DNA of 64,000 nt from the NCBI GenBank assembly GCA_000980705.1, contig LBCK01000001.1:806001-870000 (forward strand). The letters are read 5' to 3'. This DNA is from Ruminococcus sp. UNK.MGS-30. GTDB taxonomy: Bacteria; Bacillota; Clostridia; Oscillospirales; Ruminococcaceae. Shown piece by piece: positions 1-64,000 of this stretch. The notes beneath the pieces are model-generated. The model made no database searches and was not told the DNA's origin. It saw only the letters and a list, made by a program, of their open reading frames with translations. The translations under genes and the position numbers were made by a program. The first letter of the stretch is position 1; the number at the start of each line of letters is the position of its first letter.

Positions 1-165
1 CGGCTGCAAAAAAACGGCAGTCTCACCACCTATGACCGACCGTATCAAGGCAGAAACCGCCGCTATTACCGCATCACCGTCTCCGGCAGAGCGCTGCTGG
101 ATCAGTACCGGAAAGACTGGCTCACCTATAAGCAACAGGTGGACTTTTTCCTGGACGAGAAATAA
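1..165 (+). CDS. PadR-family transcriptional regulator, C-terminal end (partial)
   Basis: An open frame enters from the left edge and ends with TAA after 54 codons. The visible part reads like the end of a PadR winged-helix regulator: a wing strand (RRYYRITVSGR) followed by a helix (ALLDQYRKDWLTYKQQVDFFL) typical of the short PadR dimerisation segment. The next three genes (HAAS-domain protein, small membrane protein, DUF4097 protein) are the usual partners of PadR in Firmicutes envelope-stress modules, which supports the call. The N-terminal DNA-binding helices are outside the window. The family is inferred from a short fragment plus context. Confidence 0.7.
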   Translation, partial: RLQKNGSLTTYDRPYQGRNRRYYRITVSGRALLDQYRKDWLTYKQQVDFFLDEK

Positions 166-201
166 TTGTAGTGCGATGTAAATTCTAAAACTTTATAGAT
201 T

Positions 202-337
202 AGGCTCCCTTGAAAAGGGAGCTGGCAGCCGTAGGCTGACTGAGGGATTTGACTGTGAAACCAGCAATTCAAGAAAAAATTTCACCAGAATCCCTCCACC
301 AGCTTCGCTGGTTCCCCTTCCTTTTCAAGGGAGGCTT
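202..337. repeat. Dispersed palindromic repeat (MITE-like), copy 1
   Basis: The block begins AGGCTCCCTTGAAAAGGGA and ends with its imperfect inverse (TCCTTTTCAAGGGAGGCT), so its ends are inverted repeats of about 18 bp. Inside are smaller hairpins (CAGC..GCTG types) and the phrase GGCTGACTGAGGGATTT. A shortened copy lies after apbE near 5.9 kb, and related GAGGAGTC-type blocks recur through the window. It has no coding capacity. Confidence 0.7.
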
Positions 338-454
338 ATTCCTATCGTTTTAACTGTTACATCGTAGTAAGGGGCGATGCAAACACCGCCCCGCATACAC
401 CCCCACAATCCCTCATCATCCAAAAAGCAATCTTCAAAAAGGAGCGATATTCCT

Positions 455-1018
455 ATGACACCACAAGCATACTGCGCCCGTCTGGAACAGGCGCTTTCCT
501 CCATGCCGCCGGCAGAGCGGCAGGAGATCATCCGCTATTATCTGGAATTCCTGGAGGACGCCAGCGAGGACGAACGCAGCGCCCTCGGCACGCCGGAAGA
601 ACTGGCGCAGCGCATTCTCCGGGAAAACGGCATCTTTCCGCCGGACACCGCTGCCGCACCGCCGAAGAAAAATTCCAACCGCATTGCAAAATGGATCATC
701 CTGGCGTGTACCTGCTATATCTGGATTCCGCTGCTCACCACCTGGTACAGCCTGCTGCTTACGGCGCTGATCGTCCTGGCGGTGATTCCCATTGCCCTCT
801 GCGCCGCACTGCTGGGCGGACTGTTCACCTTTGTCCTGGCTTTGTTCCAGGATGTGCCGTCTGCGCTGATGCAGCTGGGCATGGGGCTTGCCTGCGGCGG
901 CGTCGCTGCCCTGGTCGCTTATCCCATCTGGATCGCCTGCAAAAGCATTGTAAAATTCGCCCTGTTCACCACAAAAAAGATGTGGCACTTCGTCACGAAG
1001 GGAGACGATACCCCATGA
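455..1018 (+). CDS. HAAS-domain (DUF1700-like) membrane protein
   Basis: A 187-residue protein. The first 60 residues (MTPQAYCARLEQALSSMPPA, then EIIRYYLEFLEDA and GTPEELAQRIL) match the HAAS/DUF1700 helical domain, which usually partners a PadR regulator. The rest has about three hydrophobic segments (residues 75-165). The start at 455 was chosen over an upstream in-frame ATG because AAAAAGGAG lies 9 bases before it. The stop overlaps the next start (ATGA), so the two are translationally coupled. The likely role is a membrane sensor or anti-regulator in a PadR module. This is inferred from domain and context. Confidence 0.8.
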   Translation: MTPQAYCARLEQALSSMPPAERQEIIRYYLEFLEDASEDERSALGTPEELAQRILRENGIFPPDTAAAPPKKNSNRIAKWIILACTCYIWIPLLTTWYSLLLTALIVLAVIPIALCAALLGGLFTFVLALFQDVPSALMQLGMGLACGGVAALVAYPIWIACKSIVKFALFTTKKMWHFVTKGDDTP

Positions 1019-1368
1019 AAAAACGCTGTATTCTGATCGGCGCAGTCTATGGGCTGGTGCTGCTGGGCTGGGGCATCACCGGGACTTTTTCCCCTGCCGC
1101 CCCGACCCGTTCGGAGCAGTCGGACAATGCCGTACCTGTAGAGACCATCCAGCTGGAACAGCTCTGCATCTGTCCGGGAAACACCTTTTCCGTCCGGACG
1201 AGCCAGCCGCTTTCCGCATCCCGGAATGGCTCGGTGCTTTCCCTGCGGCGGCAATGGCAGCTGTTTCAGCGCCACAGCGAAAACGATATCACCATTACCC
1301 TGCCGGCGGCGCAGTTTGCACAGCTGGAGCAGGCAGTTAATACGACCAAAAGGAGTGACCAGAAATGA
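1015..1368 (+). CDS. Small membrane-anchored protein of a PadR/DUF4097 module
   Basis: A 117-residue product starting in an ATGA overlap with the HAAS gene and ending in an ATGA overlap with the DUF4097 gene. It has one N-terminal hydrophobic segment (about residues 5-25: ILIGAVYGLVLLGWGITG) and an outside-type tail with two cysteines (LCICPG). I do not recognise a named family. Its position between two coupled genes suggests it acts with them, perhaps as a short accessory of the envelope-sensing module. Confidence 0.65.
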   Translation: MKKRCILIGAVYGLVLLGWGITGTFSPAAPTRSEQSDNAVPVETIQLEQLCICPGNTFSVRTSQPLSASRNGSVLSLRRQWQLFQRHSENDITITLPAAQFAQLEQAVNTTKRSDQK

Positions 1369-2414
1369 AAATGAAACCTTGGATCATCACCGGTGTCAGC
1401 CTGCTCTGTGCCGGAGCGATCTGCTGCGGCGCAGCCGTCCATGCCGGCGCACTGGATCAGAAACGCTACATGAAAATGCTGGATCTCACCGACTATACCG
1501 ACACCCCGGACGGTGCTTTTTCCTCCGTGCTGATGGATATTGAAAGCGCCGATGTGACCGTGCAGAACGGCAGTGCGCTTTCCGTCGCCGCAAAGAATGT
1601 CCCGGAGGACAGCTACAGCGTCACCGTCGAAAATGACACTCTGCACATTCAGATGAGTTCCAACAACGAGCCGTGGTACAGCTTCACCCGTTTCGGATTC
1701 CACCCGTTTTCCGCTCCACGGGCGAAGATCACAGTGACCCTGCCGGATGCGGAATACCAGGCAGTGGCTGTGGCAAACAGTTCCGGAGACTGCACCGTTT
1801 CCGGCATCAGCGTCAGCACCCTGTCCCTGGATCTGGATTACGGCGACTGCTGGGTACAGAATGTGACGGCGGCGAGTCTGACTGCCGTCAACAAAGCCGG
1901 AGAACTGACGATCTCGGACAGCAGCGTCAGCGGCACGGCATCCCTGGTGCTGAATTACGGCGATCTCACAGCCAAAAACACCGAGGTGCAGAATCTGTGC
2001 AAGGTGAAAAACGATGCCGGGGACATCAATCTGACCGATTTTTCCTGCGGCAGCAGCGAAATGGAACTGGAATATGGCGATTTGAAACTGAAAAAATTCA
2101 CCGAAACCGACAAGACCAAGTCTAGTGCATTCACCCTTTCCGATGGTGATGTGCGGTGCGAGACCAGCACGCTCTGGAACAGCAGCTTCGACATGGATTT
2201 CGGAGACATTCAGACCACAGACACGGCGCTGTACGGCAATACTGCCATTTCCATGGACTACGGCGATGTGCGGCTGAATCTCCACGGCAGCAACGCCGAC
2301 TATAATGTGGGCTATTCCTACGCTGCCGGTTCGCTGAACGGCAGCAGCCCCAACCAGATCGCCATTACCGGTGACCAGACGCTGATGGATTCCAGCGTTA
2401 CGTTTACGGAATGA
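1365..2414 (+). CDS. DUF4097-family beta-helix protein
   Basis: A 349-residue protein with an N-terminal membrane segment (residues 5-27) and then repeated short strand motifs of the form LxLDYGDCxVQN, LVLNYGDLTAKN, MELEYGDLKLKK and ISMDYGDVRLN. This is the repeating GD-turn pattern of DUF4097 putative adhesins, a right-handed beta-helix fold. It is the last gene of the PadR-HAAS-small protein-DUF4097 unit, and a strong terminator follows at once. Its role is probably at the cell surface or envelope. The molecular function is not established for the family. Confidence 0.8.
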   Translation: MKMKPWIITGVSLLCAGAICCGAAVHAGALDQKRYMKMLDLTDYTDTPDGAFSSVLMDIESADVTVQNGSALSVAAKNVPEDSYSVTVENDTLHIQMSSNNEPWYSFTRFGFHPFSAPRAKITVTLPDAEYQAVAVANSSGDCTVSGISVSTLSLDLDYGDCWVQNVTAASLTAVNKAGELTISDSSVSGTASLVLNYGDLTAKNTEVQNLCKVKNDAGDINLTDFSCGSSEMELEYGDLKLKKFTETDKTKSSAFTLSDGDVRCETSTLWNSSFDMDFGDIQTTDTALYGNTAISMDYGDVRLNLHGSNADYNVGYSYAAGSLNGSSPNQIAITGDQTLMDSSVTFTE

Positions 2415-2425
2415 GCTGAAACGCA

Positions 2426-2474
2426 AAAAACCGCATCGCCTCCGGAAAATTTCCCGGAAAGCGATGCGGTTTTC
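2426..2474. terminator. Bidirectional rho-independent terminator
   Basis: The perfect arms AAAACCGCATCGC and GCGATGCGGTTTT enclose a 20-base loop, with A-run and T-run flanks. It sits between the convergent DUF4097 and UDP-sugar pyrophosphorylase genes and can serve both. Confidence 0.9.
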
Positions 2475-2493
2475 TATTTGTATTCGTTTCTGC

Positions 2494-3720
2494 TTACAGA
2501 ACCACGCCGTTCTGTTCCAGCAGCGCCTGTGCCGTTGCCACAGAATCCACACCCTCGGCGTTCTTTACCGGGGCAAATTCCCTGGTGCGGTCTACCTCAA
2601 ACGCCAGACAGCTGTCCTGCATATGCACCATATCCAGCACCAGCGTCTCGAACTTGTAGCCGTTGGGCGTGTCCGGCTTTACCAGCTCGCCCTGTTCGTT
2701 CAGATGTGCGATCTTCTTGTGTGCGATGTGCAGCGGAAAATCCGAACCCAGGGTGTGCATCAGCGCATCCACCCGGAACAGATAGTTCAGGATCACGCCG
2801 AACCGATAGGCGAGCGTGCCGTCCGGATTGCGGCGTGTGCGCATTTCCTCGGTCATCTCGTAGTATTCCACGATGGACGGCTTGTCGTCCTCCAGACATA
2901 GAACGCCTACACGCTCGTCCGGTGCCGCCTTGCTGACTACCTTTCCGCCGGACGCACAGCCCGACGCAATGGTCGCACCCAGGAATACCGGGTCAGCGAT
3001 CTGCTGCAATACGTTGTCCACGGCGAATACGTTCAGCCACTCGATGCCGATCTCGTTGACCAGCTCCAGCAGACCGGCACGCTGCATGGAAGAGAACCAG
3101 CCGCCGTTGCCGTTGGGCGAGAGGACGATCTGATCCGGAGCGCTCATGAAGATCTTTCCGTTTTCGTCCACTGCCGGCTCGGTCTCCTGCCGGAAGAAAT
3201 GCACATTGTCGGCGCTGTAGCCGAAATAGTCGTGTTCCTTCAGAAAAGCACGTGTTTCTGCGTCATTCTGCTCGCTGGTCATGATGAAAAGCGGCACATA
3301 CGCCTGCGCCTCATCGGTCACCTTTTTCAGATTGTGGATCAGACACTCAAAGATATACAGATCCCGTGTCTTTCCCATGTTGTACATTCCCTTGGGATGG
3401 TCAAATCCCAGCCGGGAGCCCTGACCGCCTGCCAGCAGAACGGCGCCCACTTTTGCCTCCCGGATCGCCCGGAGACCGATCTCCCGGTATTCTTCTGATT
3501 TTTCAGCGATCTGTTCCAGCGTCGCCGCACCCAGGGGCGCAAAGCTGCCACGCTTTTGTGCAGCGGCATCCCGGTTCTGAAATTGCGGACGCTCCAGCTG
3601 CAAGCCTTCGATCTGTTCCAGCAGGTGTGCCTGCTGTTCCGGCGTCAGCTGGTCGTAATAGCGGAGCAGGTGTTCCTGTCCATGCTCCGTCAGATATGCC
3701 AGTGCCTGTTCGTATGTCAT
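2494..3720 (-). CDS. UDPGP-type UTP:sugar-1-phosphate uridylyltransferase
   Basis: A 408-residue enzyme of the eukaryote-like UDPGP/UAP1 family, which makes UDP-sugars (UDP-GlcNAc or UDP-Glc) from UTP and a sugar 1-phosphate. The nucleotide-binding signature is seen near residue 95 (LLAGGQGSRLGFDHPKGMYN). Other matches are the substrate-loop region around LSPNGNGGWFSS and the late KFETLVLDMV segment. Length agrees with bacterial members. An AAGAAAGG ribosome site precedes the ATG by about 10 bases. It is monocistronic, with a promoter near 3.87 kb and the convergent terminator downstream. Whether hexosamine or glucose is the preferred substrate cannot be told from sequence alone. Confidence 0.85.
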   Translation of the reverse strand: MTYEQALAYLTEHGQEHLLRYYDQLTPEQQAHLLEQIEGLQLERPQFQNRDAAAQKRGSFAPLGAATLEQIAEKSEEYREIGLRAIREAKVGAVLLAGGQGSRLGFDHPKGMYNMGKTRDLYIFECLIHNLKKVTDEAQAYVPLFIMTSEQNDAETRAFLKEHDYFGYSADNVHFFRQETEPAVDENGKIFMSAPDQIVLSPNGNGGWFSSMQRAGLLELVNEIGIEWLNVFAVDNVLQQIADPVFLGATIASGCASGGKVVSKAAPDERVGVLCLEDDKPSIVEYYEMTEEMRTRRNPDGTLAYRFGVILNYLFRVDALMHTLGSDFPLHIAHKKIAHLNEQGELVKPDTPNGYKFETLVLDMVHMQDSCLAFEVDRTREFAPVKNAEGVDSVATAQALLEQNGVVL

Positions 3721-3854
3721 ATGCCATATACCTTTCTTGAAAAAACCGGTGCGTTACCCTCAGCGCCTGTTTCGCATCCCTTGCACCGGGCTTGTTGTTT
3801 TCTGGAAATGCCGTAATGTTCCGATGGCATTGCCGTACAAATGATAGTAACCGT

Positions 3855-3883
3855 ATTATATCACAATCTTCGGAAAAAAACAA
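3855..3883 (-). promoter_or_regulatory. Promoter of the UDP-sugar pyrophosphorylase gene
   Basis: On the minus strand, TTGTTT, a 17-base spacer and TATAAT. It lies about 130 bases before the start codon. Confidence 0.6.
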
Positions 3884-3983
3884 GCCTTTTTGTAAAAAAA
3901 CGTACGATTTCGGAAGAAAATGAGGCATATGCGAAATCGTTCCCACAAAATCCTACATAATTTTAACACAAAAAAATGTATGC

Positions 3984-4601
3984 TTAACGGGAATACGGCA
4001 CAAGCCCCAGGATCTCGAACGCCTGGGAGCGCTGCCACAGGTCGGCAGTCACGTAGATGTCAAAGCCCTCACCCGGCTGGCACTGCAATTCCTGGGGCGA
4101 GATCTTCGGCAGCCCGAACCCGGCCAGCATATTGGCGATCATGCCGCCGTGGGTAATCATGGCGCAGTGCAGCAGATCTTCCCGCATCATATCGGTGATG
4201 ATCTCCCGGAGCGCCTTGAAAATGCGCAGCTGTACCTCCTTGACGCTCTCACCCTGTGGCGGACGGCAGTCCATGCCGCCTTTGAGCCACTCCTTGAACT
4301 CCGGCTTTTCCACCAGTTCGTCGGCGGACTTTCCCTCAAATGCGCCGAAATCCATCTCGATCAGATTGTCCACAGTCTGGATCTGCACGTCCGGGAACAG
4401 GATCTCTGCGGTCTCGGTACAGCGCCGCAGAGGGCTGCTGTACACCCGTGCCACATTGGGATATTGGAACTCGTCCATTTTTCCGGCAAGCTCGGCTGCG
4501 CCCTTGTCGGAAAGCGGAAAATCGGTTCTGCCGATGTAAATGCCCTTGTCGTTTGCGGCAGTTCTGCCGTGCCGGATCACGCTGATGCGATAACCTTTCA
4601 T
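3984..4601 (-). CDS. Histidine phosphatase family protein (phosphoglycerate mutase-like)
   Basis: A 205-residue protein. The catalytic RHG motif is at the N-terminus (YRISVIRHGRTAAN), followed by the YSSPLRRCTETAEIL arginine motif and a late THGGM histidine. These are the hallmarks of cofactor-independent-type acid/alpha-ribazole/phosphoglycerate phosphatases. The start at 4601 was preferred over a longer frame because AGGAGGT stands 10 bases upstream. The substrate cannot be assigned, since members act on sugar phosphates, nucleotides or cobalamin intermediates. It is divergent from apbE. Confidence 0.85.
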   Translation of the reverse strand: MKGYRISVIRHGRTAANDKGIYIGRTDFPLSDKGAAELAGKMDEFQYPNVARVYSSPLRRCTETAEILFPDVQIQTVDNLIEMDFGAFEGKSADELVEKPEFKEWLKGGMDCRPPQGESVKEVQLRIFKALREIITDMMREDLLHCAMITHGGMIANMLAGFGLPKISPQELQCQPGEGFDIYVTADLWQRSQAFEILGLVPYSR

Positions 4602-4716
4602 AAAAAGAGAAACCTCCTGTGCAAAATTGTTGGGGAAACCAGAATCTCCGCAAAACCTGCCGGTTCTGTTGCGGAATAAGTCATAATTTCGTTGTAAAAT
4701 AAACAATTATTTTCCG

Positions 4717-4745
4717 TTTACAAAAGAAACGGGTTGTATTATAAT
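4717..4745 (+). promoter_or_regulatory. Promoter of apbE
   Basis: TTTACA, a 17-base spacer and TATAAT. The transcript would start just before a 46-bp hairpin and then read into apbE. Confidence 0.65.
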
Positions 4746-4755
4746 ATAGGTTGAG

Positions 4756-4801
4756 GGCAACAACGCACAAAAACGGCATCCGTTTTTTGTGCAGTGTTGC
4801 C
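4756..4801. repeat. Long hairpin with MITE-like ends in the apbE leader
   Basis: Arms GGCAACAACGCACAAAAA and their near-inverse (TTTTTTGTGCAGTGTTGCC) flank a tiny loop. The outer 14 bases resemble the inverted ends of the 172-bp element at 41.3 kb, so this may be a collapsed copy. It lies inside the predicted apbE leader and could also influence expression. Confidence 0.55.
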
Positions 4802-4897
4802 ATATCTGCGCCGTTTCGGCGGATGCTGTTTCGCCGGAAGCGGCAGCAGATATACCTTTATTATATCATATTCCCCGAAGAAAAGAAAGATGTTTTT

Positions 4898-5860
4898 ATG
4901 ATTCGCTGGAAAAAACTTTTTGCCGCTCTGCCCCTGCTGCTGACGGCGTGCGCATCTCCCACAGAGCAGGCGCAGACGGAGACGGTCTGGGCAATGGATA
5001 CGGCTTGTACCATCACCCTGCACGGCGGCGGCGTTTCTGAAACCGCATCCCTGCTGCGCACCCTGGACGAGACGCTGGACAACTACAGCACAGACAGCGC
5101 CGTTTCCCGGCTGAACCAATCGGGGACGCTCTCCGGCGAGGAGGACGTTTCCCGTCTGGTGCAGGAGACGGCGGCGCTCCAGAGGGACTACGGGGACAGC
5201 GTGGATCTGACCGTGGGGCAGCTGACCCGGCTCTGGGGCATCACCACAGATACGCCCCACGTCCCGACCCGGGCGGAGCTGGCAGAAGTTCTGCCCACCA
5301 TTTCCCCGGAACACGTGTCCGTCCAGGCGGACGGCACAGTTACTCTGACGGACGGTGCCCAGCTGGACTGCGGCGCTGTGGGAAAGGGCTACAGCCTGGA
5401 TCGTGTCAAGGCGGCGCTGGACGAGTCCGGCACTGCCGCATGGGGTACGGTCTCTATGACCTCGTCCATTTTGTGCTACGGGGAAAAGCCGGACGGGGCA
5501 GCGTTTCAGATCCAGATCCGTGACCCGGACGGAGACGGCACATTGGGGACGGTGTCAACTGACAGTTGTTTCTTGTCCACCTCCGGCGGATATGAACGGT
5601 ATTTTATTGCGGATGACGGCAAGAAATACTGCCACATCCTGGACCCGAAAACGGGAATGCCGGCGGAATCCGATCTGACCACGGTGACGGTGTTCTGCGA
5701 CAGCGGACTGAAGTCGGACTTTCTCTCCACTCTCATCTGGATGGAGGGCAGTGAGAACCTGCCGGCGCATCTGAAAGCGAAGGAATACCAGATCGTCGCC
5801 CAGGACACCGCCGGAACGCTGTACGTCAGCGACGGGCTGGACTTCACACCCGACGCATAG
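4898..5860 (+). CDS. apbE: FAD:protein FMN transferase
   Basis: A 320-residue lipoprotein that covalently attaches FMN to threonines of Rnf/Nqr-type subunits on the outer face of the membrane. The signal peptide ends in the lipobox LLTAC. Family motifs seen are AMDTACTI near the start, DCGAVGKGYSLDRV (flavin-binding, usual form D-GG-AKGYA-D) and HILDPKTGMPA. The start at 4898 gives a normal signal peptide; the longer upstream frame has none. The rnf operon begins about 220 bases downstream, and RnfG and RnfD there carry its target threonine motif, so its substrates are probably these two. A GYERYF segment replaces the more usual GNYERFF-like stretch, which is a minor change. Confidence 0.92.
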   Translation: MIRWKKLFAALPLLLTACASPTEQAQTETVWAMDTACTITLHGGGVSETASLLRTLDETLDNYSTDSAVSRLNQSGTLSGEEDVSRLVQETAALQRDYGDSVDLTVGQLTRLWGITTDTPHVPTRAELAEVLPTISPEHVSVQADGTVTLTDGAQLDCGAVGKGYSLDRVKAALDESGTAAWGTVSMTSSILCYGEKPDGAAFQIQIRDPDGDGTLGTVSTDSCFLSTSGGYERYFIADDGKKYCHILDPKTGMPAESDLTTVTVFCDSGLKSDFLSTLIWMEGSENLPAHLKAKEYQIVAQDTAGTLYVSDGLDFTPDA

Positions 5861-5896
5861 CAAGCCGCATCACCCTTACAAGAGCCTTATTTATAC

Positions 5897-5992
5897 AAGG
5901 CTCCCTTGAAAAGGGAGCTGGCAGCCGAAGGCTGACTGAGGGATTTTGCTGTGAAGTCTGCAATTCAAGGAAAGGCTTTACCGGAATCTTTC
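5897..5992. repeat. Dispersed repeat, truncated copy
   Basis: Shares AGGCTCCCTTGAAAAGGGA, GGCTGACTGAGGGATTT and a degenerate right half with the repeat at 202-337, but lacks the right inverted end. It fills most of the gap between apbE and rnfC. Confidence 0.65.
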
Positions 5993-6084
5993 CAAATCAT
6001 TCCCAACGCCTATCACAGAAACCATTTCATTTCTGTAGATATATCATGTAAAGCAACCCGAAAAAGCGAAAGGAGCTGTATTCT

Positions 6085-7371
6085 ATGAAGAAACTGCATG
6101 GTGTGCGGCTGGCACACCATAAAAACACAGAGAACTGTGCCTCTGTTCCTCTGCCCCTGCCGAAACTGATGCGTATTCCCATGAGTATGCACATCGGCGC
6201 ACCCTGTACCCCTGCGGTAAAGCCGAGGGATACGGTGCTGGTGGGGCAGAAGATCGGGGACACGGATGCCTTTATGGCAGCACCCATCCACTCCGGCGTG
6301 TCCGGCACAGTAAAGGCAATCTCCACCTACCGGATGTCCAATGGCAGAACCTGCCCCATGGTGGAGATCGAAACGGACGGACAGCAGACCGTCTGTCCCG
6401 ACGTCTGTCCGCCCACGGTGACCGACAAGGAGAGCTTTCTCAAAGCGGTACGGGAGAGCGGTCTGGTGGGCATGGGCGGCGCAAGCTTTCCCACCCATGT
6501 CAAGCTGAATCCCAAGCAGAAGGTAGACACCCTGGTCATCAACGCTGCCGAATGCGAACCGTACATCACTTCCGACTACCGCCAGATGGTGGAGGCACCG
6601 GATGAAGTGCTGGACGGCGTTCTCCAGGTGCTGCACTGGCTGGATATTCCAAAGGCAGTGATCGGCATCGAGACCAACAAGCCGGAGGCGATCCGCATTC
6701 TCACGGAAAAAGCCAAGGCACACCCGGAAATCCAGATCTTTTCCCTGCCCACTACCTACCCCCAGGGCGCAGAAAAGGTGCTGATCTATCACAGCCTGGG
6801 ACGCACCGTCATGGAGGGTCAGCTGCCGGCAGACCAGGGCGTCATTGTGATGAACGTCTCTTCTGTGGCATTCCTCAGCCGCTATCTCAAGACGGGTATG
6901 CCTATGGTACAGCGCATGGTGACTGTAGACGGCGACGCTGTGGGAAAGCCGTGCAACGTGATCGTTCCCATGGGAACACCGGTGCAGGATGTGCTGGATT
7001 TCGCCCAGTGTGACATGGAGCGTGCGAAAAAGCTGCTGTACGGCGGCCCGATGATGGGCATTGCCATCCCGGACACTGCCGACCCGATTCTGAAGGCAAA
7101 CAACGCCGTTCTGGCGCTGGAAAACTTCGTTTCGCCGGAACCGTCTGCCTGCATCCACTGCGGCAGATGCGTCCACGCCTGTCCCCTGCGGCTTATGCCC
7201 ACGGAAATCGCCAAGGCGTACCGCCGGGAGGACAGCGAGGCGCTGGGCAAGCTGAAAGTGACCCTGTGCATGAACTGCGGCTGCTGCACCTACGCCTGTC
7301 CGGCAAAACGCCCCGTGGCAGAGACCAACCAGCTGGCAAAGGCGTTCTATATGTCCAGTATTAAAAAATAA
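6085..7371 (+). CDS. rnfC: Electron transport complex subunit RnfC
   Basis: A 428-residue subunit of the ion-pumping ferredoxin:NAD+ oxidoreductase. It binds NADH/FMN and two 4Fe-4S clusters on the cytoplasmic side. Seen are GMGGASFPTHVKL (flavin/NADH-binding region, about residue 130) and two cysteine sets, C356/C359/C362/C366 and C395/C398/C401/C405, each followed by proline. AAAGGAG precedes the ATG. It is the first gene of rnfCDGEAB, the gene order known from acetogens and clostridia. The length is typical of short clostridial RnfC proteins. Confidence 0.96.
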   Translation: MKKLHGVRLAHHKNTENCASVPLPLPKLMRIPMSMHIGAPCTPAVKPRDTVLVGQKIGDTDAFMAAPIHSGVSGTVKAISTYRMSNGRTCPMVEIETDGQQTVCPDVCPPTVTDKESFLKAVRESGLVGMGGASFPTHVKLNPKQKVDTLVINAAECEPYITSDYRQMVEAPDEVLDGVLQVLHWLDIPKAVIGIETNKPEAIRILTEKAKAHPEIQIFSLPTTYPQGAEKVLIYHSLGRTVMEGQLPADQGVIVMNVSSVAFLSRYLKTGMPMVQRMVTVDGDAVGKPCNVIVPMGTPVQDVLDFAQCDMERAKKLLYGGPMMGIAIPDTADPILKANNAVLALENFVSPEPSACIHCGRCVHACPLRLMPTEIAKAYRREDSEALGKLKVTLCMNCGCCTYACPAKRPVAETNQLAKAFYMSSIKK

Positions 7372-7373
7372 AA

Positions 7374-7525
7374 ACTCCTCAGTCAGCCTGCGGCTGCCAG
7401 CTCCTCTGGGAGAGGAGCCAATTTAGCCTCCTCTTTAGAGGTGATTCCCCACGGGGTGGGGAAATGTCACCGCAGGTGACAAAAGGGACCGCTCAGTACG
7501 AGGTGCCCGAAGGGCGGAGGAGTCA
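7374..7525. repeat. GAGGAGTC-type dispersed repeat between rnfC and rnfD
   Basis: Begins ACTCCTCAGTCAGCC and ends GGCGGAGGAGTC, so the ends are inverted. Internal hairpins include GGAGAGGAGCC and the CCCCACGGGGTGGGG palindrome. Near-identical phrases occur at 14.0, 46.4, 52.2 and 61.0 kb. It sits inside an operon, so it must be transcribed through. Confidence 0.7.
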
Positions 7526-7597
7526 ACCCCTTCTTAAAAAAGAAACCCCATCCCCACCCAACACCCGAAAAAATAAACTCATGGAGGATGATAAACC

Positions 7598-8593
7598 ATG
7601 TCATTACTTACAATTTCTCCGTCACCCCACGTGCGCAGCAGCATGACCACGCAGAAGATCATGCTGCTGGTGGTGCTGGCACTTGTGCCGGCGATCGTGG
7701 CGGCGACTGTGGTCTTTGGACCACGTGCTTTGTTTATGGTGATATACTGTGCAGTTATCAGTATGTTCACCGAACTGGTCTGTCAGCGGCTCATGCAGAA
7801 AGAAGTGACCGTGACAGACGGCAGCGCTATGCTCACCGGCGTGCTGCTGGCGCTGAACCTGCCGGTAACCCTGCCCCTGTGGGAGGCTGCCATCGGCTGC
7901 GTCTTTGCCGTTGCTGTGGTAAAACAGCTGTTCGGCGGTCTGGGCTGCAACTTTGCGAACCCTGCCATCACCGGACGTGTGTTCCTGCTGCTGTCCTTCG
8001 GCGGCGATATGACCACCTGGGTCAAGCCGTTCTATTATCAGGGCAATAACTTTATCGTCAAGCTGCTCATGGATAACCCCAGAATCCCGGACGGCGTCAC
8101 CGGCGCAACCCCGCTTGCATCCGGAAACGCAAACCTGCTGGATCTGTTCCTGGGCAACGTGGGCGGCTCTCTTGGTGAGACCTCGGCGCTGGCACTGCTC
8201 ATCGGCGGCATTTTCCTGCTGGTCATGGGCATTATCTCCTGGCATACCCCTGTGGCATACCTGGGCGGTCTGGCTGTGCTGGAACTGTTCTATACCATTG
8301 CCACCGGCGGCGAAATAACCGATGTGCTGTACGCCCTGCTCAGCGGCGGCGTTATCCTGGGCGCATTCTTCATGGCGACCGACTATGTGACAACGCCCAT
8401 CACCGGAACCGGAAAGCTGATCTTCGGTCTGGGCTGTGCGGTGCTGACCTTCGTCATCCGGGAATTTGCCAATATGCCGGAGGGATGCTCGTTCTCCATC
8501 CTGCTGATGAACCTGCTGACCCCGTATATTGACAAGCTGACTATGACCCATCCTTTCGGCGCAAAGCCCGCAGTGAAAAAGGAGGCGAAATAA
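7598..8593 (+). CDS. rnfD: Electron transport complex subunit RnfD
   Basis: A 331-residue integral membrane subunit with about nine hydrophobic segments. The FMN-attachment motif is seen as GVTGATPLA with the acceptor Thr171. ApbE encoded upstream would load the flavin. An ATGGAGGATGATAAACC leader gives a good ribosome site. It follows rnfC after a repeat-filled 226-base gap and precedes rnfG by one base, so the membrane subunits are tightly coupled. Confidence 0.95.
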   Translation: MSLLTISPSPHVRSSMTTQKIMLLVVLALVPAIVAATVVFGPRALFMVIYCAVISMFTELVCQRLMQKEVTVTDGSAMLTGVLLALNLPVTLPLWEAAIGCVFAVAVVKQLFGGLGCNFANPAITGRVFLLLSFGGDMTTWVKPFYYQGNNFIVKLLMDNPRIPDGVTGATPLASGNANLLDLFLGNVGGSLGETSALALLIGGIFLLVMGIISWHTPVAYLGGLAVLELFYTIATGGEITDVLYALLSGGVILGAFFMATDYVTTPITGTGKLIFGLGCAVLTFVIREFANMPEGCSFSILLMNLLTPYIDKLTMTHPFGAKPAVKKEAK

Positions 8594-8594
8594 C

Positions 8595-9164
8595 ATGGCA
8601 GAACAGAAAAAATCCAGTGCAAAGGCAATGATTTTGCCGCCGCTGGTGCTGGCAGTCATCTGCGCTGTCTGCTGTGCCTTCCTGGCGCTGGCAAACATGG
8701 TGACCAAGGATAAGATCGCTGCCGCCGAGGCAGACGCCATCCAGTCCAGCTTACAGCAGCTGCCGGATGCCGGAACCTTTGAAGAGATCACCGATTTTAC
8801 CCCGGAGAACAACGAGAAGGCGACTGCCACCGGACTGTACCAGGATGAAAAGGGACAGTTTGCCGTGCTGGTCACCGCAGACGGCTATAACAAAGGCGGT
8901 CTCCAGGTTGTGATCGGCGTGGACAAAGACGGCGCTGTCACCGGCGTGTCTTTCGTGACCGTTTCCGAAACACCGGGTCTGGGTACCAAGGTGCAGTCCA
9001 ATCCGGAACTGCTGGTGGATAACCTGGTGGGACTGTCGGACGAAACGGTCGTAAACGGCGTGGATAATATCACCGGTGCGACTTATTCTTCCAAGGGCAT
9101 GAAGGCAGCCGTAAACTGCGCACTTGCCACAGTCAGCGCAAATCAGGAGGTGACCGGCGCATGA
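8595..9164 (+). CDS. rnfG: Electron transport complex subunit RnfG (FMN-binding)
   Basis: A 189-residue protein with one N-terminal membrane anchor (residues 10-32) and an outside FMN-binding domain. The flavinylation site is seen at NITGATYSSKG, acceptor Thr163. PGLGTKVQ is the conserved loop before it. The start codon lies just after the rnfD stop with AAGGAGG overlapping the rnfD end. The stop overlaps the rnfE start (ATGA). Confidence 0.95.
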   Translation: MAEQKKSSAKAMILPPLVLAVICAVCCAFLALANMVTKDKIAAAEADAIQSSLQQLPDAGTFEEITDFTPENNEKATATGLYQDEKGQFAVLVTADGYNKGGLQVVIGVDKDGAVTGVSFVTVSETPGLGTKVQSNPELLVDNLVGLSDETVVNGVDNITGATYSSKGMKAAVNCALATVSANQEVTGA

Positions 9165-9826
9165 ACTACGGAAAGGAATTTACAAAGGGTATTCTGAAAG
9201 AAAACCCGACGCTGGTGGGACTGCTGGGTATGTGTCCCACACTGGCAGTCACAACGGCTGCGTTTAACGGCATCGGCATGGGCTTGTCCACCATGTTCGT
9301 GCTGATCTGCTCCAATATCGTCATTTCCCTGCTGCGAAAGGTGATCCCGGAACAGGTCAAGCTCCCCTGCTATATCGTCATCATTGCATCTTTCGTGACA
9401 GTCATCCAGTTCCTGGTGCATGGTTTTGTCCCGGCGCTGTATACCAGCCTGGGCGCATTCCTGGAACTGATTACTGTAAACTGCATCATTCTGGGACGGG
9501 CAGAGATGTTCGCCTCGAAAAATAACGTGCTTGCCTCGGCGCTGGACGGCGCCGGCATGGGTCTGGGCTTTACCCTGGCGCTGTTCCTCATGGGCAGCGT
9601 CCGTGAGATCCTGGGCAGCGGCACCTGGTTCGGACTGACCATCCCGGGCATGGTGGGACACACCATGAGCCTGTTTGTCATGCCGGCAGGCGGCTTTCTG
9701 GTGCTGGGCTTTGTGATCGCCGTGGTCTGCGCCCTGTCCAAAAAGCAGCCGCCGAAGAAAATCGGCTGTGCAGGATGTCCCAATGCGGCATCCTGCGGCG
9801 CAAAGTGTGAGGAGGCTGACGCATGA
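9161..9826 (+). CDS. rnfE: Electron transport complex subunit RnfE
   Basis: A 221-residue membrane subunit with six hydrophobic segments, homologous to RnfA and forming with it the core that holds a membrane iron-sulfur centre. The conserved ENPTLVGLLGMCPTLAVT start and FVLICSNIV segment carry the expected core cysteines. The C-terminus is extended by a short cysteine-rich tail (GCAGCPNAASCGAKC), which I do not connect with the core fold. Start and stop overlap rnfG and rnfA by four bases each. Confidence 0.95.
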   Translation: MNYGKEFTKGILKENPTLVGLLGMCPTLAVTTAAFNGIGMGLSTMFVLICSNIVISLLRKVIPEQVKLPCYIVIIASFVTVIQFLVHGFVPALYTSLGAFLELITVNCIILGRAEMFASKNNVLASALDGAGMGLGFTLALFLMGSVREILGSGTWFGLTIPGMVGHTMSLFVMPAGGFLVLGFVIAVVCALSKKQPPKKIGCAGCPNAASCGAKCEEADA

Positions 9827-10407
9827 GTACTTACATTGCCATTATCATTGCTGCCGTACTGACCAATAACTTCGTCCTGTCGAAGTTCTACGGCTGCTGC
9901 CCGTTCCTGGGCGTATCGAAAAAGCTGGACTCCAGCGTGGGCATGGGTGCCGCCGTGGTTTTCGTCATGTTGTGCGCATCCCTGTGTACCTATCCCATCT
10001 ACTATTTCATTCTGAAACCCCTGGAGCTGACCTACCTCCGGACAGTGGCATTTATCCTGGTCATTGCCGTATTTGTACAGCTGCTGGAAATGGTCATCAA
10101 AAAGCTGATGCCGCCGCTGTATAAGACCCTGGGCGTTTATCTGCCCCTTATCACCACCAACTGCGCTGTGCTGGGCGTTACCATCATGAACATTGATGAG
10201 AGCTATAGCTTTGGGCAGTCTCTGGTGAATGCCGTGTTCTCCGGCGTGGGCTTTGCCCTGGCAATGGTGATCTTTTCCGGTGTCCGTTCCCGTGTGGATG
10301 ATGCGGACAGCGAGACCCCGAAGATGTTCCGTGGCGTTCCGGCAACGCTCATTGCGGCAGCGATCGTGTCCATGAGCTTTCTGGGCTTCGGCGGACTGGG
10401 ACAGTAA
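9823..10407 (+). CDS. rnfA: Electron transport complex subunit RnfA
   Basis: A 194-residue membrane subunit, paralogous to RnfE with inverted topology. It has the conserved NNFVLSKFYGCCPFLGVSKK segment near residue 15 and TTNCAVLGV near residue 110. Six hydrophobic segments are visible. It is coupled to rnfE by ATGA overlap and followed 12 bases later by rnfB. Confidence 0.96.
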   Translation: MSTYIAIIIAAVLTNNFVLSKFYGCCPFLGVSKKLDSSVGMGAAVVFVMLCASLCTYPIYYFILKPLELTYLRTVAFILVIAVFVQLLEMVIKKLMPPLYKTLGVYLPLITTNCAVLGVTIMNIDESYSFGQSLVNAVFSGVGFALAMVIFSGVRSRVDDADSETPKMFRGVPATLIAAAIVSMSFLGFGGLGQ

Positions 10408-10419
10408 GGAGGATGTGCC

Positions 10420-11277
10420 ATGGAATTTGTCTATCCCATTTTGATTTTTGTTGTCATGGGCATCGTGTTCGGTGTCCTGCTGGTGGTGATCTCCAAGGTA
10501 TTTGCCGTTGAGACCGATGAGCGTGCCGTCAAGATCACCGAGGCGCTACCCGGCGCAAACTGCGGTGCCTGCGGCTATGCCGGCTGTGCAGACTATGCCG
10601 ATGCCATCGTAAACAAGGGCGCTCCCATGAACGCCTGTCTCCCCGGCGGCGCCAATGCTGCGGCAGCCATCGGCGGGATCATGGGCGTTTCGGTGTCTGC
10701 ATCCGAGCGGATGATCCCGGTGCTGCACTGCAACGGCAACTGCGACGCCACCAACCGGAAGTTCACCTTTGACGGCGTGCAGTCCTGTACGGCAGCAAAG
10801 CGGTTTTACGGCGGCACAGGCGTCTGTGCCTATGGATGTCTTGGACTGGGGGATTGCGTTTCCGTCTGTGAAAACGATGTCATCTCCATCAAGAACGGCA
10901 TTGCCACATTCTGCACGGAAAAGTGCGTCTCCTGCAATAAGTGCGCCAAGGTCTGTCCCAACGGACTGATCGAGCTGCGCCCGGAGAAGAAAAAGGTGGA
11001 CGTGCGCTGTTCCTCCCGGAACACGGGAAAGACGGCGATGCAGTCCTGCAAGAATTCCTGCATCGGCTGCAAAAAGTGCGAAAAGGTTTGCAAGTTTGAG
11101 GCGATTATCGTGGAGAATGCTTATCCGGTCATCGACTATGATAAGTGTAAGTCCTGCGGTCTCTGCGCCAAGGAATGCCCCAGAGGGTGCATTGAAAACC
11201 TGCGTAAGCCGAAGGTTGTCGCTCCGAAGCCGGAACCGGCAAAGGAAAAGCCGGCGGAAAAGGCTGAGGCAGAATAA
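10420..11277 (+). CDS. rnfB: Electron transport complex subunit RnfB (ferredoxin-type)
   Basis: A 285-residue protein that accepts electrons from ferredoxin. In order it has an N-terminal membrane anchor (residues 3-25), a 4Fe-4S domain beginning ALPGANCGACGYAGC, and then ferredoxin-like cysteine sets CVSCNKCAKVCP, CIGCKKCEKVC and CKSCGLCAKECP. The C-terminal tail is rich in P, A, K and E. The ATG is preceded by AAGGAGG. It is the last gene of the operon; the next transcripts are small toxin cassettes. The reaction is ferredoxin:NAD+ electron transfer coupled to Na+ or H+ export. Confidence 0.95.
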   Translation: MEFVYPILIFVVMGIVFGVLLVVISKVFAVETDERAVKITEALPGANCGACGYAGCADYADAIVNKGAPMNACLPGGANAAAAIGGIMGVSVSASERMIPVLHCNGNCDATNRKFTFDGVQSCTAAKRFYGGTGVCAYGCLGLGDCVSVCENDVISIKNGIATFCTEKCVSCNKCAKVCPNGLIELRPEKKKVDVRCSSRNTGKTAMQSCKNSCIGCKKCEKVCKFEAIIVENAYPVIDYDKCKSCGLCAKECPRGCIENLRKPKVVAPKPEPAKEKPAEKAEAE

Positions 11278-11345
11278 AGAATATACTGCGCAAAAAATCC
11301 GGTCTGCCTCTTGACAAACCGGATGGAAACGGGTATAATGAAAAT

Positions 11346-11440
11346 AGAAAGAGCATACCAGTAGACGGTTGCTCCCAATCTAAGAATGGCTTTTAGAAAT
11401 AGCCGCCTTATGTGGAAGTGAGGCGGTTATTTCTGTTTGT
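11346..11440 (+). ncRNA. Predicted regulatory RNA of toxin cassette A
   Basis: A TTGACA/17/TATAAT promoter at 11311-11339 points toward the toxin gene on the other strand. The RNA would begin near 11346 with AGAGCATACC and CGGTTGCTCCCA, and end at the GC-rich hairpin 11397-11432 (AAATAGCCGCC..GGCGGTTATTT), which overlaps the toxin stop codon. Boundaries are predicted from promoter and hairpin positions. Confidence 0.6.
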
Positions 11441-11522
11441 TCTTAAAATTTAAGTAAGCAAGGTATGCCTTGAATACATCACAAACAATGCTGATCAGAT
11501 TGACAATAACATCAAGTTCCAT
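11427..11522 (-). CDS. Small hydrophobic peptide, putative type I toxin (cassette A)
   Basis: A 31-residue peptide beginning MELDVIVNLISIVCDVFKA and ending LNFKNKQK: a single membrane-spanning stretch with a basic tail, like Fst/TxpA/BsrG-type type I toxins. An alternative in-frame ATG two codons upstream (11528) is possible. AAGGGAG serves as ribosome site. The peptide resembles that of cassette E (MDVISFIVSILCNVFRAILA), not those of B, C and D. The toxin role is inferred from size, membrane character and the antisense promoter arrangement. Confidence 0.65.
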   Translation of the reverse strand: MELDVIVNLISIVCDVFKAYLAYLNFKNKQK

Positions 11523-11528
11523 GCACAT

Positions 11529-11616
11529 ACACTCCCTTCTGGGAGCGTGGATTAACCGCCTACCGTTTTCGGTATGCCCTAGGGTAGTTATAGCATATTT
11601 TGCCGAAAACTGTCAA
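11529..11616 (-). promoter_or_regulatory. Toxin promoter and SD-sequestering hairpin, cassette A
   Basis: On the minus strand TTGACA (11611-11616), an 18-base spacer and TATAAC (11587-11592). In the leader, CACGCTCCC pairs with GGGAGTG over a 4-base loop (11529-11548), burying the ribosome site. Confidence 0.6.
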
Positions 11617-11684
11617 GCCAAAAAGCACGCAAAAAATCCGGTCTGTCCCTTGACAAACCGGCTGGAAACGGGTATAATAAAGAT

Positions 11685-11780
11685 AGAAGGAGCATACCGG
11701 CAGACGGTTGCTCCCATGTTTAAGAGATTAAAGAAATAATCGCCTAAGTTGGTAGCTGAGGGCGGTTATTTCTTTTTGTG
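11685..11780 (+). ncRNA. Predicted regulatory RNA of toxin cassette B
   Basis: The promoter TTGACA/17/TATAAT lies at 11650-11678. The RNA would begin near 11685 with AGGAGCATACCGG, carry GCTCCCATG, and end at the hairpin formed by AAATAATCGCC and GGGCGGTTATTT followed by a T-run (about 11735-11776). The 3' half is antisense to the end of the toxin gene. Confidence 0.6.
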
Positions 11781-11882
11781 ATGATTGTCCTTGTTATGAA
11801 AGATGCCGTAAAGGATTCCTGTATATGTTGCAAGGAATGTCAGAAGTGCAAACAAATCTGACCATGTCACATAATGTTCCAT
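11766..11882 (-). CDS. Small hydrophobic peptide, putative type I toxin (cassette B)
   Basis: A 38-residue peptide: MEHYVTWSDLFALLTFLATY, a hydrophobic continuation, and a basic histidine/lysine tail (NKDNHHKKK). It is close to the two peptides near 18 kb (MEHYVTWSELLAL and MEHYVTWSELFAF). The ribosome site GGGAGGTGAT precedes the ATG at good spacing. One membrane span plus a charged end is the usual form of type I toxins. The function is inferred. Confidence 0.7.
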   Translation of the reverse strand: MEHYVTWSDLFALLTFLATYTGILYGIFHNKDNHHKKK

Positions 11883-11890
11883 TCGATCAC

Positions 11891-11992
11891 CTCCCATCGT
11901 ACAAAAGTACATGGGAGCTGGAAATCAAACCGTCCACCGTTTTCGGTATGCCCTAGGGTATTATTATACCACATCCTGCCGAAAGCTGTCAA
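11891..11992 (-). promoter_or_regulatory. Toxin promoter and SD-sequestering hairpin, cassette B
   Basis: On the minus strand TTGACA (11987-11992), 18 bases, TATAAT (11963-11968). In the leader, CTCCCATGTAC pairs with GTACgATGGGAG over a TTTT loop, with one bulged G (11891-11917). Confidence 0.65.
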
Positions 11993-12014
11993 GAAAAATC
12001 AAACCTCACAAACG

Positions 12015-12051
12015 CAAAAAAGCGGTGTACTTTTCAGTACGCCGCTTTTTC
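12015..12051 (-). terminator. Terminator of guaB
   Basis: AAAAAGCGGTGTAC and GTACGCCGCTTTTT pair around a six-base loop, 43 bases after the guaB stop. A T-run follows in the guaB direction. Confidence 0.9.
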
Positions 12052-12093
12052 ACTTCTTCTATTTTCGGGAAAGCATAAATCAGAAACGAACGC

Positions 12094-13812
<1,719 letters not shown>

Positions 13813-13884
13813 GGGTTTCGGCATCTACAAGGGGAATTTTACAGCTTTTCCAAAATTCTGTCTTATTCTGTCAGCTTGAAAAAA

Positions 13885-14110
13885 CATACCGTAGGGGTCG
13901 ATGCCCAGCCCGTCGCCCAGCGGAAATGGCGACGGCAGACTTGCCCAAGGATAGCAAGCCACATCGACCCGTCCCATTTATTGTAGGGGCGAACATTGTT
14001 CGCCTAAGACTCCTCAGTCAGCCTACGGCTGCCAGCTCCTCTAGAAGAGGAGCCAATTTAGCCTCCTCTCTTAGAGGAGGTGCCCGAAGGGCGGAGGAGT
14101 TTCGGGCGAA
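13885..14110. repeat. Dispersed repeat cluster upstream of the dockerin gene
   Basis: Holds a GTAGGGGCGAACATTGTTCG block, a GACTCCTCAGTCAGCCTACG block with nested hairpins, and GGCGGAGGAGT at its right side. These are the same phrases as at 7.4, 46.4, 52.2 and 61.0 kb. The remaining sequence to 14347 has no gene; AAAGGAG is the ribosome site of the next gene. Confidence 0.6.
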
Positions 14111-14347
14111 CCATGTCCGTCCCATTCGCCCCTACGAGATAATTTCCACCGAACTATTACACCACCGCCCGGCTTTAAGAATTCTTTAAGAAACCTGCCT
14201 TATACTATGGAATAACAGGAAAGGCAGAAGGTTTCTGTCTGCCGCCGCTTCTCATTTTCCAATTTCTGCCCTGCGGCAAAGCGCCGCTGTTCCGAAGGCA
14301 GGGGAAAACACTCCGCAACAGCTCGTAACAAAGGAGAAGTGAACAAC

Positions 14348-17300
14348 ATGAAAAAAAACTCGCACCGCTATGTGCGGAAAACCGCAGCCGGCGTGGTCGC
14401 TCTGTCCATGCTCTGCGCCGCTGCAATCCCTTCGGTTCTGGCTATGTCTGCCGGCGCAGCCAGCGCATCCGGCGACCTGAACGGTGACGGCTCTGTCACT
14501 GCCGCCGATGCGGCAATCCTGCAAACCTCACTCCTGGGCGGCACTGCCCTCACCGCAGAACAGTACGCCAACGCCGATGTCACCGGTGACGGCGCTGTGG
14601 ATGGTCTGGATCTGACCCGGCTCCGTCAGATGGCTGCGGTCGTTCCCGTAAGCGATGCCATCGCCATCCACCTCAGCGACAGCGGTATTACCGTAGAGGG
14701 CGACACCAAGGGCGTGACCGCCGTTTCCGGAAAGACTGTCACCATCTCTGCCTCCGGCAACTACACCGTAGACGGCTCGATCACAGACGGACAGATTCTG
14801 GTGAACATCCCGGATACCACAGCGGATTCTGACGCAGTTTCCCTGTATTTGCAGGATGTGACCATGACCTCTTCCAACGGTGCGCCCTGCATTCTGGGAC
14901 AGAGCGCAAAGAAACTGAAACTGACCTGCTCCGGTGAAAATACGCTGACCGATACTGCCGCCGAGGCAAACGCCGACACCAGCGGCGTGATCTACGGCGA
15001 CTGTGATATTACTGTTACCAAGAACAGTACCGGCACGCTGAACATCACCAGCAGTATGAATACGGCTATCCGTTCCAAGGACGACATCAAGCTCAACGGC
15101 GGCGCTGTCGTGATCAATACCGATGTGGACGACACTTCCGACGCCGATGCCATCCGGGCAAACAATACCCTGGAGGTAGACGGCGCATCGGTTTCCATTA
15201 CCTCTTCCGCAGACGGTCTGAAATCCTCCAAGGAAGACGTTTCCATCCTCTCTGGCAAGGTGAGCATCAAGGCAGGCAATGACGCAGTACAGGCGGCAAC
15301 TGCCCTCAATATCTCCGGCGGCACGGTGATCGCCAGCGGCGACCGTGGCTTTACCCTGGATGAAAACGGCACACTCGCCATTACCGGCGGCGATGTGCTG
15401 GCGACAGCCACCGACTACGCATTCGGCATGGATTCTTCCGGTGCGGCAGTGACTGTAGACACTTCCGGCTGCACCCAGGGCGTGGTACAGCTGGACTATG
15501 CGGCAGAGTGGAAAAAGAGCAACGCTGTGACTTTGAAGAAGGGCAGCGATACTGTCTTTGAAATGACGCCGAATAAGAAGTACACCTATGTGCTGGCAAG
15601 CGGCGCAAAGCTCTCCGGCACAGACAGCTATACCCTCTATACCGGCGGCACGCAGATGAACCACAGCGGTTCGGACAACGGCACATTTGCCATGACCGGT
15701 ACGCTGACCAAGTTCACCGATGTCAAGGAACTGACCGGCGGCAGCGAACTCCCGGATGATGACAGCGTTGTCACTGCCCTGGTCTACAGCGGCAGCAGCG
15801 TGACGGCAACCAACGCCTCCGGCGGCGTAGTCTCCAATCCGTCCAATCTGACCATCTCCGGCGCAAATGTCACCATTACGGCATCCAGTGAGATTTCTGT
15901 CAGCGGCGAAAGCACCAGCGGACAGCTTGCCGTCAACGTGGACAAAACGGCAGAGCCGGAGGGCAAGGTGGTGCTGAACCTGGAGGGACTGACCCTTTCC
16001 AACAGCAGCGCTGCGCCCATCTATGTTGAGGCGATCGGCGATGAGGTGCAGATCTCTGCCAAGAACGGCACGACCAACACCATTTCGGACGGCACATCCC
16101 ACACGGATACCTATGTGGACAGCGACGGCAATACCAACACCGTAAACGGGGCGATCTTCTCCCGTGACGATCTGAAGCTCAAGGGCAAGGGTACGCTGAT
16201 CGTCAACGGCAATACCGAGGACGGCATCGTCTGCAAGAACGATCTGAAGATCTGGAACGGCAATATTACTGTCAACGCCGCAGATGACGGCATCCGTGGC
16301 AATGATTCGGTACGCATCGGCGACCCGGATGCCGCCGATTACAGCAGCCTGTCTGTGACCGTAAACACCAATAACGGCAGCTCCGGCGGCGACGGCATCA
16401 AGACCAACTCCGACGAGGACGGCAAGGGCTATGTCACCATCAACGGCGGCACGGTCAACATCGACTCCTACGCAGACGGCATCCAGGCAGAGCAGACCTT
16501 TACCATGAATGGCGGCGAACTGAACATCACCACCTATCAGGGTTCGAACTTTACCGGCAGCGCATCCGGCGGCAACGGCGGCTGGGGCGGCGGCATGGGA
16601 GGCAATGACGGCAACTCCAACAAGACCGACATCAGCGCCAAGGGCATCAAGGCTGTGGGTGTGTACGATGAGGCAGGCACGACCTGGCAGAGCGGCGGCG
16701 ATCTGATCGTCAACGGCGGCACGATCACCATTGATTCTTCCGACGACAGTCTCCACTGCGGCGGCGATATGCAGCTGCTGGGCGGCAGCATGACACTGGC
16801 GACCGCAGATGACGGCGCACACAGTGATCATGCTCTGACCATCGGCAGCACCGGCGGCGATTATGATGCGCCTTATGTGAACATCACCAAGTCCTACGAG
16901 GGCATCGAAGGCGTGGATATCACCCAGAACAGCGGTACGGTTATGGTAACCTCCAGCGACGACGGCTATAATGCCGCAGGCGGCGCAGACAGTAGCGGCA
17001 ACAATAACAGCGGCGGCTGGGGTCAAGGCAGCTGGGGAGGACCCGGCGGCGGAAGTTCCAGTGACGGCAGCCAGACCATGACCTTTAACGGCGGCTATGC
17101 CTATGTGAATGCAGCCGGCGACGGTCTGGACTCCAACGGCAATATCTACTTCAACGGCGGCTATGTCTTTGTATCCCAGACCGGCGGCGGAAACGGCCCG
17201 CTGGACTGCGGCGACAGCAACAACTCCATCACCTATTCCGGCGGTACAGTCATTGCGGCAGGCAGCAGCGATATGTTTGAAACACCCAGCAGCTACTCCT

Positions 17301-17596
17301 TCCTGTCTACGACCTCTGTTTCTGCCGGTCAGACCATTACCTTTACCGATGCCAGCGGCAATGTGCTTGCCACATTCACCCTGCCGAACGGCTCTGCGGA
17401 AATGGTAATGTGCAGCCAGGAATCCAGCGTCACCTGCTATACCGGTGGCACACTCTCCGGTACGACCTATTTTGCCAGCCAGGACAGCACGAACCGCTGC
17501 GGCTACGGCGGAACGATCAGCGGCGGTACGGCCGTATCTGCTAGTTCCGGCGGCAACAGCGACCCGGGAGGCGGCGGAAATAACCGCCCGTTCTGA
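14348..17596 (+). CDS. Secreted dockerin protein with DUF4353-like carbohydrate-binding repeats
   Basis: A product of about 1082 residues with a signal peptide (cut near AMSAGAASA). Directly after it is a type I dockerin: two calcium loops, GDLNGDGSVTAADAAIL and ADVTGDGAVDGLDLTRL, residues 42-100. The remainder is two long beta-solenoid-like parts rich in repeats such as DGIRGND, ADGLKSSKED and ADGIQAEQTF, matching the DUF4353 carbohydrate-binding type. Gly/Asn/Ser-rich stretches occur near residues 740 and 890. The ATG at 14348 was chosen because GGAG lies 11 bases before it; a GTG nine bases earlier is too close. The dockerin would attach it to a cohesin-bearing scaffold. No catalytic domain was recognised. 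Confidence 0.8.
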   Translation: MKKNSHRYVRKTAAGVVALSMLCAAAIPSVLAMSAGAASASGDLNGDGSVTAADAAILQTSLLGGTALTAEQYANADVTGDGAVDGLDLTRLRQMAAVVPVSDAIAIHLSDSGITVEGDTKGVTAVSGKTVTISASGNYTVDGSITDGQILVNIPDTTADSDAVSLYLQDVTMTSSNGAPCILGQSAKKLKLTCSGENTLTDTAAEANADTSGVIYGDCDITVTKNSTGTLNITSSMNTAIRSKDDIKLNGGAVVINTDVDDTSDADAIRANNTLEVDGASVSITSSADGLKSSKEDVSILSGKVSIKAGNDAVQAATALNISGGTVIASGDRGFTLDENGTLAITGGDVLATATDYAFGMDSSGAAVTVDTSGCTQGVVQLDYAAEWKKSNAVTLKKGSDTVFEMTPNKKYTYVLASGAKLSGTDSYTLYTGGTQMNHSGSDNGTFAMTGTLTKFTDVKELTGGSELPDDDSVVTALVYSGSSVTATNASGGVVSNPSNLTISGANVTITASSEISVSGESTSGQLAVNVDKTAEPEGKVVLNLEGLTLSNSSAAPIYVEAIGDEVQISAKNGTTNTISDGTSHTDTYVDSDGNTNTVNGAIFSRDDLKLKGKGTLIVNGNTEDGIVCKNDLKIWNGNITVNAADDGIRGNDSVRIGDPDAADYSSLSVTVNTNNGSSGGDGIKTNSDEDGKGYVTINGGTVNIDSYADGIQAEQTFTMNGGELNITTYQGSNFTGSASGGNGGWGGGMGGNDGNSNKTDISAKGIKAVGVYDEAGTTWQSGGDLIVNGGTITIDSSDDSLHCGGDMQLLGGSMTLATADDGAHSDHALTIGSTGGDYDAPYVNITKSYEGIEGVDITQNSGTVMVTSSDDGYNAAGGADSSGNNNSGGWGQGSWGGPGGGSSSDGSQTMTFNGGYAYVNAAGDGLDSNGNIYFNGGYVFVSQTGGGNGPLDCGDSNNSITYSGGTVIAAGSSDMFETPSSYSFLSTTSVSAGQTITFTDASGNVLATFTLPNGSAEMVMCSQESSVTCYTGGTLSGTTYFASQDSTNRCGYGGTISGGTAVSASSGGNSDPGGGGNNRPF

Positions 17597-17708
17597 GCAC
17601 AGGCAATCTGACGCTTTGGCATAAAACAGCTATCTCCTTGAAATATGCCTATTTTCAGGTAAAAAACATTCCCCTCATCCAAACCCTTCTGCACAGATGT
17701 GCGTGCAG

Positions 17709-17749
17709 AAAAAACGGAGACACCGAGTCAGATCGGGTCTCCGTTTTTT
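17709..17749 (+). terminator. Terminator after the dockerin gene
   Basis: AAAAAACGGAGAC and GTCTCCGTTTTTT form a 13-bp stem with a T-run. The next promoter (toxin cassette C) begins seven bases later. Confidence 0.85.
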
Positions 17750-17755
17750 GTTTTC

Positions 17756-17856
17756 TTGACAGGTTTTGATGGAATGTGGTATAATAAGAGTCCAGAGCAT
17801 ACCGAAAACGGTGGACGGTTTGATTTCCAGCTCCCATGTATTTGATACGATGGGAG
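17756..17856 (+). promoter_or_regulatory. Toxin promoter and SD-sequestering hairpin, cassette C
   Basis: TTGACA (17756-17761), 18 bases, TATAAT (17780-17785). The leader starts with AGAGCATACCGAAAACGGT, then CTCCCATGTAT pairs with ATACgATGGGAG over a 3-base loop (17831-17856) and hides the ribosome site. Confidence 0.7.
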
Positions 17857-17864
17857 GTGATACA

Positions 17865-17972
17865 ATGGAACATTACGTAACATGGTCAGAGCTTTTAGCG
17901 CTCCTGACACTTTTGATTGCATTCGCATCCTTGTTATATACAATTTTCCATGATAATCACAAAAAGAAATAA
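17865..17972 (+). CDS. Small hydrophobic peptide, putative type I toxin (cassette C)
   Basis: A 35-residue peptide starting MEHYVTWSELLALLTLLIAF and ending FHDNHKKK. It has a single predicted membrane span with a basic tail. GGGAGGTGA precedes the ATG. The neighbouring cassette D encodes a peptide differing at only two or three positions, and cassette B encodes a diverged relative. The coding sequence ends inside the shared terminator hairpin. Toxicity is inferred from the resemblance to Fst/TxpA-type loci. Confidence 0.7.
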   Translation: MEHYVTWSELLALLTLLIAFASLLYTIFHDNHKKK

Positions 17973-18058
17973 CCGCCCTCAGCTACCACACTAGGAAACG
18001 GTTATTTCTTTTACTATTTTCTATCATGGGAGCAACCGTCTGCTGGTATGCTCTTTCT
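17960..18058 (-). ncRNA. Predicted regulatory RNA of toxin cassette C
   Basis: The minus-strand promoter TTGACA/17/TATAAT lies at 18065-18093. The RNA begins near 18058 with AGAGCATACCAGCAGACGG, carries GCTCCCATGATAG, and ends at the bidirectional hairpin 17966-18013 (AAGAAATAACCG with CGGTTATTTCTT). Confidence 0.6.
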
Positions 18059-18125
18059 ATCTTTATTATACCCGTTTCCATCCGGTTTGTCAAGGGGCAG
18101 ACCGGATTTTTTGCGTATCTCCGGC

Positions 18126-18226
18126 TTGACAGTTTTCGACAAAATATGTTATAATAATACCCTAGGGCATACCGAAAACGGTGGACGGTTTGATTTCCAG
18201 CTCCCATGTATTTGATACGATGGGAG
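18126..18226 (+). promoter_or_regulatory. Toxin promoter and SD-sequestering hairpin, cassette D
   Basis: TTGACA (18126-18131), 18 bases, TATAAT (18150-18155). The leader is nearly identical to that of cassette C; its hairpin is at 18201-18226. Confidence 0.7.
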
Positions 18227-18234
18227 GTGATACA

Positions 18235-18342
18235 ATGGAACACTACGTAACATGGTCAGAGCTTTTCGCATTTCTGACACTTCTGATTGCATTCGCATCC
18301 TTGTTATATACAATTTTCCATGATAATCACAAAAAGAAATAA
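18235..18342 (+). CDS. Small hydrophobic peptide, putative type I toxin (cassette D)
   Basis: A 35-residue peptide, MEHYVTWSELFAFLTLLIAF followed by the same tail as in cassette C. The two cassettes are tandem repeats of about 370 bp, with most differences in the regulatory RNA part. GGGAGGTGA is the ribosome site. The duplication looks recent. Confidence 0.7.
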   Translation: MEHYVTWSELFAFLTLLIAFASLLYTIFHDNHKKK

Positions 18343-18425
18343 CCGCCCTCTGCGACCAAACTGAAAGCGGTTAATTCTTATTTACCTATTTCATGGGAGC
18401 AACCGTCTGCCGGTATGCTCTTTCT
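18330..18425 (-). ncRNA. Predicted regulatory RNA of toxin cassette D
   Basis: The minus-strand promoter TTGACA/17/TATAAT lies at 18432-18460. The RNA begins near 18425 with AGAGCATACCGGCAGACGG, then GCTCCCATG, and ends at an imperfect hairpin formed by GAAATAACCG and CGGTTAATTC, overlapping the toxin stop. Confidence 0.6.
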
Positions 18426-18697
18426 ATTTTCATTATACCCGTTTCCATCCAGTTTGTCAAGGGGCAGACCGGATTTTTTGCGTGTATTTTCCCGTGAAAA
18501 GGCTCAAAAACTCGTTCGTTTCTGCGCCGGCAGCTTGCACAATCTGTAACTTCCATGTGTTTCCATAAAATTTTTTTGCGGCTAAATCCGTGAAAGTGTG
18601 CAGAAATTGTGGGAAAGCACCGGAAAATCCACGCAATTTCGCCGTTTTTTCCGAATTTCACAAAATGAACAAAAATCCGCCCCGGATTTTCACTCGC

Positions 18698-18944
18698 TTG
18701 ACATTTTCACCGGAAATTGCTATAATATTTAGGAACTGTTTTGCGGGATTTCTGTATAATTTGTAGAATTCCCGAAGGGTGCGCCGCTGGAGATGCGGTC
18801 ATCCGCAGAAAAAGTGACGATCTGTGCAGCTTGCACAGAAGGTTAGAGTGTGGCATCCCGAAAAGACGTGCAGTGTATTTTTCCGGAGACACGCTCCGGA
18901 ATACGTCTGTCATCGCAGCAGACAGAAAGAAGGGTGGAAGAGCC
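18698..18944 (+). promoter_or_regulatory. Promoter and structured leader of the sugar transport operon
   Basis: TTGACA (18698-18703), 17 bases, TATAAT (18721-18726). The leader of about 210 bases holds several perfect small hairpins: CTGTGCA with TGCACAG, and TCCGGAG with CTCCGGA. GATGCGG with TCCGCA is a weaker one. No known riboswitch was recognised. The first gene then starts with TTG. Confidence 0.55.
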
Positions 18945-21941
18945 TTGGCGAACTACAAATGGCACAGCCGTGCCGCAGCAGCCGTGCTGGCTTGTCTGAT
19001 GACGGCGGCGGCGCTGCCCCTGTCCACAGCATTTGCGGCAAAGGCACCAAGCACAGACACAGCGCAGACCACGGCGGTATCTGCGGAAGAGACCGGAACG
19101 GATACCGGCGGCGACCTTTCCTATGAGGAACAGGAGACCTACAGCGACTATTACGACACCTATCGGGACGAACCACGCCCCGAGGCGGAGATCCTGCTGA
19201 GCGGCGCAGATTTCCAGAAGGCGGACTGCACCGGTTATGAGACCGGCAGCTATTCCGATCGGAACGGCGAGAGCCGGGAAAATGTGCTGGTCTGGAACAG
19301 CGCAGAGGGCAGCTTCAGCTATACGCTGAATGTGCCGGAGACCGGGTTGTACTGCGTGCAGGCATCCTATTGTCCCATCGTCTCCAATACTGCCGAGATC
19401 TCTGTGTCTCTGGCAATCGACGGCGAAGTGCCTTATGATACGGCGTCCCGTCTCAAACTAAATAAGGTATATCAGAATCAGTCGGAGATCAAGACCGACG
19501 ATTCCGGCAACCAGGTGCGTCCGACACAGGAACAGACCGAACTGTGGCAGACCAGCTGGATCGGCGATTCGGACGGTCTGTTCAATGACCCGGTGTTCTT
19601 CTATCTGGAAAAGGGGACCCATGAGATCACCCTTTCCTCCCAGAAGGCATACTTCGCCCTGGAATCCCTGCGCTTTGCACAGCCGGACGAAGTTCCCACC
19701 TATGCGGAATATACCGACAGCGTCAATGCTGCGGTGTCCAAGGAAGATACACCCTCCGGCGTTGTCCGCATCGAAGGCGAAAACGCCGTGCTGAAATCGG
19801 ATTCCGTGCTGTATCCGACCTATGACAACTCCACCAGCGCCATCTCGCCCTCTGACCCGAAACACATGGTGTACAACACCATCGGCAGCGGCAACTGGGA
19901 AAAGGCGCTCCAGACCATCACCTGGAAGGTGGATGCAAACGCACTGCCGGGAGACGGCTGGTATAAGCTGGGCATCAAGGCACGCCAGGAAGAAATGCGT
20001 GGTTTTTACTCCAACCGCCGCATTTATATTGACGGCACAGTTCCCAGCCAGGAATTCGATCAGGTGAAGTTCTACTACGACACCGACTTCCGCATGACCA
20101 CCGTCCAGAACGGGGACGGCGAGGATGTGTATGTCTACCTCACAGCAGGGGAAGAACACACCATCACCATGGAGGTCATCCCTGGCGAGATCGGTGACTC
20201 CATGCGTCAGCTGGATGCCATTGTCCTGGATCTGAACACCTATTACCGGAGGATCGTGATGATTACCGGACCGGAGCCGGACAAGTATACCGATTATTAT
20301 GTACACGAAAAGATCCCGGAACTGGTAGACGAATTCCAGCGCATTTCCGGGGAACTGAAAGAGATCCAGGGACACATTGAGTCGCTGGCGAACTCCAAGG
20401 GTTCTGAGGCGGCGTCGCTGGAACAGATGACCGTGATCCTGGACAAGTGCGTCGACGATCCGCTGAAGATCCCGAATTATCTGTCCCAGATCAAGGATTA
20501 TATCACATCCCTTTCCTCCTGGATGCGTGACTATCGTGACCAGCCGCTGGAAGTGGATTATCTGGAGTTGGCGTCTCCGGACAAGGATTTCCCGTCCATC
20601 AAGGCGGGATTCTGGAGTTCCCTCTCCTATAGCTTCCAGCGCTTTACGGCATCCTGGGACGAAAGCTATAACTCGCTGTCCTCCACCACAGGGGACGATG
20701 CCATCGAAGTCTGGGTGTCCCTGGGACGTGACCAGGCGCAGGTGGTAAAAGACCTGGTAGAATCGGAGTTCCAGCAGCAGTACAACGTGCCGATCTCCAT
20801 TAACCTGGTAGTCGGCGGCGTAGTCGAGGCAACACTGGCGGATAAAGGTCCGGACGTTGCCCTGTTCCTGGGCGGCGAATTCCCGGTGAACCTGGCTGCC
20901 CGTGGACTGCTGGCGGACGTTTCCAAAATGGACGGCTATGACGAAATGACAAAGCTGTACCAGGAAAACGCCATGGTGCCGTATCAGTACGAAGGCGGCA
21001 CATACGGTCTGCCGCTGACCCGGAGCTGGGCGATGATGTTCTACCGCAAGGACGTTCTCAGCGAACTGGGCTTTACCCAGGCACCCCAGACTTGGGAAGA
21101 TCTGATCGATATGCTCCCGGCGCTCCAGCGGAACTATATGTCTGCCGGTCTGGTGCTGCCTGCGGTTGCGGCGGATGCCAACCAGGCGACCATCTCTGCG
21201 GCGACGGAATCCGGTCTGACCTTTGCGTCCCTGCTGCTCCAGCGTGGCGAGAACTATTATAATGCGGCGCAGACGGAGACTACCTTTAATACCAACGCCG
21301 CCATTGACGCATTTGAGATGTGGACGGATTTCTACACCAAGTATGACTTCGACCAGCAGTACGATGCGTTCAGCCGGTTCCGTACCGGGGAATATCCCAT
21401 TGTGGTTTCAGACTACTGCACCTTCTTCAACCAGCTGGCAGTGGCAGCGCCGGAGATCGACGGACTGTGGGGATTTGCTCCCATTCCGGGTACGCTCCGG
21501 GAGGACGGCACCATTTCTCACGCTGTCAACTCCAACAACACCGGCGCAGTCATCTTTAATAAGGTAGACAAAAAGACAAACGGCCTGGAAAATGCGTGGA
21601 CGTTCCTCAAGTGGTTCTGCTCCACCGATGTCCAGGTAGAATACGGCACCCAGATCGAGGGACTGCTGGGACAGATGGGACGGTACGCAACGGCAAACAC
21701 CGAGGCGCTCACCCAGCTGGCATGGTCCACCGATGAGGCAAACACCATTCTGGGTGCAATGGATGAACTGGAAGAGATCCCGATCATCCCGGCATCCTAT
21801 TCCGTCACCCGAAATGTGATGAACGCATTCCGTGACGTCGTCAACAACAACGAGAATCCCCGTGATACGCTGATGTCGTACAACCGGGACATCAACGAGG
21901 AGATCACCAGAAAGCGTGAGAACCTCGGATTAGATACTTAA
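18945..21941 (+). CDS. Extracellular sugar-binding protein with N-terminal carbohydrate-binding-like region
   Basis: About 998 residues, starting at TTG after a GGAAG-type site; the open frame upstream has no ribosome site or signal. The signal peptide ends near STAFAAKA. Residues 60-230 and 250-430 look like CBM6/35-type beta-sandwich modules (GADFQKADCTGYETGSY; EGENAVLKSDSVLYPTYDNS). A helical stretch follows (about 440-540), then a family-1 solute-binding domain (about 585-998: VVGGVVEATLADKGPDVALF, GLPLTRSWAMMFYRKDVL). It is far longer than a normal binding protein (about 430). It should bind an oligosaccharide for the two permease pairs encoded downstream. Confidence 0.85.
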   Translation: MANYKWHSRAAAAVLACLMTAAALPLSTAFAAKAPSTDTAQTTAVSAEETGTDTGGDLSYEEQETYSDYYDTYRDEPRPEAEILLSGADFQKADCTGYETGSYSDRNGESRENVLVWNSAEGSFSYTLNVPETGLYCVQASYCPIVSNTAEISVSLAIDGEVPYDTASRLKLNKVYQNQSEIKTDDSGNQVRPTQEQTELWQTSWIGDSDGLFNDPVFFYLEKGTHEITLSSQKAYFALESLRFAQPDEVPTYAEYTDSVNAAVSKEDTPSGVVRIEGENAVLKSDSVLYPTYDNSTSAISPSDPKHMVYNTIGSGNWEKALQTITWKVDANALPGDGWYKLGIKARQEEMRGFYSNRRIYIDGTVPSQEFDQVKFYYDTDFRMTTVQNGDGEDVYVYLTAGEEHTITMEVIPGEIGDSMRQLDAIVLDLNTYYRRIVMITGPEPDKYTDYYVHEKIPELVDEFQRISGELKEIQGHIESLANSKGSEAASLEQMTVILDKCVDDPLKIPNYLSQIKDYITSLSSWMRDYRDQPLEVDYLELASPDKDFPSIKAGFWSSLSYSFQRFTASWDESYNSLSSTTGDDAIEVWVSLGRDQAQVVKDLVESEFQQQYNVPISINLVVGGVVEATLADKGPDVALFLGGEFPVNLAARGLLADVSKMDGYDEMTKLYQENAMVPYQYEGGTYGLPLTRSWAMMFYRKDVLSELGFTQAPQTWEDLIDMLPALQRNYMSAGLVLPAVAADANQATISAATESGLTFASLLLQRGENYYNAAQTETTFNTNAAIDAFEMWTDFYTKYDFDQQYDAFSRFRTGEYPIVVSDYCTFFNQLAVAAPEIDGLWGFAPIPGTLREDGTISHAVNSNNTGAVIFNKVDKKTNGLENAWTFLKWFCSTDVQVEYGTQIEGLLGQMGRYATANTEALTQLAWSTDEANTILGAMDELEEIPIIPASYSVTRNVMNAFRDVVNNNENPRDTLMSYNRDINEEITRKRENLGLDT

Positions 21942-21960
21942 CGAAAAGGAGGGAATCCCC

Positions 21961-22893
21961 TTGGATACTGCCGAGATTGGCAAAAGAACCCGACAGGAAA
22001 ACCGGCGGCTCACCTGGCTGGCAGTCAAGCAGAACAAGGCGAGCTATCTGATGATCGCTCCATTCATGCTGTTTTTCCTGGTATTCACCATCGTACCGGT
22101 CGTGATGTCCCTGCCGATGGGCTTTACGGATTTCAACATGGTACAGATGCCGAAATTTGTGGGACTGTCCAACTATACCACCCTGTTCCTCTCGGACAAG
22201 GTGTTTATCCAGTCCATCCGTGTGACCCTGGTGTTCGCCCTGTTCACCGGTCCGATCAGCTATGTGCTGTGTTTCCTGCTGGCGTGGCTCATCAATGAGC
22301 TGCACCCGAAACTCCGCACCATCTTTACTCTGATCTTCTATGCGCCGTCCATGGCGAACGTCTATACCGTCTGGAAACTGATTTTCAGCGGCGACTCCTA
22401 CGGCTATCTGAACTCGTTCCTCCTGGATCTGGGCATCATCAGCTCGCCCATCCAGTGGCTGACCGACGGCAGCTATGTGCTGGGCGTCACCATCGTGGTG
22501 CAGATGTGGATCAGCCTGGGCGCCGGATTCCTGGCGCTCCGTGCCGGATTCCAGAACATCGACCGCTCGCAGTATGAGGCAGGCGCCATCGAAGGCATCA
22601 AGAGCCGCTGGCAGGAACTGATCTACATTACCATCCCGTCCATGGGACCGCAGCTGATGTTTGCGGCAGTCATGCAGATCGTCAGCTCCTTCACCGCCGG
22701 CACAGTCTCCCAGAATCTGGTGGGATTCCCCAGCACGGACTACAAGGCGCACACCATCATGAACCACGCCTATGACTACGGCTGGATCCGCTATGAGATG
22801 GGTTATGCCTCTGCGATCTGTATGATCTTGTTTATCGTGATGTATATTCTGAACAAGCTGATCGGCAAGGTCCTCAGCAAGTATATGGACTAA
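21961..22893 (+). CDS. Sugar ABC transporter permease (MalF-type), first pair
   Basis: A 310-residue protein starting at TTG directly after AAAGGAGGG. Six hydrophobic segments are visible. The permease loop is seen as SQYEAGAIEGIKSRWQELIY, the EAA-G motif for contact with the ATPase. It precedes a MalG-type partner by 12 bases. No ATP-binding subunit is encoded in this operon, so a shared ATPase (MsmK/UgpC type) from elsewhere is likely. Confidence 0.9.
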   Translation: MDTAEIGKRTRQENRRLTWLAVKQNKASYLMIAPFMLFFLVFTIVPVVMSLPMGFTDFNMVQMPKFVGLSNYTTLFLSDKVFIQSIRVTLVFALFTGPISYVLCFLLAWLINELHPKLRTIFTLIFYAPSMANVYTVWKLIFSGDSYGYLNSFLLDLGIISSPIQWLTDGSYVLGVTIVVQMWISLGAGFLALRAGFQNIDRSQYEAGAIEGIKSRWQELIYITIPSMGPQLMFAAVMQIVSSFTAGTVSQNLVGFPSTDYKAHTIMNHAYDYGWIRYEMGYASAICMILFIVMYILNKLIGKVLSKYMD

Positions 22894-22905
22894 GGAGTGT
22901 GCAGT

Positions 22906-23793
22906 ATGGCAAAAAAAGAAAAGGTATACGGCACACACCTGAAGGTATCGACCAAGCGTGCCGGGCATAAGATCGGCGGCACGGTGGGGATTTTTGTGTT
23001 CCTGCTGGTGCTGGCATTGTTCATGGCGCTGCCCATCTATCTGGCAGTGGTCATGTCGCTGAAACCGGTGCAGGAACTGTTCGTGTTCCCGCCGAAACTG
23101 TATGTCATTGATCCCACCCTGTCCAACTACAGCGCCATGTTCCGGCTCTGCTCCGACCTGTGGGTGCCGTTTTCCCGTTATGTATTTAATAGTATCTTTG
23201 TCACCGTATCCGTTACTGTGTGCCAGGTTATCTTCTCCGCCATGGCGGCGTTCTGTCTGGCAAAGGTGCGTTTTCCCGGTGCAAAGGCGATCAATGCGAT
23301 CATCGTCGTTGCCCTTTTGTATCAGAGCAACGTCATCTATATCATGCAGTATATGGTCATGGCAAAGATGGGCATGATCGACACCTACTGGGCGTTGATC
23401 CTGCCGTCTGTGGCTGCGCCGATGAACCTGTTTCTGATGCGCCAGTCCATGACCCAGGTACCCGATGCCATGATCGAGGCGGCGAAGGTAGACGGCGCAG
23501 GAATGTTCCGCATCTGCTGGCAGGTGGTCATGCCGAACCAGAAGCCGGCGCTGATGACTGTCATCATCTTCTCGTTCCAGGCGGCATGGAACATCCAGGG
23601 CGGTACGCTGGTATTCAGCGAATCCCTCAAGACCCTGCCCACCGTGGTGCAGCAGGCAGCATCTGCCGGTCTGGCAAGAGCCGGCGTGGCAATGGCAGCC
23701 GCCGTGTTCATGCTGGTGCCGCCGATCGTCATCTTCATGCTGGCGCAGCGGCAGGTCATCGAGACTATGGCACATTCCGGAATCAAGGACTAA
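22906..23793 (+). CDS. Sugar ABC transporter permease (MalG-type), first pair
   Basis: A 295-residue protein. The ATG at 22906 lies eight bases after AAGGAG, better than the earlier in-frame GTG. Six membrane segments are visible, and the EAA loop is seen as DAMIEAAKVDGAGMFRICWQ. It forms a heterodimer with the preceding permease. The C-terminus MAHSGIKD is typical of the family. Confidence 0.9.
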   Translation: MAKKEKVYGTHLKVSTKRAGHKIGGTVGIFVFLLVLALFMALPIYLAVVMSLKPVQELFVFPPKLYVIDPTLSNYSAMFRLCSDLWVPFSRYVFNSIFVTVSVTVCQVIFSAMAAFCLAKVRFPGAKAINAIIVVALLYQSNVIYIMQYMVMAKMGMIDTYWALILPSVAAPMNLFLMRQSMTQVPDAMIEAAKVDGAGMFRICWQVVMPNQKPALMTVIIFSFQAAWNIQGGTLVFSESLKTLPTVVQQAASAGLARAGVAMAAAVFMLVPPIVIFMLAQRQVIETMAHSGIKD

Positions 23794-23808
23794 GGGAGGG
23801 TGAAGATT

Positions 23809-25320
23809 TTGCAGAAAAAGGCAAACCATCTGGCGGCGGCAGTTTTTTCCGCACTGATGCTGACGGCAGCCATAAGCGCTCCGGCGGTTTCGGCGGAACA
23901 TTACAACGTCTATAACTACGACTGCTGGGGCGAGGCGGTTCCGGCGCAGGCAGGCTATGCGGCACAGCGTGCCGTGAGCGGCCAGGATCTGGGCTGCGGC
24001 GCATTCAACACCCCGTCCGATCTGTTCCGGGACTGGGAGGATCGCTTTTATATTGCAGACAGCGGAAACAACCGCATCGTTGTCACAGACGGCGATTTTT
24101 CAAAGGCGACCAGAATTTATGACAAGCTGAAAACCGAGGACGGCGAGACCACGCTGAAAGATCCGGAGGGCATCTATGTGTCTCAGGAGACCCAGTGTAT
24201 GTACATCGCAGACACCGGAAACTCCCGGCTGCTGGTGTGCGATCTGGACGGCAATGTGCAGATGGAACTGAAACGGCCGGACTCGACCCTGTATGAAAAT
24301 GAGACCTTTAAGCCCCAGAAAGTCGTTGCGGACAAAGCCGGCAACATCTATATGGTGCTGAACAACATCACCAACGGTGCGGCAATGTTCAACAGCGACG
24401 GCGAATTCCAGGGCTATTTCGGTGCGAACTCCGTGGACGCAACCGCAGAGGTGGTGGCGAACTACTTCTGGAACCTGTTCGCCACCGATGAGATGCGTGC
24501 CAACTCGTCCCGTAACGTGGCGGCAGGCATCACCAGCTTTGACGTTGACGAAGAGGGCTTTATCTATACGGTAACACAGTCCTCTTCCTCTGAGACGGAC
24601 CGTGTGAAAAAGGTGAACCCTGCCGGATATAACCTGTTCACTTCGCTGGATGTGACATTCGGCGACCTGGACTCGGTCTATGACTCCACCGCCAACGAGA
24701 ACTACACCACCCAAATGGTGGACATCGACATCGACGACGACGGACGCATCAACTGCCTGGATCTGGAGACCGGACGTGTGTTCCAGTACGACGAGGACGG
24801 CAATCTGCTGTTCATTCTGGGAACGACTGCCGACCAGATCGGCGGCTTTTCCATGAAGGTCTCCGCCGTGGAGACTATGGGAAAGAACATCTACGTTTCC
24901 GATGCCATGAAGAACACCGTCACCATCTTCACCGAGACGGAATTCGGCGGCATCGTCCATGATGCGGTATCCCTGTACAATGCCGGCTATTATGCGGAGG
25001 CGCTGGAGCCGTGGCGTGAGGTGCTGAAACGGGACGGCAACTCCCAGATGGCATACATCGGCATCTCGTCGGCGCTTTATAATGAGGGCGACTATGCCGG
25101 GGCAATGAAATATGCCAAGCTGGCGCAGTCCCGCAATTTGTACGATAAGGCATTCGAGGGCTATCGCTCTGAATGGCTGAACAAGAATTTCACCTGGATC
25201 ATCCTGGTGGTTGTGGTGCTGATCGCTGCGGCGGTATTCTTCCACTTCCGCAACAAAAAGAAGAAAAAGAACCAGCCGAAGAATCTGGTTGAAATGCTGC
25301 ACGAGGGAGAGGAGGAGTGA
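23809..25320 (+). CDS. Secreted membrane-anchored NHL/beta-propeller protein
   Basis: About 503 residues, start TTG nine bases after GGGAGG (a GTG at 23800 is too close to that site). Signal peptide (to about PAVSA), then repeats of NHL type: DSGNNRIVVTDGDF, EGIYVSQETQCMYIADTGNS, then ISSFDVDEEGFIY-like repeats, up to about residue 380. A TPR-like part follows (YNAGYYAEALEPWREVLKRD). One membrane span near residues 465-485 is followed by a lysine-rich cytoplasmic tail. NHL propellers bind protein, RNA or sugar ligands. A role in capturing substrate beside the transporter is inferred from the operon. Confidence 0.75.
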   Translation: MQKKANHLAAAVFSALMLTAAISAPAVSAEHYNVYNYDCWGEAVPAQAGYAAQRAVSGQDLGCGAFNTPSDLFRDWEDRFYIADSGNNRIVVTDGDFSKATRIYDKLKTEDGETTLKDPEGIYVSQETQCMYIADTGNSRLLVCDLDGNVQMELKRPDSTLYENETFKPQKVVADKAGNIYMVLNNITNGAAMFNSDGEFQGYFGANSVDATAEVVANYFWNLFATDEMRANSSRNVAAGITSFDVDEEGFIYTVTQSSSSETDRVKKVNPAGYNLFTSLDVTFGDLDSVYDSTANENYTTQMVDIDIDDDGRINCLDLETGRVFQYDEDGNLLFILGTTADQIGGFSMKVSAVETMGKNIYVSDAMKNTVTIFTETEFGGIVHDAVSLYNAGYYAEALEPWREVLKRDGNSQMAYIGISSALYNEGDYAGAMKYAKLAQSRNLYDKAFEGYRSEWLNKNFTWIILVVVVLIAAAVFFHFRNKKKKKNQPKNLVEMLHEGEEE

Positions 25321-25327
25321 TGCTGCT

Positions 25328-25957
25328 ATGATGGATCTGACACAAAAGCAATGGGTCAAGCACAGTGTGTTCCACCCGTTTGAGGGCTTTGAGGATCTGC
25401 GCTGGAAAAAAGGCGGCTCGGTGCTGTACGCCACCATCGTGGTGCTGCTCTGGTTCGTGGCACAGATCATCCACGATAACCTGGTGGGCTATCAATTCGC
25501 CGTTACCAATACCAAGATGTTCAGCATCGTCCCGTATATCGTCCAGACGATCGCCGTATTTCTGGTATTCGTCATCGGCAACTGGTCGATCTGCACCCTG
25601 CTGGACGGCGAGGGCACGATCAAGAAAATCTATATCTACAGTGCCTATTCGCTGATACCCTACGTTGCCGGACTGTATATCCGGACGATCTTGTCCCATG
25701 TACTGATTCAGGACGAGGTGATCTTCATCACCTGCGTCACGGTAATCAGTACGGCATGGTCTGTGCTCCTGATGTTCAATGCCATTAAGGCGGTGCATCA
25801 GTATTCGATCGGCAAGACCATTCTGGCACTGCTGCTCACCTTTGTAGCAATGCTTATCATTCTGATATTGCTGGTGTTGCTGGTGGCATTGTTCCAGCAG
25901 GTATACGTGTTCATTTCCTCCGTCTACACGGAGATCACCTATCGGGTAAGAGTATAG
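25328..25957 (+). CDS. YIP1-family membrane protein
   Basis: A 209-residue protein with about five hydrophobic segments and the YIP1-type pattern HPFEGFEDLRWKKGGS at the start. The ATG at 25328 follows GGAGGAG by about 10 bases. It stands between the NHL protein and the DUF5696-like protein, an association also seen in other Firmicutes sugar transport operons (from memory). The molecular role is not known. It could scaffold the large extracellular partners. Confidence 0.75.
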   Translation: MMDLTQKQWVKHSVFHPFEGFEDLRWKKGGSVLYATIVVLLWFVAQIIHDNLVGYQFAVTNTKMFSIVPYIVQTIAVFLVFVIGNWSICTLLDGEGTIKKIYIYSAYSLIPYVAGLYIRTILSHVLIQDEVIFITCVTVISTAWSVLLMFNAIKAVHQYSIGKTILALLLTFVAMLIILILLVLLVALFQQVYVFISSVYTEITYRVRV

Positions 25958-25976
25958 AAAGGACGGTGGAACAACC

Positions 25977-28787
25977 TTGAAGAATTGGAAAAAATGGGCT
26001 GCCGGACTTTTTGCGCTGAGCCTTTGCCTGACGTCGGTCTCTCTGCCGGCTGCGGCGGAGGGGGAAGAGGATATCGCCCTCATCGCTGACACCTCAGAAG
26101 AGACACCGGTGGCAGACGGCACACCCGATGAGACCGCCGGGGACGGCGAGGCGGATGCCGAAGAAGAGGCGACCCGCACGGAGACCCAGGAAGAAATCGA
26201 AATTACGGCAGAGCAGGTCACCCAGTATATGCAGAAGAAGAACTCCTGCGACGGCATCACATTCTACTACCGTCCGGAGGACTATGAGGATACCATTTCC
26301 GACGAGGATGTGGTGGATCTGCTGGACGACATCGAGCTGGCAGGCATCGACGATGCCACCGGCGAGGTGGTCTGCACCCTGGAAGAGGACAGCGACAACA
26401 GCGACTTCGTGGTATTTTTAAGCCCGGAGAGCCGCTGGCTGGTGTACATGGACCCGGAATATACCAAGGTCACCATGGTGCGCCAGATCGTTTCTTCCCT
26501 GGACAACGAGCTGCTGTTCCGCTCCCGGGACAACAAGACCCTGGAGCTGTACAACAAGGACTACGACGAAGTGGAACGCAGCTATACCACAGACGGCAAG
26601 GCGAAGGACGGCAAGGTCACTTATACCAACGAGGACGGCTGGCAGGTGGTGCTGGCAGATACCTATGATGCCGTGATCTCCTCTGCACGGTTCGTCACGG
26701 AAAACGACAAGCTGGCGCTGTATGTGGACGATGACACCGCAGTCATCGGACTCTACGACAAGGCGAAAGATAAAATGTGGTGGTCTACGCCCGAAAACGT
26801 GGGACACGACAAGACCGCAACCAATACCATTGTAGAGGACCTGTCCTCTTCGCTGAAAATGGTCTACGGCGAACCGGATGCCCGGAGTACTACCAATATG
26901 CGCTCCAGGGGCGACGCCAAAATTAAGGTCAAGGACAAGAGCAGCGGCGTGAAGATCACCTATTCCTTCAAAAAGGCAGGCATCACCGTTCCGGTGACCT
27001 ACACCCTGGAGGATGACTACCTGGAGGCAAAGATCGACACTGCCGACATCGAGGAAGAAGATACCTCACAGTCCGGAAAGCTGGTCACATCCCTTTCCGT
27101 GCTCAGCAGCTTCGGCGCAGCGTCCTCTGCGGACACGGGCTATTTCGTGATCCCGGACGGCAGCGGCGCACTAATCCGTTTCAACAACGGGAAGAAAACG
27201 GCGAAATCCTATACCGGCTATGTGTACGGTTCGGATGTCACCGCCGTGGCACAGACCGAGCCGGCTGTGACTGAGCAGGTCTATCTGCCCATGTACGGCA
27301 TCGTCAACGGCGACAACGCCATGATGGTGGTCTGCACCGAGGGCGACTCCAACGCCAAGCTGACCGCAAGCGTCAGCGGACAGTCCAAGAGCAGTTTCAA
27401 CATCTGCGGCTTTGACTTCACCGTCCGGGATTCGGATACCTACTATATGTCCGGCGACAACAGCACGGCGCTCACCGTGTTTGAGGACGGCGACATGAAA
27501 ACCGATACGCTGGCGGTGCGGTATTATCCGCTGGAGACCGAGGACACCCCGGATTACACCGATGTGGCTGAGGCATACCGGAACTACCTTACCGAAGAGG
27601 CAGGGGTGACTGATACGGCAGAGGACACCGACCCCGGACTGTACCTCAACTTCTACGGCGGCACCATAAAGGAGAAATCCGTGCTGGGCGTGCCGGTGAA
27701 AATGAAAACAGCGCTCACCAGCTTTGAGCAGGCGGAGCAGATTTTGCAGGATCTGTCGGACGGCGGCGCCGAGAATATGAAGGTGCAGTATTACAACTGG
27801 ACCAACGCCGGCATTTCCGGCAAGGTGGATCTGAAGGCAAAGGCTGCCGGCTGCCTGGGCGGAAACAGCGACTGGAAGGCGCTGCAGAGCTATGCGGATT
27901 CCAACGGCGTGACTCTGTATCTGGCAACGGACAATGAGACGTTCAAGTCCGGCAACGGGTACTACACCTTTACCGATACTACCGTCCGCATCTCCGGTTC
28001 CTATGCCCGCATCTATGACTACAACCTGGCATACGGCACACAGAGTACGGCAAACAAGCCCCTGTCCCTGCTGTCTCCGGCGACCTTCACCGAGATCGCT
28101 GAAAAGCTCACCGGGAACTATCAGGATAAATCCCTGTCCCGTGTCTCCCTGGGCAGTCTGACCACAGCCCTCTACGGGGACTACGGCAAGCAGGAGATCT
28201 CACGGGATAAGGCACAGCAGCTGCTGGAAGAGTCCTATCAGAAGATCACAGACGGAGACATCACCCTGCTGGCAGACGGGGCAAACGCCTATGCGCTGCC
28301 CTATGTTCAGGAGATCACCGATGTGCCGCTGCAGTCCAGCGGATTCGATGTGTTTGATGAGGACATCCCGTTCTATCAGATCGTGATGCACGGACTGAAA
28401 TCCTATGCCGGCAGCGCCGTGAATGCCTCGGCAACGCCGGAAGAGACCGTGCTGCTCTCCATTGCATCCGGCAGCAGCCTGCACTTCGACATGATCGGCG
28501 AAGAGACCAGCACGCTGAAAGACACTGTGCTGGACGGTCTCTATTATGCCAGCGCCGAAAGCTGGACCGATTATGCGGCACAGAGCTATGCGTTCTCCAA
28601 GGCGGTGCTTTCCGGACTGGGCGACCAGACCATCACCGGCTATGAGAGAAACGGCGATGTCATTACCACCACATATGCAAACGGCACGGTGGTAGAAACC
28701 GACCTGTCGAAACAGATCGTCACCGTAGACGGCAAGGCTTATGCCATGGCGGATTATGTGGAAGAAGGGAGCTGGAACGAAGCATGA
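25977..28787 (+). CDS. Large secreted protein, DUF5696-like
   Basis: A 936-residue protein with a TTG start after AAAGGACGGTGGA, a signal peptide to about PAAAEG and an acidic linker (residues 30-75). The body shows an N-terminal beta domain and a C-terminal part with barrel-like motifs (YLNFYGGTIKEKSVLGVPVK; MKVQYYNWTNAGISG; ITLLADGANAYALPYV). From memory of the arrangement in Firmicutes, DUF5696 proteins occur between two permease pairs as here. The barrel part resembles glycoside hydrolase folds, but I see no certain catalytic pair. The stop overlaps the next start (ATGA). Confidence 0.6.
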   Translation: MKNWKKWAAGLFALSLCLTSVSLPAAAEGEEDIALIADTSEETPVADGTPDETAGDGEADAEEEATRTETQEEIEITAEQVTQYMQKKNSCDGITFYYRPEDYEDTISDEDVVDLLDDIELAGIDDATGEVVCTLEEDSDNSDFVVFLSPESRWLVYMDPEYTKVTMVRQIVSSLDNELLFRSRDNKTLELYNKDYDEVERSYTTDGKAKDGKVTYTNEDGWQVVLADTYDAVISSARFVTENDKLALYVDDDTAVIGLYDKAKDKMWWSTPENVGHDKTATNTIVEDLSSSLKMVYGEPDARSTTNMRSRGDAKIKVKDKSSGVKITYSFKKAGITVPVTYTLEDDYLEAKIDTADIEEEDTSQSGKLVTSLSVLSSFGAASSADTGYFVIPDGSGALIRFNNGKKTAKSYTGYVYGSDVTAVAQTEPAVTEQVYLPMYGIVNGDNAMMVVCTEGDSNAKLTASVSGQSKSSFNICGFDFTVRDSDTYYMSGDNSTALTVFEDGDMKTDTLAVRYYPLETEDTPDYTDVAEAYRNYLTEEAGVTDTAEDTDPGLYLNFYGGTIKEKSVLGVPVKMKTALTSFEQAEQILQDLSDGGAENMKVQYYNWTNAGISGKVDLKAKAAGCLGGNSDWKALQSYADSNGVTLYLATDNETFKSGNGYYTFTDTTVRISGSYARIYDYNLAYGTQSTANKPLSLLSPATFTEIAEKLTGNYQDKSLSRVSLGSLTTALYGDYGKQEISRDKAQQLLEESYQKITDGDITLLADGANAYALPYVQEITDVPLQSSGFDVFDEDIPFYQIVMHGLKSYAGSAVNASATPEETVLLSIASGSSLHFDMIGEETSTLKDTVLDGLYYASAESWTDYAAQSYAFSKAVLSGLGDQTITGYERNGDVITTTYANGTVVETDLSKQIVTVDGKAYAMADYVEEGSWNEA

Positions 28788-29677
28788 AAATGGCATATGA
28801 AAAACGAAAGAGTATGTACGGCTACTGCTTCATTGCGCTGTGGTTTATCGGCGCACTCATATTCTTTCTGATCCCGGTGGTGGAATCCCTGTTCTACTCG
28901 TTCCGGGAAGTCAGCCCGGACACCGGCGGCATGGTCGGTCCGTTTGTGGGACTGGACAACTATAACTATGCGTTCAACGTAGACCCGAACTACCGCCAGT
29001 ACCTGGTCAAGGTGCTGAAAGACACCGCCTGGAAAACGCCGCTGATTCTGGTGTTCTCCCTGTTCGTGGCAGTCATTCTGAACCAGAAGTTCAAGGGACG
29101 GACCTTCTCCCGTGCCGTGTTCTTCCTCCCGGTCATCATTGCCACCGGTCCGGTGTACAACATCATCAACGGCAACCTGCAAAGCACCGGCAACAGCGAT
29201 GCCAGCCAGTTTTCCACCATGTTCTCCACTGACCTGCTGGGTCAGCTGATGGAGTTCCTGGGCATCTACGGCATCTCCGACAGTATGCAGACCACCATTG
29301 AAACGGTGTCGGACAACATCTTCGGCATCGTCTGGAACTCCGGCATCCAGATTCTGATCTTCCTGGCGGCGCTCCAGAACATTCCGGTCTCCGCCAAGGA
29401 GGCGGCGCAGATGGAGGGTGCGACGGCGTGGGAATACTTCTGGAAGATCACCCTGCCCTACGTCAGCCCCATGATCCTGGCGTGCTTTATCTTTACCATC
29501 ATTGATTCCTTTACCGACCCGAACAACGTGGTCATGGGTCGTATCCTCGACCTGCAAAGCGACTGGCAGTACGGCCCGGCATCGGCAATGGCGTGGGTAT
29601 ACTTCGCCATTGTGCTGGCGGCGGTGGGTATCATTACCGCAATCCTCAACAAGTTCATTTACTACGAAGTAGACTAA
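28784..29677 (+). CDS. Sugar ABC transporter permease (MalF-type), second pair
   Basis: A 297-residue protein, start overlapping the preceding stop. Six hydrophobic segments are visible. The EAA loop is seen as SAKEAAQMEGATAWEYFWK. It has little close similarity to the first MalF-type permease beyond family motifs, so the second pair is not a recent duplication. A slightly later ATG (28790) is also possible. Confidence 0.9.
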   Translation: MKMAYEKRKSMYGYCFIALWFIGALIFFLIPVVESLFYSFREVSPDTGGMVGPFVGLDNYNYAFNVDPNYRQYLVKVLKDTAWKTPLILVFSLFVAVILNQKFKGRTFSRAVFFLPVIIATGPVYNIINGNLQSTGNSDASQFSTMFSTDLLGQLMEFLGIYGISDSMQTTIETVSDNIFGIVWNSGIQILIFLAALQNIPVSAKEAAQMEGATAWEYFWKITLPYVSPMILACFIFTIIDSFTDPNNVVMGRILDLQSDWQYGPASAMAWVYFAIVLAAVGIITAILNKFIYYEVD

Positions 29678-29693
29678 AAAGGAGATGTCAGTT

Positions 29694-30722
29694 ATGGAAA
29701 CAACAAAAAATAAGCCGCTGGCATCCCCGAAAGCGGATGCCCAGGTGGGCAACGGCATGAGCAAGCGTGAGGCTCGGAAGATCCGCATGAAGAGCATGAA
29801 CAAATCCGAGATCGCCTATATGCGCCGGAAACGGGTGTTTGAGGCAGTCTGGCCGTTTTTCCGGTTCTTCATCCTTTTCGGACTCTGCTTTGTCATCCTC
29901 TATCCGCTGATCTATATGATCAGCTGTGCGTTCCGTGACCCCACGGACATGAGCGACCCCACCGTTATGTGGATTCCTCGTCACCTCACCTGGAGCGTTA
30001 TCAAGGATACTGCCAATGTCATGGACATCTGGAGCACGCTGAAAACCACGCTCCTGCTGAATGTGGGCTGCTCGCTGGTACAGGTGGCATCCTGCGCACT
30101 GGCAGGTTATGGTTTCGCCCGGTTCAAGTTCAAGGGAAAGGGCATTCTCTTCGGCATCGTCGTCATGATGATCCTGGTGCCGTCGCAGATCATCTCCATT
30201 CCCCAGTACATGATGTTCCGGAACTTTGGTTTCGGCAGCCTGTCGGTAAACCTCATCAACTCCAAGCTCTGTATGTACCTGCCGGCAGCCATGGGCAACG
30301 GCATCCGTGCCGGACTGATGATCTTCATTTTCCGTCAGTTCTTCAAGGGTCTGCCCAAGGAGCTGGAAGATGCCGCATATCTGGACGGCTGCGGTCCGCT
30401 CCGCACCTTCGTCCAGGTCATGATCCCCAACGCATCCTCCTCGTTTCTGACCGTGTTCCTGTTCTCCGTAGTCTGGTACTGGAATGACTACTATGTCAGC
30501 TCCACCTTCTTCACCAAGAACCAGACCATTGCGCTGATGCTGAAAAATCTGAGCACCCTGCTTTCCCAGCAGCTGTTCAACAACGCAGATGTCAGCCCCA
30601 GAGAACAGATCGTCTGGATGGAGGCAGGCTGTCTGATCGCAATTCTGCCCATTCTGATTATGTATGTGTTCCTCCAGAAGTATTTCACCGAAGGTATCGA
30701 ACGCTCCGGTCTGGTTGGTTAA
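29694..30722 (+). CDS. Sugar ABC transporter permease (MalG-type), second pair
   Basis: A 342-residue protein. The ATG at 29694 lies nine bases after AAAGGAG; an ATG at 29685 touches that site. It has a long charged N-terminal cytoplasmic part (residues 1-55), then six hydrophobic segments. The EAA-type loop is seen as PKELEDAAYLDGCGPLRTF. It is the last gene of the operon, followed by a terminator. Confidence 0.9.
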   Translation: METTKNKPLASPKADAQVGNGMSKREARKIRMKSMNKSEIAYMRRKRVFEAVWPFFRFFILFGLCFVILYPLIYMISCAFRDPTDMSDPTVMWIPRHLTWSVIKDTANVMDIWSTLKTTLLLNVGCSLVQVASCALAGYGFARFKFKGKGILFGIVVMMILVPSQIISIPQYMMFRNFGFGSLSVNLINSKLCMYLPAAMGNGIRAGLMIFIFRQFFKGLPKELEDAAYLDGCGPLRTFVQVMIPNASSSFLTVFLFSVVWYWNDYYVSSTFFTKNQTIALMLKNLSTLLSQQLFNNADVSPREQIVWMEAGCLIAILPILIMYVFLQKYFTEGIERSGLVG

Positions 30723-30766
30723 CATTTCGAAATAAGATGTACCCGGTCTTTTGCAGACGGGTTCTG

Positions 30767-30800
30767 AAAGGCGCTTTCCGCTGGGAGAGCGCCTTTTGGT
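30767..30800 (+). terminator. Terminator of the sugar transport operon
   Basis: AAAGGCGCT pairs with AGCGCCTTT (GC-rich stem near 9 bp), followed by a T-rich stretch. Confidence 0.75.
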
Positions 30801-30842
30801 TTTTCTATCTATCCTTATATAGAAAGAGACCAAATGTTCCGC

Positions 30843-30870
30843 ACCCCTTTTCCCGAATCTGCATACGTTA
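30843..30870 (+). promoter_or_regulatory. Candidate sigma-K-type promoter of dpaA
   Basis: AC (30843-30844), 17 bases, then CATACGTTA (30862-30870), which fits the AC-N16/17-CATA-NNN-TA form of mother-cell sigma-K promoters. It lies about 170 bases before dpaA, a sigma-K gene in Bacillus subtilis. The pattern match is seen; its use is inferred. Confidence 0.45.
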
Positions 30871-31044
30871 AGGATGTAAGGGCAGCGCTGTGTGCTGTCC
30901 GGAAATCTATTTTTCAGGAATGCCTTGCGGCAGTGCTTTCAACAGGTTTTCCACGTAGAAATGAGTGGAAAAGTTGAAAACCTGTTGAAAACATCACTTT
31001 TTCACTGTGGAAAACCGCAGAAATGCGGAGCGGAGGGAAAAACT

Positions 31045-31848
31045 ATGACATCCGACAATGTGATTCTTGTGGCAGGCGGAGACCTGCGGCAGCAGTACGC
31101 CGCCCGGCGGCTGCGGCAAAAGACCGGGGCAGACGTATGGACGCTGGGACTTCCGGCGCAGTCCGGGCTGCACAGTGCGGAAACGCTGGAGGAAGTGCCG
31201 GCGTATGACGTTCTGGTGCTGCCTGTTCCGGCGAGTCCGGACGGAACAACTGTCCCGGCACCGTTCGGAAAGGCGGCGCTCCCGCTGGAGACGCTGGCGG
31301 CGCACGGCAAGCCCGGGGCGCTGGTGCTGGGCGGAGCGTGCGGCGGCATTCTTCCGTGGCTGGAATCCCGGGGACTGGCGGCGGCGGACTATCTCCGCCG
31401 GGAGGAACTCTGCCTGGCGAATGCCGTGCCGTCTGCGGAGGGCGCCATCCAGATCGCCATGGAAGAGACCGCCCGGACGCTGCACGGCACGGCAGCGCTG
31501 GTGATCGGCTACGGCAGGATCGGCATGGCGCTTGCGCCACGGCTGCGTGGCCTGGGGATGGATGTGACCGTCTGCGCCAGACGGTGCGAGACCCGGGCGC
31601 TGGCAGAGATGCAGGGATTCGCTGCCGTGCCGATGGAACAGCTCCCGGCTGCGGCAAAGGCAGCCCCGGTGATCTTCAACACCGTCCCGGCGCTGGTGCT
31701 GGATGAAACTGTGCTGAAAGGGCTGCCGCAGGAAACCTTGGTGATCGACCTGGCGTCCCGTCCCGGCGGCACGGACTTCGAGGCGGCAAAACGCCTGAGA
31801 ACACGTGTGGTGTGGGCATTGTCCCTTCCGCCGGAAATGCGGCGTTGA
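31045..31848 (+). CDS. dpaA: Dipicolinate synthase subunit A, 5' part (interrupted)
   Basis: As read, this frame encodes 267 residues and ends at TGA. DpaA (SpoVFA) with DpaB makes dipicolinic acid from dihydroxytetrahydrodipicolinate in the sporulating mother cell. A Rossmann motif is seen at VIGYGRIGMALAPRLRGLG near residue 153 and a late segment VVWALSLP typical of the family. After LP (codon ending 31830) the sequence turns into PEMRR-stop, whereas the family continues with a GKVAP-TAGEII tail. That tail is found at 36918-37016. Joined at the shared TCCG, the product is 294 residues, close to the Bacillus protein. GGAGGG precedes the ATG. Confidence 0.9.
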   Translation: MTSDNVILVAGGDLRQQYAARRLRQKTGADVWTLGLPAQSGLHSAETLEEVPAYDVLVLPVPASPDGTTVPAPFGKAALPLETLAAHGKPGALVLGGACGGILPWLESRGLAAADYLRREELCLANAVPSAEGAIQIAMEETARTLHGTAALVIGYGRIGMALAPRLRGLGMDVTVCARRCETRALAEMQGFAAVPMEQLPAAAKAAPVIFNTVPALVLDETVLKGLPQETLVIDLASRPGGTDFEAAKRLRTRVVWALSLPPEMRR

Positions 31849-31852
31849 CACA
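31809..31852. other. Left attachment site (attL) of the dpaA intervening element
   Basis: Core TCCG at 31827-31830. On the element side, seven bases after the core, stands TGCGGCGTTGACACA (31838-31852), the inverse of TGTGCCAACGCCGCA at the right end. The dpaA side supplies one half of attB. The crossover pair CC is at the centre of symmetry. Confidence 0.8.
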
Positions 31853-32000
31853 CGCTGGAAAGGGGTTCCAGGCGTCAAAAATGTTGAAAAGTCGGTGGAA
31901 AGACTGTTGAATTGAGAATTCCAGGCTGAAAATTGTGAAAAAGCGACAAAAACGGGGATAATATCCAGCAAAGAATCTAAAGAAAATTGAGTCAATGGGC

Positions 32001-32209
32001 TTGACACGGGCGCAATAATATGTTAAAATACGTATGTAAATTGTTTACGAGGGCTTTTTATAGGTGCTTGTAAGCATGAAGATTGCCGCAGCGTGCGTCT
32101 TTCGGGTATGGAAGCGGGATTGCCCGGATGCGAATGCGACTGTTGGGGTTGGATGAATCACATCCATGCAGACGGCAATGAAACTCAACTAAAAGAGAGG
32201 TAAAGAGAA
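32001..32209 (+). promoter_or_regulatory. Promoter and structured leader of the element cargo genes
   Basis: TTGACA (32001-32006), 17 bases, TAAAAT (32024-32029). The leader of about 174 bases has a long-range pair, GATTGCCG near 32080 with CGGCAAT near 32173, enclosing a G-rich region with smaller hairpins. AGAGAGGTAAAGAGAA precedes the ATG. The long leader suggests post-transcriptional control, but no known riboswitch was recognised. Confidence 0.55.
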
Positions 32210-34432
32210 ATGAAGAAGACATTCAACAGACTTCTTGCTGCAACTGTCGCAATTCCGGTTGCACTGGGTCAGATTCTTGCAATTTCTGCAAACGCTGCGG
32301 AAGCTCCGGCAGCAATGCAGGTCACCGCAGATCAGCTGCTGAAGGTAAACCCGGAGACTGGTTTCCCGACTGACGCTGAGGGCGATACCATTGAATACAC
32401 AGTAGAGTCCGACTGGAACACTGTACTGGGTAAGAAGGTAGAGTCTGCTGCAAACGGCAAGACCATCACCCTGAATGCTAAGGATCTGGTTGCTGGTTTC
32501 AACACCAACAACTACTACGCTGGACTGCTGAAGGACATCGTAAACGCTTCTGAAAATCCGACCGCTACGGTAGAAAACGGCGTTGTAACGATCTCCGGCA
32601 CTGCTGATCTGGAAAGCTATCTGGCTCCGCAGCTGAAGGACAAGCTGGCTGGCATGAGCGGCTATGAGAACGTAACTCTGGATACTTCCATCCTGAAGGG
32701 CGTTTCCTACACCGCAACCATCACCACTGATCTGGCAAACAGCAAGGAAGTAAAGGCTGACCTGAGCTTCACAGCCGGCGGCAAGACCTACACTGTAGAT
32801 ACTGCTACAGATTACATGAACGCTGTATATGACAGCCTGGAATCCCAGGTTGAGGCTGCTGTTGACCAGAAGGTCAAGGATCTGGCAAAGCAGTACGGCA
32901 TGACAGAAGATGAAGTTCGTGCAAACGCTGACTTCGACATCGCTGGCGACCTGGCAGCTCTGAAGGCTGAGACCGACAAGCTGGGCAGCAAGATCGACAC
33001 CGTGAAGAAGAAGTATGACGCTGCAAAGAACCTGTCTACTGCAACTAAGACATACGGCACTGCTGACGAGGCAATCGCAGCTGGTGTTAACTATGCTGTA
33101 AAGAAGGGCATCCAGTCCGCAGCAAACCTGCCGACAACCGTTAATGGTCTGGTTGGCAAGTACGGCGCACAGTTCGACAAGGCTGTTTCTTCTGTAAACA
33201 GCAGCCTGCAGGATGCCGGCGTAAATGTTGAGATCGCTGTAAAGTCCGGCGATGTTGCTGCTCTGCTGAACGGCGCGTCCAATGTAACTGTTGGCGCAGC
33301 TGCCGGCACTTACACCGCTACTTTCGAAGTTGCTGATGCTGAATACGATGCAGTTGTTGCATATGTAAAGGCTGAAGTTGCAAAGAGCGACAAGCTGGCA
33401 AACAAGGAAGTTGAAAGCGTAGAGACCACCAAGACTGTTACCGTTAAGGGCGCAGCTGCTGGCACTGCATCTTTCAATGTTGAGCGTGACGTTGTTGTTG
33501 TTCTGAAGGATAAGGAAACCACAACTTCCACTTCTGAAACAACTGATACTACAGAGACCACTGTAACAACTGCAACTGGCTCTGACACAGATACCAACAC
33601 GCAGACTACTGTAACAACTGTATCTGGCTCTGAAACAAACACTGAGACGAATACTGAGACCAACACCAATACCAATACAGAAACTAACACTGAGACCAAC
33701 ACAGAAACCAATACTGAAACCAATACTGAAACCAATACTGAGACCAACACAGAAACCAATACCGAAACTGGAACCGGCACTGGCACAGGTACAACCGAGA
33801 CTCTGCCGACTGGCGTTTCTTCTGTAGAGGTTAAGCTGGTTGACGCTGAGACCGCTGAGGACATCTACCTGTCCAACGAAGAGTCCTTCGACGTTGCTGG
33901 TTTGATCGAGTCCGTAACTCTGCACCTGGAAGACGGTACTGACTATCAGGTACAGGATCCGGCAACTGCAATTGACTTTGCAATGACTCCGGCTGAGGCT
34001 TATGCAACTGTTGACCAGAAGGCTGGCGCAGGCAAGGTTTACTTCAACGGCGAAGTTGGTCTGAAGTACAAGGGTGAAGAAGATCTGACCATCAGCGAAA
34101 CCGTTAAGGTTGCTGTAGCTCTGAAGGGCGATACAAACCTGGATGGTAAGGTAACAAGTACTGACCTGTACGACACCATGCTGTACATCGCACTGAAGGG
34201 TGCTGGTGAGAAGGAATACTTCGACACCGTAAAGAATGGCACTGCACTGGAGACCAAGCTGGCTTACCTGGCATCTGATATTGATACCGAGTCCAAGGCT
34301 GGCGCAAACACAGACGATGCTAAGCTGGATTCCACCGATATGCTGTACACTCAGGTATACCAGGCATACAACGGTGCTGGTGAACACATCGACTGGGCAG
34401 AGGCTCTGAAGATCGCTAACGGCGGTAAGTAA
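32210..34432 (+). CDS. Secreted dockerin-bearing surface protein (element cargo)
   Basis: 740 residues: signal peptide (cut near SANAAEA), an unrecognised region of about 450 residues with alternating beta and helical parts, a Thr/Glu/Asn linker with many NTET repeats (about 475-520), a second beta domain (about 530-635), then a C-terminal dockerin-like pair of calcium loops (DTNLDGKVTSTDL near residue 641, and a diverged second loop near DDAKLDSTDML with a long insert between). Codons GCT, GTT, GTA and ACT are far more frequent than in neighbouring genes, a mark of high expression. The order, a dockerin protein followed by a single-cohesin wall-anchored protein, recalls cttA-scaE of R. flavefaciens, but homology is not shown. 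Confidence 0.75.
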   Translation: MKKTFNRLLAATVAIPVALGQILAISANAAEAPAAMQVTADQLLKVNPETGFPTDAEGDTIEYTVESDWNTVLGKKVESAANGKTITLNAKDLVAGFNTNNYYAGLLKDIVNASENPTATVENGVVTISGTADLESYLAPQLKDKLAGMSGYENVTLDTSILKGVSYTATITTDLANSKEVKADLSFTAGGKTYTVDTATDYMNAVYDSLESQVEAAVDQKVKDLAKQYGMTEDEVRANADFDIAGDLAALKAETDKLGSKIDTVKKKYDAAKNLSTATKTYGTADEAIAAGVNYAVKKGIQSAANLPTTVNGLVGKYGAQFDKAVSSVNSSLQDAGVNVEIAVKSGDVAALLNGASNVTVGAAAGTYTATFEVADAEYDAVVAYVKAEVAKSDKLANKEVESVETTKTVTVKGAAAGTASFNVERDVVVVLKDKETTTSTSETTDTTETTVTTATGSDTDTNTQTTVTTVSGSETNTETNTETNTNTNTETNTETNTETNTETNTETNTETNTETNTETGTGTGTGTTETLPTGVSSVEVKLVDAETAEDIYLSNEESFDVAGLIESVTLHLEDGTDYQVQDPATAIDFAMTPAEAYATVDQKAGAGKVYFNGEVGLKYKGEEDLTISETVKVAVALKGDTNLDGKVTSTDLYDTMLYIALKGAGEKEYFDTVKNGTALETKLAYLASDIDTESKAGANTDDAKLDSTDMLYTQVYQAYNGAGEHIDWAEALKIANGGK

Positions 34433-34545
34433 GAATCTCTTTTCCCGCAACTCTTATTTAAGCTTGTATATGTTGGTGGTGTGAGGTGCATATCACACCG
34501 CTGATATATCACATATAATTTTATTCTTGAAAGGAAATAGAAACA

Positions 34546-35280
34546 ATGAAGACTACATTGAAAAAGACAATGGCAGCTCTTTCTGCTGCTGCTGTTGTAG
34601 CTGCATCCGCTGCTGTTATGGCTATTCCGACAAGTGCTGCAGGTATGTCCCTGACTATCGGTAGTGCTACTATGACTCTGGCTGAACTGAAGGCTGCTGA
34701 TTACAAGGTAACTCTGCCGATCGGTTCTACCGCTGAATTCAACAGCGTAGGCGTAGGCGTTACCCTGGGTGAAGGCCTGTCCTATGTTGAAGATGGTATG
34801 GAAACAACTGCTAAGGGCGCATCTGGCCTGGCAGTAGAGAGCAACGGCTTCGTATTCATGCCGTTCAGCTATGCAAGCGTTCCGCTTAAGACCCTGAAGC
34901 CGGGTCAGTTCGCTCAGATCACCGTTAAGGTAACTGACGCAGCTAAGGCTGGCGATGTATTCAACCTGACCATTGCTGGTAAGGATTCTGACGGTACTGT
35001 TATGGAATACAAGAACGGTGTAACCGGTGAAACTGGTGAGGCTGGTTCTGGCGCAGGCACCATCACTATCGTTGCAGATGCAACCGATGCTCCGACTGAA
35101 GCTCCGACAACTGCTCCGGTAGCAACTGGCACAACTGCTGCTACTACAACCACTAAGAAGGCTGCTGCTGCTAAGTCCACTTCTTCTCCGAAGACTGGCG
35201 ACGCTCTGCCGGTAGCTGGCGTAGCTGTAGCTGTAGCTGTAATCGGTGGCGTAGCACTGGTAGCTAAGAAGAGAAAGTAA
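34546..35280 (+). CDS. Cell-wall-anchored protein with one cohesin-like module (element cargo)
   Basis: 244 residues: signal peptide (to about PTSAA), one cohesin-like beta-sandwich (about residues 34-182; opening LTIGSATMTLAELKAADYKV, closing strand with AKAGDVFNLTI and GTITIV), an Ala/Thr linker, and a sorting signal SPKTGD (residues 214-219) with a hydrophobic span and KKRK tail. It should be attached to peptidoglycan by a sortase and present one docking module. Its opening signature matches modules of the proteins at 55.7 and 62.3 kb. AAAGGAAATAG precedes the ATG. Codon use matches its upstream neighbour. Confidence 0.8.
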   Translation: MKTTLKKTMAALSAAAVVAASAAVMAIPTSAAGMSLTIGSATMTLAELKAADYKVTLPIGSTAEFNSVGVGVTLGEGLSYVEDGMETTAKGASGLAVESNGFVFMPFSYASVPLKTLKPGQFAQITVKVTDAAKAGDVFNLTIAGKDSDGTVMEYKNGVTGETGEAGSGAGTITIVADATDAPTEAPTTAPVATGTTAATTTTKKAAAAKSTSSPKTGDALPVAGVAVAVAVIGGVALVAKKRK

Positions 35281-35338
35281 GCTTTCGCTGCGATAGCAGC
35301 AAATAGCGCAACTGAATCTTAACGCATTTTATGCGTGA

Positions 35339-35378
35339 AAAGAGGGCATCTCCTTCGGGAGGTGTCCTCTTTGTTTTT
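35339..35378 (+). terminator. Terminator of the element cargo genes
   Basis: AAGAGGGCATCTCC, a TTCG loop and GGAGGTGTCCTCTT form a long stem followed by TTTGTTTTTT. It separates cargo transcription from the recombinase gene. Confidence 0.9.
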
Positions 35379-35412
35379 TCCGGCGCATAGAGTATAGCGA
35401 GGTGATAGCATC

Positions 35413-36888
35413 ATGATCGCAATTTATGCCCGTCAGTCGGTGGAGCGCCCCGATTCCATTTCTATTGCCATGCAGGTGGAACACTGCCGCCGCATCTGTC
35501 CTGCCGAGGCGGAGGTGCGTGTGTTTACTGACCGGGGCTTTACCGGAACCAACACCCACCGCCCGGCGTTCCGGGAAATGCTGGAGGCGGTGGAACAGGG
35601 CGAAGTGGAAAGCGTCTATGTGTATAAGCTGGATCGGATTTCCCGTTCCCTCTGCGACTTTGCCGCAATGATGCAGACGTTCCGCCGCCGGAATGTGACG
35701 CTCCACTCCGTCCGGGAGAGTTTCGACACACGGACGGAGATCGGTGGAATGCTGCTGAATCTGCTGATGATGTTTGCGGAGCTGGAGCAGAAAACCATCG
35801 CCGGTAGAGTCCGGGACAATTACTACGCCAGAGCCGCCCAGCAGCTGGCACTGGGCGGAACGCCGCCGTATGGATACACCGGGAAAAACGTCCGCATCTC
35901 GAACCACACCGCCACTATTCTGGAAGTTCAGCCCGACGAGGCGGCGCAGGTGCAGGCGTTTTATACGGGCTACGGCATCGCCGGGCAGAACGTGGAACAG
36001 CTGGTGCAGGCGGCAAACCGTTCCGGCAGCCGCACCCGAAACGGGGCGAACTGGTCGAACAGCGCCGTTTTGCGTATCCTGCGCAGCCCGGTGTATGTCC
36101 GGGGCGACCTCCGGAGCGCTGTCTTTTTGCAGGAACAGGGCGTGGAACTGACCCATCCGCTGGAACAGTACTGCCAGGGCAACGGCTACCTGGTCTACGG
36201 CAGTCCAGCCGCACGCCACGGCGCAAAGCTGACCCGGCTGCAGGGAGAACATATGGCGGCAGGACTTCACCCCGGCATCGTGGACAGCGACCTGTGGCTG
36301 AGCGTCCAGGAACGGCTGGCGGCTCGTGGCGGCTGTACCAACCGTGGCACAGGTCATCGCTCCTGGCTCCAGGGGCTGGCGGTTTGCGGTCTCTGCGGCG
36401 CACATTGCTACGCCCGAAACAACGGCAAGGGCGCAGCGTATACCTATTTCGTCTGCCGGGGCAAGCGCCAGGGCATCTGTCCCGGCATCCCCGGTCTGCG
36501 CACCCAGTGGGTGGAGGACGCCGTTTCGCCCATTCTGGCACAGCAGGCAGAACAGCTTTTGCCCTATGCGGAGACAACGCCCCAGCTCGACCCGGCGGCG
36601 GTGGCGCTGGAGGAACTGGAACAGCGGATGCGCTGCCTGGCGGCGGAATTGTCCCAGCCCACGGCGGCGGCAGATTTTCTCCGGGAAGAGCTGAACCGCC
36701 TGGCACAGGAGCGCCGGGAACTGGAACAGCAGCTGCGCCGGGAATCGACCGGACGAACGGAAACACCTGCCGGCAGCTGGGCGGCGTGGTGGGAGACTGC
36801 CAGGCTGGAACAGCGCAGACAGGCGGCGGCATTGCTGCTCCGGGAGGTGCGGCTCTATCCCGACCACGGCGAGGCGGTTTTGCACTGA
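35413..36888 (+). CDS. Large serine recombinase of the dpaA element
   Basis: 491 residues. The catalytic domain starts IAIYARQS with Ser9 as nucleophile; the conserved arginines are in YKLDRISRSL and in the RVRDNYYARAAQ helix. A recombinase DNA-binding domain follows (GGTPPYGYTG onward), then a zinc ribbon with C325, C328, C348 and C356, and a coiled-coil tail rich in E, L and R. Length and order match SpoIVCA/SprA-type recombinases. GAGGTGAT precedes the ATG. The gene ends 26 bases from the right attachment core, as is usual for self-acting elements. The expected act is excision that restores dpaA. No partner directionality factor was identified. Confidence 0.93.
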   Translation: MIAIYARQSVERPDSISIAMQVEHCRRICPAEAEVRVFTDRGFTGTNTHRPAFREMLEAVEQGEVESVYVYKLDRISRSLCDFAAMMQTFRRRNVTLHSVRESFDTRTEIGGMLLNLLMMFAELEQKTIAGRVRDNYYARAAQQLALGGTPPYGYTGKNVRISNHTATILEVQPDEAAQVQAFYTGYGIAGQNVEQLVQAANRSGSRTRNGANWSNSAVLRILRSPVYVRGDLRSAVFLQEQGVELTHPLEQYCQGNGYLVYGSPAARHGAKLTRLQGEHMAAGLHPGIVDSDLWLSVQERLAARGGCTNRGTGHRSWLQGLAVCGLCGAHCYARNNGKGAAYTYFVCRGKRQGICPGIPGLRTQWVEDAVSPILAQQAEQLLPYAETTPQLDPAAVALEELEQRMRCLAAELSQPTAAADFLREELNRLAQERRELEQQLRRESTGRTETPAGSWAAWWETARLEQRRQAAALLLREVRLYPDHGEAVLH

Positions 36889-36891
36889 AAA

Positions 36892-36935
36892 TGTGCCAAC
36901 GCCGCACCGCCGCTCCGGGAAAGGTTGCACCCATG
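36892..36935. other. Right attachment site (attR) of the dpaA element
   Basis: TGTGCCAACGCCGCA (36892-36906), seven bases, core TCCG (36914-36917), then the continuation of dpaA. Symmetric with the left site about the CC of the core. Confidence 0.8.
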
Positions 36936-37016
36936 ACCGCCGGGGAGATCATCGCAGACACCATTTGCAACATTCTCGAAGAGAGGAGACTCGCCCATGA
37001 ACGACTTGACAGGTGA
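36918..37016 (+). CDS. dpaA: Dipicolinate synthase subunit A, 3' part (separated exon-like end)
   Basis: 32 codons plus stop, in frame with the 5' part if recombination occurs within TCCG. The residues read GKVAPMTAGEIIADTICNIL and then EERRLAHERLDR, the conserved C-terminal tail of DpaA. There is no start codon with a ribosome site of its own, so it is expressed only after joining. It overlaps the dpaB start by 20 bases, the usual tight dpaA-dpaB arrangement. Confidence 0.9.
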   Translation, partial: GKVAPMTAGEIIADTICNILEERRLAHERLDR

Positions 37017-37578
37017 GCGGATCGGGTTTGTGGTGACCGGTTCGTTCTGTACCTTTTCCGCCGCATTCGCAGAGGCGGCAAAGCTCCGGGCAGCCGGGGC
37101 AGAGCTGACGCCGATCTTTTCCGAACACGCCGCCGGGACGGACACCCGTTTCGGAAAGGCGGCAGACCGGGTGGCAGAGCTGGAAGAGATCTGCGGCAGA
37201 AAAGCCATCCGCACCATCCCCGACGCCGAACCGCTGGGACCGAAAAATATGCTGGATCTGCTGGTGGTTGCGCCGTGTACCGCCAACACCGCCGCCAAGC
37301 TTGCCTACGGCATCACCGACAATACGGCGACCATGGCGGTGAAATCCATGCTCCGGCGGCAAAAACCGGTGGTTCTCGCCGTGGCAACCAACGATGCCCT
37401 GGGCGCATCGGCGAAAAACATCGGGCTGCTGCTGAATACCCGGCACTATTACTTCGTTCCCCTGCGCCAGGATGCGCCCCGGGAAAAGCCCACTTCCCTG
37501 GTGGCAGACTTCTCCCGGCTGCCGGAGACGGTGGCGCTGGCACGGGAGGGCAAACAGATTCAGCCCATTTTTGGATGA
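36997..37578 (+). CDS. dpaB: Dipicolinate synthase subunit B
   Basis: 193 residues, flavoprotein-like (SpoVFB), partner of DpaA in dipicolinic acid synthesis. The sequence starts with GERIGFVVTGSFCTFSAAF, has DLLVVAPCTANTAAKLAYGI (flavoprotein fold) and a late NTRHYYFVPLRQD segment, all typical. AGAGAGGAG precedes the ATG at 36997, inside the dpaA tail. With the element in place, dpaB is cut off from the dpaA promoter unless the recombinase transcript reads through. Confidence 0.93.
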   Translation: MNDLTGERIGFVVTGSFCTFSAAFAEAAKLRAAGAELTPIFSEHAAGTDTRFGKAADRVAELEEICGRKAIRTIPDAEPLGPKNMLDLLVVAPCTANTAAKLAYGITDNTATMAVKSMLRRQKPVVLAVATNDALGASAKNIGLLLNTRHYYFVPLRQDAPREKPTSLVADFSRLPETVALAREGKQIQPIFG

Positions 37579-37744
37579 AAACCGGGTCAGACAGCAGGTT
37601 TTTTGCAGAGATCCGGCGCTTTTCCCGAAAATTCCGGCAGTCGCCACACGCAGGACACAAAACAGAAAACTTTATGTGATATACTGATCGATAGGGTCTG
37701 GCTTGTCCGGACTCTGCCGATTTTTGGGATAGAGGTGTTCTGTT

Positions 37745-38677
37745 TTGGCATGGATCATATTAAAACAGGCGATACTGATGCTGCTGCTGAATGTGGTGGG
37801 CATCATCGCCTATCGGACAAAGGTCGTCGATAAAAACGGCGGCAGACAGTTCTCCAACTTCGTGCTGGAGATCGTGACGCCGGTGCTGGTGGTGAACGCC
37901 TATGCCGATGTGGAGTATGAGTCCCGGCTGGTGGTGAATATGCTGTGGACGTTCCTGCTGGCTGCGGCGGCGTATGGGATATTCATTGCGGCGGTGTATC
38001 TGCTGATCCGTCCGAAGCCGGGGCGTGAGACGGAGATCGAGCGTTTTTCCGCCATCTACAGCAACTGCGGCTTTATGGGCATTCCGCTCGCCAGCGCCAT
38101 TCTGGGGAATGAGGGTGTGTTCTATACCACGGCATTCCTGAGCGTGTTCTTCTGCTTTGCCTGGACGCATGGCATCATGCTGCTGACCGGGCAGCACGAC
38201 CGGAAGGCTCTGCTGAAAAAGCTCTGTTCGCCCACCATGATCGGCATTGTCATCGGACTGCTCCTGTTCTTCTTCCGCATTCCGCTCCCCGATCTGCTGG
38301 AAAAGACCTTCGGCTATGTGGCAAGCATGAACACGCCTATGGCGATGGTGGCGTCCGGCATCAGCGTGGCGCAGGCGGACCTGTTCCATGCGCTGAAAAA
38401 TCCCCGGGTGTACTACGTCAGCGCCGTAAAGCTGCTGATCGTGCCGCTGCTCCTGGGGCTGCTGTTCCTGCCGCTGGGCTTTATTCCCCAGGAGATCCGC
38501 CTGGTGGTACTGCTGCTGATGGCTGCGCCCTCTGCGGCAATGTGTACGCTCCAGTGCCAGAAGCACAGCATGAACGACGCCTATGCCTCCCACATTTTCG
38601 CCGTCACCACTCTGGTCTCCATGCTGACCATGCCGCTGGTGGTAAAGCTGTTCACCTGGGCGGCAGAAAAGTTTTGA
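37745..38677 (+). CDS. AEC-family transporter
   Basis: 310 residues with about ten hydrophobic segments in two halves, of the auxin efflux carrier/malate permease type. Characteristic parts are NVVGIIAYRTKVVDKNGGRQ near the start, SNCGFMGIPLASAILG near residue 100 and a late ASGISVAQ segment. It is probably a permease for small organic acids. The TTG at 37745 follows AGAGGTG; a later ATG would cut into the first span. It stands alone, with no regulator beside it. Confidence 0.85.
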   Translation: MAWIILKQAILMLLLNVVGIIAYRTKVVDKNGGRQFSNFVLEIVTPVLVVNAYADVEYESRLVVNMLWTFLLAAAAYGIFIAAVYLLIRPKPGRETEIERFSAIYSNCGFMGIPLASAILGNEGVFYTTAFLSVFFCFAWTHGIMLLTGQHDRKALLKKLCSPTMIGIVIGLLLFFFRIPLPDLLEKTFGYVASMNTPMAMVASGISVAQADLFHALKNPRVYYVSAVKLLIVPLLLGLLFLPLGFIPQEIRLVVLLLMAAPSAAMCTLQCQKHSMNDAYASHIFAVTTLVSMLTMPLVVKLFTWAAEKF

Positions 38678-38758
38678 AGAATCGTTTCCCTCTGTGAGGC
38701 GAGCAGTTTTCCTTTTTCTGGGCGAAAGAAAAACTTGGCATATGGTCACTCCGACAGG

Positions 38759-38796
38759 GAAAAATATACGATTTTCAAGAAAAATATACGATTTTC
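38759..38796. promoter_or_regulatory. Tandem operator-like palindromes upstream of the alpha-xylosidase gene
   Basis: Two identical 18-bp copies of GAAAAATATACGATTTTC, starting 20 bp apart (two helical turns), 11 bp before the -35 box. Each is an imperfect dyad. This is consistent with a repressor or activator site. The protein is unknown. Confidence 0.55.
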
Positions 38797-38807
38797 ACGA
38801 AAACAGA

Positions 38808-38837
38808 TTGACATTTCCATGACAAGTATGGTACAAT
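38808..38837 (+). promoter_or_regulatory. Promoter of the alpha-xylosidase gene
   Basis: TTGACA, 18 bases and TACAAT. About 100 bases of leader follow before GCAGGAGG. Confidence 0.65.
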
Positions 38838-38939
38838 GAAAGCATATGTAGATGGGTACGGGCACAGGCAAACACTCCGGTGTACCGGAAAGTCGCATAG
38901 AATACAACAGATACTATTTTGAAACGCAGGAGGTACTCT

Positions 38940-41279
38940 ATGAAATTTTCTGACGGACTCTGGCTCAACCAGAGAGGCTATGACGTTTCCTATGCTGTTC
39001 AGGCGTATGATGTCACAACCACAAAGAACACCATCAAAATTTATGCAACATCCAGTGCGATCTGGAACCGTGCGATGACACTGGGCGGCGTGACCTTTGA
39101 GATCACCTATACCGCCGTTGCACCGGACGTGATCCGTGTGCATATCTGCCACCACAAGGGCAGCCTGAAGAACAAGCCCCAGTTTGACCTGAATCTGCCG
39201 GAGGGCTATGTGCCGGATGAGATCCACGAGGAAGAGGGCTTTGTTTCCATGACTGCCGGTCATACCACAGTCAAGGTAAAGAAGGGCACAGACGGCTGGG
39301 ACGTGTCGTTCTCCCGTGACGGAAAGCGGCTCACCGGCGGCGGCTGGCGCTCTACCTCCTATATCCAGGAGAACAAGTTCCACCGTGACGCACGCCTGGC
39401 TGTCCAGACCGATGACGATTTCTTCAACTATCCCCAGGACGCACACAACACCTTTATCCGGGAGCAGCTGACCCTGGATGTAGGCGAATGCGTCTATGGT
39501 TTCGGCGAAAAGTTCACCACCTTCGTGAAGAACGGTCAGAACGTGGAGAACTGGAACTCTGACGGCGGCACCTGCTCCGAGCAGAGCTATAAGTGCATCC
39601 CGTTCTATATCACCTCCAACAAGTACGGCGTGCTGGTCAACACCGCAGACAAGGTCTCCTTTGAAGTGGCATCTGATACCATCAACAAGGTCTCCTTTAC
39701 CGTACCGGGCGAAGAGCTGGACTACTTCTTCATCGGCGGTGAGAATCTGGAAGAGGTTCTGGTGAACTACACCGATCTGACCGGCAAGCCGGCACTGCCG
39801 CCGGCAAAGACTTTCGGTTTGTGGCTGTCCACCTCGTTCACCACCACCTATGATGAAGAGACAGTTACCTCCTTCATCGACGGCATGGCAGAACGGGATA
39901 TTCCGCTCCAGATGTTCCACTTCGACTGCTTCTGGATGAAGGAATACCAGTGGACTGACTTCGAGTGGGATCTGGATCAGTTCCCGGATCCGCCGGCAAT
40001 GCTCAAGCGTCTGGCAAGCCGTGGTCTGGGTCTGTGCTGCTGGATCAACCCGTATATCTCCCAGAAGTCCAAGCTGTTCGATATCGGCATGGAAAAGGGC
40101 TACTTCATCAAGAACCCGGACGGCAGCGTATTCCAGACCGACCTGTGGCAGCCGGGCATGGCGATCGTAGACTTCACCAATCCGGAGGCTGCAAAGTGGT
40201 TTGCTGCCGGCGTGTGCAAGCTGTGTGAGATGGGCGTTACTGCCATCAAGACCGACTTCGGCGAGCGTATCCCCACAAAGGCAGTATACTACAACGGCGC
40301 AGATCCGATCCATATGCACAACTACTACACCTATCTGTACAACAAGACAGTATTTGAGGTGCTGGAAGAATACTACGGCAAGGGACAGGCGTGCCTGTTC
40401 GCAAGAAGCGCCACTGTCGGCGGTCAGAAGTTCCCGGTACACTGGGGCGGTGACTGCTCCGCAGAGTACACCTCCATGGCAGAGACACTCCGTGGCGGTC
40501 TGTCGCTCTGCTCCTCCGGTTTCGGTTTCTTCAGCCACGATATCGGCGGATTCGAGGCAAAGGCATCTCCGGACGTTTACAAGCGCTGGTGTGCATTCGG
40601 TCTGATGTCCACCCACAGCCGTCTGCACGGTTCGACTTCTTACCGTGTGCCGTGGAACTTCGACGAGGAGTCCTGCGATGTGCTGCGGTTCTTCACCAAG
40701 CTCAAGGGCAAGCTGATGCCGTATCTGTTCGCACAGGCTGTCAAGACCCACACCACCGGTATCCCGATGATGCGTCCGATGGTCATGGACTACACCGACG
40801 ATATCGCCTGCCGCTATCTGGATCAGCAGTATATGCTGGGTGACAACCTGCTGTGCGCTCCGGTATTCCGTGAGGACGGCGTGGCAAACTTCTACCTGCC
40901 GGAGGGCAAGTGGTATGACATCATCACCGGAAAGACCTATGAAGGCGGCAAGTATCATTCTGTAACCTGCACCTTTATGGAAATGCCGGTTCTGGCAAAG
41001 CCGAACTCCATCGTGACCTTCGGCGCATTCGAGAACCAGTTCGAATATGATTACCTGGACGGCGCAGACGCTATGATCTGCAGCCTGGAGGACGGCAAGA
41101 CCGCTGAGGCAGCGATCTATGACACCAAGGCAAACCTGGTGCTGACCCTCAAGGCAAGCCGCAAGGGCAATGTCATCTCCATCGAGAGCAGCAACACAGA
41201 CAAGACCTTTACCGTTTCTGTGGCTGGCACAGACAAGAAGATCACCATGCAGGGCGGCAAGGGCGAGATCGTACTGTAA
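38940..41279 (+). CDS. yicI: Alpha-xylosidase, glycoside hydrolase family 31
   Basis: 779 residues, cytoplasmic (no signal peptide), full length for YicI-type enzymes, which release xylose from the non-reducing end of xyloglucan oligosaccharides such as isoprimeverose. The nucleophile is D439 in KTDFGERIPT and the acid/base D505 in HWGGDCSAEY. FHFDCFWMKEYQW and FFSHDIGGFE are also conserved. GCAGGAGG precedes the ATG at 38940. Two palindromes upstream suggest local control. The stop codon abuts a 172-bp inverted-repeat element. Substrate assignment rests on the ERIPT form of the motif, which separates YicI-like xylosidases from alpha-glucosidases. Confidence 0.93.
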   Translation: MKFSDGLWLNQRGYDVSYAVQAYDVTTTKNTIKIYATSSAIWNRAMTLGGVTFEITYTAVAPDVIRVHICHHKGSLKNKPQFDLNLPEGYVPDEIHEEEGFVSMTAGHTTVKVKKGTDGWDVSFSRDGKRLTGGGWRSTSYIQENKFHRDARLAVQTDDDFFNYPQDAHNTFIREQLTLDVGECVYGFGEKFTTFVKNGQNVENWNSDGGTCSEQSYKCIPFYITSNKYGVLVNTADKVSFEVASDTINKVSFTVPGEELDYFFIGGENLEEVLVNYTDLTGKPALPPAKTFGLWLSTSFTTTYDEETVTSFIDGMAERDIPLQMFHFDCFWMKEYQWTDFEWDLDQFPDPPAMLKRLASRGLGLCCWINPYISQKSKLFDIGMEKGYFIKNPDGSVFQTDLWQPGMAIVDFTNPEAAKWFAAGVCKLCEMGVTAIKTDFGERIPTKAVYYNGADPIHMHNYYTYLYNKTVFEVLEEYYGKGQACLFARSATVGGQKFPVHWGGDCSAEYTSMAETLRGGLSLCSSGFGFFSHDIGGFEAKASPDVYKRWCAFGLMSTHSRLHGSTSYRVPWNFDEESCDVLRFFTKLKGKLMPYLFAQAVKTHTTGIPMMRPMVMDYTDDIACRYLDQQYMLGDNLLCAPVFREDGVANFYLPEGKWYDIITGKTYEGGKYHSVTCTFMEMPVLAKPNSIVTFGAFENQFEYDYLDGADAMICSLEDGKTAEAAIYDTKANLVLTLKASRKGNVISIESSNTDKTFTVSVAGTDKKITMQGGKGEIVL

Positions 41280-41280
41280 A

Positions 41281-41452
41281 GGCAACACCGCACAAAGCCC
41301 GCCCGGCGGCTTTGTACGCAATCTGCTTGCTGATTTTCCGTCATACTGCACAGAAATCCCTTGACATACGACAGTATGCCTGCGGAATTTCTGTGCAATC
41401 TGTCGAAAAATCCGGCTTCGCATCTTACGCACAAGCTTTGTGCGGTGTTGCC
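41281..41452. mobile_element. MITE-like element with 18-bp perfect inverted ends
   Basis: Ends GGCAACACCGCACAAAGC and its exact inverse, 172 bp overall. TAAA flanks both sides, a possible target duplication that includes the yicI stop codon. Inside are nested hairpins (TGCACAGAAAT with ATTTCTGTGCA; CATAC with GTATG), so a single strand could fold end to end. No coding capacity. Confidence 0.75.
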
Positions 41453-41526
41453 TAAAAATAAGCCTCCTCTGAAAGCGGCGGCTTATCCGTAAATCAACGC
41501 AGTCATCAAATGGAAAGGCGGCAGTC

Positions 41527-41949
41527 ATGGCAAAAGGAAAAACAAAAGACGGGCTGGAGTATCTCTGGACGGACAAAAAGCGTACCCTGTTCGGGCTGCC
41601 CCTGTCCTTTACCCGGTATTATCTGACGGAGAGCCGGCTCATCACCCGTGTGGGACTCCTCACCGTGGTGGAAGATGAACTGGACATCTATCGGATCAAC
41701 GATAAGAAGATGGAACTTCCGCTGGGACAGCGGCTGTTCGGCTGCGGAACGATCATTCTGTTCAGCAAAGACGTAGATACACCGGAAAAACACATTCACT
41801 CCATCAAGAATCCCCGTGATGTCTCGGATCTGATTACGGTGCTCATCAATGAACAGCGTGACCGTTTCGGCATCCGTGGACGGGATATGATGGGTCCGGC
41901 TGGTATGCCGCCGGAAGCATGGGGAGATAACGACTGCTGTAACGACTAA
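41527..41949 (+). CDS. Bacterial PH-like domain protein
   Basis: 140 residues, no signal peptide. The central pattern (YYLTESRLITRVGLLTVVEDEL, split by DIYRINDKK, then LFGCGTIILFS) resembles bacterial PH domains of the YdbS/YdbT type, but without their membrane spans. The C-terminal tail is glycine- and proline-rich. AAAGGCGG precedes the ATG. A soluble PH-like protein of unknown role. The next gene begins 14 bases later or 47 bases later, depending on start. Confidence 0.55.
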   Translation: MAKGKTKDGLEYLWTDKKRTLFGLPLSFTRYYLTESRLITRVGLLTVVEDELDIYRINDKKMELPLGQRLFGCGTIILFSKDVDTPEKHIHSIKNPRDVSDLITVLINEQRDRFGIRGRDMMGPAGMPPEAWGDNDCCND

Positions 41950-41996
41950 GCAGTCTGTCGACCATGCGAAAAAGAGAAAAGGAGGTCCTGAACACA

Positions 41997-43079
41997 TTGC
42001 TTTCTTTTATCACAGAAAAGCAGTCCTCGTGGGAAAAATTGCAGGCGGAGACCCGTCCGATCTTTATCTACGGGATGGGCGATGGTGCAGAAAAGATCAT
42101 GCGTGTCTTTCGGGAAAAGTCCATTCCGCTTGCCGGCATTTTTGCAAGCGATGAATTCGTGCGAGGCCATTCGTTTGCAGGCTATAAAGTGCGGAAGCTT
42201 TCCGAGATCGAAGCACAGGTAGACGATTTTGTCATTGTTCTGGCGTTTGCCGCCGGATACCAGTCTCTGGTGGACAAGATCGTGGAGCTGGGACAGCGCC
42301 ATACCCTGATCGTGCCGGATGTTCCGGTGGCAGGCGGCGGACTGTTCACCTATGACTACTGCGTGGAACACGCTGCGGAGCTGGAAGAGGTATACGAGAT
42401 GCTGGCGGACGATGAGTCACGCCGGGTGTATGCCAACATCATCAACTTCCGCATCAGCGGCAATATCCGCTATCTGATGGACGTGACCACGCCGAAAACG
42501 GAGATTTACCGCAAGATCATCCGGCTCACACCCAACGAGGTGTATGTGGATCTGGGAGCGTATAACGGAGACACCATCGAAGAGGTTCTCCAGCACACCC
42601 GTGGCAAGTACATCCGGATCTATGCGGTAGAACCGGACCGGAAAAACTTCAAGAAACTGTGCAAGTATCTGGACGGCATGAACTATGTCTATGCGTATAA
42701 CGCTGTGGCATGGTGTCTGGATACCACGGTGCCGTTTTCCACCAAGGCAGGACGGCAGTCTGCTGTCTCTGCCTTCGGGCAGGAGATCGACGCACGCTCT
42801 GTGGACAGCATCCTCCAGGGCAGACCGGCGACCATCATCAAAATGGATGTAGAGGGCTGTGAGCGTGAGGCGCTCTGGGGCGCATCCCAGACCATCGCAC
42901 ACTTTTCCCCGAAACTGATGGTTTCGCTCTATCACCGGAATGAGGACATCTTCGCCCTGCCGCTGCTCATCCGGCGGCTGAATCCGGGCTATGACCTGTA
43001 TATCCGGCATCAGCTGTATATTCCGGCATGGGAGACCAATCTCTATGCCGTACCCTCACAAAAGAATTCTCTGGCGTGA
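41997..43079 (+). CDS. FkbM-family methyltransferase
   Basis: About 360 residues. TTG at 41997 was chosen because AAAAGGAGG stands 11 bases before it; an in-frame ATG at 41964 lacks a ribosome site and would add 11 residues. The N-terminal part resembles a Rossmann-like sugar-nucleotide sensor (IFIYGMGDGAEKIMRVF). The C-terminal half is an FkbM SAM-dependent methyltransferase (VYVDLGAYNGDTIEEVL, YAVEPDRKNF, IIKMDVEGCEREAL). Its substrate is probably a sugar or surface polymer. It may be cotranscribed with the PH-like gene. Confidence 0.82.
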   Translation: MLSFITEKQSSWEKLQAETRPIFIYGMGDGAEKIMRVFREKSIPLAGIFASDEFVRGHSFAGYKVRKLSEIEAQVDDFVIVLAFAAGYQSLVDKIVELGQRHTLIVPDVPVAGGGLFTYDYCVEHAAELEEVYEMLADDESRRVYANIINFRISGNIRYLMDVTTPKTEIYRKIIRLTPNEVYVDLGAYNGDTIEEVLQHTRGKYIRIYAVEPDRKNFKKLCKYLDGMNYVYAYNAVAWCLDTTVPFSTKAGRQSAVSAFGQEIDARSVDSILQGRPATIIKMDVEGCEREALWGASQTIAHFSPKLMVSLYHRNEDIFALPLLIRRLNPGYDLYIRHQLYIPAWETNLYAVPSQKNSLA

Positions 43080-43100
43080 GCAGGTTCTGCAATAAAAAAA

Positions 43101-43139
43101 CAAACGCACCATGCGGCTTTTCTGCATGGTGCGTTTTTG
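43101..43139 (+). terminator. Terminator after the FkbM gene
   Basis: AAACGCACCATGC and GCATGGTGCGTTT with a T-run. Confidence 0.9.
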
Positions 43140-43152
43140 CTTGTGTACGCTG

Positions 43153-43191
43153 TAAAAAAGCGCTGTGCCGGTTTTCTGCACAGTGCTTTTT
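43153..43191 (-). terminator. Terminator of the aminotransferase gene
   Basis: AAAAAGCGCTGTGC and GCACAGTGCTTTTT, one mismatch, 27 bases from the stop of the minus-strand gene. Confidence 0.85.
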
Positions 43192-43217
43192 GTTTTATTT
43201 CATGGGTTTCCGCTGTC

Positions 43218-44492
43218 TTACTTTGCCAGAGCCTGTTCTGCGGCAGCCAGCTTTGCAGCGCAAACGAATACGTTCATTGCCATCTGGAGTTCTTCCTCGG
43301 TGGGGAATGTGGGGGAGATACGGATGTTTTCATCCTCCGGATCTACGCCGTGGGGGAACGATGCGCCGGCGCCGGTCAGAACTACGCCAGCCTCCTTGCA
43401 CAGAGAAACGATGCGCTTTGCACAGCCCTTCTGGTTGAAGGAGATGAAGTAACCGCCCTGGGGGTTGGACCAGTTGGCGATGCCCAGGTCAGCCAGTTCC
43501 TTTTCCAGGGTGTTTTCAACGATCTGGAACTTCGGAGCGATGAGCGCCTTGTGCTTTTTCATGTGTTCTACCAGGTTCTCGAACTTGCCGCCGAAGAAAC
43601 GCAGGTGACGCAGCTGGTTCATCTTGTCGTATCCGATGGTGGAGAATCCCAGCGCCTTTTTCAGATATGCCAGGTTGTTCTGGCTGGCTGCGATCATCGC
43701 AATACCCGAACCCGGATGTGTGATCTTAGAGGTGGAGGCGAACATATAGCAGATATCCTCGTTGCCGGCTTTCTTTGCCTCTTCCAGCAGGTTTGCCTGT
43801 ACCGGCGGATTGTCTACCAGGTGGTGTACGCAGTAAGCGTTGTCCCAGAAGATACGGAAATCCTTTGCCTTGGGCTTCAGTGCCGCAAAGCGCTTTACAA
43901 CCTCGTCGCTGTATACCACGCCGCCCGGATTGGAGTACATGGGTACGCACCAGATCGCCTTGATGGTGTCGTCCTCAGCCACCAGCTTTTCCACGATGTC
44001 CATATCCGGACCGTCTTCCTTCATGGGAACGTTCACCAGCTCCATGCCCAGGAATTCGCTGACTGCAAAGTGGCGGTCATAGCCCGGCACCGGACAGAGG
44101 ACCTTCACCTTGTCATACTTGCCCCAGGGCTTGCTGCCCATGACGCCGTTGGTCATTGCCAGGGACATTGCCCAGTACATGATGTTCAGGCTGGAGTTGC
44201 CGCACACGATGACATCTTCCGGCTTGACGCCCAGCATGGGAGCGAAGAATTCCTTTGCCTCCGGCAGTCCGTCCAGGCAGCCGTAGTTGCGGCAGTCCAG
44301 TCCGTTGGATGCCTTATAGTCATCCTCAGCCAGGCAGTCGGTGATGCCGTTGGTCAGATCCAGCTGTTTCGGCGACGGCTTGCCACGGGACATATCCAGT
44401 TTCAGACCCTGTGCCTGAAACGCCTCGTACTGCTTTTTACAGTCAGCGGCAAATGCTTCCAGTGCTTCTCGATTCATCTCTGCTACTCTCAT
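43218..44492 (-). CDS. PLP-dependent aminotransferase (PF12897 aspartate-aminotransferase type)
   Basis: 424 residues. Fold-type I aminotransferase with LDMSRGKPSPKQLDL near the start, a CGNSSLNIMYWAMS loop, NPGGVVYSDE and the lysine region FASTSKITHPGSGIAM holding the PLP lysine. This form is the clostridial MocR-like aspartate aminotransferase, which interconverts aspartate and 2-oxoglutarate. The start at 44492 or six codons later cannot be separated from sequence. It has its own promoter and terminator. Confidence 0.85.
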   Translation of the reverse strand: MRVAEMNREALEAFAADCKKQYEAFQAQGLKLDMSRGKPSPKQLDLTNGITDCLAEDDYKASNGLDCRNYGCLDGLPEAKEFFAPMLGVKPEDVIVCGNSSLNIMYWAMSLAMTNGVMGSKPWGKYDKVKVLCPVPGYDRHFAVSEFLGMELVNVPMKEDGPDMDIVEKLVAEDDTIKAIWCVPMYSNPGGVVYSDEVVKRFAALKPKAKDFRIFWDNAYCVHHLVDNPPVQANLLEEAKKAGNEDICYMFASTSKITHPGSGIAMIAASQNNLAYLKKALGFSTIGYDKMNQLRHLRFFGGKFENLVEHMKKHKALIAPKFQIVENTLEKELADLGIANWSNPQGGYFISFNQKGCAKRIVSLCKEAGVVLTGAGASFPHGVDPEDENIRISPTFPTEEELQMAMNVFVCAAKLAAAEQALAK

Positions 44493-44612
44493 GATTTCTC
44501 ACCCGGTCCGCATCCCGGCGGACACTGCTCCTTTTGCATAAATTTGGGGAGTCGTTCCCCGGAATTAAGACATACTCCGTGCGCAGGCAGTCCTGCACAC
44601 ACTGCAATTCTT

Positions 44613-44641
44613 ATTATAACACATCTTTCACTGGAGTGCAA
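44613..44641 (-). promoter_or_regulatory. Promoter of the aminotransferase gene
   Basis: On the minus strand TTGCAC, 17 bases and TATAAT. The leader of about 110 bases has two hairpins (GGGGAACGACTCCCC; GTCCGC with GCGGAC). Confidence 0.6.
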
Positions 44642-44699
44642 GTGTTCTCCGTGAAAAAACACTCGTTAATTTTTTACGCACACCGTGGAAGAGAAAGAC

Positions 44700-44732
44700 A
44701 AAAGCAGCCCTTCCGGAATGGGAAGGGCTGCG
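44700..44732 (-). terminator. Terminator of the ROK regulator gene
   Basis: GCAGCCCTTCC and GGAAGGGCTGC form an 11-bp stem, with a T-rich run in the minus direction, 18 bases after the stop. Confidence 0.85.
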
Positions 44733-44749
44733 GTATGAACAGTTTGCGG

Positions 44750-45976
44750 TCAGACCAGACCGCCACGCTGGTAGAATCCTGCCTGGATGATATAGGTGCA
44801 GCCGCTGAGGAAATGATAGCGGTCACCGATGGGACAGAGCAGGATAGACTGGGCGAATGCCTCGCCGGCGAATTCCTCCGCTGTTTTGCGGATCAGTTCC
44901 AGATGCTCCGGCGTAAAGCCGAAACCGTAGAGGTTCACGTGTTCTGCGGCGTACAGGCAGTGCAGTGCCTGGAGCATCACGCAGAATTTTTTCACCGTCT
45001 CTGCGGCGATCTCCTGTAAGGGCTGGTCGGTCTCTGCCGCCGTCAGCAGGGATGCCGGCGTGAGCCGGGACAGGTCGCCGTTCAGCGCCGCAAACAGTGC
45101 CGGGGTGTTCTCTTCGGAGAAGACCGGGCGGATTTTGTCTGCCACAGCCTCTGCGGAAAGCTCTGCCCGGACGCTGCCCCTGGGATAGCCCTCCATGGCT
45201 CTGCCGTCCGGATCGACGCACAGACGCTCGATAAAGGCATCTCCGGCAGCTGCCGCCAGCAGGGGCGTGTTCCCGTTGATGGGGATGGCGTGATAGCTGC
45301 CGCTGTCCCAGTACAGGAATACCTGGTTCTCCGCCTTGGCGTGGATCTCGTTGTAGTGCAGTCCTGCCATGGCAAATTCCATGACGGCGCTGTTGATATA
45401 GATCGGCAGGTGCAGGCTGTCCTCCAGCGCCTTTTGCAGCGCCGGAAAGACCGGACAGGTCTCCGTGCCTTCCTCCAACCCCATCATTTCATAGGCAGAG
45501 GGCATGATGCCCACGCCGATACCCAGAAGATTCTCCCGGGAGAGACAGCTGTTCTGGAGCATTTTTTCCAGGATGTTGTCCAGCAGCGACACCAGCTTTT
45601 CCGGTGTCATGTCACCCTCGTGGGCGATCAGCTGTTTATCCAGCGCTGCCGCATTTAAGGTAGTCAGACCGATGGAGACTTCCTTTTCGTCCACGTAGAT
45701 GCCCACTGCAAATTTATATGTTTCATTGATGTCCAGCAGGATCTTTCGTCTGCCCTTGCGGACCTCGCCGCTGGGGTTCACCGGCTCTTCGCCGACCTCT
45801 TCCAGGATGTGCTGGTCGATCATTTCGTTAGTGATGATCGTCACTGCCGCACGGGTGATCCCCAGAATTGCCGAAATGTCCACACGGGAGATGGGACCCT
45901 GTTCCCGGACAACCTTCAGGATCTGCATCCGGTTGCGCCGTTTCAGATCCAGTTTACTGATACCGCAGTCATTCAT
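44750..45976 (-). CDS. ROK-family transcriptional regulator
   Basis: 408 residues: an N-terminal winged helix-turn-helix (GPISRVDISAILGITRAAVT) and a ROK sugar-sensing domain (KFAVGIYVDEKEVSIGLT, LGIGVGIMPSA). The zinc-binding CXCGXXGC motif usual in ROK proteins is absent at the expected place, so the sensing domain is diverged. The start at 45976 gives a normal HTH-first protein; AGAGGAAG is the ribosome site. It is monocistronic. It may control sugar use genes such as the nearby xylosidase or transporter genes, but this is only proximity. Confidence 0.8.
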   Translation of the reverse strand: MNDCGISKLDLKRRNRMQILKVVREQGPISRVDISAILGITRAAVTIITNEMIDQHILEEVGEEPVNPSGEVRKGRRKILLDINETYKFAVGIYVDEKEVSIGLTTLNAAALDKQLIAHEGDMTPEKLVSLLDNILEKMLQNSCLSRENLLGIGVGIMPSAYEMMGLEEGTETCPVFPALQKALEDSLHLPIYINSAVMEFAMAGLHYNEIHAKAENQVFLYWDSGSYHAIPINGNTPLLAAAAGDAFIERLCVDPDGRAMEGYPRGSVRAELSAEAVADKIRPVFSEENTPALFAALNGDLSRLTPASLLTAAETDQPLQEIAAETVKKFCVMLQALHCLYAAEHVNLYGFGFTPEHLELIRKTAEEFAGEAFAQSILLCPIGDRYHFLSGCTYIIQAGFYQRGGLV

Positions 45977-46088
45977 GTTTTTCTTCCTCTTTTTGAAATC
46001 AGATTGCTGAGCGTGTTTCGCAGGATTCCCGTTCGGGATGCTGTGCAATCTGCACACGGCTAAATACGAAACGGACGCTTATTTATCT

Positions 46089-46117
46089 ATTTTACCATAT
46101 GCAAAACCGGTTTGCAA
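46089..46117 (-). promoter_or_regulatory. Promoter of the ROK gene
   Basis: On the minus strand TTGCAA, 17 bases and TAAAAT. Confidence 0.55.
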
Positions 46118-46347
46118 GGTGTCTGCGGATTTTGCTTAAAAATTTACAAAAATGACACGGAACGGAACAGGTTATGCCACAACCGAAAAAAGATAGAAAA
46201 ATGCGTGAGAAAATTCGGACACCGGCAGCCGGTGCGGTTGGAACTGCGGAGAAATTGGAAGAGCGTTGATTTTGTTTGTTCATATTTTTGCTTAAAAAGG
46301 TGTGCCGGACTTGAAAAAGTAAGTTGCAGGCTTGATGGAAAGTCTGA

Positions 46348-46660
46348 TTCCCCTGTCCCGAAAGGACAGGGGGATAACCCCTCAGTCAAGCCTACGGCTT
46401 GCCAGCTCCCCTGTTAGGGGAGCCAAAAGAAAAGTCTCCTCTTATAGAGGTGATTCCCCACGGGGTGGGGAAATGTCACCGTAGGTGACAAAGGGGACCG
46501 CTCAGTACGAGATGCCCGACAGGGCAGAGGAGTCGATATGTCCCCCTTGAAAAGGCACCCGAAGGGCGTGCCTTGTGCTGGGATGTCAGCGTAAGCTGAC
46601 AGGGGGATAACCCCTCAGTCAAGCCTACGGCTTGCCAGCTCCCCTGTTAGGGGAGCCTAT
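46348..46660. repeat. Dispersed repeat cluster upstream of the citrate synthase gene
   Basis: Two copies of the phrase AACCCCTCAGTCAAGCCTAC, each followed by hairpin GGGGAGCC units. Between them are the CCCCACGGGGTGGGG palindrome, GTCACCGTAGGTGAC, and GGCAGAGGAGTC. Same family as at 7.4 and 52.2 kb. The wider gap 46118-46733 holds no gene that I can support. Confidence 0.7.
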
Positions 46661-46733
46661 GAACAAGACAAGTTCTACAGGTACTTTAATATCGAAAATC
46701 CACCTCTATAAAAATTGATTTTCTTTCCCCGAC

Positions 46734-46951
46734 TTGACAAAACCGCCGAAAATGGGTATAATAAAAAGTAATCAACTTTTTTATGATGCTATTATGCAGA
46801 ATGTTCACAAAGTGTTGCGTTCTGCACAGTCGGGGTAGATGGGCAGAGCCGCCGGAGATTTCCGGTGCAGTTTTGCCGGCACGAGAAACGCAGCAGAGAC
46901 AGCCGAGACGGAATTGCCCCGGGCTGTCCCAACCGAGAGAGGACTGATAAG
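46734..46951 (+). promoter_or_regulatory. Promoter and structured leader of the citrate synthase gene
   Basis: TTGACA (46734-46739), 17 bases, TATAAT (46757-46762). The roughly 180-base leader contains GCAGAA with TTCTGC, CCGGAGATTTCCGG, and GACAGCC with GGGCTGTC. No known riboswitch was identified. Confidence 0.6.
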
Positions 46952-48355
46952 ATGAAAAAAGAAACACTGTTACACTCCAAGAAGATCCAGAAAATGATTA
47001 CACAATATAAGCACGATATGCAGCTGGTGGATCAGCTGACTGCCGATGCAGCGCCCCACTATGAGATCGAGCAGGAACTCTATGTGAAACATGAGGTAAA
47101 GCGTGGGCTCCGTGACCTGGACGGCAAGGGCGTTCGTGCCGGGCTGACGACTATTAGCAAGGTATCTGCGACCCAGATGGTGGACGGCAGGGAAGTGCCT
47201 GCGCCGGGACAGCTGCTGTACCGTGGCATCCCCATCGAAGAGCTGGTGCAGGGCTTTATCACCCATGACCGCTTTGGGTTCGAAGAGATCGTCTATCTGC
47301 TGCTCATGGGACATCTTCCGCAGGAGGAACAGCTCCGCCAGTTCAAGGGGCTGCTGGCAGACTATCAGGAACTGCCCAACCACTTCAACAGCGGCGTTAT
47401 TATGAAGATGCCCAGCGACAATATCATGAACACCATGGCGAAGTGCGTCCTGGCGCTCCACGCCTATGACCCCAAGCCGGATGACACCAGTCTGCCCAAT
47501 GTGATGCGGCAGTGCATCCAGCTGGTGGCACAGTTCCCGTCTCTGGCGGTGTTCGGCTATCAGGCATCCATGTACTTCCGGAACGACAAGAGTATGCTCA
47601 TCCGGAATCCCGACCCGAACCTTTCCATTGCGGAGAATATTCTGTATATGATGCGCCCGGACGGCAAATACACCCGTCTGGAGGCAAAACTCCTGGATCT
47701 CTGCCTGGTGCTGCACGCAGAACACGGCGGCGGCAACAACTCTGCCTTTACGGTACACGTGGTCTCCTCCTCCGGAACGGATACCTATTCTACCATTGCG
47801 GCGGCGCTGGGTTCGCTGAAGGGACCGAAACACGGCGGCGCAAACATCAAGGTCATGGAAATGTTCGAGGATCTGAAAAAGCACTGTCCCGACTGGACGG
47901 ACGAGGACGCACTCCGGGCATATCTCCAGGGACTGCTCCGGGGCGAGGGCTTCGACCACAGCGGTCTGATCTACGGCATGGGTCATGCGGTCTACTCCGT
48001 CTCCGACCCCAGAGCCGTAATTCTGAAATCCTTTGTGGAACAGCTGTCTAATGAAAAGGGCTGCCACGACGAGTACCAGCTCTATGCGTCTGTGGAGCGT
48101 CTCGCCAAGGAAGTTATCACCCAGAACCGGAAGATCTATAAAGGTGTCTGCGCCAACGTGGACTTCTACAGCGGCTTTGTTTATCGGATGCTGGGGCTGC
48201 CCATGGATCTGTTTACGCCCATCTTCGCCATTGCACGCATCGCCGGCTGGTCGGCGCACCGGCTGGAAGAACTCATCAACTGCCGGAAGATCATTCGCCC
48301 GGCATATCTTTCCGTGGCAGAGCCGCAGGAATATGTGCCGCTGGAAGAGCGATAA
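46952..48355 (+). CDS. Citrate synthase
   Basis: 467 residues. It condenses oxaloacetate and acetyl-CoA. Catalytic histidine regions are seen as LHAEHGGGNNSAFT and YGMGHAVYSVSDPRA, with the arginine/aspartate region VDFYSGFVYRMLG. The length includes an N-terminal extension of about 60 residues before the LRDLDGKGVRAGLT segment, as found in other clostridial citrate synthases. AGAGGA is the ribosome site. No other TCA gene lies beside it, so it probably serves glutamate synthesis. Confidence 0.92.
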   Translation: MKKETLLHSKKIQKMITQYKHDMQLVDQLTADAAPHYEIEQELYVKHEVKRGLRDLDGKGVRAGLTTISKVSATQMVDGREVPAPGQLLYRGIPIEELVQGFITHDRFGFEEIVYLLLMGHLPQEEQLRQFKGLLADYQELPNHFNSGVIMKMPSDNIMNTMAKCVLALHAYDPKPDDTSLPNVMRQCIQLVAQFPSLAVFGYQASMYFRNDKSMLIRNPDPNLSIAENILYMMRPDGKYTRLEAKLLDLCLVLHAEHGGGNNSAFTVHVVSSSGTDTYSTIAAALGSLKGPKHGGANIKVMEMFEDLKKHCPDWTDEDALRAYLQGLLRGEGFDHSGLIYGMGHAVYSVSDPRAVILKSFVEQLSNEKGCHDEYQLYASVERLAKEVITQNRKIYKGVCANVDFYSGFVYRMLGLPMDLFTPIFAIARIAGWSAHRLEELINCRKIIRPAYLSVAEPQEYVPLEER

Positions 48356-48373
48356 TAGAATCGAGGGGAAACC

Positions 48374-49051
48374 ATGGAGAGACCATATATCATTTGCCAC
48401 ATGATGACGTCCGTAGACGGCAGGATTGACTGCGCCATGACGGAACAGCTGCCCGGCGTTTCGGAATATTATGACACCCTGGATGCGCTGATTGCACCCA
48501 GCCGTGTCAGCGGGCGGGTGACTGCACAGCTGGAAATGGCACTGCCCGGCGAGTTCCGGGCAGAAAATGTCGAGCCGCTGAGAAAGACTGCCTTTTTCAA
48601 GGCGGCAGAGGCAGACGGCTATGAGATCGTGATGGATACCAGAGGCACGCTGCTGTGGCAGGAGGATGCGGCGAGCGAGCGTCCGCTGCTCATCGTCACC
48701 AGCGAGGCGGTCAGCGGCGCATATCTGCGCTATCTGGAGGAAAACCACATTTCGTGGATCGCCTGCGGAAAGGAGACCATTGACCTGCCCCGGGTGTGCG
48801 GCATTCTGGCGGAACAGTTCGGCGTCAAGCGGATGGCAGTGGTCGGCGGCGGTCACATCAACGCCGGATTCCTGGCGGCAGGACTGCTGGATGAGGTGAG
48901 CGTTCTGGTGGGCGCAGGCATTGACGGCAGAGGCGGCATGACGGCGGTCTTTGACGGGCTGCCGGCAGACCGTCCGGTCACACCGCTGAAGCTGTCGGAG
49001 GTCAAGCCTTTTGCAAGCGGCGCTGTGTGGTTGCGGTATGCTGTGATCTGA
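48374..49051 (+). CDS. RibD C-terminal-type reductase
   Basis: 225 residues with the RibD C-terminal/dihydrofolate reductase-like fold: ICHMMTSVDGRIDC at the start (substrate/NADPH loop) and VVGGGHINAGFLAAGLLDEV near residue 157. It is a stand-alone reductase without the deaminase half, so it is unlikely to be the riboflavin enzyme itself. GAGGGGAAACC precedes the ATG, 18 bases after the citrate synthase stop, so the two may be cotranscribed. Confidence 0.8.
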   Translation: MERPYIICHMMTSVDGRIDCAMTEQLPGVSEYYDTLDALIAPSRVSGRVTAQLEMALPGEFRAENVEPLRKTAFFKAAEADGYEIVMDTRGTLLWQEDAASERPLLIVTSEAVSGAYLRYLEENHISWIACGKETIDLPRVCGILAEQFGVKRMAVVGGGHINAGFLAAGLLDEVSVLVGAGIDGRGGMTAVFDGLPADRPVTPLKLSEVKPFASGAVWLRYAVI

Positions 49052-49098
49052 GCAAAACAGCGCTTGCAGGAATTTCTGTGGTTTTTTTCGAAAAACAC

Positions 49099-49127
49099 TT
49101 GCAATTTCTGTAAGAGTATGCTATAAT
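49099..49127 (+). promoter_or_regulatory. Promoter of the SRP RNA gene
   Basis: TTGCAA, 17 bases and TATAAT, about 30 bases before the first paired base of the RNA. Confidence 0.7.
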
Positions 49128-49154
49128 ACAATTATCTGATGCGTTGACATCAGG

Positions 49155-49290
49155 ACGGATTCCGGAATATAGGTGTGCGGGTCCTGTGCAACAAAGCACC
49201 GTGAACCATGTCAGGCGGGGGACCGAGCAGCATTAAGCGGATGTGTTTGTGTGCCGCAGCAAACCTGCACACCTATGTTCCGGAATTTTT
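49155..49290 (+). ncRNA. ffs: Small signal recognition particle RNA
   Basis: A rod-like RNA. The outer arms ATTCCGGAATATAGGTGTGC and GCACACCTATGTTCCGGAAT pair. The conserved inner domain reads GTGAACCATGTCAGGCGG, then GAGCAGCATTAAGC, which is the SRP domain IV signature that binds Ffh. A T-run follows. The position just before dnaX is the same as in other Firmicutes. Ends are approximate. Confidence 0.93.
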
Positions 49291-49328
49291 TTGACGCAAA
49301 AATGCGTTTCTGCTGGGAGGTGTAAGGG

Positions 49329-50879
49329 TTGTATCAGGCATTGTATCGGAAGTGGCGGCCGAGGTCGTTTGACGATGTGATCTCACAGCCGCACATCACC
49401 ACAGCGCTCCGGAATCAGATCCGGGAAGAAAAAACGGCCCACGCCTACCTCTTTACCGGCTCCCGTGGTACAGGAAAGACCACCTGCGCCCGTATCCTGG
49501 CAAAGACGGTGAACTGCGAACACCGCACCCCGGAAGGGAATCCCTGTCTGGAATGCGAGATCTGCCGTGACGCAGAGCGTGGGGCGCTGGCGGACATCAT
49601 CGAGATCGACGCAGCGTCCAACAACAGCGTGGAGGACATCCGGGATCTCCGGGAAGGTACGGTGTATCTGCCGGAGCGCTGCCGCTATAAGGTGTATATC
49701 ATCGATGAGGTGCATATGCTGTCTCCCAGCGCCTGGGGCGCTCTGCTGAAGGTCATGGAAGAGCCGCCGGAATACGTGAAGTTTATCCTGGCGACCACGG
49801 AGGTCCACAAAGTGCCGGCGACCATCATTTCACGCTGCCAGCGCTATGACTTCCACCGCATCCGTACTGCTGACATTGCGGCACGGCTCACCTATATTGC
49901 CGGCGAGGAGAACCTTTCTCTCGACCCGGCAGCGGCGCAGCTGATCGCCCATCTGTCGGACGGCGGTATGCGTGATGCCCTGTCTCTGCTGGATCAGTGT
50001 GCATCCGGCGGCGACGCCATCACGGCGGCATCGGTCACAGCGGCTGCCGGAGTTGCCGGACGGGACAGCGTATTTGCCATTCTGGAGGCTGTCCAGGCAC
50101 AGGATGCGGCAAAGGCGCTGGAGATCACCGGGGCGCTCTACGACCAGTCCAAGGACATGGTGCGGCTCTGCGACGAACTGCTGGAACAGCTGCGAAACAT
50201 GATGCTGCTGAAATCCGGGTCGGGACAGCCGGAACTGCTGACCTGTCTCCCGGACGAGCAGCAGCGGCTGGAAGAGCTGACCCGTCAGCCGTCCCTGGAT
50301 ACCATCCTGCGGCAGATCGCACTGTTACAGGACTGCCGGGAGCGGATGCAGCGCAATCCGGGCAAGCGTGTGGAACTGGAAATGGCGTTGTTACAGCTTG
50401 CCGTGCCGCATCTGGCTGCCCCGGTGCAGACCGCTCCGGTACAGGCTGCTGCGCCGTCTGCACCGCAGGTACAGCCGGCTGTGCCGGAAACGCCTGCCGC
50501 CCAGCCGGCAGAAAGCGAATCTCCGGCGGCGGAATCCAAGCCGCTGAAAGCCTCGGACTTCAAGCCGGTGGGCAACTGGGCAGACATTCTGGCAGCATAC
50601 CAGGCAGTCAACCCGGCGGTCTCCGGCAGTCTGGCGGAATCCTCGGCGTTTGTGGCAGGGAATACCATGCTGATCGTGGCGAAAAACCGGTTTTTCCTCA
50701 CGCTGCTGAAAAGCAAGGAAAACGCCGTTTCGCTCCGGGAGACTGTCAAGCAGTTCCTGGGCGTGGAGTATAACATCCGTGCCAAGTGCAGCGAGCCGGA
50801 ACAGCAGGCATCCAAGGCGCAGAACCTGGTGCAGAAAGCCATGGCGAACCACCTGGATACGGCTGTGGAGAACGAATAA
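49329..50879 (+). CDS. dnaX: DNA polymerase III subunit gamma/tau
   Basis: 516 residues, start TTG after GGGAGGTGTAAGG, giving the family-typical MYQALYRKWRPRSFDDVI. Clamp-loader ATPase: P-loop GSRGTGKTT, zinc cysteines (C-EHRTPEGNPCLECEIC), DEVHML Walker B and the SRC sensor motif. A Pro/Ala-rich linker follows (about residues 360-405), then a tau-type C-terminal domain. It leads the dnaX-ybaB-recR unit. Confidence 0.95.
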   Translation: MYQALYRKWRPRSFDDVISQPHITTALRNQIREEKTAHAYLFTGSRGTGKTTCARILAKTVNCEHRTPEGNPCLECEICRDAERGALADIIEIDAASNNSVEDIRDLREGTVYLPERCRYKVYIIDEVHMLSPSAWGALLKVMEEPPEYVKFILATTEVHKVPATIISRCQRYDFHRIRTADIAARLTYIAGEENLSLDPAAAQLIAHLSDGGMRDALSLLDQCASGGDAITAASVTAAAGVAGRDSVFAILEAVQAQDAAKALEITGALYDQSKDMVRLCDELLEQLRNMMLLKSGSGQPELLTCLPDEQQRLEELTRQPSLDTILRQIALLQDCRERMQRNPGKRVELEMALLQLAVPHLAAPVQTAPVQAAAPSAPQVQPAVPETPAAQPAESESPAAESKPLKASDFKPVGNWADILAAYQAVNPAVSGSLAESSAFVAGNTMLIVAKNRFFLTLLKSKENAVSLRETVKQFLGVEYNIRAKCSEPEQQASKAQNLVQKAMANHLDTAVENE

Positions 50880-51002
50880 TACTGTGAAAACCGCATCCGA
50901 AGTGATGCGAAAGACAAGACAGCGTTTGGATAGAGCTGATTTGTTTTGTGTGTTGCCTTAAAAAGAAAGGCAGATGTTCACAGAGCGGACAGAGGAGTGA
51001 AA

Positions 51003-51058
51003 AAGCAAAATCCCCCTGTCAGCTTTGCTGACATCCCCCTTTTCAAGGGGGACATTTT
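51003..51058. repeat. Short palindromic repeat between dnaX and ybaB
   Basis: CCCCCTGTCAGC with GCTGACA and CCCCCTTTTCAAGGGGGA: two nested palindromes of the dispersed repeat family, within an otherwise conserved operon. Confidence 0.6.
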
Positions 51059-51123
51059 CAAAATATCAAAATCAGCGATAAAGCGCTGTGATATATTGCT
51101 ATACTGAAAGGAAAGATTATCTC

Positions 51124-51471
51124 ATGAGAGCAAGATTACCGAAACAGAACCAGGGCGGTGCCCAGAATATGAACGCAATGATCCGTCAGGCACAGAAGAT
51201 GCAGGACGAGATCTCCGAACTCCAGGAGGACATCGAGAGCCGTGAGTTTACTGCAACCGCAGGCGGCGGCGCAGTCAGCGTAACTGTAACCGGCAAAAAG
51301 ACAGTCAAGGCACTGGAGATCAAGCCGGAGGTCGTTGATCCGGAGGACATCGAGATGCTCCAGGATCTGATTATCAGCGCTGTCAACGAGGCAGTGAACC
51401 AGGTAGAGGCTACCACAGAGACAGAGATGAGCAAGATCACCGGCGGTGTTTCTCTGCCGGGTCTGTTTTGA
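51124..51471 (+). CDS. ybaB: YbaB/EbfC family nucleoid-associated protein
   Basis: 115 residues. A helix-strand-helix dimeric DNA-binding protein. MNAMIRQAQKMQDEISELQE and ITGGVSLPGLF (the usual C-terminal signature) are seen. The start at 51124 was chosen for GAAAGGAAAG upstream. It lies between dnaX and recR, its usual place. Confidence 0.93.
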   Translation: MRARLPKQNQGGAQNMNAMIRQAQKMQDEISELQEDIESREFTATAGGGAVSVTVTGKKTVKALEIKPEVVDPEDIEMLQDLIISAVNEAVNQVEATTETEMSKITGGVSLPGLF

Positions 51472-51480
51472 TCGGTAAGA

Positions 51481-52083
51481 ATGGCTGGATACAATGCGCT
51501 TCCGCTGGAGCTTCTGGCGGAGGAGTTCGCAAAGCTGCCGGGCATCGGGCTGAAAACAGCACAGCGCCTGGCGTATTCCATCATCTCCCGTCCGGAAGAG
51601 GACGTGGAGCGGTTCGCCAACGCACTGCTTGCCGCAAAACGGGACATCCATTACTGCCCCTGCTGTCAGAATCTGACGGATCTGGAGATGTGTCCCATTT
51701 GTGCGGACGATGAGCGTGACCACAGCGTGATCTGCGTGGTGGAGAGTCCCAAGGATGTCACGGCGCTGGAACGCACCGGCGAATACACCGGAGTATACCA
51801 TGTGCTGCACGGTCTGATTTCCCCCATTGACGGGGTGACGCCGGACAAGCTGCGCATCCGGGAACTGCTGGCACGGCTGCAGAGCGGCGAGGTACGGGAG
51901 GTCATTATGGCAACGAACCCCACCGTGGAGGGCGATGCCACCGCCATGTACCTGGCGCAGCTGCTGGAACCGCTGGGAGTCAAGGTCACACGTCTGGCAT
52001 TCGGTCTGCCGGTAGGCGGCTCGCTGGAATATGCCGACGAGGTGACGCTGTTCAAGGCGCTGGAAAACCGGACAGCAATGTGA
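51481..52083 (+). CDS. recR: Recombination mediator RecR
   Basis: 200 residues. Helix-hairpin-helix (LPGIGLKTAQRLAY), zinc finger CPCCQNLTDLEMCPIC and Toprim domain (ICVVESPKDVTALERTG, TNPTVEGDATAMYL). It helps load RecA at gaps with RecF/RecO. It starts nine bases after ybaB and ends at a strong terminator. Confidence 0.96.
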   Translation: MAGYNALPLELLAEEFAKLPGIGLKTAQRLAYSIISRPEEDVERFANALLAAKRDIHYCPCCQNLTDLEMCPICADDERDHSVICVVESPKDVTALERTGEYTGVYHVLHGLISPIDGVTPDKLRIRELLARLQSGEVREVIMATNPTVEGDATAMYLAQLLEPLGVKVTRLAFGLPVGGSLEYADEVTLFKALENRTAM

Positions 52084-52105
52084 GCGCTGTTTTTACAAGA
52101 AATAT

Positions 52106-52150
52106 TCGCCCTGTTCGTGGGGGATTCTCCGCAGGCAGGGCGATTTTTTA
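52106..52150 (+). terminator. Terminator of the dnaX-ybaB-recR unit
   Basis: TCGCCCTG and CAGGGCGA with inner pairing, followed by TTTTTTA. Confidence 0.85.
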
Positions 52151-52164
52151 TCATGTGGGATGAG

Positions 52165-52790
52165 AGACTTCTCAGTCAAGCCTAGCGACTCCGACCGCAC
52201 TGCGTGCCACCTCCTCTGTAGAGGAGGCTCTCTCATAGAGGAGATGCCCGACAGGGCAGAGGAGTCGATTTGTCCCTTTTGAAAAAGGCTCACCGTAGGG
52301 GCGAACATTGTTCGCCCGAGACTCCTCAGTCAAGCCTACGGCTTGCCAGCTCCTCTGTAGAGGAGATGCCCGGTAGGGCAGGGGGGATATATTGTCCTAG
52401 GCATAACTCCCGAAACCCGTCCGGCGGAATTCGCTCGTTCCTCGCTGTCCGCCTTTGGCTTGCAAACGCCTTTGTTTGCCTTTTCCTGTGTGTGCAGTGT
52501 TGGCATTCTGGGTGTTTGTTCTGGGCGTGGTTTTTGTTTTTATATAGCGTTTGCCACGCAAAAAGTCTCCTCTTATAGAGGAGATGCCCGACAGGGCAGA
52601 GGAGTTGCCTTGTCTCCCTTGAAAAGGCGCCCGCAGGGTGTGCCTTGTGCTGAGATGTCAGCGTAGCTGACAGAGGGATTTGCAAAAATCACCCTTTTTT
52701 CTTTACTGAAAAGAAAAAAAGAAGCAAAAAAAGAAAAGCTTATTGCCTACCCTTTTATAAAAAGGCGATGTATCACACGACTGGCAGTGT
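52165..52790. repeat. Composite repeat region, copy 1
   Basis: About 600 bp without a gene. In order: a CTCAGTCAAGCC block, GGGGCGAACATTGTTCGCCC, a second CTCAGTCAAGCC block, TCCGGCGGAATTCGCTCG with CTCGCTGTCCGCC, a segment ending GCGTTTGCCACGCAAAA, GGCAGAGGAGT, and an A-rich tract with AGAAAAGCTT. The same order recurs upstream of the phosphopantetheinyl transferase gene. Confidence 0.7.
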
Positions 52791-52936
52791 GATGCGATTA
52801 GATTACGCACAACAAAAATCCCCCGGAGGGGTAACAGGCGGCTGCTGCCGCCGTAACACTGCCCTTTTTGAATGTTAAATTGGGGCGAAAGGTCAGCGGC
52901 GACCCGCCGCATATGATAGAAAGGTACAAGTACAAT

Positions 52937-54538
52937 ATGATTACTGTTTCCAATGTCAGTCTGCAATTCGGCGGCGACACGCTGTTTAAGAATGTAGACC
53001 TTCAATTCAACCCCGGCAACTGTTACGGCGTCATCGGCGCAAACGGTGCCGGAAAATCCACGTTTCTGAAAATTCTCTGCGGTCAGCTCAAGCCCACCAC
53101 CGGCGAGGTGACCATCCCCAAAAATCTCCGCATGAGCGTCCTCAAGCAGGATCACTTCGCCTACGACGCATACACTGTCCTGGATACCATTATCATGGGC
53201 AACCAGCGGCTGTATGACATCATGCAGCAGAAAGACGCTCTCTACGCCAAGGAGGACTTCACCGAAGAGGACGGCATCCTGGCATCGGAGCTGGAGGCGG
53301 AGTTTGCCGAACTGGACGGCTGGGAGGCAGAGGCAAACGCCTCTAAGCTGATCCAGGGTCTGGGTCTGCCGGAAAGTCTGCTCTATCAGCAGATGGCGGA
53401 CCTGTCCGGTAACGAAAAGGTGAAAGTCCTGCTGGCGCAGGCGCTGTTCGGCAATCCGGATATCATCCTCATGGACGAGCCGACCAACCACCTGGACATT
53501 GACGCCATCGCCTGGCTGGAGGACTTTCTGTCCGAGTATTTCGGTACGGTCATCGTGGTTTCCCATGACCGTCACTTCCTCAACGACGTCTGCACCCACA
53601 TCGTGGACATCGACTATACCAAAATCAAAATGTACGTGGGCAACTACGAATTCTGGTATGAGTCCAGCCAGATGATGCAGCGCCTTATCAAACAGCAGAA
53701 CAAAAAGGTGGAGGATAAGATCGCCGAGCTAAAAACCTTTATCGCCCGGTTCTCTGCCAACAAGTCCAAGTCCAAGCAGGCGACTTCACGCCGGAAACTG
53801 CTGGATAATCTGACCGTAGAGGAACTGCCGGCATCCAGCCGCCGCTATCCGTTTATCGGATTCGATATGGATCGGGAACTGGGCAAGGAAGTTCTCCAGG
53901 TCAACGGCATTTCCAAGACGGTGGACGGCGTGAAACTGCTGGACAACGTCAGCTTTACCCTGGGACGCACCGACAAGGTGGCGTTTATCGGCGAGAGCGA
54001 GCAGGCGATCACCATGCTGTTCAAGATCCTTATGGAAGAGGAAGAGCCGGACGAGGGTACGTTCAAGTGGGGCGTTTCTACCTCTACTTCGTACTTTCCG
54101 GTGGACAATTCCGCTTATTTCAACGACAATGACGACTCCATCCTGGACTGGATCCGGCAGTATTCCACCGCAGACGAGACCGAGACCTTCCTCCGGGGAT
54201 TCCTGGGGAGAATGCTGTTCTCCGGCGACGATATCTATAAGCCGGTAAAGGTGCTGTCCGGCGGCGAAAAGGTGCGCTGTATGTTTGCCCGGATGATGCT
54301 GTTCCACTCCAACGTGCTGCTGCTGGACAGACCTACCAACCACCTGGATCTGGAGAGCATTACCGCCGTCAATAACGGTCTGGTGAACTTCAAGGGCGTT
54401 GTTCTTCTGTCCTCCCACGACCACGAAATTCTGGAGACTGTGGCAAACCGCATTATCGAGATCACCCCGGACGGCTGCATCGACCGCCAGGGCACGTATG
54501 AGGAATACCTGGTCTGGAAAAAGGAAAACGGGAAATAA
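52937..54538 (+). CDS. ABC-F ATPase with degenerate second nucleotide-binding domain
   Basis: 533 residues, no membrane segments. ABC-F proteins bind the ribosome and act in translation or antibiotic protection. NBD1 is complete: Walker A GANGAGKST (residues 34-42), LSGNEKVKV and DEPTNHLD. NBD2 keeps LSGGEKVRC but has GESEQAIT at Walker A (352-359, Lys replaced by Ile358) and DRPTNHLD at Walker B (catalytic Glu replaced by Arg465). A linker of about 80 residues joins them. The ATG at 52937 gives a normal MITVSNVSL start; an upstream ATG (52913) adds eight residues. It is closest to the YkpA/YbiT type by order of motifs. Confidence 0.88.
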   Translation: MITVSNVSLQFGGDTLFKNVDLQFNPGNCYGVIGANGAGKSTFLKILCGQLKPTTGEVTIPKNLRMSVLKQDHFAYDAYTVLDTIIMGNQRLYDIMQQKDALYAKEDFTEEDGILASELEAEFAELDGWEAEANASKLIQGLGLPESLLYQQMADLSGNEKVKVLLAQALFGNPDIILMDEPTNHLDIDAIAWLEDFLSEYFGTVIVVSHDRHFLNDVCTHIVDIDYTKIKMYVGNYEFWYESSQMMQRLIKQQNKKVEDKIAELKTFIARFSANKSKSKQATSRRKLLDNLTVEELPASSRRYPFIGFDMDRELGKEVLQVNGISKTVDGVKLLDNVSFTLGRTDKVAFIGESEQAITMLFKILMEEEEPDEGTFKWGVSTSTSYFPVDNSAYFNDNDDSILDWIRQYSTADETETFLRGFLGRMLFSGDDIYKPVKVLSGGEKVRCMFARMMLFHSNVLLLDRPTNHLDLESITAVNNGLVNFKGVVLLSSHDHEILETVANRIIEITPDGCIDRQGTYEEYLVWKKENGK

Positions 54539-54653
54539 GGATAAGGCTGTTTCAAATCCTTTTGTATAACCCGGCACTTTCCGGACATACTGAAAGTGTA
54601 CCGCCCGGCGCATTGATCCGGCGGTAACTTCCTTTAGAATTGGAGAGAACGTC

Positions 54654-54836
54654 ATGGAGATCAAAAAGAAGAACAGCAACATCCACTGCTCCGTTACCCA
54701 GTGTAAGCACAACATGGTCAACGAGAACTACTGCGGTCTGGACTGCATCTGCGTGGGTACCCACGAGTCCAATCCCACAGTTCCGGAATGTACCAACTGC
54801 GATTCTTTCGTAAAGCGCAGCGGCGCTGAGGGCTGA
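54654..54836 (+). CDS. DUF1540 cysteine-rich protein
   Basis: 60 residues with six cysteines in the pattern IHCSVTQCKHNM, YCGLDCICVGTH and ECTNCDSF. This is the DUF1540 domain, a small metal-binding-type protein common in clostridia and often present in spore-formers. TTGGAGAGAAC precedes the ATG. Its function is unknown. Confidence 0.85.
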   Translation: MEIKKKNSNIHCSVTQCKHNMVNENYCGLDCICVGTHESNPTVPECTNCDSFVKRSGAEG

Positions 54837-54866
54837 GTCTAGGAATTCCGCCTGTGCGGTGAAAGC

Positions 54867-54902
54867 CGCCGGGAAAAGTGCGGCACCGCATTTTTCCCGG
54901 CT
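54867..54902 (+). terminator. Terminator after the DUF1540 gene
   Basis: GCCGGGAAAA with TTTTCCCGGC and inner TGCGG/CCGCA pairing. The T-run sits within the stem. Confidence 0.6.
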
Positions 54903-55001
54903 ACATAGGGCTGGGCGGAAGAAATATCCGGCTGGTTTCGTCAAACTGCACAAAAAAACGGGTGCATAAAATTGCAAAACGGCAAAAAAAGGGGAAATCC
55001 C

Positions 55002-55030
55002 TTGTATATTGCATGGTTTTCGGGTATAAT
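55002..55030 (+). promoter_or_regulatory. Promoter of ireB
   Basis: TTGTAT, 17 bases and TATAAT; AAGGAGG and the start codon follow within 40 bases. Confidence 0.65.
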
Positions 55031-55067
55031 AAGAGAGTACTCAAGTTCCGAAGGAGGTAGAATTTTC

Positions 55068-55313
55068 ATGTATGATAAAACGATGACGTTTTCTGTCAGT
55101 GATGAAAAAGAGATTGAGATGAAGAAAACGCTGATGCTTGTATATGATGCACTCACGAAAAAGGGATATAATCCGGTGAATCAGATTGTAGGCTATATCC
55201 TCTCCGAGGACCCCACCTACATAACCACGTATAATAATGCCAGAACGCTGATTCGTCACATTGACCGGGATGAGCTGCTCCAGGCATTGGTAAAGTCTTA
55301 TCTGAATCAGTGA
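55068..55313 (+). CDS. ireB: IreB family regulatory phosphoprotein (UPF0297)
   Basis: 81 residues, matching the whole family: [20 protein letters not shown], then [20 protein letters not shown] and the final ALVKSYL. IreB is phosphorylated by the IreK/PrkC kinase and influences envelope stress and cephalosporin resistance in enterococci. In many Firmicutes yqgF and a DUF1292 gene follow; here a terminator follows instead, so it is solitary. The start was chosen for AAGGAGG upstream. Confidence 0.93.
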
Positions 55314-55350
55314 TCCGGAGCGCATAGAACGGATATACAATAACGCATGG

Positions 55351-55401
55351 AAAAGCCGCACCGCAGGTCTGCGTACAAGCAGAAGACGGTGCGGCTTTTT
55401 G
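55351..55401 (+). terminator. Terminator of ireB
   Basis: AAAAGCCGCACCG and CGGTGCGGCTTTT with T-run. Confidence 0.9.
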
Positions 55402-55512
55402 CTGTCCTCCCGTAAAAGACGATTGTGTGCGTCACGCTTTATCTACAGACCATTCCATAAATTCAAATAAGAATTGCACAGTACATTTGGTTTGTTTTAT
55501 ACATTCCGTCAA

Positions 55513-55541
55513 TTGACAAAATATGCAAATCATGGTACACT
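55513..55541 (+). promoter_or_regulatory. Upstream promoter of the scaffoldin-like gene
   Basis: TTGACA, 17 bases and TACACT, about 170 bases before the start codon. Confidence 0.5.
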
Positions 55542-55632
55542 GACTATAAGAAGGAAAATCGACCAAAAAGAACCAAACACACAAAAAGTGGGATGCCTAT
55601 TTGTTGAACTATACAAATGGTGGCAAAAACCG

Positions 55633-55661
55633 TTGACGTAATTATATAAAAGTGCTATAAT
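55633..55661 (+). promoter_or_regulatory. Proximal promoter of the scaffoldin-like gene
   Basis: TTGACG, 17 bases and TATAAT, about 55 bases before the start codon. Confidence 0.6.
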
Positions 55662-55716
55662 AAGAAGAGAAGATTTCGTGCGTTTTCCCACTTTGCATGG
55701 AGAGGATGGATATATC

Positions 55717-58410
55717 ATGAAACGCATCCATAAAAAGATACTGGCAATTTTTACGGCAATATTGCTTGCAGTAACAACATTTGTGCTTGCAGGGGAAAAA
55801 ACATTTTCAGCGTGGGCGGTGGACGATCTTGAGACCGTCGATGAGACCACATCCCAGACAGAAGGAAACATGGGAGATATTTATATCGGAAACGTGGAAA
55901 TTCCGCTGGATCAGCTGATCCAGAATCATTATAAGGTCACAATTCCGGTAACTATGCCCAATAATACCGGTTTTTCGATCTTACAGTTTGGCGTAAAGTG
56001 GGACGTAACAAAAATGTCCGTCCAAGGCGCACGCTGTACCGGCGATATTCAGCTGCCTGTGCTGACGTTTTCGGATGACAAGCGGCAGATCTGGATGATG
56101 TTCCTGGAGGCGGACTGCAAGGAGACCAACCTCTGCTCGCTGACAGCACTGCTCAACAGCGATGTCAAAGTGGGCGATACCTTTACATTAGAGGGTGCAT
56201 ACAGCGACTATGCCGGAAACCCGGCGCAGTATACAGACCCGTCCATGAAAGCGCATGATGTCAACATCGTGTCCGGCTCGATCACCGTTGTGGACGATGT
56301 GGCATCTGAGGTAGACCTGGAGCTGGGCAGCGTAAAGGTCAGTATGCGTGATCTGGACGAACATGACTACATGGTAGAAGTTCCGGTCACAGCATCCAAA
56401 AATACGGGATTCTGTGACATGGTCTTTGGTTTCCGCTGGGACACCAGCAAGGTCACCGCAGAGCCGCCGTCGGGAGATACCCCGGAAGGGCTGTCTCTGA
56501 TCCCGACCATTGACAACAAAAACGGCGTGGGGTGGATTCATGTCATCTCCAGCACGCCCTATACCGGGTCGGAGATCTGTACCCTGCGGTTTACGATTCC
56601 GGACACCGCAAAGCCCGGACAGTCTTTTGCCATCACGGGCTGTATGCAGAACGGAACACAGACCGCATCGGTCGCAAACCGTTCCGGTGCGGCAGGAACG
56701 CTTACCATACAGGACGGCAAGATCATGGCGGCAACCACACAGGCAGCCAATCCCTTTGCATTCGGCAAGGTCATACTGCCGGAGATCAATGTGGCAATGG
56801 AGGATCTGGAGTCCAGCGACTATCTGGTCTCTGTTCCGATTACCATTACCGAGGGCAGCTGCTTTACCCAGTTGGCATTCGGCGTGAAGTGGGACACCAA
56901 TGATCTGAGTCTTGTCAGCTGTACCTGTGACGACACCAAAAATCTGGGCATGATGGAGTCCTATTATGAAAACGATGACGGCGTATGGCTGCAATTTTTG
57001 TATCGTGGGGCGTATGATGCCTTTACCGGTTCGGAACTCTGTACGCTGACGTTCCGGGTGCGCTCGGATATTTCTCTGGGCGACAAGATCATTCTGACCC
57101 CTTCGGACACCAGCGATGAGGGCGACAGCATGATGATCGTCAGCACCAAGGGAACATACGGCGATCTGAATATGCAGAAGGGTTCGATCAAGCTGGTCAG
57201 CCCCGATGAGCTGACTGCTGCGGCAACGGTGAAGATCGGCGATGTGGAAATCACCGAATATAATTTGTGGCTGAAAAGCTATCTGGTGGATATTCCCATT
57301 ACATTGAATCGAAACAGCGGCATTTCCGGCATCTCTTTCGGTGTTACATGGGACAAGGGCGTAGATCACGCCAGTGTGCTGGACAGTACGGATATTTCCG
57401 TCCTGGGCGTAAACAGAGACTTTACCACAGACCCGAACCAGGCGTGGCTGGAGTTCAACTGTGTAGACCCGTCCAGCGGCTATGTCTATTGGGACAAGAA
57501 CCTGGGCGTTCTCAAGCTGCGCCTCAGTGAAGATCTGAAAGCAGGAGATGTGATCACCCTTTCCGGCGTGAGCCTGTCTGCAGGCGGCGTGGTGGCGACG
57601 GTGGAATCCGCCGACGGCTCGCTTTCGTCTCCGGCGCTGGTCTCCGGCTCTATCCGCATCCTGCCAAATCCGGACACCACGGAAACCACACCGGCAGAGA
57701 CCACGGAAACCACAACAGAAACCACCACGGAAACCACAACGACGACAACAACTGCCATAGAGACAACCACTTCTGCGGAAGAATCGACCACAGAAACCAC
57801 CACTTCGGCGGAGACGACCACCTCGGAAAGCCGCACCGCCGAAGAGACAACGACGGAAACCACAGTGACAACAGAAACTGCGACAGAATCCGAGACGACA
57901 ACTACAGTTTCGGAAACGACTGCGCCGGCAACTACCACAAGTCACAGCACAACGGTTCGTGGGAATCGGCTGAACCGCACGACGCTTACCATTCGTGCCG
58001 GACAGACCAGCCGTCTGGAATTCTATCCGGCGGACGGCAGCGGCGAGGACTGCGTCTGGCTCAGCTCTGACCCCAATGTGGTAAAGGTTTCTCCCACCGG
58101 AAATGCTGCGCAGATCGAACTGGTCGGCGGCAGAACCGGCACGACGGAAGTCACCGTACTGTATGCAGGGCAGGTGTATTCCTGCCAGGTAACAGTCCTG
58201 GCGGCAGCCAATCAGTCTTCCGGCGATGTGAACGGAGACAGCCAGACCGATCTGAGCGACCTGGTAACGCTGAATAAGATCCTGGTGGGACAGGTCACCC
58301 CGGACGGGGATGAGAGCCAGAGCGCCGATCTGAACGGAGACGGCTATGTGGACAGCCGGGACGCACTGCTGCTGATGCAGCTGTTGATGCAGCGTGGACT
58401 GCTCAGCTAA
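55717..58410 (+). CDS. Scaffoldin-like secreted protein: four cohesin-like modules, Big_2 and dockerin
   Basis: 897 residues. Signal peptide (to about FSAWA), then four repeated beta-sandwich modules of about 145 residues (roughly 56-190, 200-345, 350-505, 505-648). Each opens with a strand like [20 protein letters not shown] and holds FGVKWD or FGFRWD, and three of the four have a [12 protein letters not shown] turn. A Thr/Glu linker (648-747), a bacterial Ig-like Big_2 domain (about 748-826) and a type I dockerin ([13 protein letters not shown] and [15 protein letters not shown]) follow. The architecture suggests an adaptor scaffoldin that carries up to four partners and itself docks elsewhere. 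Cohesin identity is inferred from fold-like pattern; binding is unproven. Confidence 0.72.
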
Positions 58411-58474
58411 GGCGGCGTATAAAAAAAGATTTTATCACACTTGTTTTTCTTTATTTTTCTCTTTTCAATCTGTG

Positions 58475-58522
58475 AAAAAGCGATGCAGGGCTTGCACAAA
58501 AGCCTGTCCTGCACCGCTTTTT
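58475..58522 (+). terminator. Terminator of the scaffoldin-like gene
   Basis: AAAAAGCGATGCAGG and CCTGCACCGCTTTTT with one bulge, ending in a T-run. Confidence 0.8.
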
Positions 58523-58606
58523 CATTTTGCCGTGTTGTTTCCATGCAATTTATGAGCGGCAAAGGGTATACTGTGATTGTCTGTAGCATCGCAGCCGGCG
58601 CTGTCG

Positions 58607-58635
58607 TTGACTTTTCAAAAAAATTGTGGTACACT
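58607..58635 (+). promoter_or_regulatory. Promoter of the GDPD membrane protein gene
   Basis: TTGACT, 17 bases and TACACT. Confidence 0.55.
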
Positions 58636-58691
58636 AAATAAGGTAAGGCAAACGCATTTTGCCTGCAAATTCTGTGGAAGGAGGAATGGCT

Positions 58692-60515
58692 GTGAATCAG
58701 TTTCGTGTGGGACTGCGGCGGCTGACATCGCACTGGAAACCGCTGCTGCTGTTTGAACTGCTGTGGAAAGTGTTGACTGTGCTGGTGATCGCCCCGGCGT
58801 GTGCCGGACTCATCCAGCTTGCTATTCGTGGCGCAAAGCTGAACTATCTCACCACATCCAACCTGGTGAAATTTCTCCGTTCGCCCTGGACCATTCTGCT
58901 GATCGCAGTGATCCTTCTGCTGGCGGCGCTGTATACCCTGTTCGAGATCTCGGCAGTCTGTACCTGTTTCCGCCAGCCCCGGCAGCAAGGTGTTCGGGTC
59001 ACGCTGGGGCATATGGTGCGCTCCGGACTGCATTCCCTGGTGCATTTTTTTCGGGGCGGCGGACCGCTTTTGGTGCTGCACCTGCTGGTGCTGATCCCGC
59101 TCATGCAGTTTTCGGCGACTTCCGGTATTTTCACCGCAATGGGAATCCCGGATTTTTTCGCCTATTATATGACGAAAAAGGAATTTCTCCTGCCCATCTA
59201 TGTGGCGGTGATCGTCCTGTGCTGTCTGCTCTCCATTCGCTGGATCTTTTCCAGCGTGCTGTTTACCCAGAACCAGTGCAGCTATCGCAGTGCCAGAGCC
59301 GCCAGCGCCGAGCTGGTACGTGGACGTTTCTGGAAAACGTTTTTCTCCGTGCTGTTGTGGAACTGCTGTTATTTTGCAGTGCTGCTGGCATTTTTATGCC
59401 TTATCATGCTGGGCGTGCTGATGGTGATTCACGGGACGGGAAACAGCAATGTCATCACATCCCAGGCGATGCGCATTTTGAAACTGCTGATACAGCTGGT
59501 GCTGTGGAGCTTTTCGTTCTTCGCAACGCCCATCTGCATGGCGCATCTGACGGCACTGCTGGAAAAGCGCTGCGCCCAGCTGCCAGAGGTGGCCCTGCCG
59601 GAACCCATTCCTCTGAGCCGGAGCGCAAAGCCCATTCGCCGCAGCACAGCGCTGGTGACTGCCGGCTGTTTCACGGTGGCAGCCCTGGGGCTGAACCTGT
59701 CCTATGTGTACAGCGTGTTCACCGGCAAGGCGAATTTCCAGCTGACGCTGTTCCAGAATCCCACCGTTATGGCGCACCGGGGACTGTCTGCGGATGCGCC
59801 GGAGAATACGCTCTATGCGTTTTCCGATGCCATTTCCGTAGGTGCGGATTTCATTGAACTGGATGTGCAGCAGACCAAGGACGGCGTTCTGGTGGTGATG
59901 CACGACTCCAATCTGAAACGCACTACCGGCGTAAACAAGGACATCTGGGATGTGAACTATGCAGACATCCAGGATTTGGACGCCGGCAGCTGGTTTGACC
60001 CGGCGTATGCCAACGCACGTATCCCGACCCTGGAAGAGACACTGCAATTTGTGGACAAACGGGCAAAGCTGAACATCGAGATCAAGCCCACAAAGCACGG
60101 TTCGGATACCCTGGAGCAGGATGTGGCGAATCTTATCACGGAATATCACTACACGGATGCCTGCTATGTGACATCGTTTTCCTATGGTTCATTGAAAAAG
60201 GTGAAAGAGGTGAATCCGGATATTCGCACCGGATATCTGATGAGCGTGGCATACGGGCAGTTTTACTCCCTGCAATATGCGGACGCATTCAGTCTGAACA
60301 AGGTGTTCGTCACCAGCCAGGTGGTCAATGCAGCCCATCAGCAGGGCAAGCAGATATTCGCCTGGACGGTGAACAGCGTGTCGGAGGTGCGCAGTCTGTG
60401 CAATCTCCACGTGGACAGTATCATCACGGACGATCCGGTCATGGTGCAGAATGTGGTTTCACGGGACAGCACCAGTGAGACCCTGCGGTCGGTGCTGGAT
60501 TATTTTATCAATTAG
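58692..60515 (+). CDS. Membrane-bound glycerophosphodiester phosphodiesterase
   Basis: About 607 residues, starting at GTG seven bases after GGAGG; the ATG at 58686 is only one base from that site. The N-terminal half has about eight membrane segments of the GPDPase_memb type. The C-terminal half is a GDPD barrel with MAHRGLSADAPENTLYAF (HR and NT motif), FIELDVQQTKDG (E and D metal ligands), VVMHDSN and the late FAWTVN. It hydrolyses glycerophosphodiesters, perhaps from lipoteichoic acid or lipid turnover, on the outer face. Confidence 0.9.
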   Translation: MNQFRVGLRRLTSHWKPLLLFELLWKVLTVLVIAPACAGLIQLAIRGAKLNYLTTSNLVKFLRSPWTILLIAVILLLAALYTLFEISAVCTCFRQPRQQGVRVTLGHMVRSGLHSLVHFFRGGGPLLVLHLLVLIPLMQFSATSGIFTAMGIPDFFAYYMTKKEFLLPIYVAVIVLCCLLSIRWIFSSVLFTQNQCSYRSARAASAELVRGRFWKTFFSVLLWNCCYFAVLLAFLCLIMLGVLMVIHGTGNSNVITSQAMRILKLLIQLVLWSFSFFATPICMAHLTALLEKRCAQLPEVALPEPIPLSRSAKPIRRSTALVTAGCFTVAALGLNLSYVYSVFTGKANFQLTLFQNPTVMAHRGLSADAPENTLYAFSDAISVGADFIELDVQQTKDGVLVVMHDSNLKRTTGVNKDIWDVNYADIQDLDAGSWFDPAYANARIPTLEETLQFVDKRAKLNIEIKPTKHGSDTLEQDVANLITEYHYTDACYVTSFSYGSLKKVKEVNPDIRTGYLMSVAYGQFYSLQYADAFSLNKVFVTSQVVNAAHQQGKQIFAWTVNSVSEVRSLCNLHVDSIITDDPVMVQNVVSRDSTSETLRSVLDYFIN

Positions 60516-60569
60516 GGGGAAGGCGCAGGGGTGGATACGGTTTGTCTCTGCAATTGATGCGGCTTTTAT

Positions 60570-60669
60570 TTGACATTTTTTGTCGTTTATGGTATACTAA
60601 AATTCTGAGGGCATACCAATAACGGTAGGCGGTTTGTTTCTGCTCCCATGATTTTATAATCGATGGGAG
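60570..60669 (+). promoter_or_regulatory. Toxin promoter and SD-sequestering hairpin, cassette E
   Basis: TTGACA (60570-60575), 17 bases, TATACT (60593-60598). In the leader, CTCCCATGATT pairs with AATCgATGGGAG over a 4-base loop with one bulged G (60643-60669). Confidence 0.65.
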
Positions 60670-60676
60670 GTGATGC

Positions 60677-60766
60677 GTGGTGATGGATGTCATTTCCTTT
60701 ATCGTAAGCATTCTTTGCAATGTTTTTCGTGCGATTCTTGCGTACTTAACATACAAAAAGAAATAA
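60677..60766 (+). CDS. Small hydrophobic peptide, putative type I toxin (cassette E)
   Basis: 27-29 residues. Three in-frame starts are packed together: GTG 60677, GTG 60680 and ATG 60683. GGGAGG spacing favours a GTG. The peptide core is MDVISFIVSILCNVFRAILA with a YLTYKKK tail: one membrane span and a basic end. It resembles the cassette A peptide. The toxin role is inferred. Confidence 0.65.
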   Translation: MVMDVISFIVSILCNVFRAILAYLTYKKK

Positions 60767-60849
60767 CCGCCCCAGCTTCCCAACTTAGGCGGTTATTTTA
60801 TAACTAAAACTTGATGGGAGCAGACCGTCTACTGGTATGCCCTCTCTTT
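60750..60849 (-). ncRNA. Predicted regulatory RNA of toxin cassette E
   Basis: The minus-strand promoter TTGACA/17/TATAAT lies at 60856-60884. The RNA begins near 60849 with AGAGGGCATACCAGTAGACGG, carries GCTCCCATCAAG, and ends at the hairpin AAATAACCGCC with GGCGGTTATTT followed by a T-run, overlapping the toxin stop. Confidence 0.6.
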
Positions 60850-60939
60850 ATCTCTATTATACGCTAGAATGCAGTATTTGTCAAGTGCCTTTTTGTTGTA
60901 GCACGCAGGCTGTTTCCGTAGCATTTTGAAAGGTTTCTC

Positions 60940-61485
60940 ATAGGGGCGAACATTGTTCGCCCGAGACTCCTTAGTCAAGCCTACGGCTTGCCAGTTCCTC
61001 TGCAGAGGAGCCAAAAGAAAATCTCCTCTTATAGAGGAGATGCCCGACAGGGCAGAGGAGTCGATTTGTCCCTTTTGAAAAGAGAAATGTAGGGGGCGAT
61101 GCTCGCATCGCCCCTTAATTTCTGGAAACACTGTCCTAGGGACAACTCCCAAAAACCGTTCGGCGGAATTCGCTCGTGCCTCGCTGTCCGCCTCTGGCTG
61201 TGCAAACGCCTTTGTCTGCCTTTTCCTGTACTTGTAATGTTGATTTTCAAGATATTTCTTGTGCAGATGGTTTATGTTGTTATTATGGCGTTTGCCACGC
61301 AAAAGGTCTCCTCTTCTAGAGGAGATGCCCGACAGGGCAGAGGAGTTGTCTTGCCAATAAGTTCTCCCAAGAGTTATTCTTCTTTTTTTCTTTACTGAAA
61401 AGAAAAAAAGAAGCAAAAAAAGAAAAGCTTTTCGCCTACCCTTGTTCTGCAAGGCAACGTATTACACGATTGGCAGTGTGACTCC
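60940..61485. repeat. Composite repeat region, copy 2
   Basis: Same components and order as at 52165-52790: GGGGCGAACATTGTTCGCCC, CTTAGTCAAGCC block, GGCAGAGGAGTC, TTCGGCGGAATTCGCTCG with CTCGCTGTCCGCC, GCGTTTGCCACGCAAAA, a second GGCAGAGGAGT, then the A-rich tract with AGAAAAGCTTTTCGCC. No gene. Confidence 0.7.
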
Positions 61486-61532
61486 TCAGTACGATACAAC
61501 AACCCGCCGCATTCTGAAAGGAAAAAGCCGCT

Positions 61533-62090
61533 ATGCGCCTATTCACCGCTCAGCTCCCCACACATGAAAAATCCCTGGAACACGCCGCCGCCTATGCGCT
61601 CCTTACCCACGCAGTAGAGGTCATTTACCATATGCCCTTACCCGATATCGCACGGGATTCTCATGGAAAGCCCTATTTTCCGGCGCACCCGGAGATCTGT
61701 TTTAACCTCAGCCACTGCCGTGGACTGGCGGCGTGCGGCATCTCTGATGACGTCCTGGGGGTGGACTGCGAATTTATCCGTCCTCTGCGGCCCGGCGTGC
61801 TGCACCGCTCTTTTTCGCCGGATGAATCCCGGTTTGTGCTGGAAAGCCCCGTGCCGGACGAATCCTTTTTCCGGCTCTGGACGCTGAAAGAATCCTTTGT
61901 CAAGGCGCTGGGAATCGGCATTTCCTATCCGCTCCACACGGCGGTTTTTGCCCTGGACGGCGAAACGGTCACGGCGCATCCGGACGGCTGGCAGTTCCGG
62001 CAGTTCCGGCTGGAAAGCGGTCATGTGGTCTCCTGCTGTGTCTCGCCCGGGGATACGCTCCCGGCATTTCCGGAACATATCGCAATATAA
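61533..62090 (+). CDS. 4'-phosphopantetheinyl transferase (Sfp type)
   Basis: 185 residues, compact form. It transfers phosphopantetheine from CoA to carrier proteins. FNLSHCRGLAACGI, the magnesium motif GVDCE and FFRLWTLKESFVKALG (family signature with the second metal/catalytic acid) are seen. GAAAGGAAAAAG precedes the ATG. No polyketide or peptide synthetase gene is adjacent, so it may serve the fatty acid carrier protein or a distant cluster. Confidence 0.92.
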   Translation: MRLFTAQLPTHEKSLEHAAAYALLTHAVEVIYHMPLPDIARDSHGKPYFPAHPEICFNLSHCRGLAACGISDDVLGVDCEFIRPLRPGVLHRSFSPDESRFVLESPVPDESFFRLWTLKESFVKALGIGISYPLHTAVFALDGETVTAHPDGWQFRQFRLESGHVVSCCVSPGDTLPAFPEHIAI

Positions 62091-62091
62091 C

Positions 62092-62146
62092 GCCGCCTGT
62101 GGGTGTCGCCTTTGTAAAAAGTCACCCATAGCGGCTTTTTTTCTTT
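62092..62146 (+). terminator. Terminator of the phosphopantetheinyl transferase gene
   Basis: GCCGCctgTGGGTG and CACCCATAGCGGC with TTTTTTTC. Confidence 0.8.
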
Positions 62147-62286
62147 GTGTAGAACGCCAAAAATCGCCAAATACGCTGAATAGAAATGGAAAGTTTACAT
62201 TTCATTATTTTCAGTATGATATAATGGACAACAAGAGGAAATACCAGTTCTGCCGAAAGAGGCAGATCGTCAGGAAAAGGAGAAGA

Positions 62287-64000
62287 ATGAAGATGGAGAA
62301 AACCAAACAAAGACTTGCCGGGGATACCCACAGCGGCGCCGGTCTGCTGAGACGGATGGCGGCGGCAGTGGTGTCCGTGGTTCTGCTGGTCACCGGGCTG
62401 TCGCTGCACAGCGTGGTAAATGCGGAAACCACCCTGCCTGTGCTGGAGACCGACGTGACCCAAGGCACATCGGACACCACGCTGGTGGGCATACCGGGTA
62501 CGTATATCCAGCAGATCAGCGAGGCGCTGGAACTGATAAACAGTTACCGGAAAGAGGCGTGCGACAACGGCTATCCCAATCCCAGCACTGGCGCAGCGCT
62601 GACCTCCTCGGACTATGTGCCGATCCAGTGGTCGGATGACCTGGAATACATTGCACGAATCCGTGCGGCAGAGAGTTCTCAGACCATGGGTCATGTCCGC
62701 ACAAACGGAAACAGCTGTTTCAACATCTATTCGCCTAACGGGATGCGCTCGTTCGGCGAGTGTCTGGCGTGGAACTACAGCAAGAACGTGCTGGACGGTA
62801 TCGAACAGTGGTACGAGGAAAAATCGGACTATCTGAACAACACCGGCGGTGTCACCGGACACTATACCAGCATGATCGACCCGAAAAACACCCGGGTCGG
62901 CATCGGCACATTTTATACCAAGCTGGCACGGTATCCGAATACCACCTGTGCGGAGTATAATTCTGTCGGTTCCGGAAATTCCCTGGACTTCACCTATGGG
63001 GACTGTGTGCAGAAGATCGAGGTAAAAACTGCGGATCTGACATTTCAGCCGAAGGGGCTGGAGGAAATGACAGTGGGTGAAACACAGACGCTGGAACTGG
63101 AAATGTCCTATCAGCAGAAAAAGGGATTCCTTGCGGAAGAACCGATTTCGGCAAGCTGGCGCTCTTCCGATTCCTCTGTTTTGACGGTCAGCGGCAATAC
63201 CGTGACGGCAGTATCCGCAGGCACTGCATCTGTTATCGCATCGGTAAACGGTACAGATTATGCCGCAGAAGTGACCGTGAAAGAGGCATCTCAGACGACA
63301 ACACGCCCGGAACTGACGGATGACGAGCTTTACCTGTCATTTCACAATGTAGAATTGTCACTGGAAGAGCTGGAAAAGGCAAATTATATTGTCAATATTC
63401 CGGTGTATGCCTCCAGAGATTTTAACAAGATTCAGTTCAGCGTGAACGCAGATGAGCGGCTGGTATTTGACGGCGCAAGATTTGGCGCACTGTCGAGTGT
63501 ACACAGCAGTCTGATTGGTTCCCGTACCACGTGTGTGGTACGGGGAACCGCCGGAGGTGACATTGCGGCAGGAAACGCAGGCGTTGTCGCTTATCGCCTG
63601 CCGGAAGATGCACAGCCGGGCGATGTCTATACGCTGGAGACCACAGCAGAAGAGACGATGCAGTGGTCAGATGCCAGCGGCAATTCCGGCGGCATCCAGT
63701 GCAGCGGCAATGTTTCCATCACCATTACCGGCGGCAGCACCTCTTCTGCAACAGTGACTACCGCTACCTCTGCGCCGGAGACTTCCACCACAGTCACTAC
63801 CACGACCGCAGAGGCGCAGAAACTCCACGTGGCACTGCTGGATGTACAGATCAGCCGGGAGGATCTGGAGAAGAACCAGTACCGGGTCAAGCTGCCCCTG
63901 TATGTGCCGGATTCGTTCTCCTCGCTCCGGTTCGCCGTCCAAACCAGCAGCCAGCTGAAACAGGTGGGCTGTGAGATCAAGGACTGTCACGTAATGTCTG
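62287..64000 (+). CDS. Secreted CAP-domain protein with Big_2 and cohesin-like modules (partial, runs off the end)
   Basis: At least 571 residues without a stop. Start at 62287, or at 62293, which is better spaced from AAAAGGAG. Membrane/signal segment at residues 23-45. CAP (SCP-like) domain at about 65-230: INSYRKEACDNG, then RAAESSQTMGHVRTNG, FGECLAW and GHYTSMIDPKNTRVGIG. A Big_2 domain follows (about 240-340), then a first cohesin-like module opening LYLSFHNVELSLEELEKANY (from about 348), a Thr linker and a second opening LHVALLDVQISREDLEKNQY (from about 512). More modules or a dockerin could lie beyond the edge. It would be a surface protein linked with the scaffoldin 4 kb upstream. Confidence 0.8.
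   Translation, partial: MKMEKTKQRLAGDTHSGAGLLRRMAAAVVSVVLLVTGLSLHSVVNAETTLPVLETDVTQGTSDTTLVGIPGTYIQQISEALELINSYRKEACDNGYPNPSTGAALTSSDYVPIQWSDDLEYIARIRAAESSQTMGHVRTNGNSCFNIYSPNGMRSFGECLAWNYSKNVLDGIEQWYEEKSDYLNNTGGVTGHYTSMIDPKNTRVGIGTFYTKLARYPNTTCAEYNSVGSGNSLDFTYGDCVQKIEVKTADLTFQPKGLEEMTVGETQTLELEMSYQQKKGFLAEEPISASWRSSDSSVLTVSGNTVTAVSAGTASVIASVNGTDYAAEVTVKEASQTTTRPELTDDELYLSFHNVELSLEELEKANYIVNIPVYASRDFNKIQFSVNADERLVFDGARFGALSSVHSSLIGSRTTCVVRGTAGGDIAAGNAGVVAYRLPEDAQPGDVYTLETTAEETMQWSDASGNSGGIQCSGNVSITITGGSTSSATVTTATSAPETSTTVTTTTAEAQKLHVALLDVQISREDLEKNQYRVKLPLYVPDSFSSLRFAVQTSSQLKQVGCEIKDCHVMS

Follow-up and report, generated by a model that had tools for sequence, protein, structure and literature searches.

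In the 64-kb window, the whole stretch of Ruminococcus sp. UNK.MGS-30 DNA analysed here, dpaA, whose product is needed for dipicolinic acid, the protective compound of the spore, is split by an intervening element with its own large serine recombinase (LSR). It is likely, with a probability of roughly four in five, that the element is excised precisely across a CC dinucleotide in the sporulating mother cell, rebuilding a DpaA of 294 residues as the predicted sigma-K switch comes on. The arrangement is best read as a novel form of the skin, vfbin and gin kind of element, passed on vertically and excised from a spore gene during development.

Results

The two parts of dpaA and their join

The dpaA frame opens at 31045 and closes at 31848, giving 267 residues, and a 32-codon tail lies 5,087 bp away, before dpaB; the original prediction of this layout was exact to the base (Table 1). 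Copies of TCCG stand at 31827-31830 and 36914-36917, and joining the frames there in silico reproduced the expected in-frame protein of 294 residues, with the C-terminus WALSLPGKVAPMTAGEIIADTICNILEERRLAHERLDR. As a shared sequence, TCCG holds as a local overlap in the window, whereas across 15 elements only the CC is invariant. The joined protein matches the DpaA family NF006162 of NCBIfam over nearly its full length (257.9 bits, profile positions 4-293 of 297), 3 bits under the curated equivalog cut-off of 261; the truncated protein scores 217-218 bits (positions 4-268), and the three uninterrupted relatives scanned score 265 (P0011), 268 (P0043) and 297 (P0112). The solved DpaA chains 2rir and 3d4o align with P0011 through the C-terminal tail stretch.

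The reading frame is kept across the junction in 15/15 elements with both ends (the window and 14 genomes). Over 25 tail codons, pN/pS is 0.354 in the joined frame vs 1.15 and 1.51 in the other two, and by this measure the stranded tail evolves as protein in the joined frame only. The tail is DpaA, then, by both alignment and frame-specific selection, and since dpaA occurs both split and uninterrupted in relatives (see below), neither computable objection raised with the original prediction, a tail foreign to DpaA or the lack of an uninterrupted form, applies.

Table 1. Features of the dpaA region, in window positions
Feature	Position	Strand	Basis
Predicted sigma-K promoter of dpaA, GCACC-N15-GCATACGTTA	30841..30870	+	0 mismatches to KCACM-N15-GCATANNNTA
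dpaA 5' part	31045..31830	+	261 codons and junction Pro codon; PF16924 DpaA_N, NF006162 matches
attL core TCCG	31827..31830	+	CC invariant in 15 elements
Intervening element, 5,087 bp	31828..36914	.	between the two dpaA parts
attP inverted repeat, left arm TGCGGCGTTGACACA	31838..31852	+	end-pair comparison
Predicted sigma-A-type cargo promoter, TTGACA-N17-TAAAAT	32001..32029	+	present in 12/12 elements looked at
Cargo 1, 740 aa, C-terminal X-module/dockerin-like region (CttA-like)	32210..34432	+	profile A2
Cargo 2, 244-aa cohesin, C-terminal SPKTGD sorting signal (ScaE-like)	34546..35280	+	profile A1, alignment, predicted fold
GCATAGAGTA, sigma-E/K-like -10 just upstream of recombinase ribosome site	35385..35394	+	motif count
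Large serine recombinase, 491 aa	35413..36888	+	PF00239, PF07508, PF13408
attP inverted repeat, right arm TGTGCCAACGCCGCA	36892..36906	+	end-pair comparison
attR core TCCG	36914..36917	+	CC invariant in 15 elements
dpaA 3' part	36915..37016	+	junction Pro codon, 32 codons, stop; pN/pS 0.354 in joined frame
dpaB, 193 aa	36997..37578	+	NF006161, 256 bits vs cut-off 156 (passed)

Element ends and recombinase

In the 15 element-end pairs, inverted repeats of the recombinase type surround a short shared core and are centred exactly on the invariant CC. Arm symmetry about the CC amounts to 200 pairings, vs 65-114 when the centre is set at 12 other offsets. From species to species the two arms vary in concert, each fitting its own partner better than those of others (0/20,000 permutations); both statistics include one right end, that of G005, set 10 bp off. 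The LSR that had been predicted within the element has resolvase, recombinase and zinc-ribbon domains and the N-terminal Ser that plays a role in large serine recombinases. Its R7, S9 and Cys 325, 328, 348 and 356 are invariant in 14/14 aligned sequences, the window's included and a broken copy in G008 left out; that copy is not taken as truly broken, because the dpaB, spoIVA and cotJC of G008 are broken as well, making an assembly error likelier. The best NCBIfam match is XisF (NF041201), at 111.9 bits far under the curated cut-off of 375, so that the protein is not assigned to XisF. The recombinase cluster nearest the window comprises 508 member sequences. Relatives at 30-39% occur elsewhere in the family; counting the genus itself, 66/247 genomes have a match at E up to 1e-40.

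No directionality factor was recognised among the short frames compared in 12 elements, which counts against the main reading; such a factor may lie elsewhere. Most conserved short frames of 30-149 residues run antisense to the large genes. Two sets of short frames in sense orientation near the left end (one in G001, G002, G003 and G008, another in G005, G010, G012 and G013) may conceivably include the factor but were not taken as such, because their starts and frames differ and conservation in the alignments of both sets follows the DNA surrounding the cargo promoter.

Cargo genes and promoters

The element holds three genes, none of them a phage gene, and two are cohesin/dockerin-like. Cargo 1 matches 4iu2_B through profile A2 (E 2.4e-13) and carries the repeats KGDTNLDG and SDIDTESKAG. 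It has no Pfam family above cut-off: CttA_N reaches 17.9-24.4 bits in five relatives scanned (cut-off 25) with no match in the window's copy, and Dockerin_1 matches one copy, weakly (E 4.4). Cargo 2 matches cohesin 10uv (E 1.8e-17) and ScaE 2zf9 (E 4.1e-7) through profile A1, and its predicted fold agrees with cohesins. Both products are predicted to be cell-surface proteins and look like a CttA/ScaE cohesin/dockerin adhesion pair.

The pattern KCACM-N15-GCATANNNTA has a single match in the 64-kb window, before dpaA, and AC-N17-CATANNNTR lies upstream of dpaA in 15/17 cases, counting the window and 16 genomes, where shuffles give a mean of 0.08 and at most 2. Before the recombinase, [GT]CATANNNT occurs in 12/15, counting the window and 14 genomes (mean of 0.44 and at most 3 in shuffles), a -10 motif very near the ribosome site and with no convincing -35, which counts against the main reading.

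Occurrence and inheritance

In the nearest genus, 16 genomes were compared and 15 of them have dpaA interrupted at an identical codon, so that the split is not a matter of chance. The arrangement lies on one contig in 11 of the split genomes and across two contigs in three, and is visible from the left only in one. The uninterrupted dpaA that the original prediction had proposed to look for is present in the sole unsplit genome, G011 (L139), which is without this recombinase; a cohesin-like match beside its dpaA was rejected as an element remnant, covering residues 166-244, mostly sorting signal. Further away, 78 of the best 80 of 282 dpaA loci in a species-wide scan are uninterrupted, as are the proteins P0011, P0035, P0041 and P0043. 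Within the genus, spoIVA is matched in 14/16 genomes (13 over cut-off) and spoVAD in 14/16 (2 over cut-off); TIGR02846 was set aside for identifying sigK, as the profile does not discriminate it from other sigma factors and gave no match past cut-off. The gene cotJC is likewise split in the same genus, near three different sites.

The LSR and DpaA trees have 8/11 splits in common (Mantel r 0.96, 0/5,000 permutations). The LSR and DpaB trees share just 6/11, which counts against the main reading. A further DpaA tree drew its 43 rows from the window, 14 split genomes, G011, G015, 17 proteins selected from 120 listed, and 9 of the 78 uninterrupted loci. In it, uninterrupted forms are nested within groups of split ones at about five points, with a long branch for G009, 12 forks open and starred branches that force only 4/7 changes. 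The 267-residue DpaA cluster at 98% identity has 314 member sequences. Among the first 50 proteins listed, all cluster representatives, no excised form with the tail at at least 65% identity was found; a joined member could be hidden behind a representative. A search of viral contigs for the recombinase, the cohesin gene, the circle junction and the empty-site junction found none. Both negative results count against the main reading.

Discussion

The dpaA element lies inside a sporulation gene with in-frame halves, brings its own site-specific recombinase and is missing from the uninterrupted gene of relatives, as is expected of sporulation gene-intervening elements. The comparison with skin and SP-beta in the original prediction stands, and the nearest precedent is vfbin. 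Excision of the fdxN element of heterocyst-forming cyanobacteria takes place in a terminal cell (PMC5025042), and its XisF is the NCBIfam profile that the dpaA-element recombinase matches best, albeit below cut-off. Heterocysts delete elements from nitrogen-fixation genes, to which the proposed discarding of adhesion genes by the mother cell may be likened. The vfbin element of Bacillus weihenstephanensis KBAB4 lies in spoVFB (dpaB), is excised in sporulation and has a recombinase expressed in sporulation (PMC4191935, PMC10747680 and PMC5595907); the dpaA element thus sits in the gene for the partner subunit of the same enzyme, in another bacterial class, whereas vfbin has phage-related genes. 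The skin element in sigK of B. subtilis and C. difficile likewise restores a mother-cell gene in frame through an LSR (PMC5025042), but is prophage-like, whereas the 5-kb dpaA element has just three genes. Timing in C. difficile is set by a separate directionality factor, itself controlled by sigma-E and SpoIIID, of a sort not recognised here. In gerE of B. cereus ATCC10987, gin is a non-phage element in a spore gene, like that of dpaA (PMC5595907), and because gin has none, phage genes are unnecessary for membership; it has 31 genes and three recombinases and occurs in some strains of B. cereus and B. toyonensis, whereas the dpaA element, with a single recombinase and two genes of adhesion type, is present in 15/16 genomes of its genus. 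The yin element in yabG of C. botulinum V73, a recombinase element with temporal excision from a spore gene, is by contrast a prophage described in one strain (PMC10747680). For the cargo, the counterparts in R. flavefaciens are CttA, an X-module/dockerin protein, and its binding partner ScaE, a cohesin anchored by sortase, both from the sca locus (PMC5301203), whereas the genes here, similar by profile and predicted fold and possibly encoding binding partners too, lie inside a putatively excisable element.

The developmental reading has to be weighed against others. Large serine recombinases commonly mobilise DNA (PMC10083194). Random exit and return (phase variation), or a small mobile element preferring dpaA, each without developmental control, would fit such mobilisation, as well as the directionality factor not recognised in 12 elements and the uninterrupted dpaA of several lineages, by which repeated gain is possible too. 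However, the agreement of the LSR and DpaA trees and the sigma-K-type promoter kept before dpaA make this unlikely, and that no joined form appears among the representatives near the window is a weak argument against growing cells excising the element often, weaker still because the clusters are listed by representatives alone. Some Clostridia produce dipicolinic acid without DpaA. This, together with the lack of an excised form, would suit a dead dpaA broken by the integrated element, the tail being a remnant kept for its position before dpaB; with both halves open and in frame in every element with both ends, tail codons protein-like in the joined frame only, and the dpaA promoter pattern and the aligned recombinase residues kept, such decay is quite improbable.

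DpaA might also function as two separately made polypeptides, excision being unneeded, as an ATG in the tail frame precedes the junction by 8 codons (22 in one case) in 8/15 elements, the window's included. However, in 6/15 the stretch from the last in-frame stop to the junction lacks any ATG, GTG or TTG, in a seventh (G002) it has GTG and TTG only, and the window's tail ATG has no apparent ribosome site and overlaps the outer edge of an att arm. Folding would also require a C-terminal peptide of ~40 residues to supply the missing part in trans, and this alternative appears very improbable. Contig breaks inside the element in four relatives (G004, G006, G009, G015) could fit an assembly artefact fusing unrelated DNA, but its probability is negligible, the relatives refuting it with the whole arrangement on one contig in 11 of them and with the size of the recombinase cluster.

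Developmental excision being preferred, the element would be in place in growing cells, its two adhesion genes transcribed from the sigma-A-type promoter. Early in sporulation, the recombinase gene would be read by mother-cell RNA polymerase, and attL x attR recombination would release a 5,087-bp circle, leaving the dpaA region shorter by that length with the predicted join CTTCCGGGA. The restored dpaA, with dpaB, would then be read by sigma-K, leading to dipicolinic acid, while the element would be kept in the forespore genome, the sole one inherited. The chances appear evenly balanced that the ruminococcal genus passes on its late spore genes in split form and has programmed excision reassemble them in the mother cell, which is doomed: dpaA through a domesticated three-gene element with adhesion genes and not phage DNA, discarded as dipicolinic acid synthesis starts, and cotJC through further recombinase elements near three sites.

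If so, developmental gene splitting, previously a matter of scattered strains, would be a fixed trait of a gut-bacterial genus, and a minimal element would consist of a single recombinase, a pair of att sites and two genes that benefit the cell. The recombinase on offer would be compact, its sites being predicted at single-base resolution, and dpaA would look short in annotation pipelines. Why a lineage inherits a broken spore gene would become a testable question, with those lineages from which the element was lost as natural controls.

Reconstruction of the split dpaA gene

The dpaA frame of the window stops early, after 267 residues, with its C-terminal remainder 5.1 kb away and directly upstream of dpaB, and joining the halves at the TCCG that recurs 5,087 bp apart yields 294 residues, all as the original prediction had it (see table). 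Against the NCBIfam DpaA profile NF006162, the joined protein scores 257.9, which is 40 bits more than the truncated form and 3 bits below the curated cut-off. The stranded tail, judged by its sequence, is DpaA, because the uninterrupted relative P0011 shares the stretch LPGKVAPMTAG with it and, across that stretch, aligns with the solved chains 2rir and 3d4o; the proposal that the tail might be something else was thus checked and set aside. In the 25 leading codons of 15 tails, which do not run past the start of dpaB, pN/pS was 0.354 in the joined frame versus 1.15 and 1.51 in the alternative frames, and 0.229 versus 1.36 and 1.70 in six close tails including that of the window; these ratios pool all pairs, which are therefore non-independent, with synonymous sites close to saturation. 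A separate tail start is not conserved, six of the 15 tails having no possible start codon.

Coordinates of features in the window and in genomes of the genus
Feature	Genome	Position
dpaA, start to frame stop	window	31045-31848
dpaA C-terminal remainder	window	36915-37016
TCCG copies	window	31827-31830; 36914-36917
GCACC-N15-GCATACGTTA	window	30841-30870
Conserved left element end	window	31930-32065
Inverted recombinase gene	G003	L133:4762-6237
Extra ~1 kb	G001	L135:8934-9993
503-residue recombinase	G002	L209:803-2311
cotJC pieces	G001	L197:1943-2386; L197:15675-15902
cotJC pieces	G011	L198, L199
cotJC pieces	G006	L200, L201
cotJC pieces	G014	L202, L203, L212
cotJC pieces	G013	L204, L205
cotJC piece	G005	L210
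cotJC piece	G002	L209
cotJC piece	G008	L211
cotJC piece	G016	L208

Distribution and history of the element

One genome per species was scanned, and among the best 80 of 282 confirmed dpaA loci, two from MAGs of uncultured Ruminococcus sp. (L001 and L002) have a split dpaA whose two parts flank a recombinase, the remaining 78 being uninterrupted. The window would belong to the genus of these two, since its DpaA is 75% identical to that of G003. All 16 genomes examined in this genus contain dpaA. The predicted arrangement, a recombinase-bearing element within the gene, recurs on one contig in 11 (G001, G002, G003, G005, G007, G008, G010, G012, G013, G014 and G016); in G004, G006 and G009 the halves lie on two contigs with a recombinase adjoining dpaB, and in G015 the left part alone is visible where the contig ends. 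The uninterrupted gene sought in close relatives is present in G011, whose best match to the large serine recombinase (LSR) is no better than 2.9e-15. The 12 elements whole on one contig, the window's included, measure 4,718-6,186 bp, and both cargo genes are matched in all 11 from relatives. The recombinase gene is inverted in G003, with both att ends unchanged in orientation, and in G001 the additional DNA follows the recombinase gene, before the right end, and holds an antisense frame of 271 residues. Other genera of the family also carry related recombinases, at 30-39% identity (G032, G194, G132, G146, G259 and others; L155-L180).

For the 15 elements of which both ends are present, in the window and 14 genomes, the predicted circle sequence was aligned round the core. 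CC is the sole invariant part of the core, and the flanks form an inverted repeat centred exactly on it, with 200 matched positions at zero offset versus 65-114 at twelve other offsets. The arms vary by species yet remain paired (GCCGCA/TGCGGC in the window, ACCACA/TGTGGT in G016) and match their own partners better than those of other species, with 249 matches, a figure reached in 0 of 20,000 permutations. The same symmetry and central dinucleotide characterise serine recombinase attP sites (PMC5595907).

In a tree of 43 DpaA proteins, built with the tail left out, the split requires seven changes, four of them forced by starred branches, and uninterrupted proteins fall within groups of split ones at about five points. 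Our reading of these sequences is that one ancient gain would have been followed by several losses, each of them precise; alternatively, the element may have been gained more than once at the one site. Among trees of 14 sequences, made without G008 and its broken frames, those of LSR and DpaA have 8 of 11 splits in common (Mantel r 0.96), those of LSR and DpaB 6 of 11 (r 0.90) and those of DpaA and DpaB, which are neighbours anyway, 5 of 11 (r 0.97), with 0 of 5,000 permutations reaching r in each case. In one uninterrupted lineage (P0016 and P0027), the junction reads LALALPAKVAP rather than WALSLPGKVAP, perhaps through drift following element loss.

Cargo and control signals

Neither cargo protein of the window matched a Pfam family above its cut-off. 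For the smaller, a profile built from seven orthologues finds solved cohesins, among which are ScaE 2zf9 (E 4.1e-7) and the chain of 4iu2 that is ScaE. The fold predicted for this protein, with pLDDT 75-94 at residues 31-180 and low values outside, likewise has cohesins as its matches, 2zf9 among them (E 6e-7), with TM 0.4-0.45 by query length. For the larger, a profile built from six orthologues finds the 4iu2 chain that holds the CttA X-module/dockerin (E 2.4e-13), and Pfam CttA_N scores 17.9-24.4 bits, below the cut-off of 25, in the five relatives scanned; the window's protein has no CttA_N match. As the cargo resembles CttA and ScaE, and ScaE is sortase-anchored and binds CttA via the latter's dockerin (PMC5301203), the element probably codes for an adhesion protein together with the anchor that fixes it to the wall. 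Neither a phage gene nor a directionality factor was recognised in the element.

In B. subtilis, spoVFA (dpaA) is listed under sigma-K, with consensus KCACM and GCATANNNTA (PMC3416734) and a gap of 14-16 (PMC517825). GCACC-N15-GCATACGTTA is the sole mismatch-free match in the 64 kb. Among the 17 regions examined upstream of dpaA, one from the window and one from each of the 16 genomes, the best match has no mismatch in four, one in five, two in seven and three in G008. AC-N17-CATANNNTR lies upstream of dpaA in 15 of 17 (shuffles: mean 0.08, max 2); relaxing the pattern slightly brings the count to 16 (mean 0.57, max 4), and a variant with a TA end is present in just seven (mean 0.12, max 2). 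Upstream of the recombinase, 12 of 15 sequences retain [GT]CATANNNT (shuffles: mean 0.44, max 3). This motif is similar to a sigma-E or sigma-K -10, but any role for it is conjecture, as no clear -35 accompanies it. TTGACA-N17-TAAAAT precedes the cargo in 12 of 12 elements. Round this predicted promoter, DNA at the left element end is strongly conserved across species with no shared protein frame, in the order TGTGAAAAAGC, CAAAAA, TTGACA...TTAAAAT, GTAAATTGTT, with an CATGCACCGT block next in the leader of G005, G007, G010, G012, G013 and G014; it may be a regulator binding site or leader RNA.

A second split spore gene

A Mn-catalase-type spore-coat gene, which we take to be cotJC, is likewise split in the genus, near three different sites, and serine recombinases adjoin many of the pieces. 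After DLAA, both halves are seen in G001, G006, G011 and G014, ending and beginning at a common GCAGA, and the 3' half alone in G005 and G013; the site before GGPDGE is used in G002, G008 and G013, and that near TEELAH in G014 and G016. G014 has two splits. cotJC is uninterrupted in G003 and G012 and had no match in G004 and G015. The G002 recombinase, 34% identical to the dpaA-element LSR, ends next to a cotJC fragment, and this fragment is likewise cut off at its C-terminus. spoVAD was matched in 14 of the 16 genomes, with no match in G003 and G008.

Relation to known intervening elements

One published study (PMC10083194) reportedly catalogues recombinases. Published intervening elements include vfbin in spoVFB, vrin in spoVR and SP-beta in spsM (PMC4191935), yin in yabG (PMC10747680), skin in C. 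difficile (PMC5025042) and gin in gerE (PMC5595907). Among titles and abstract openings of openly accessible papers, we found none describing an element within dpaA or cotJC, or spore-gene intervening elements in Ruminococcus; the terms spoVF, dipicolin, interrupt and sigK are absent from the text of a paper on R. bromii sporulation (PMC5814915).

No excised dpaA copy was seen among cluster representatives, in which the 267-residue DpaA at 98% identity represents a cluster of 314 sequences and P0006, at 75%, one of 1,125; the tail is absent from all relatives of at least 65% identity among the first 50 representatives listed. This fits excision confined to rare, dying mother cells and, equally, no excision at all. 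The case for function comes from selection on the tail, att symmetry and the promoters. The split in dpaA is real and, being conserved in the genus, broader than first stated; by structure the element belongs with skin, vfbin and gin, and it may resemble them in its working. It is a conserved intervening element and, in all likelihood, a developmental one.
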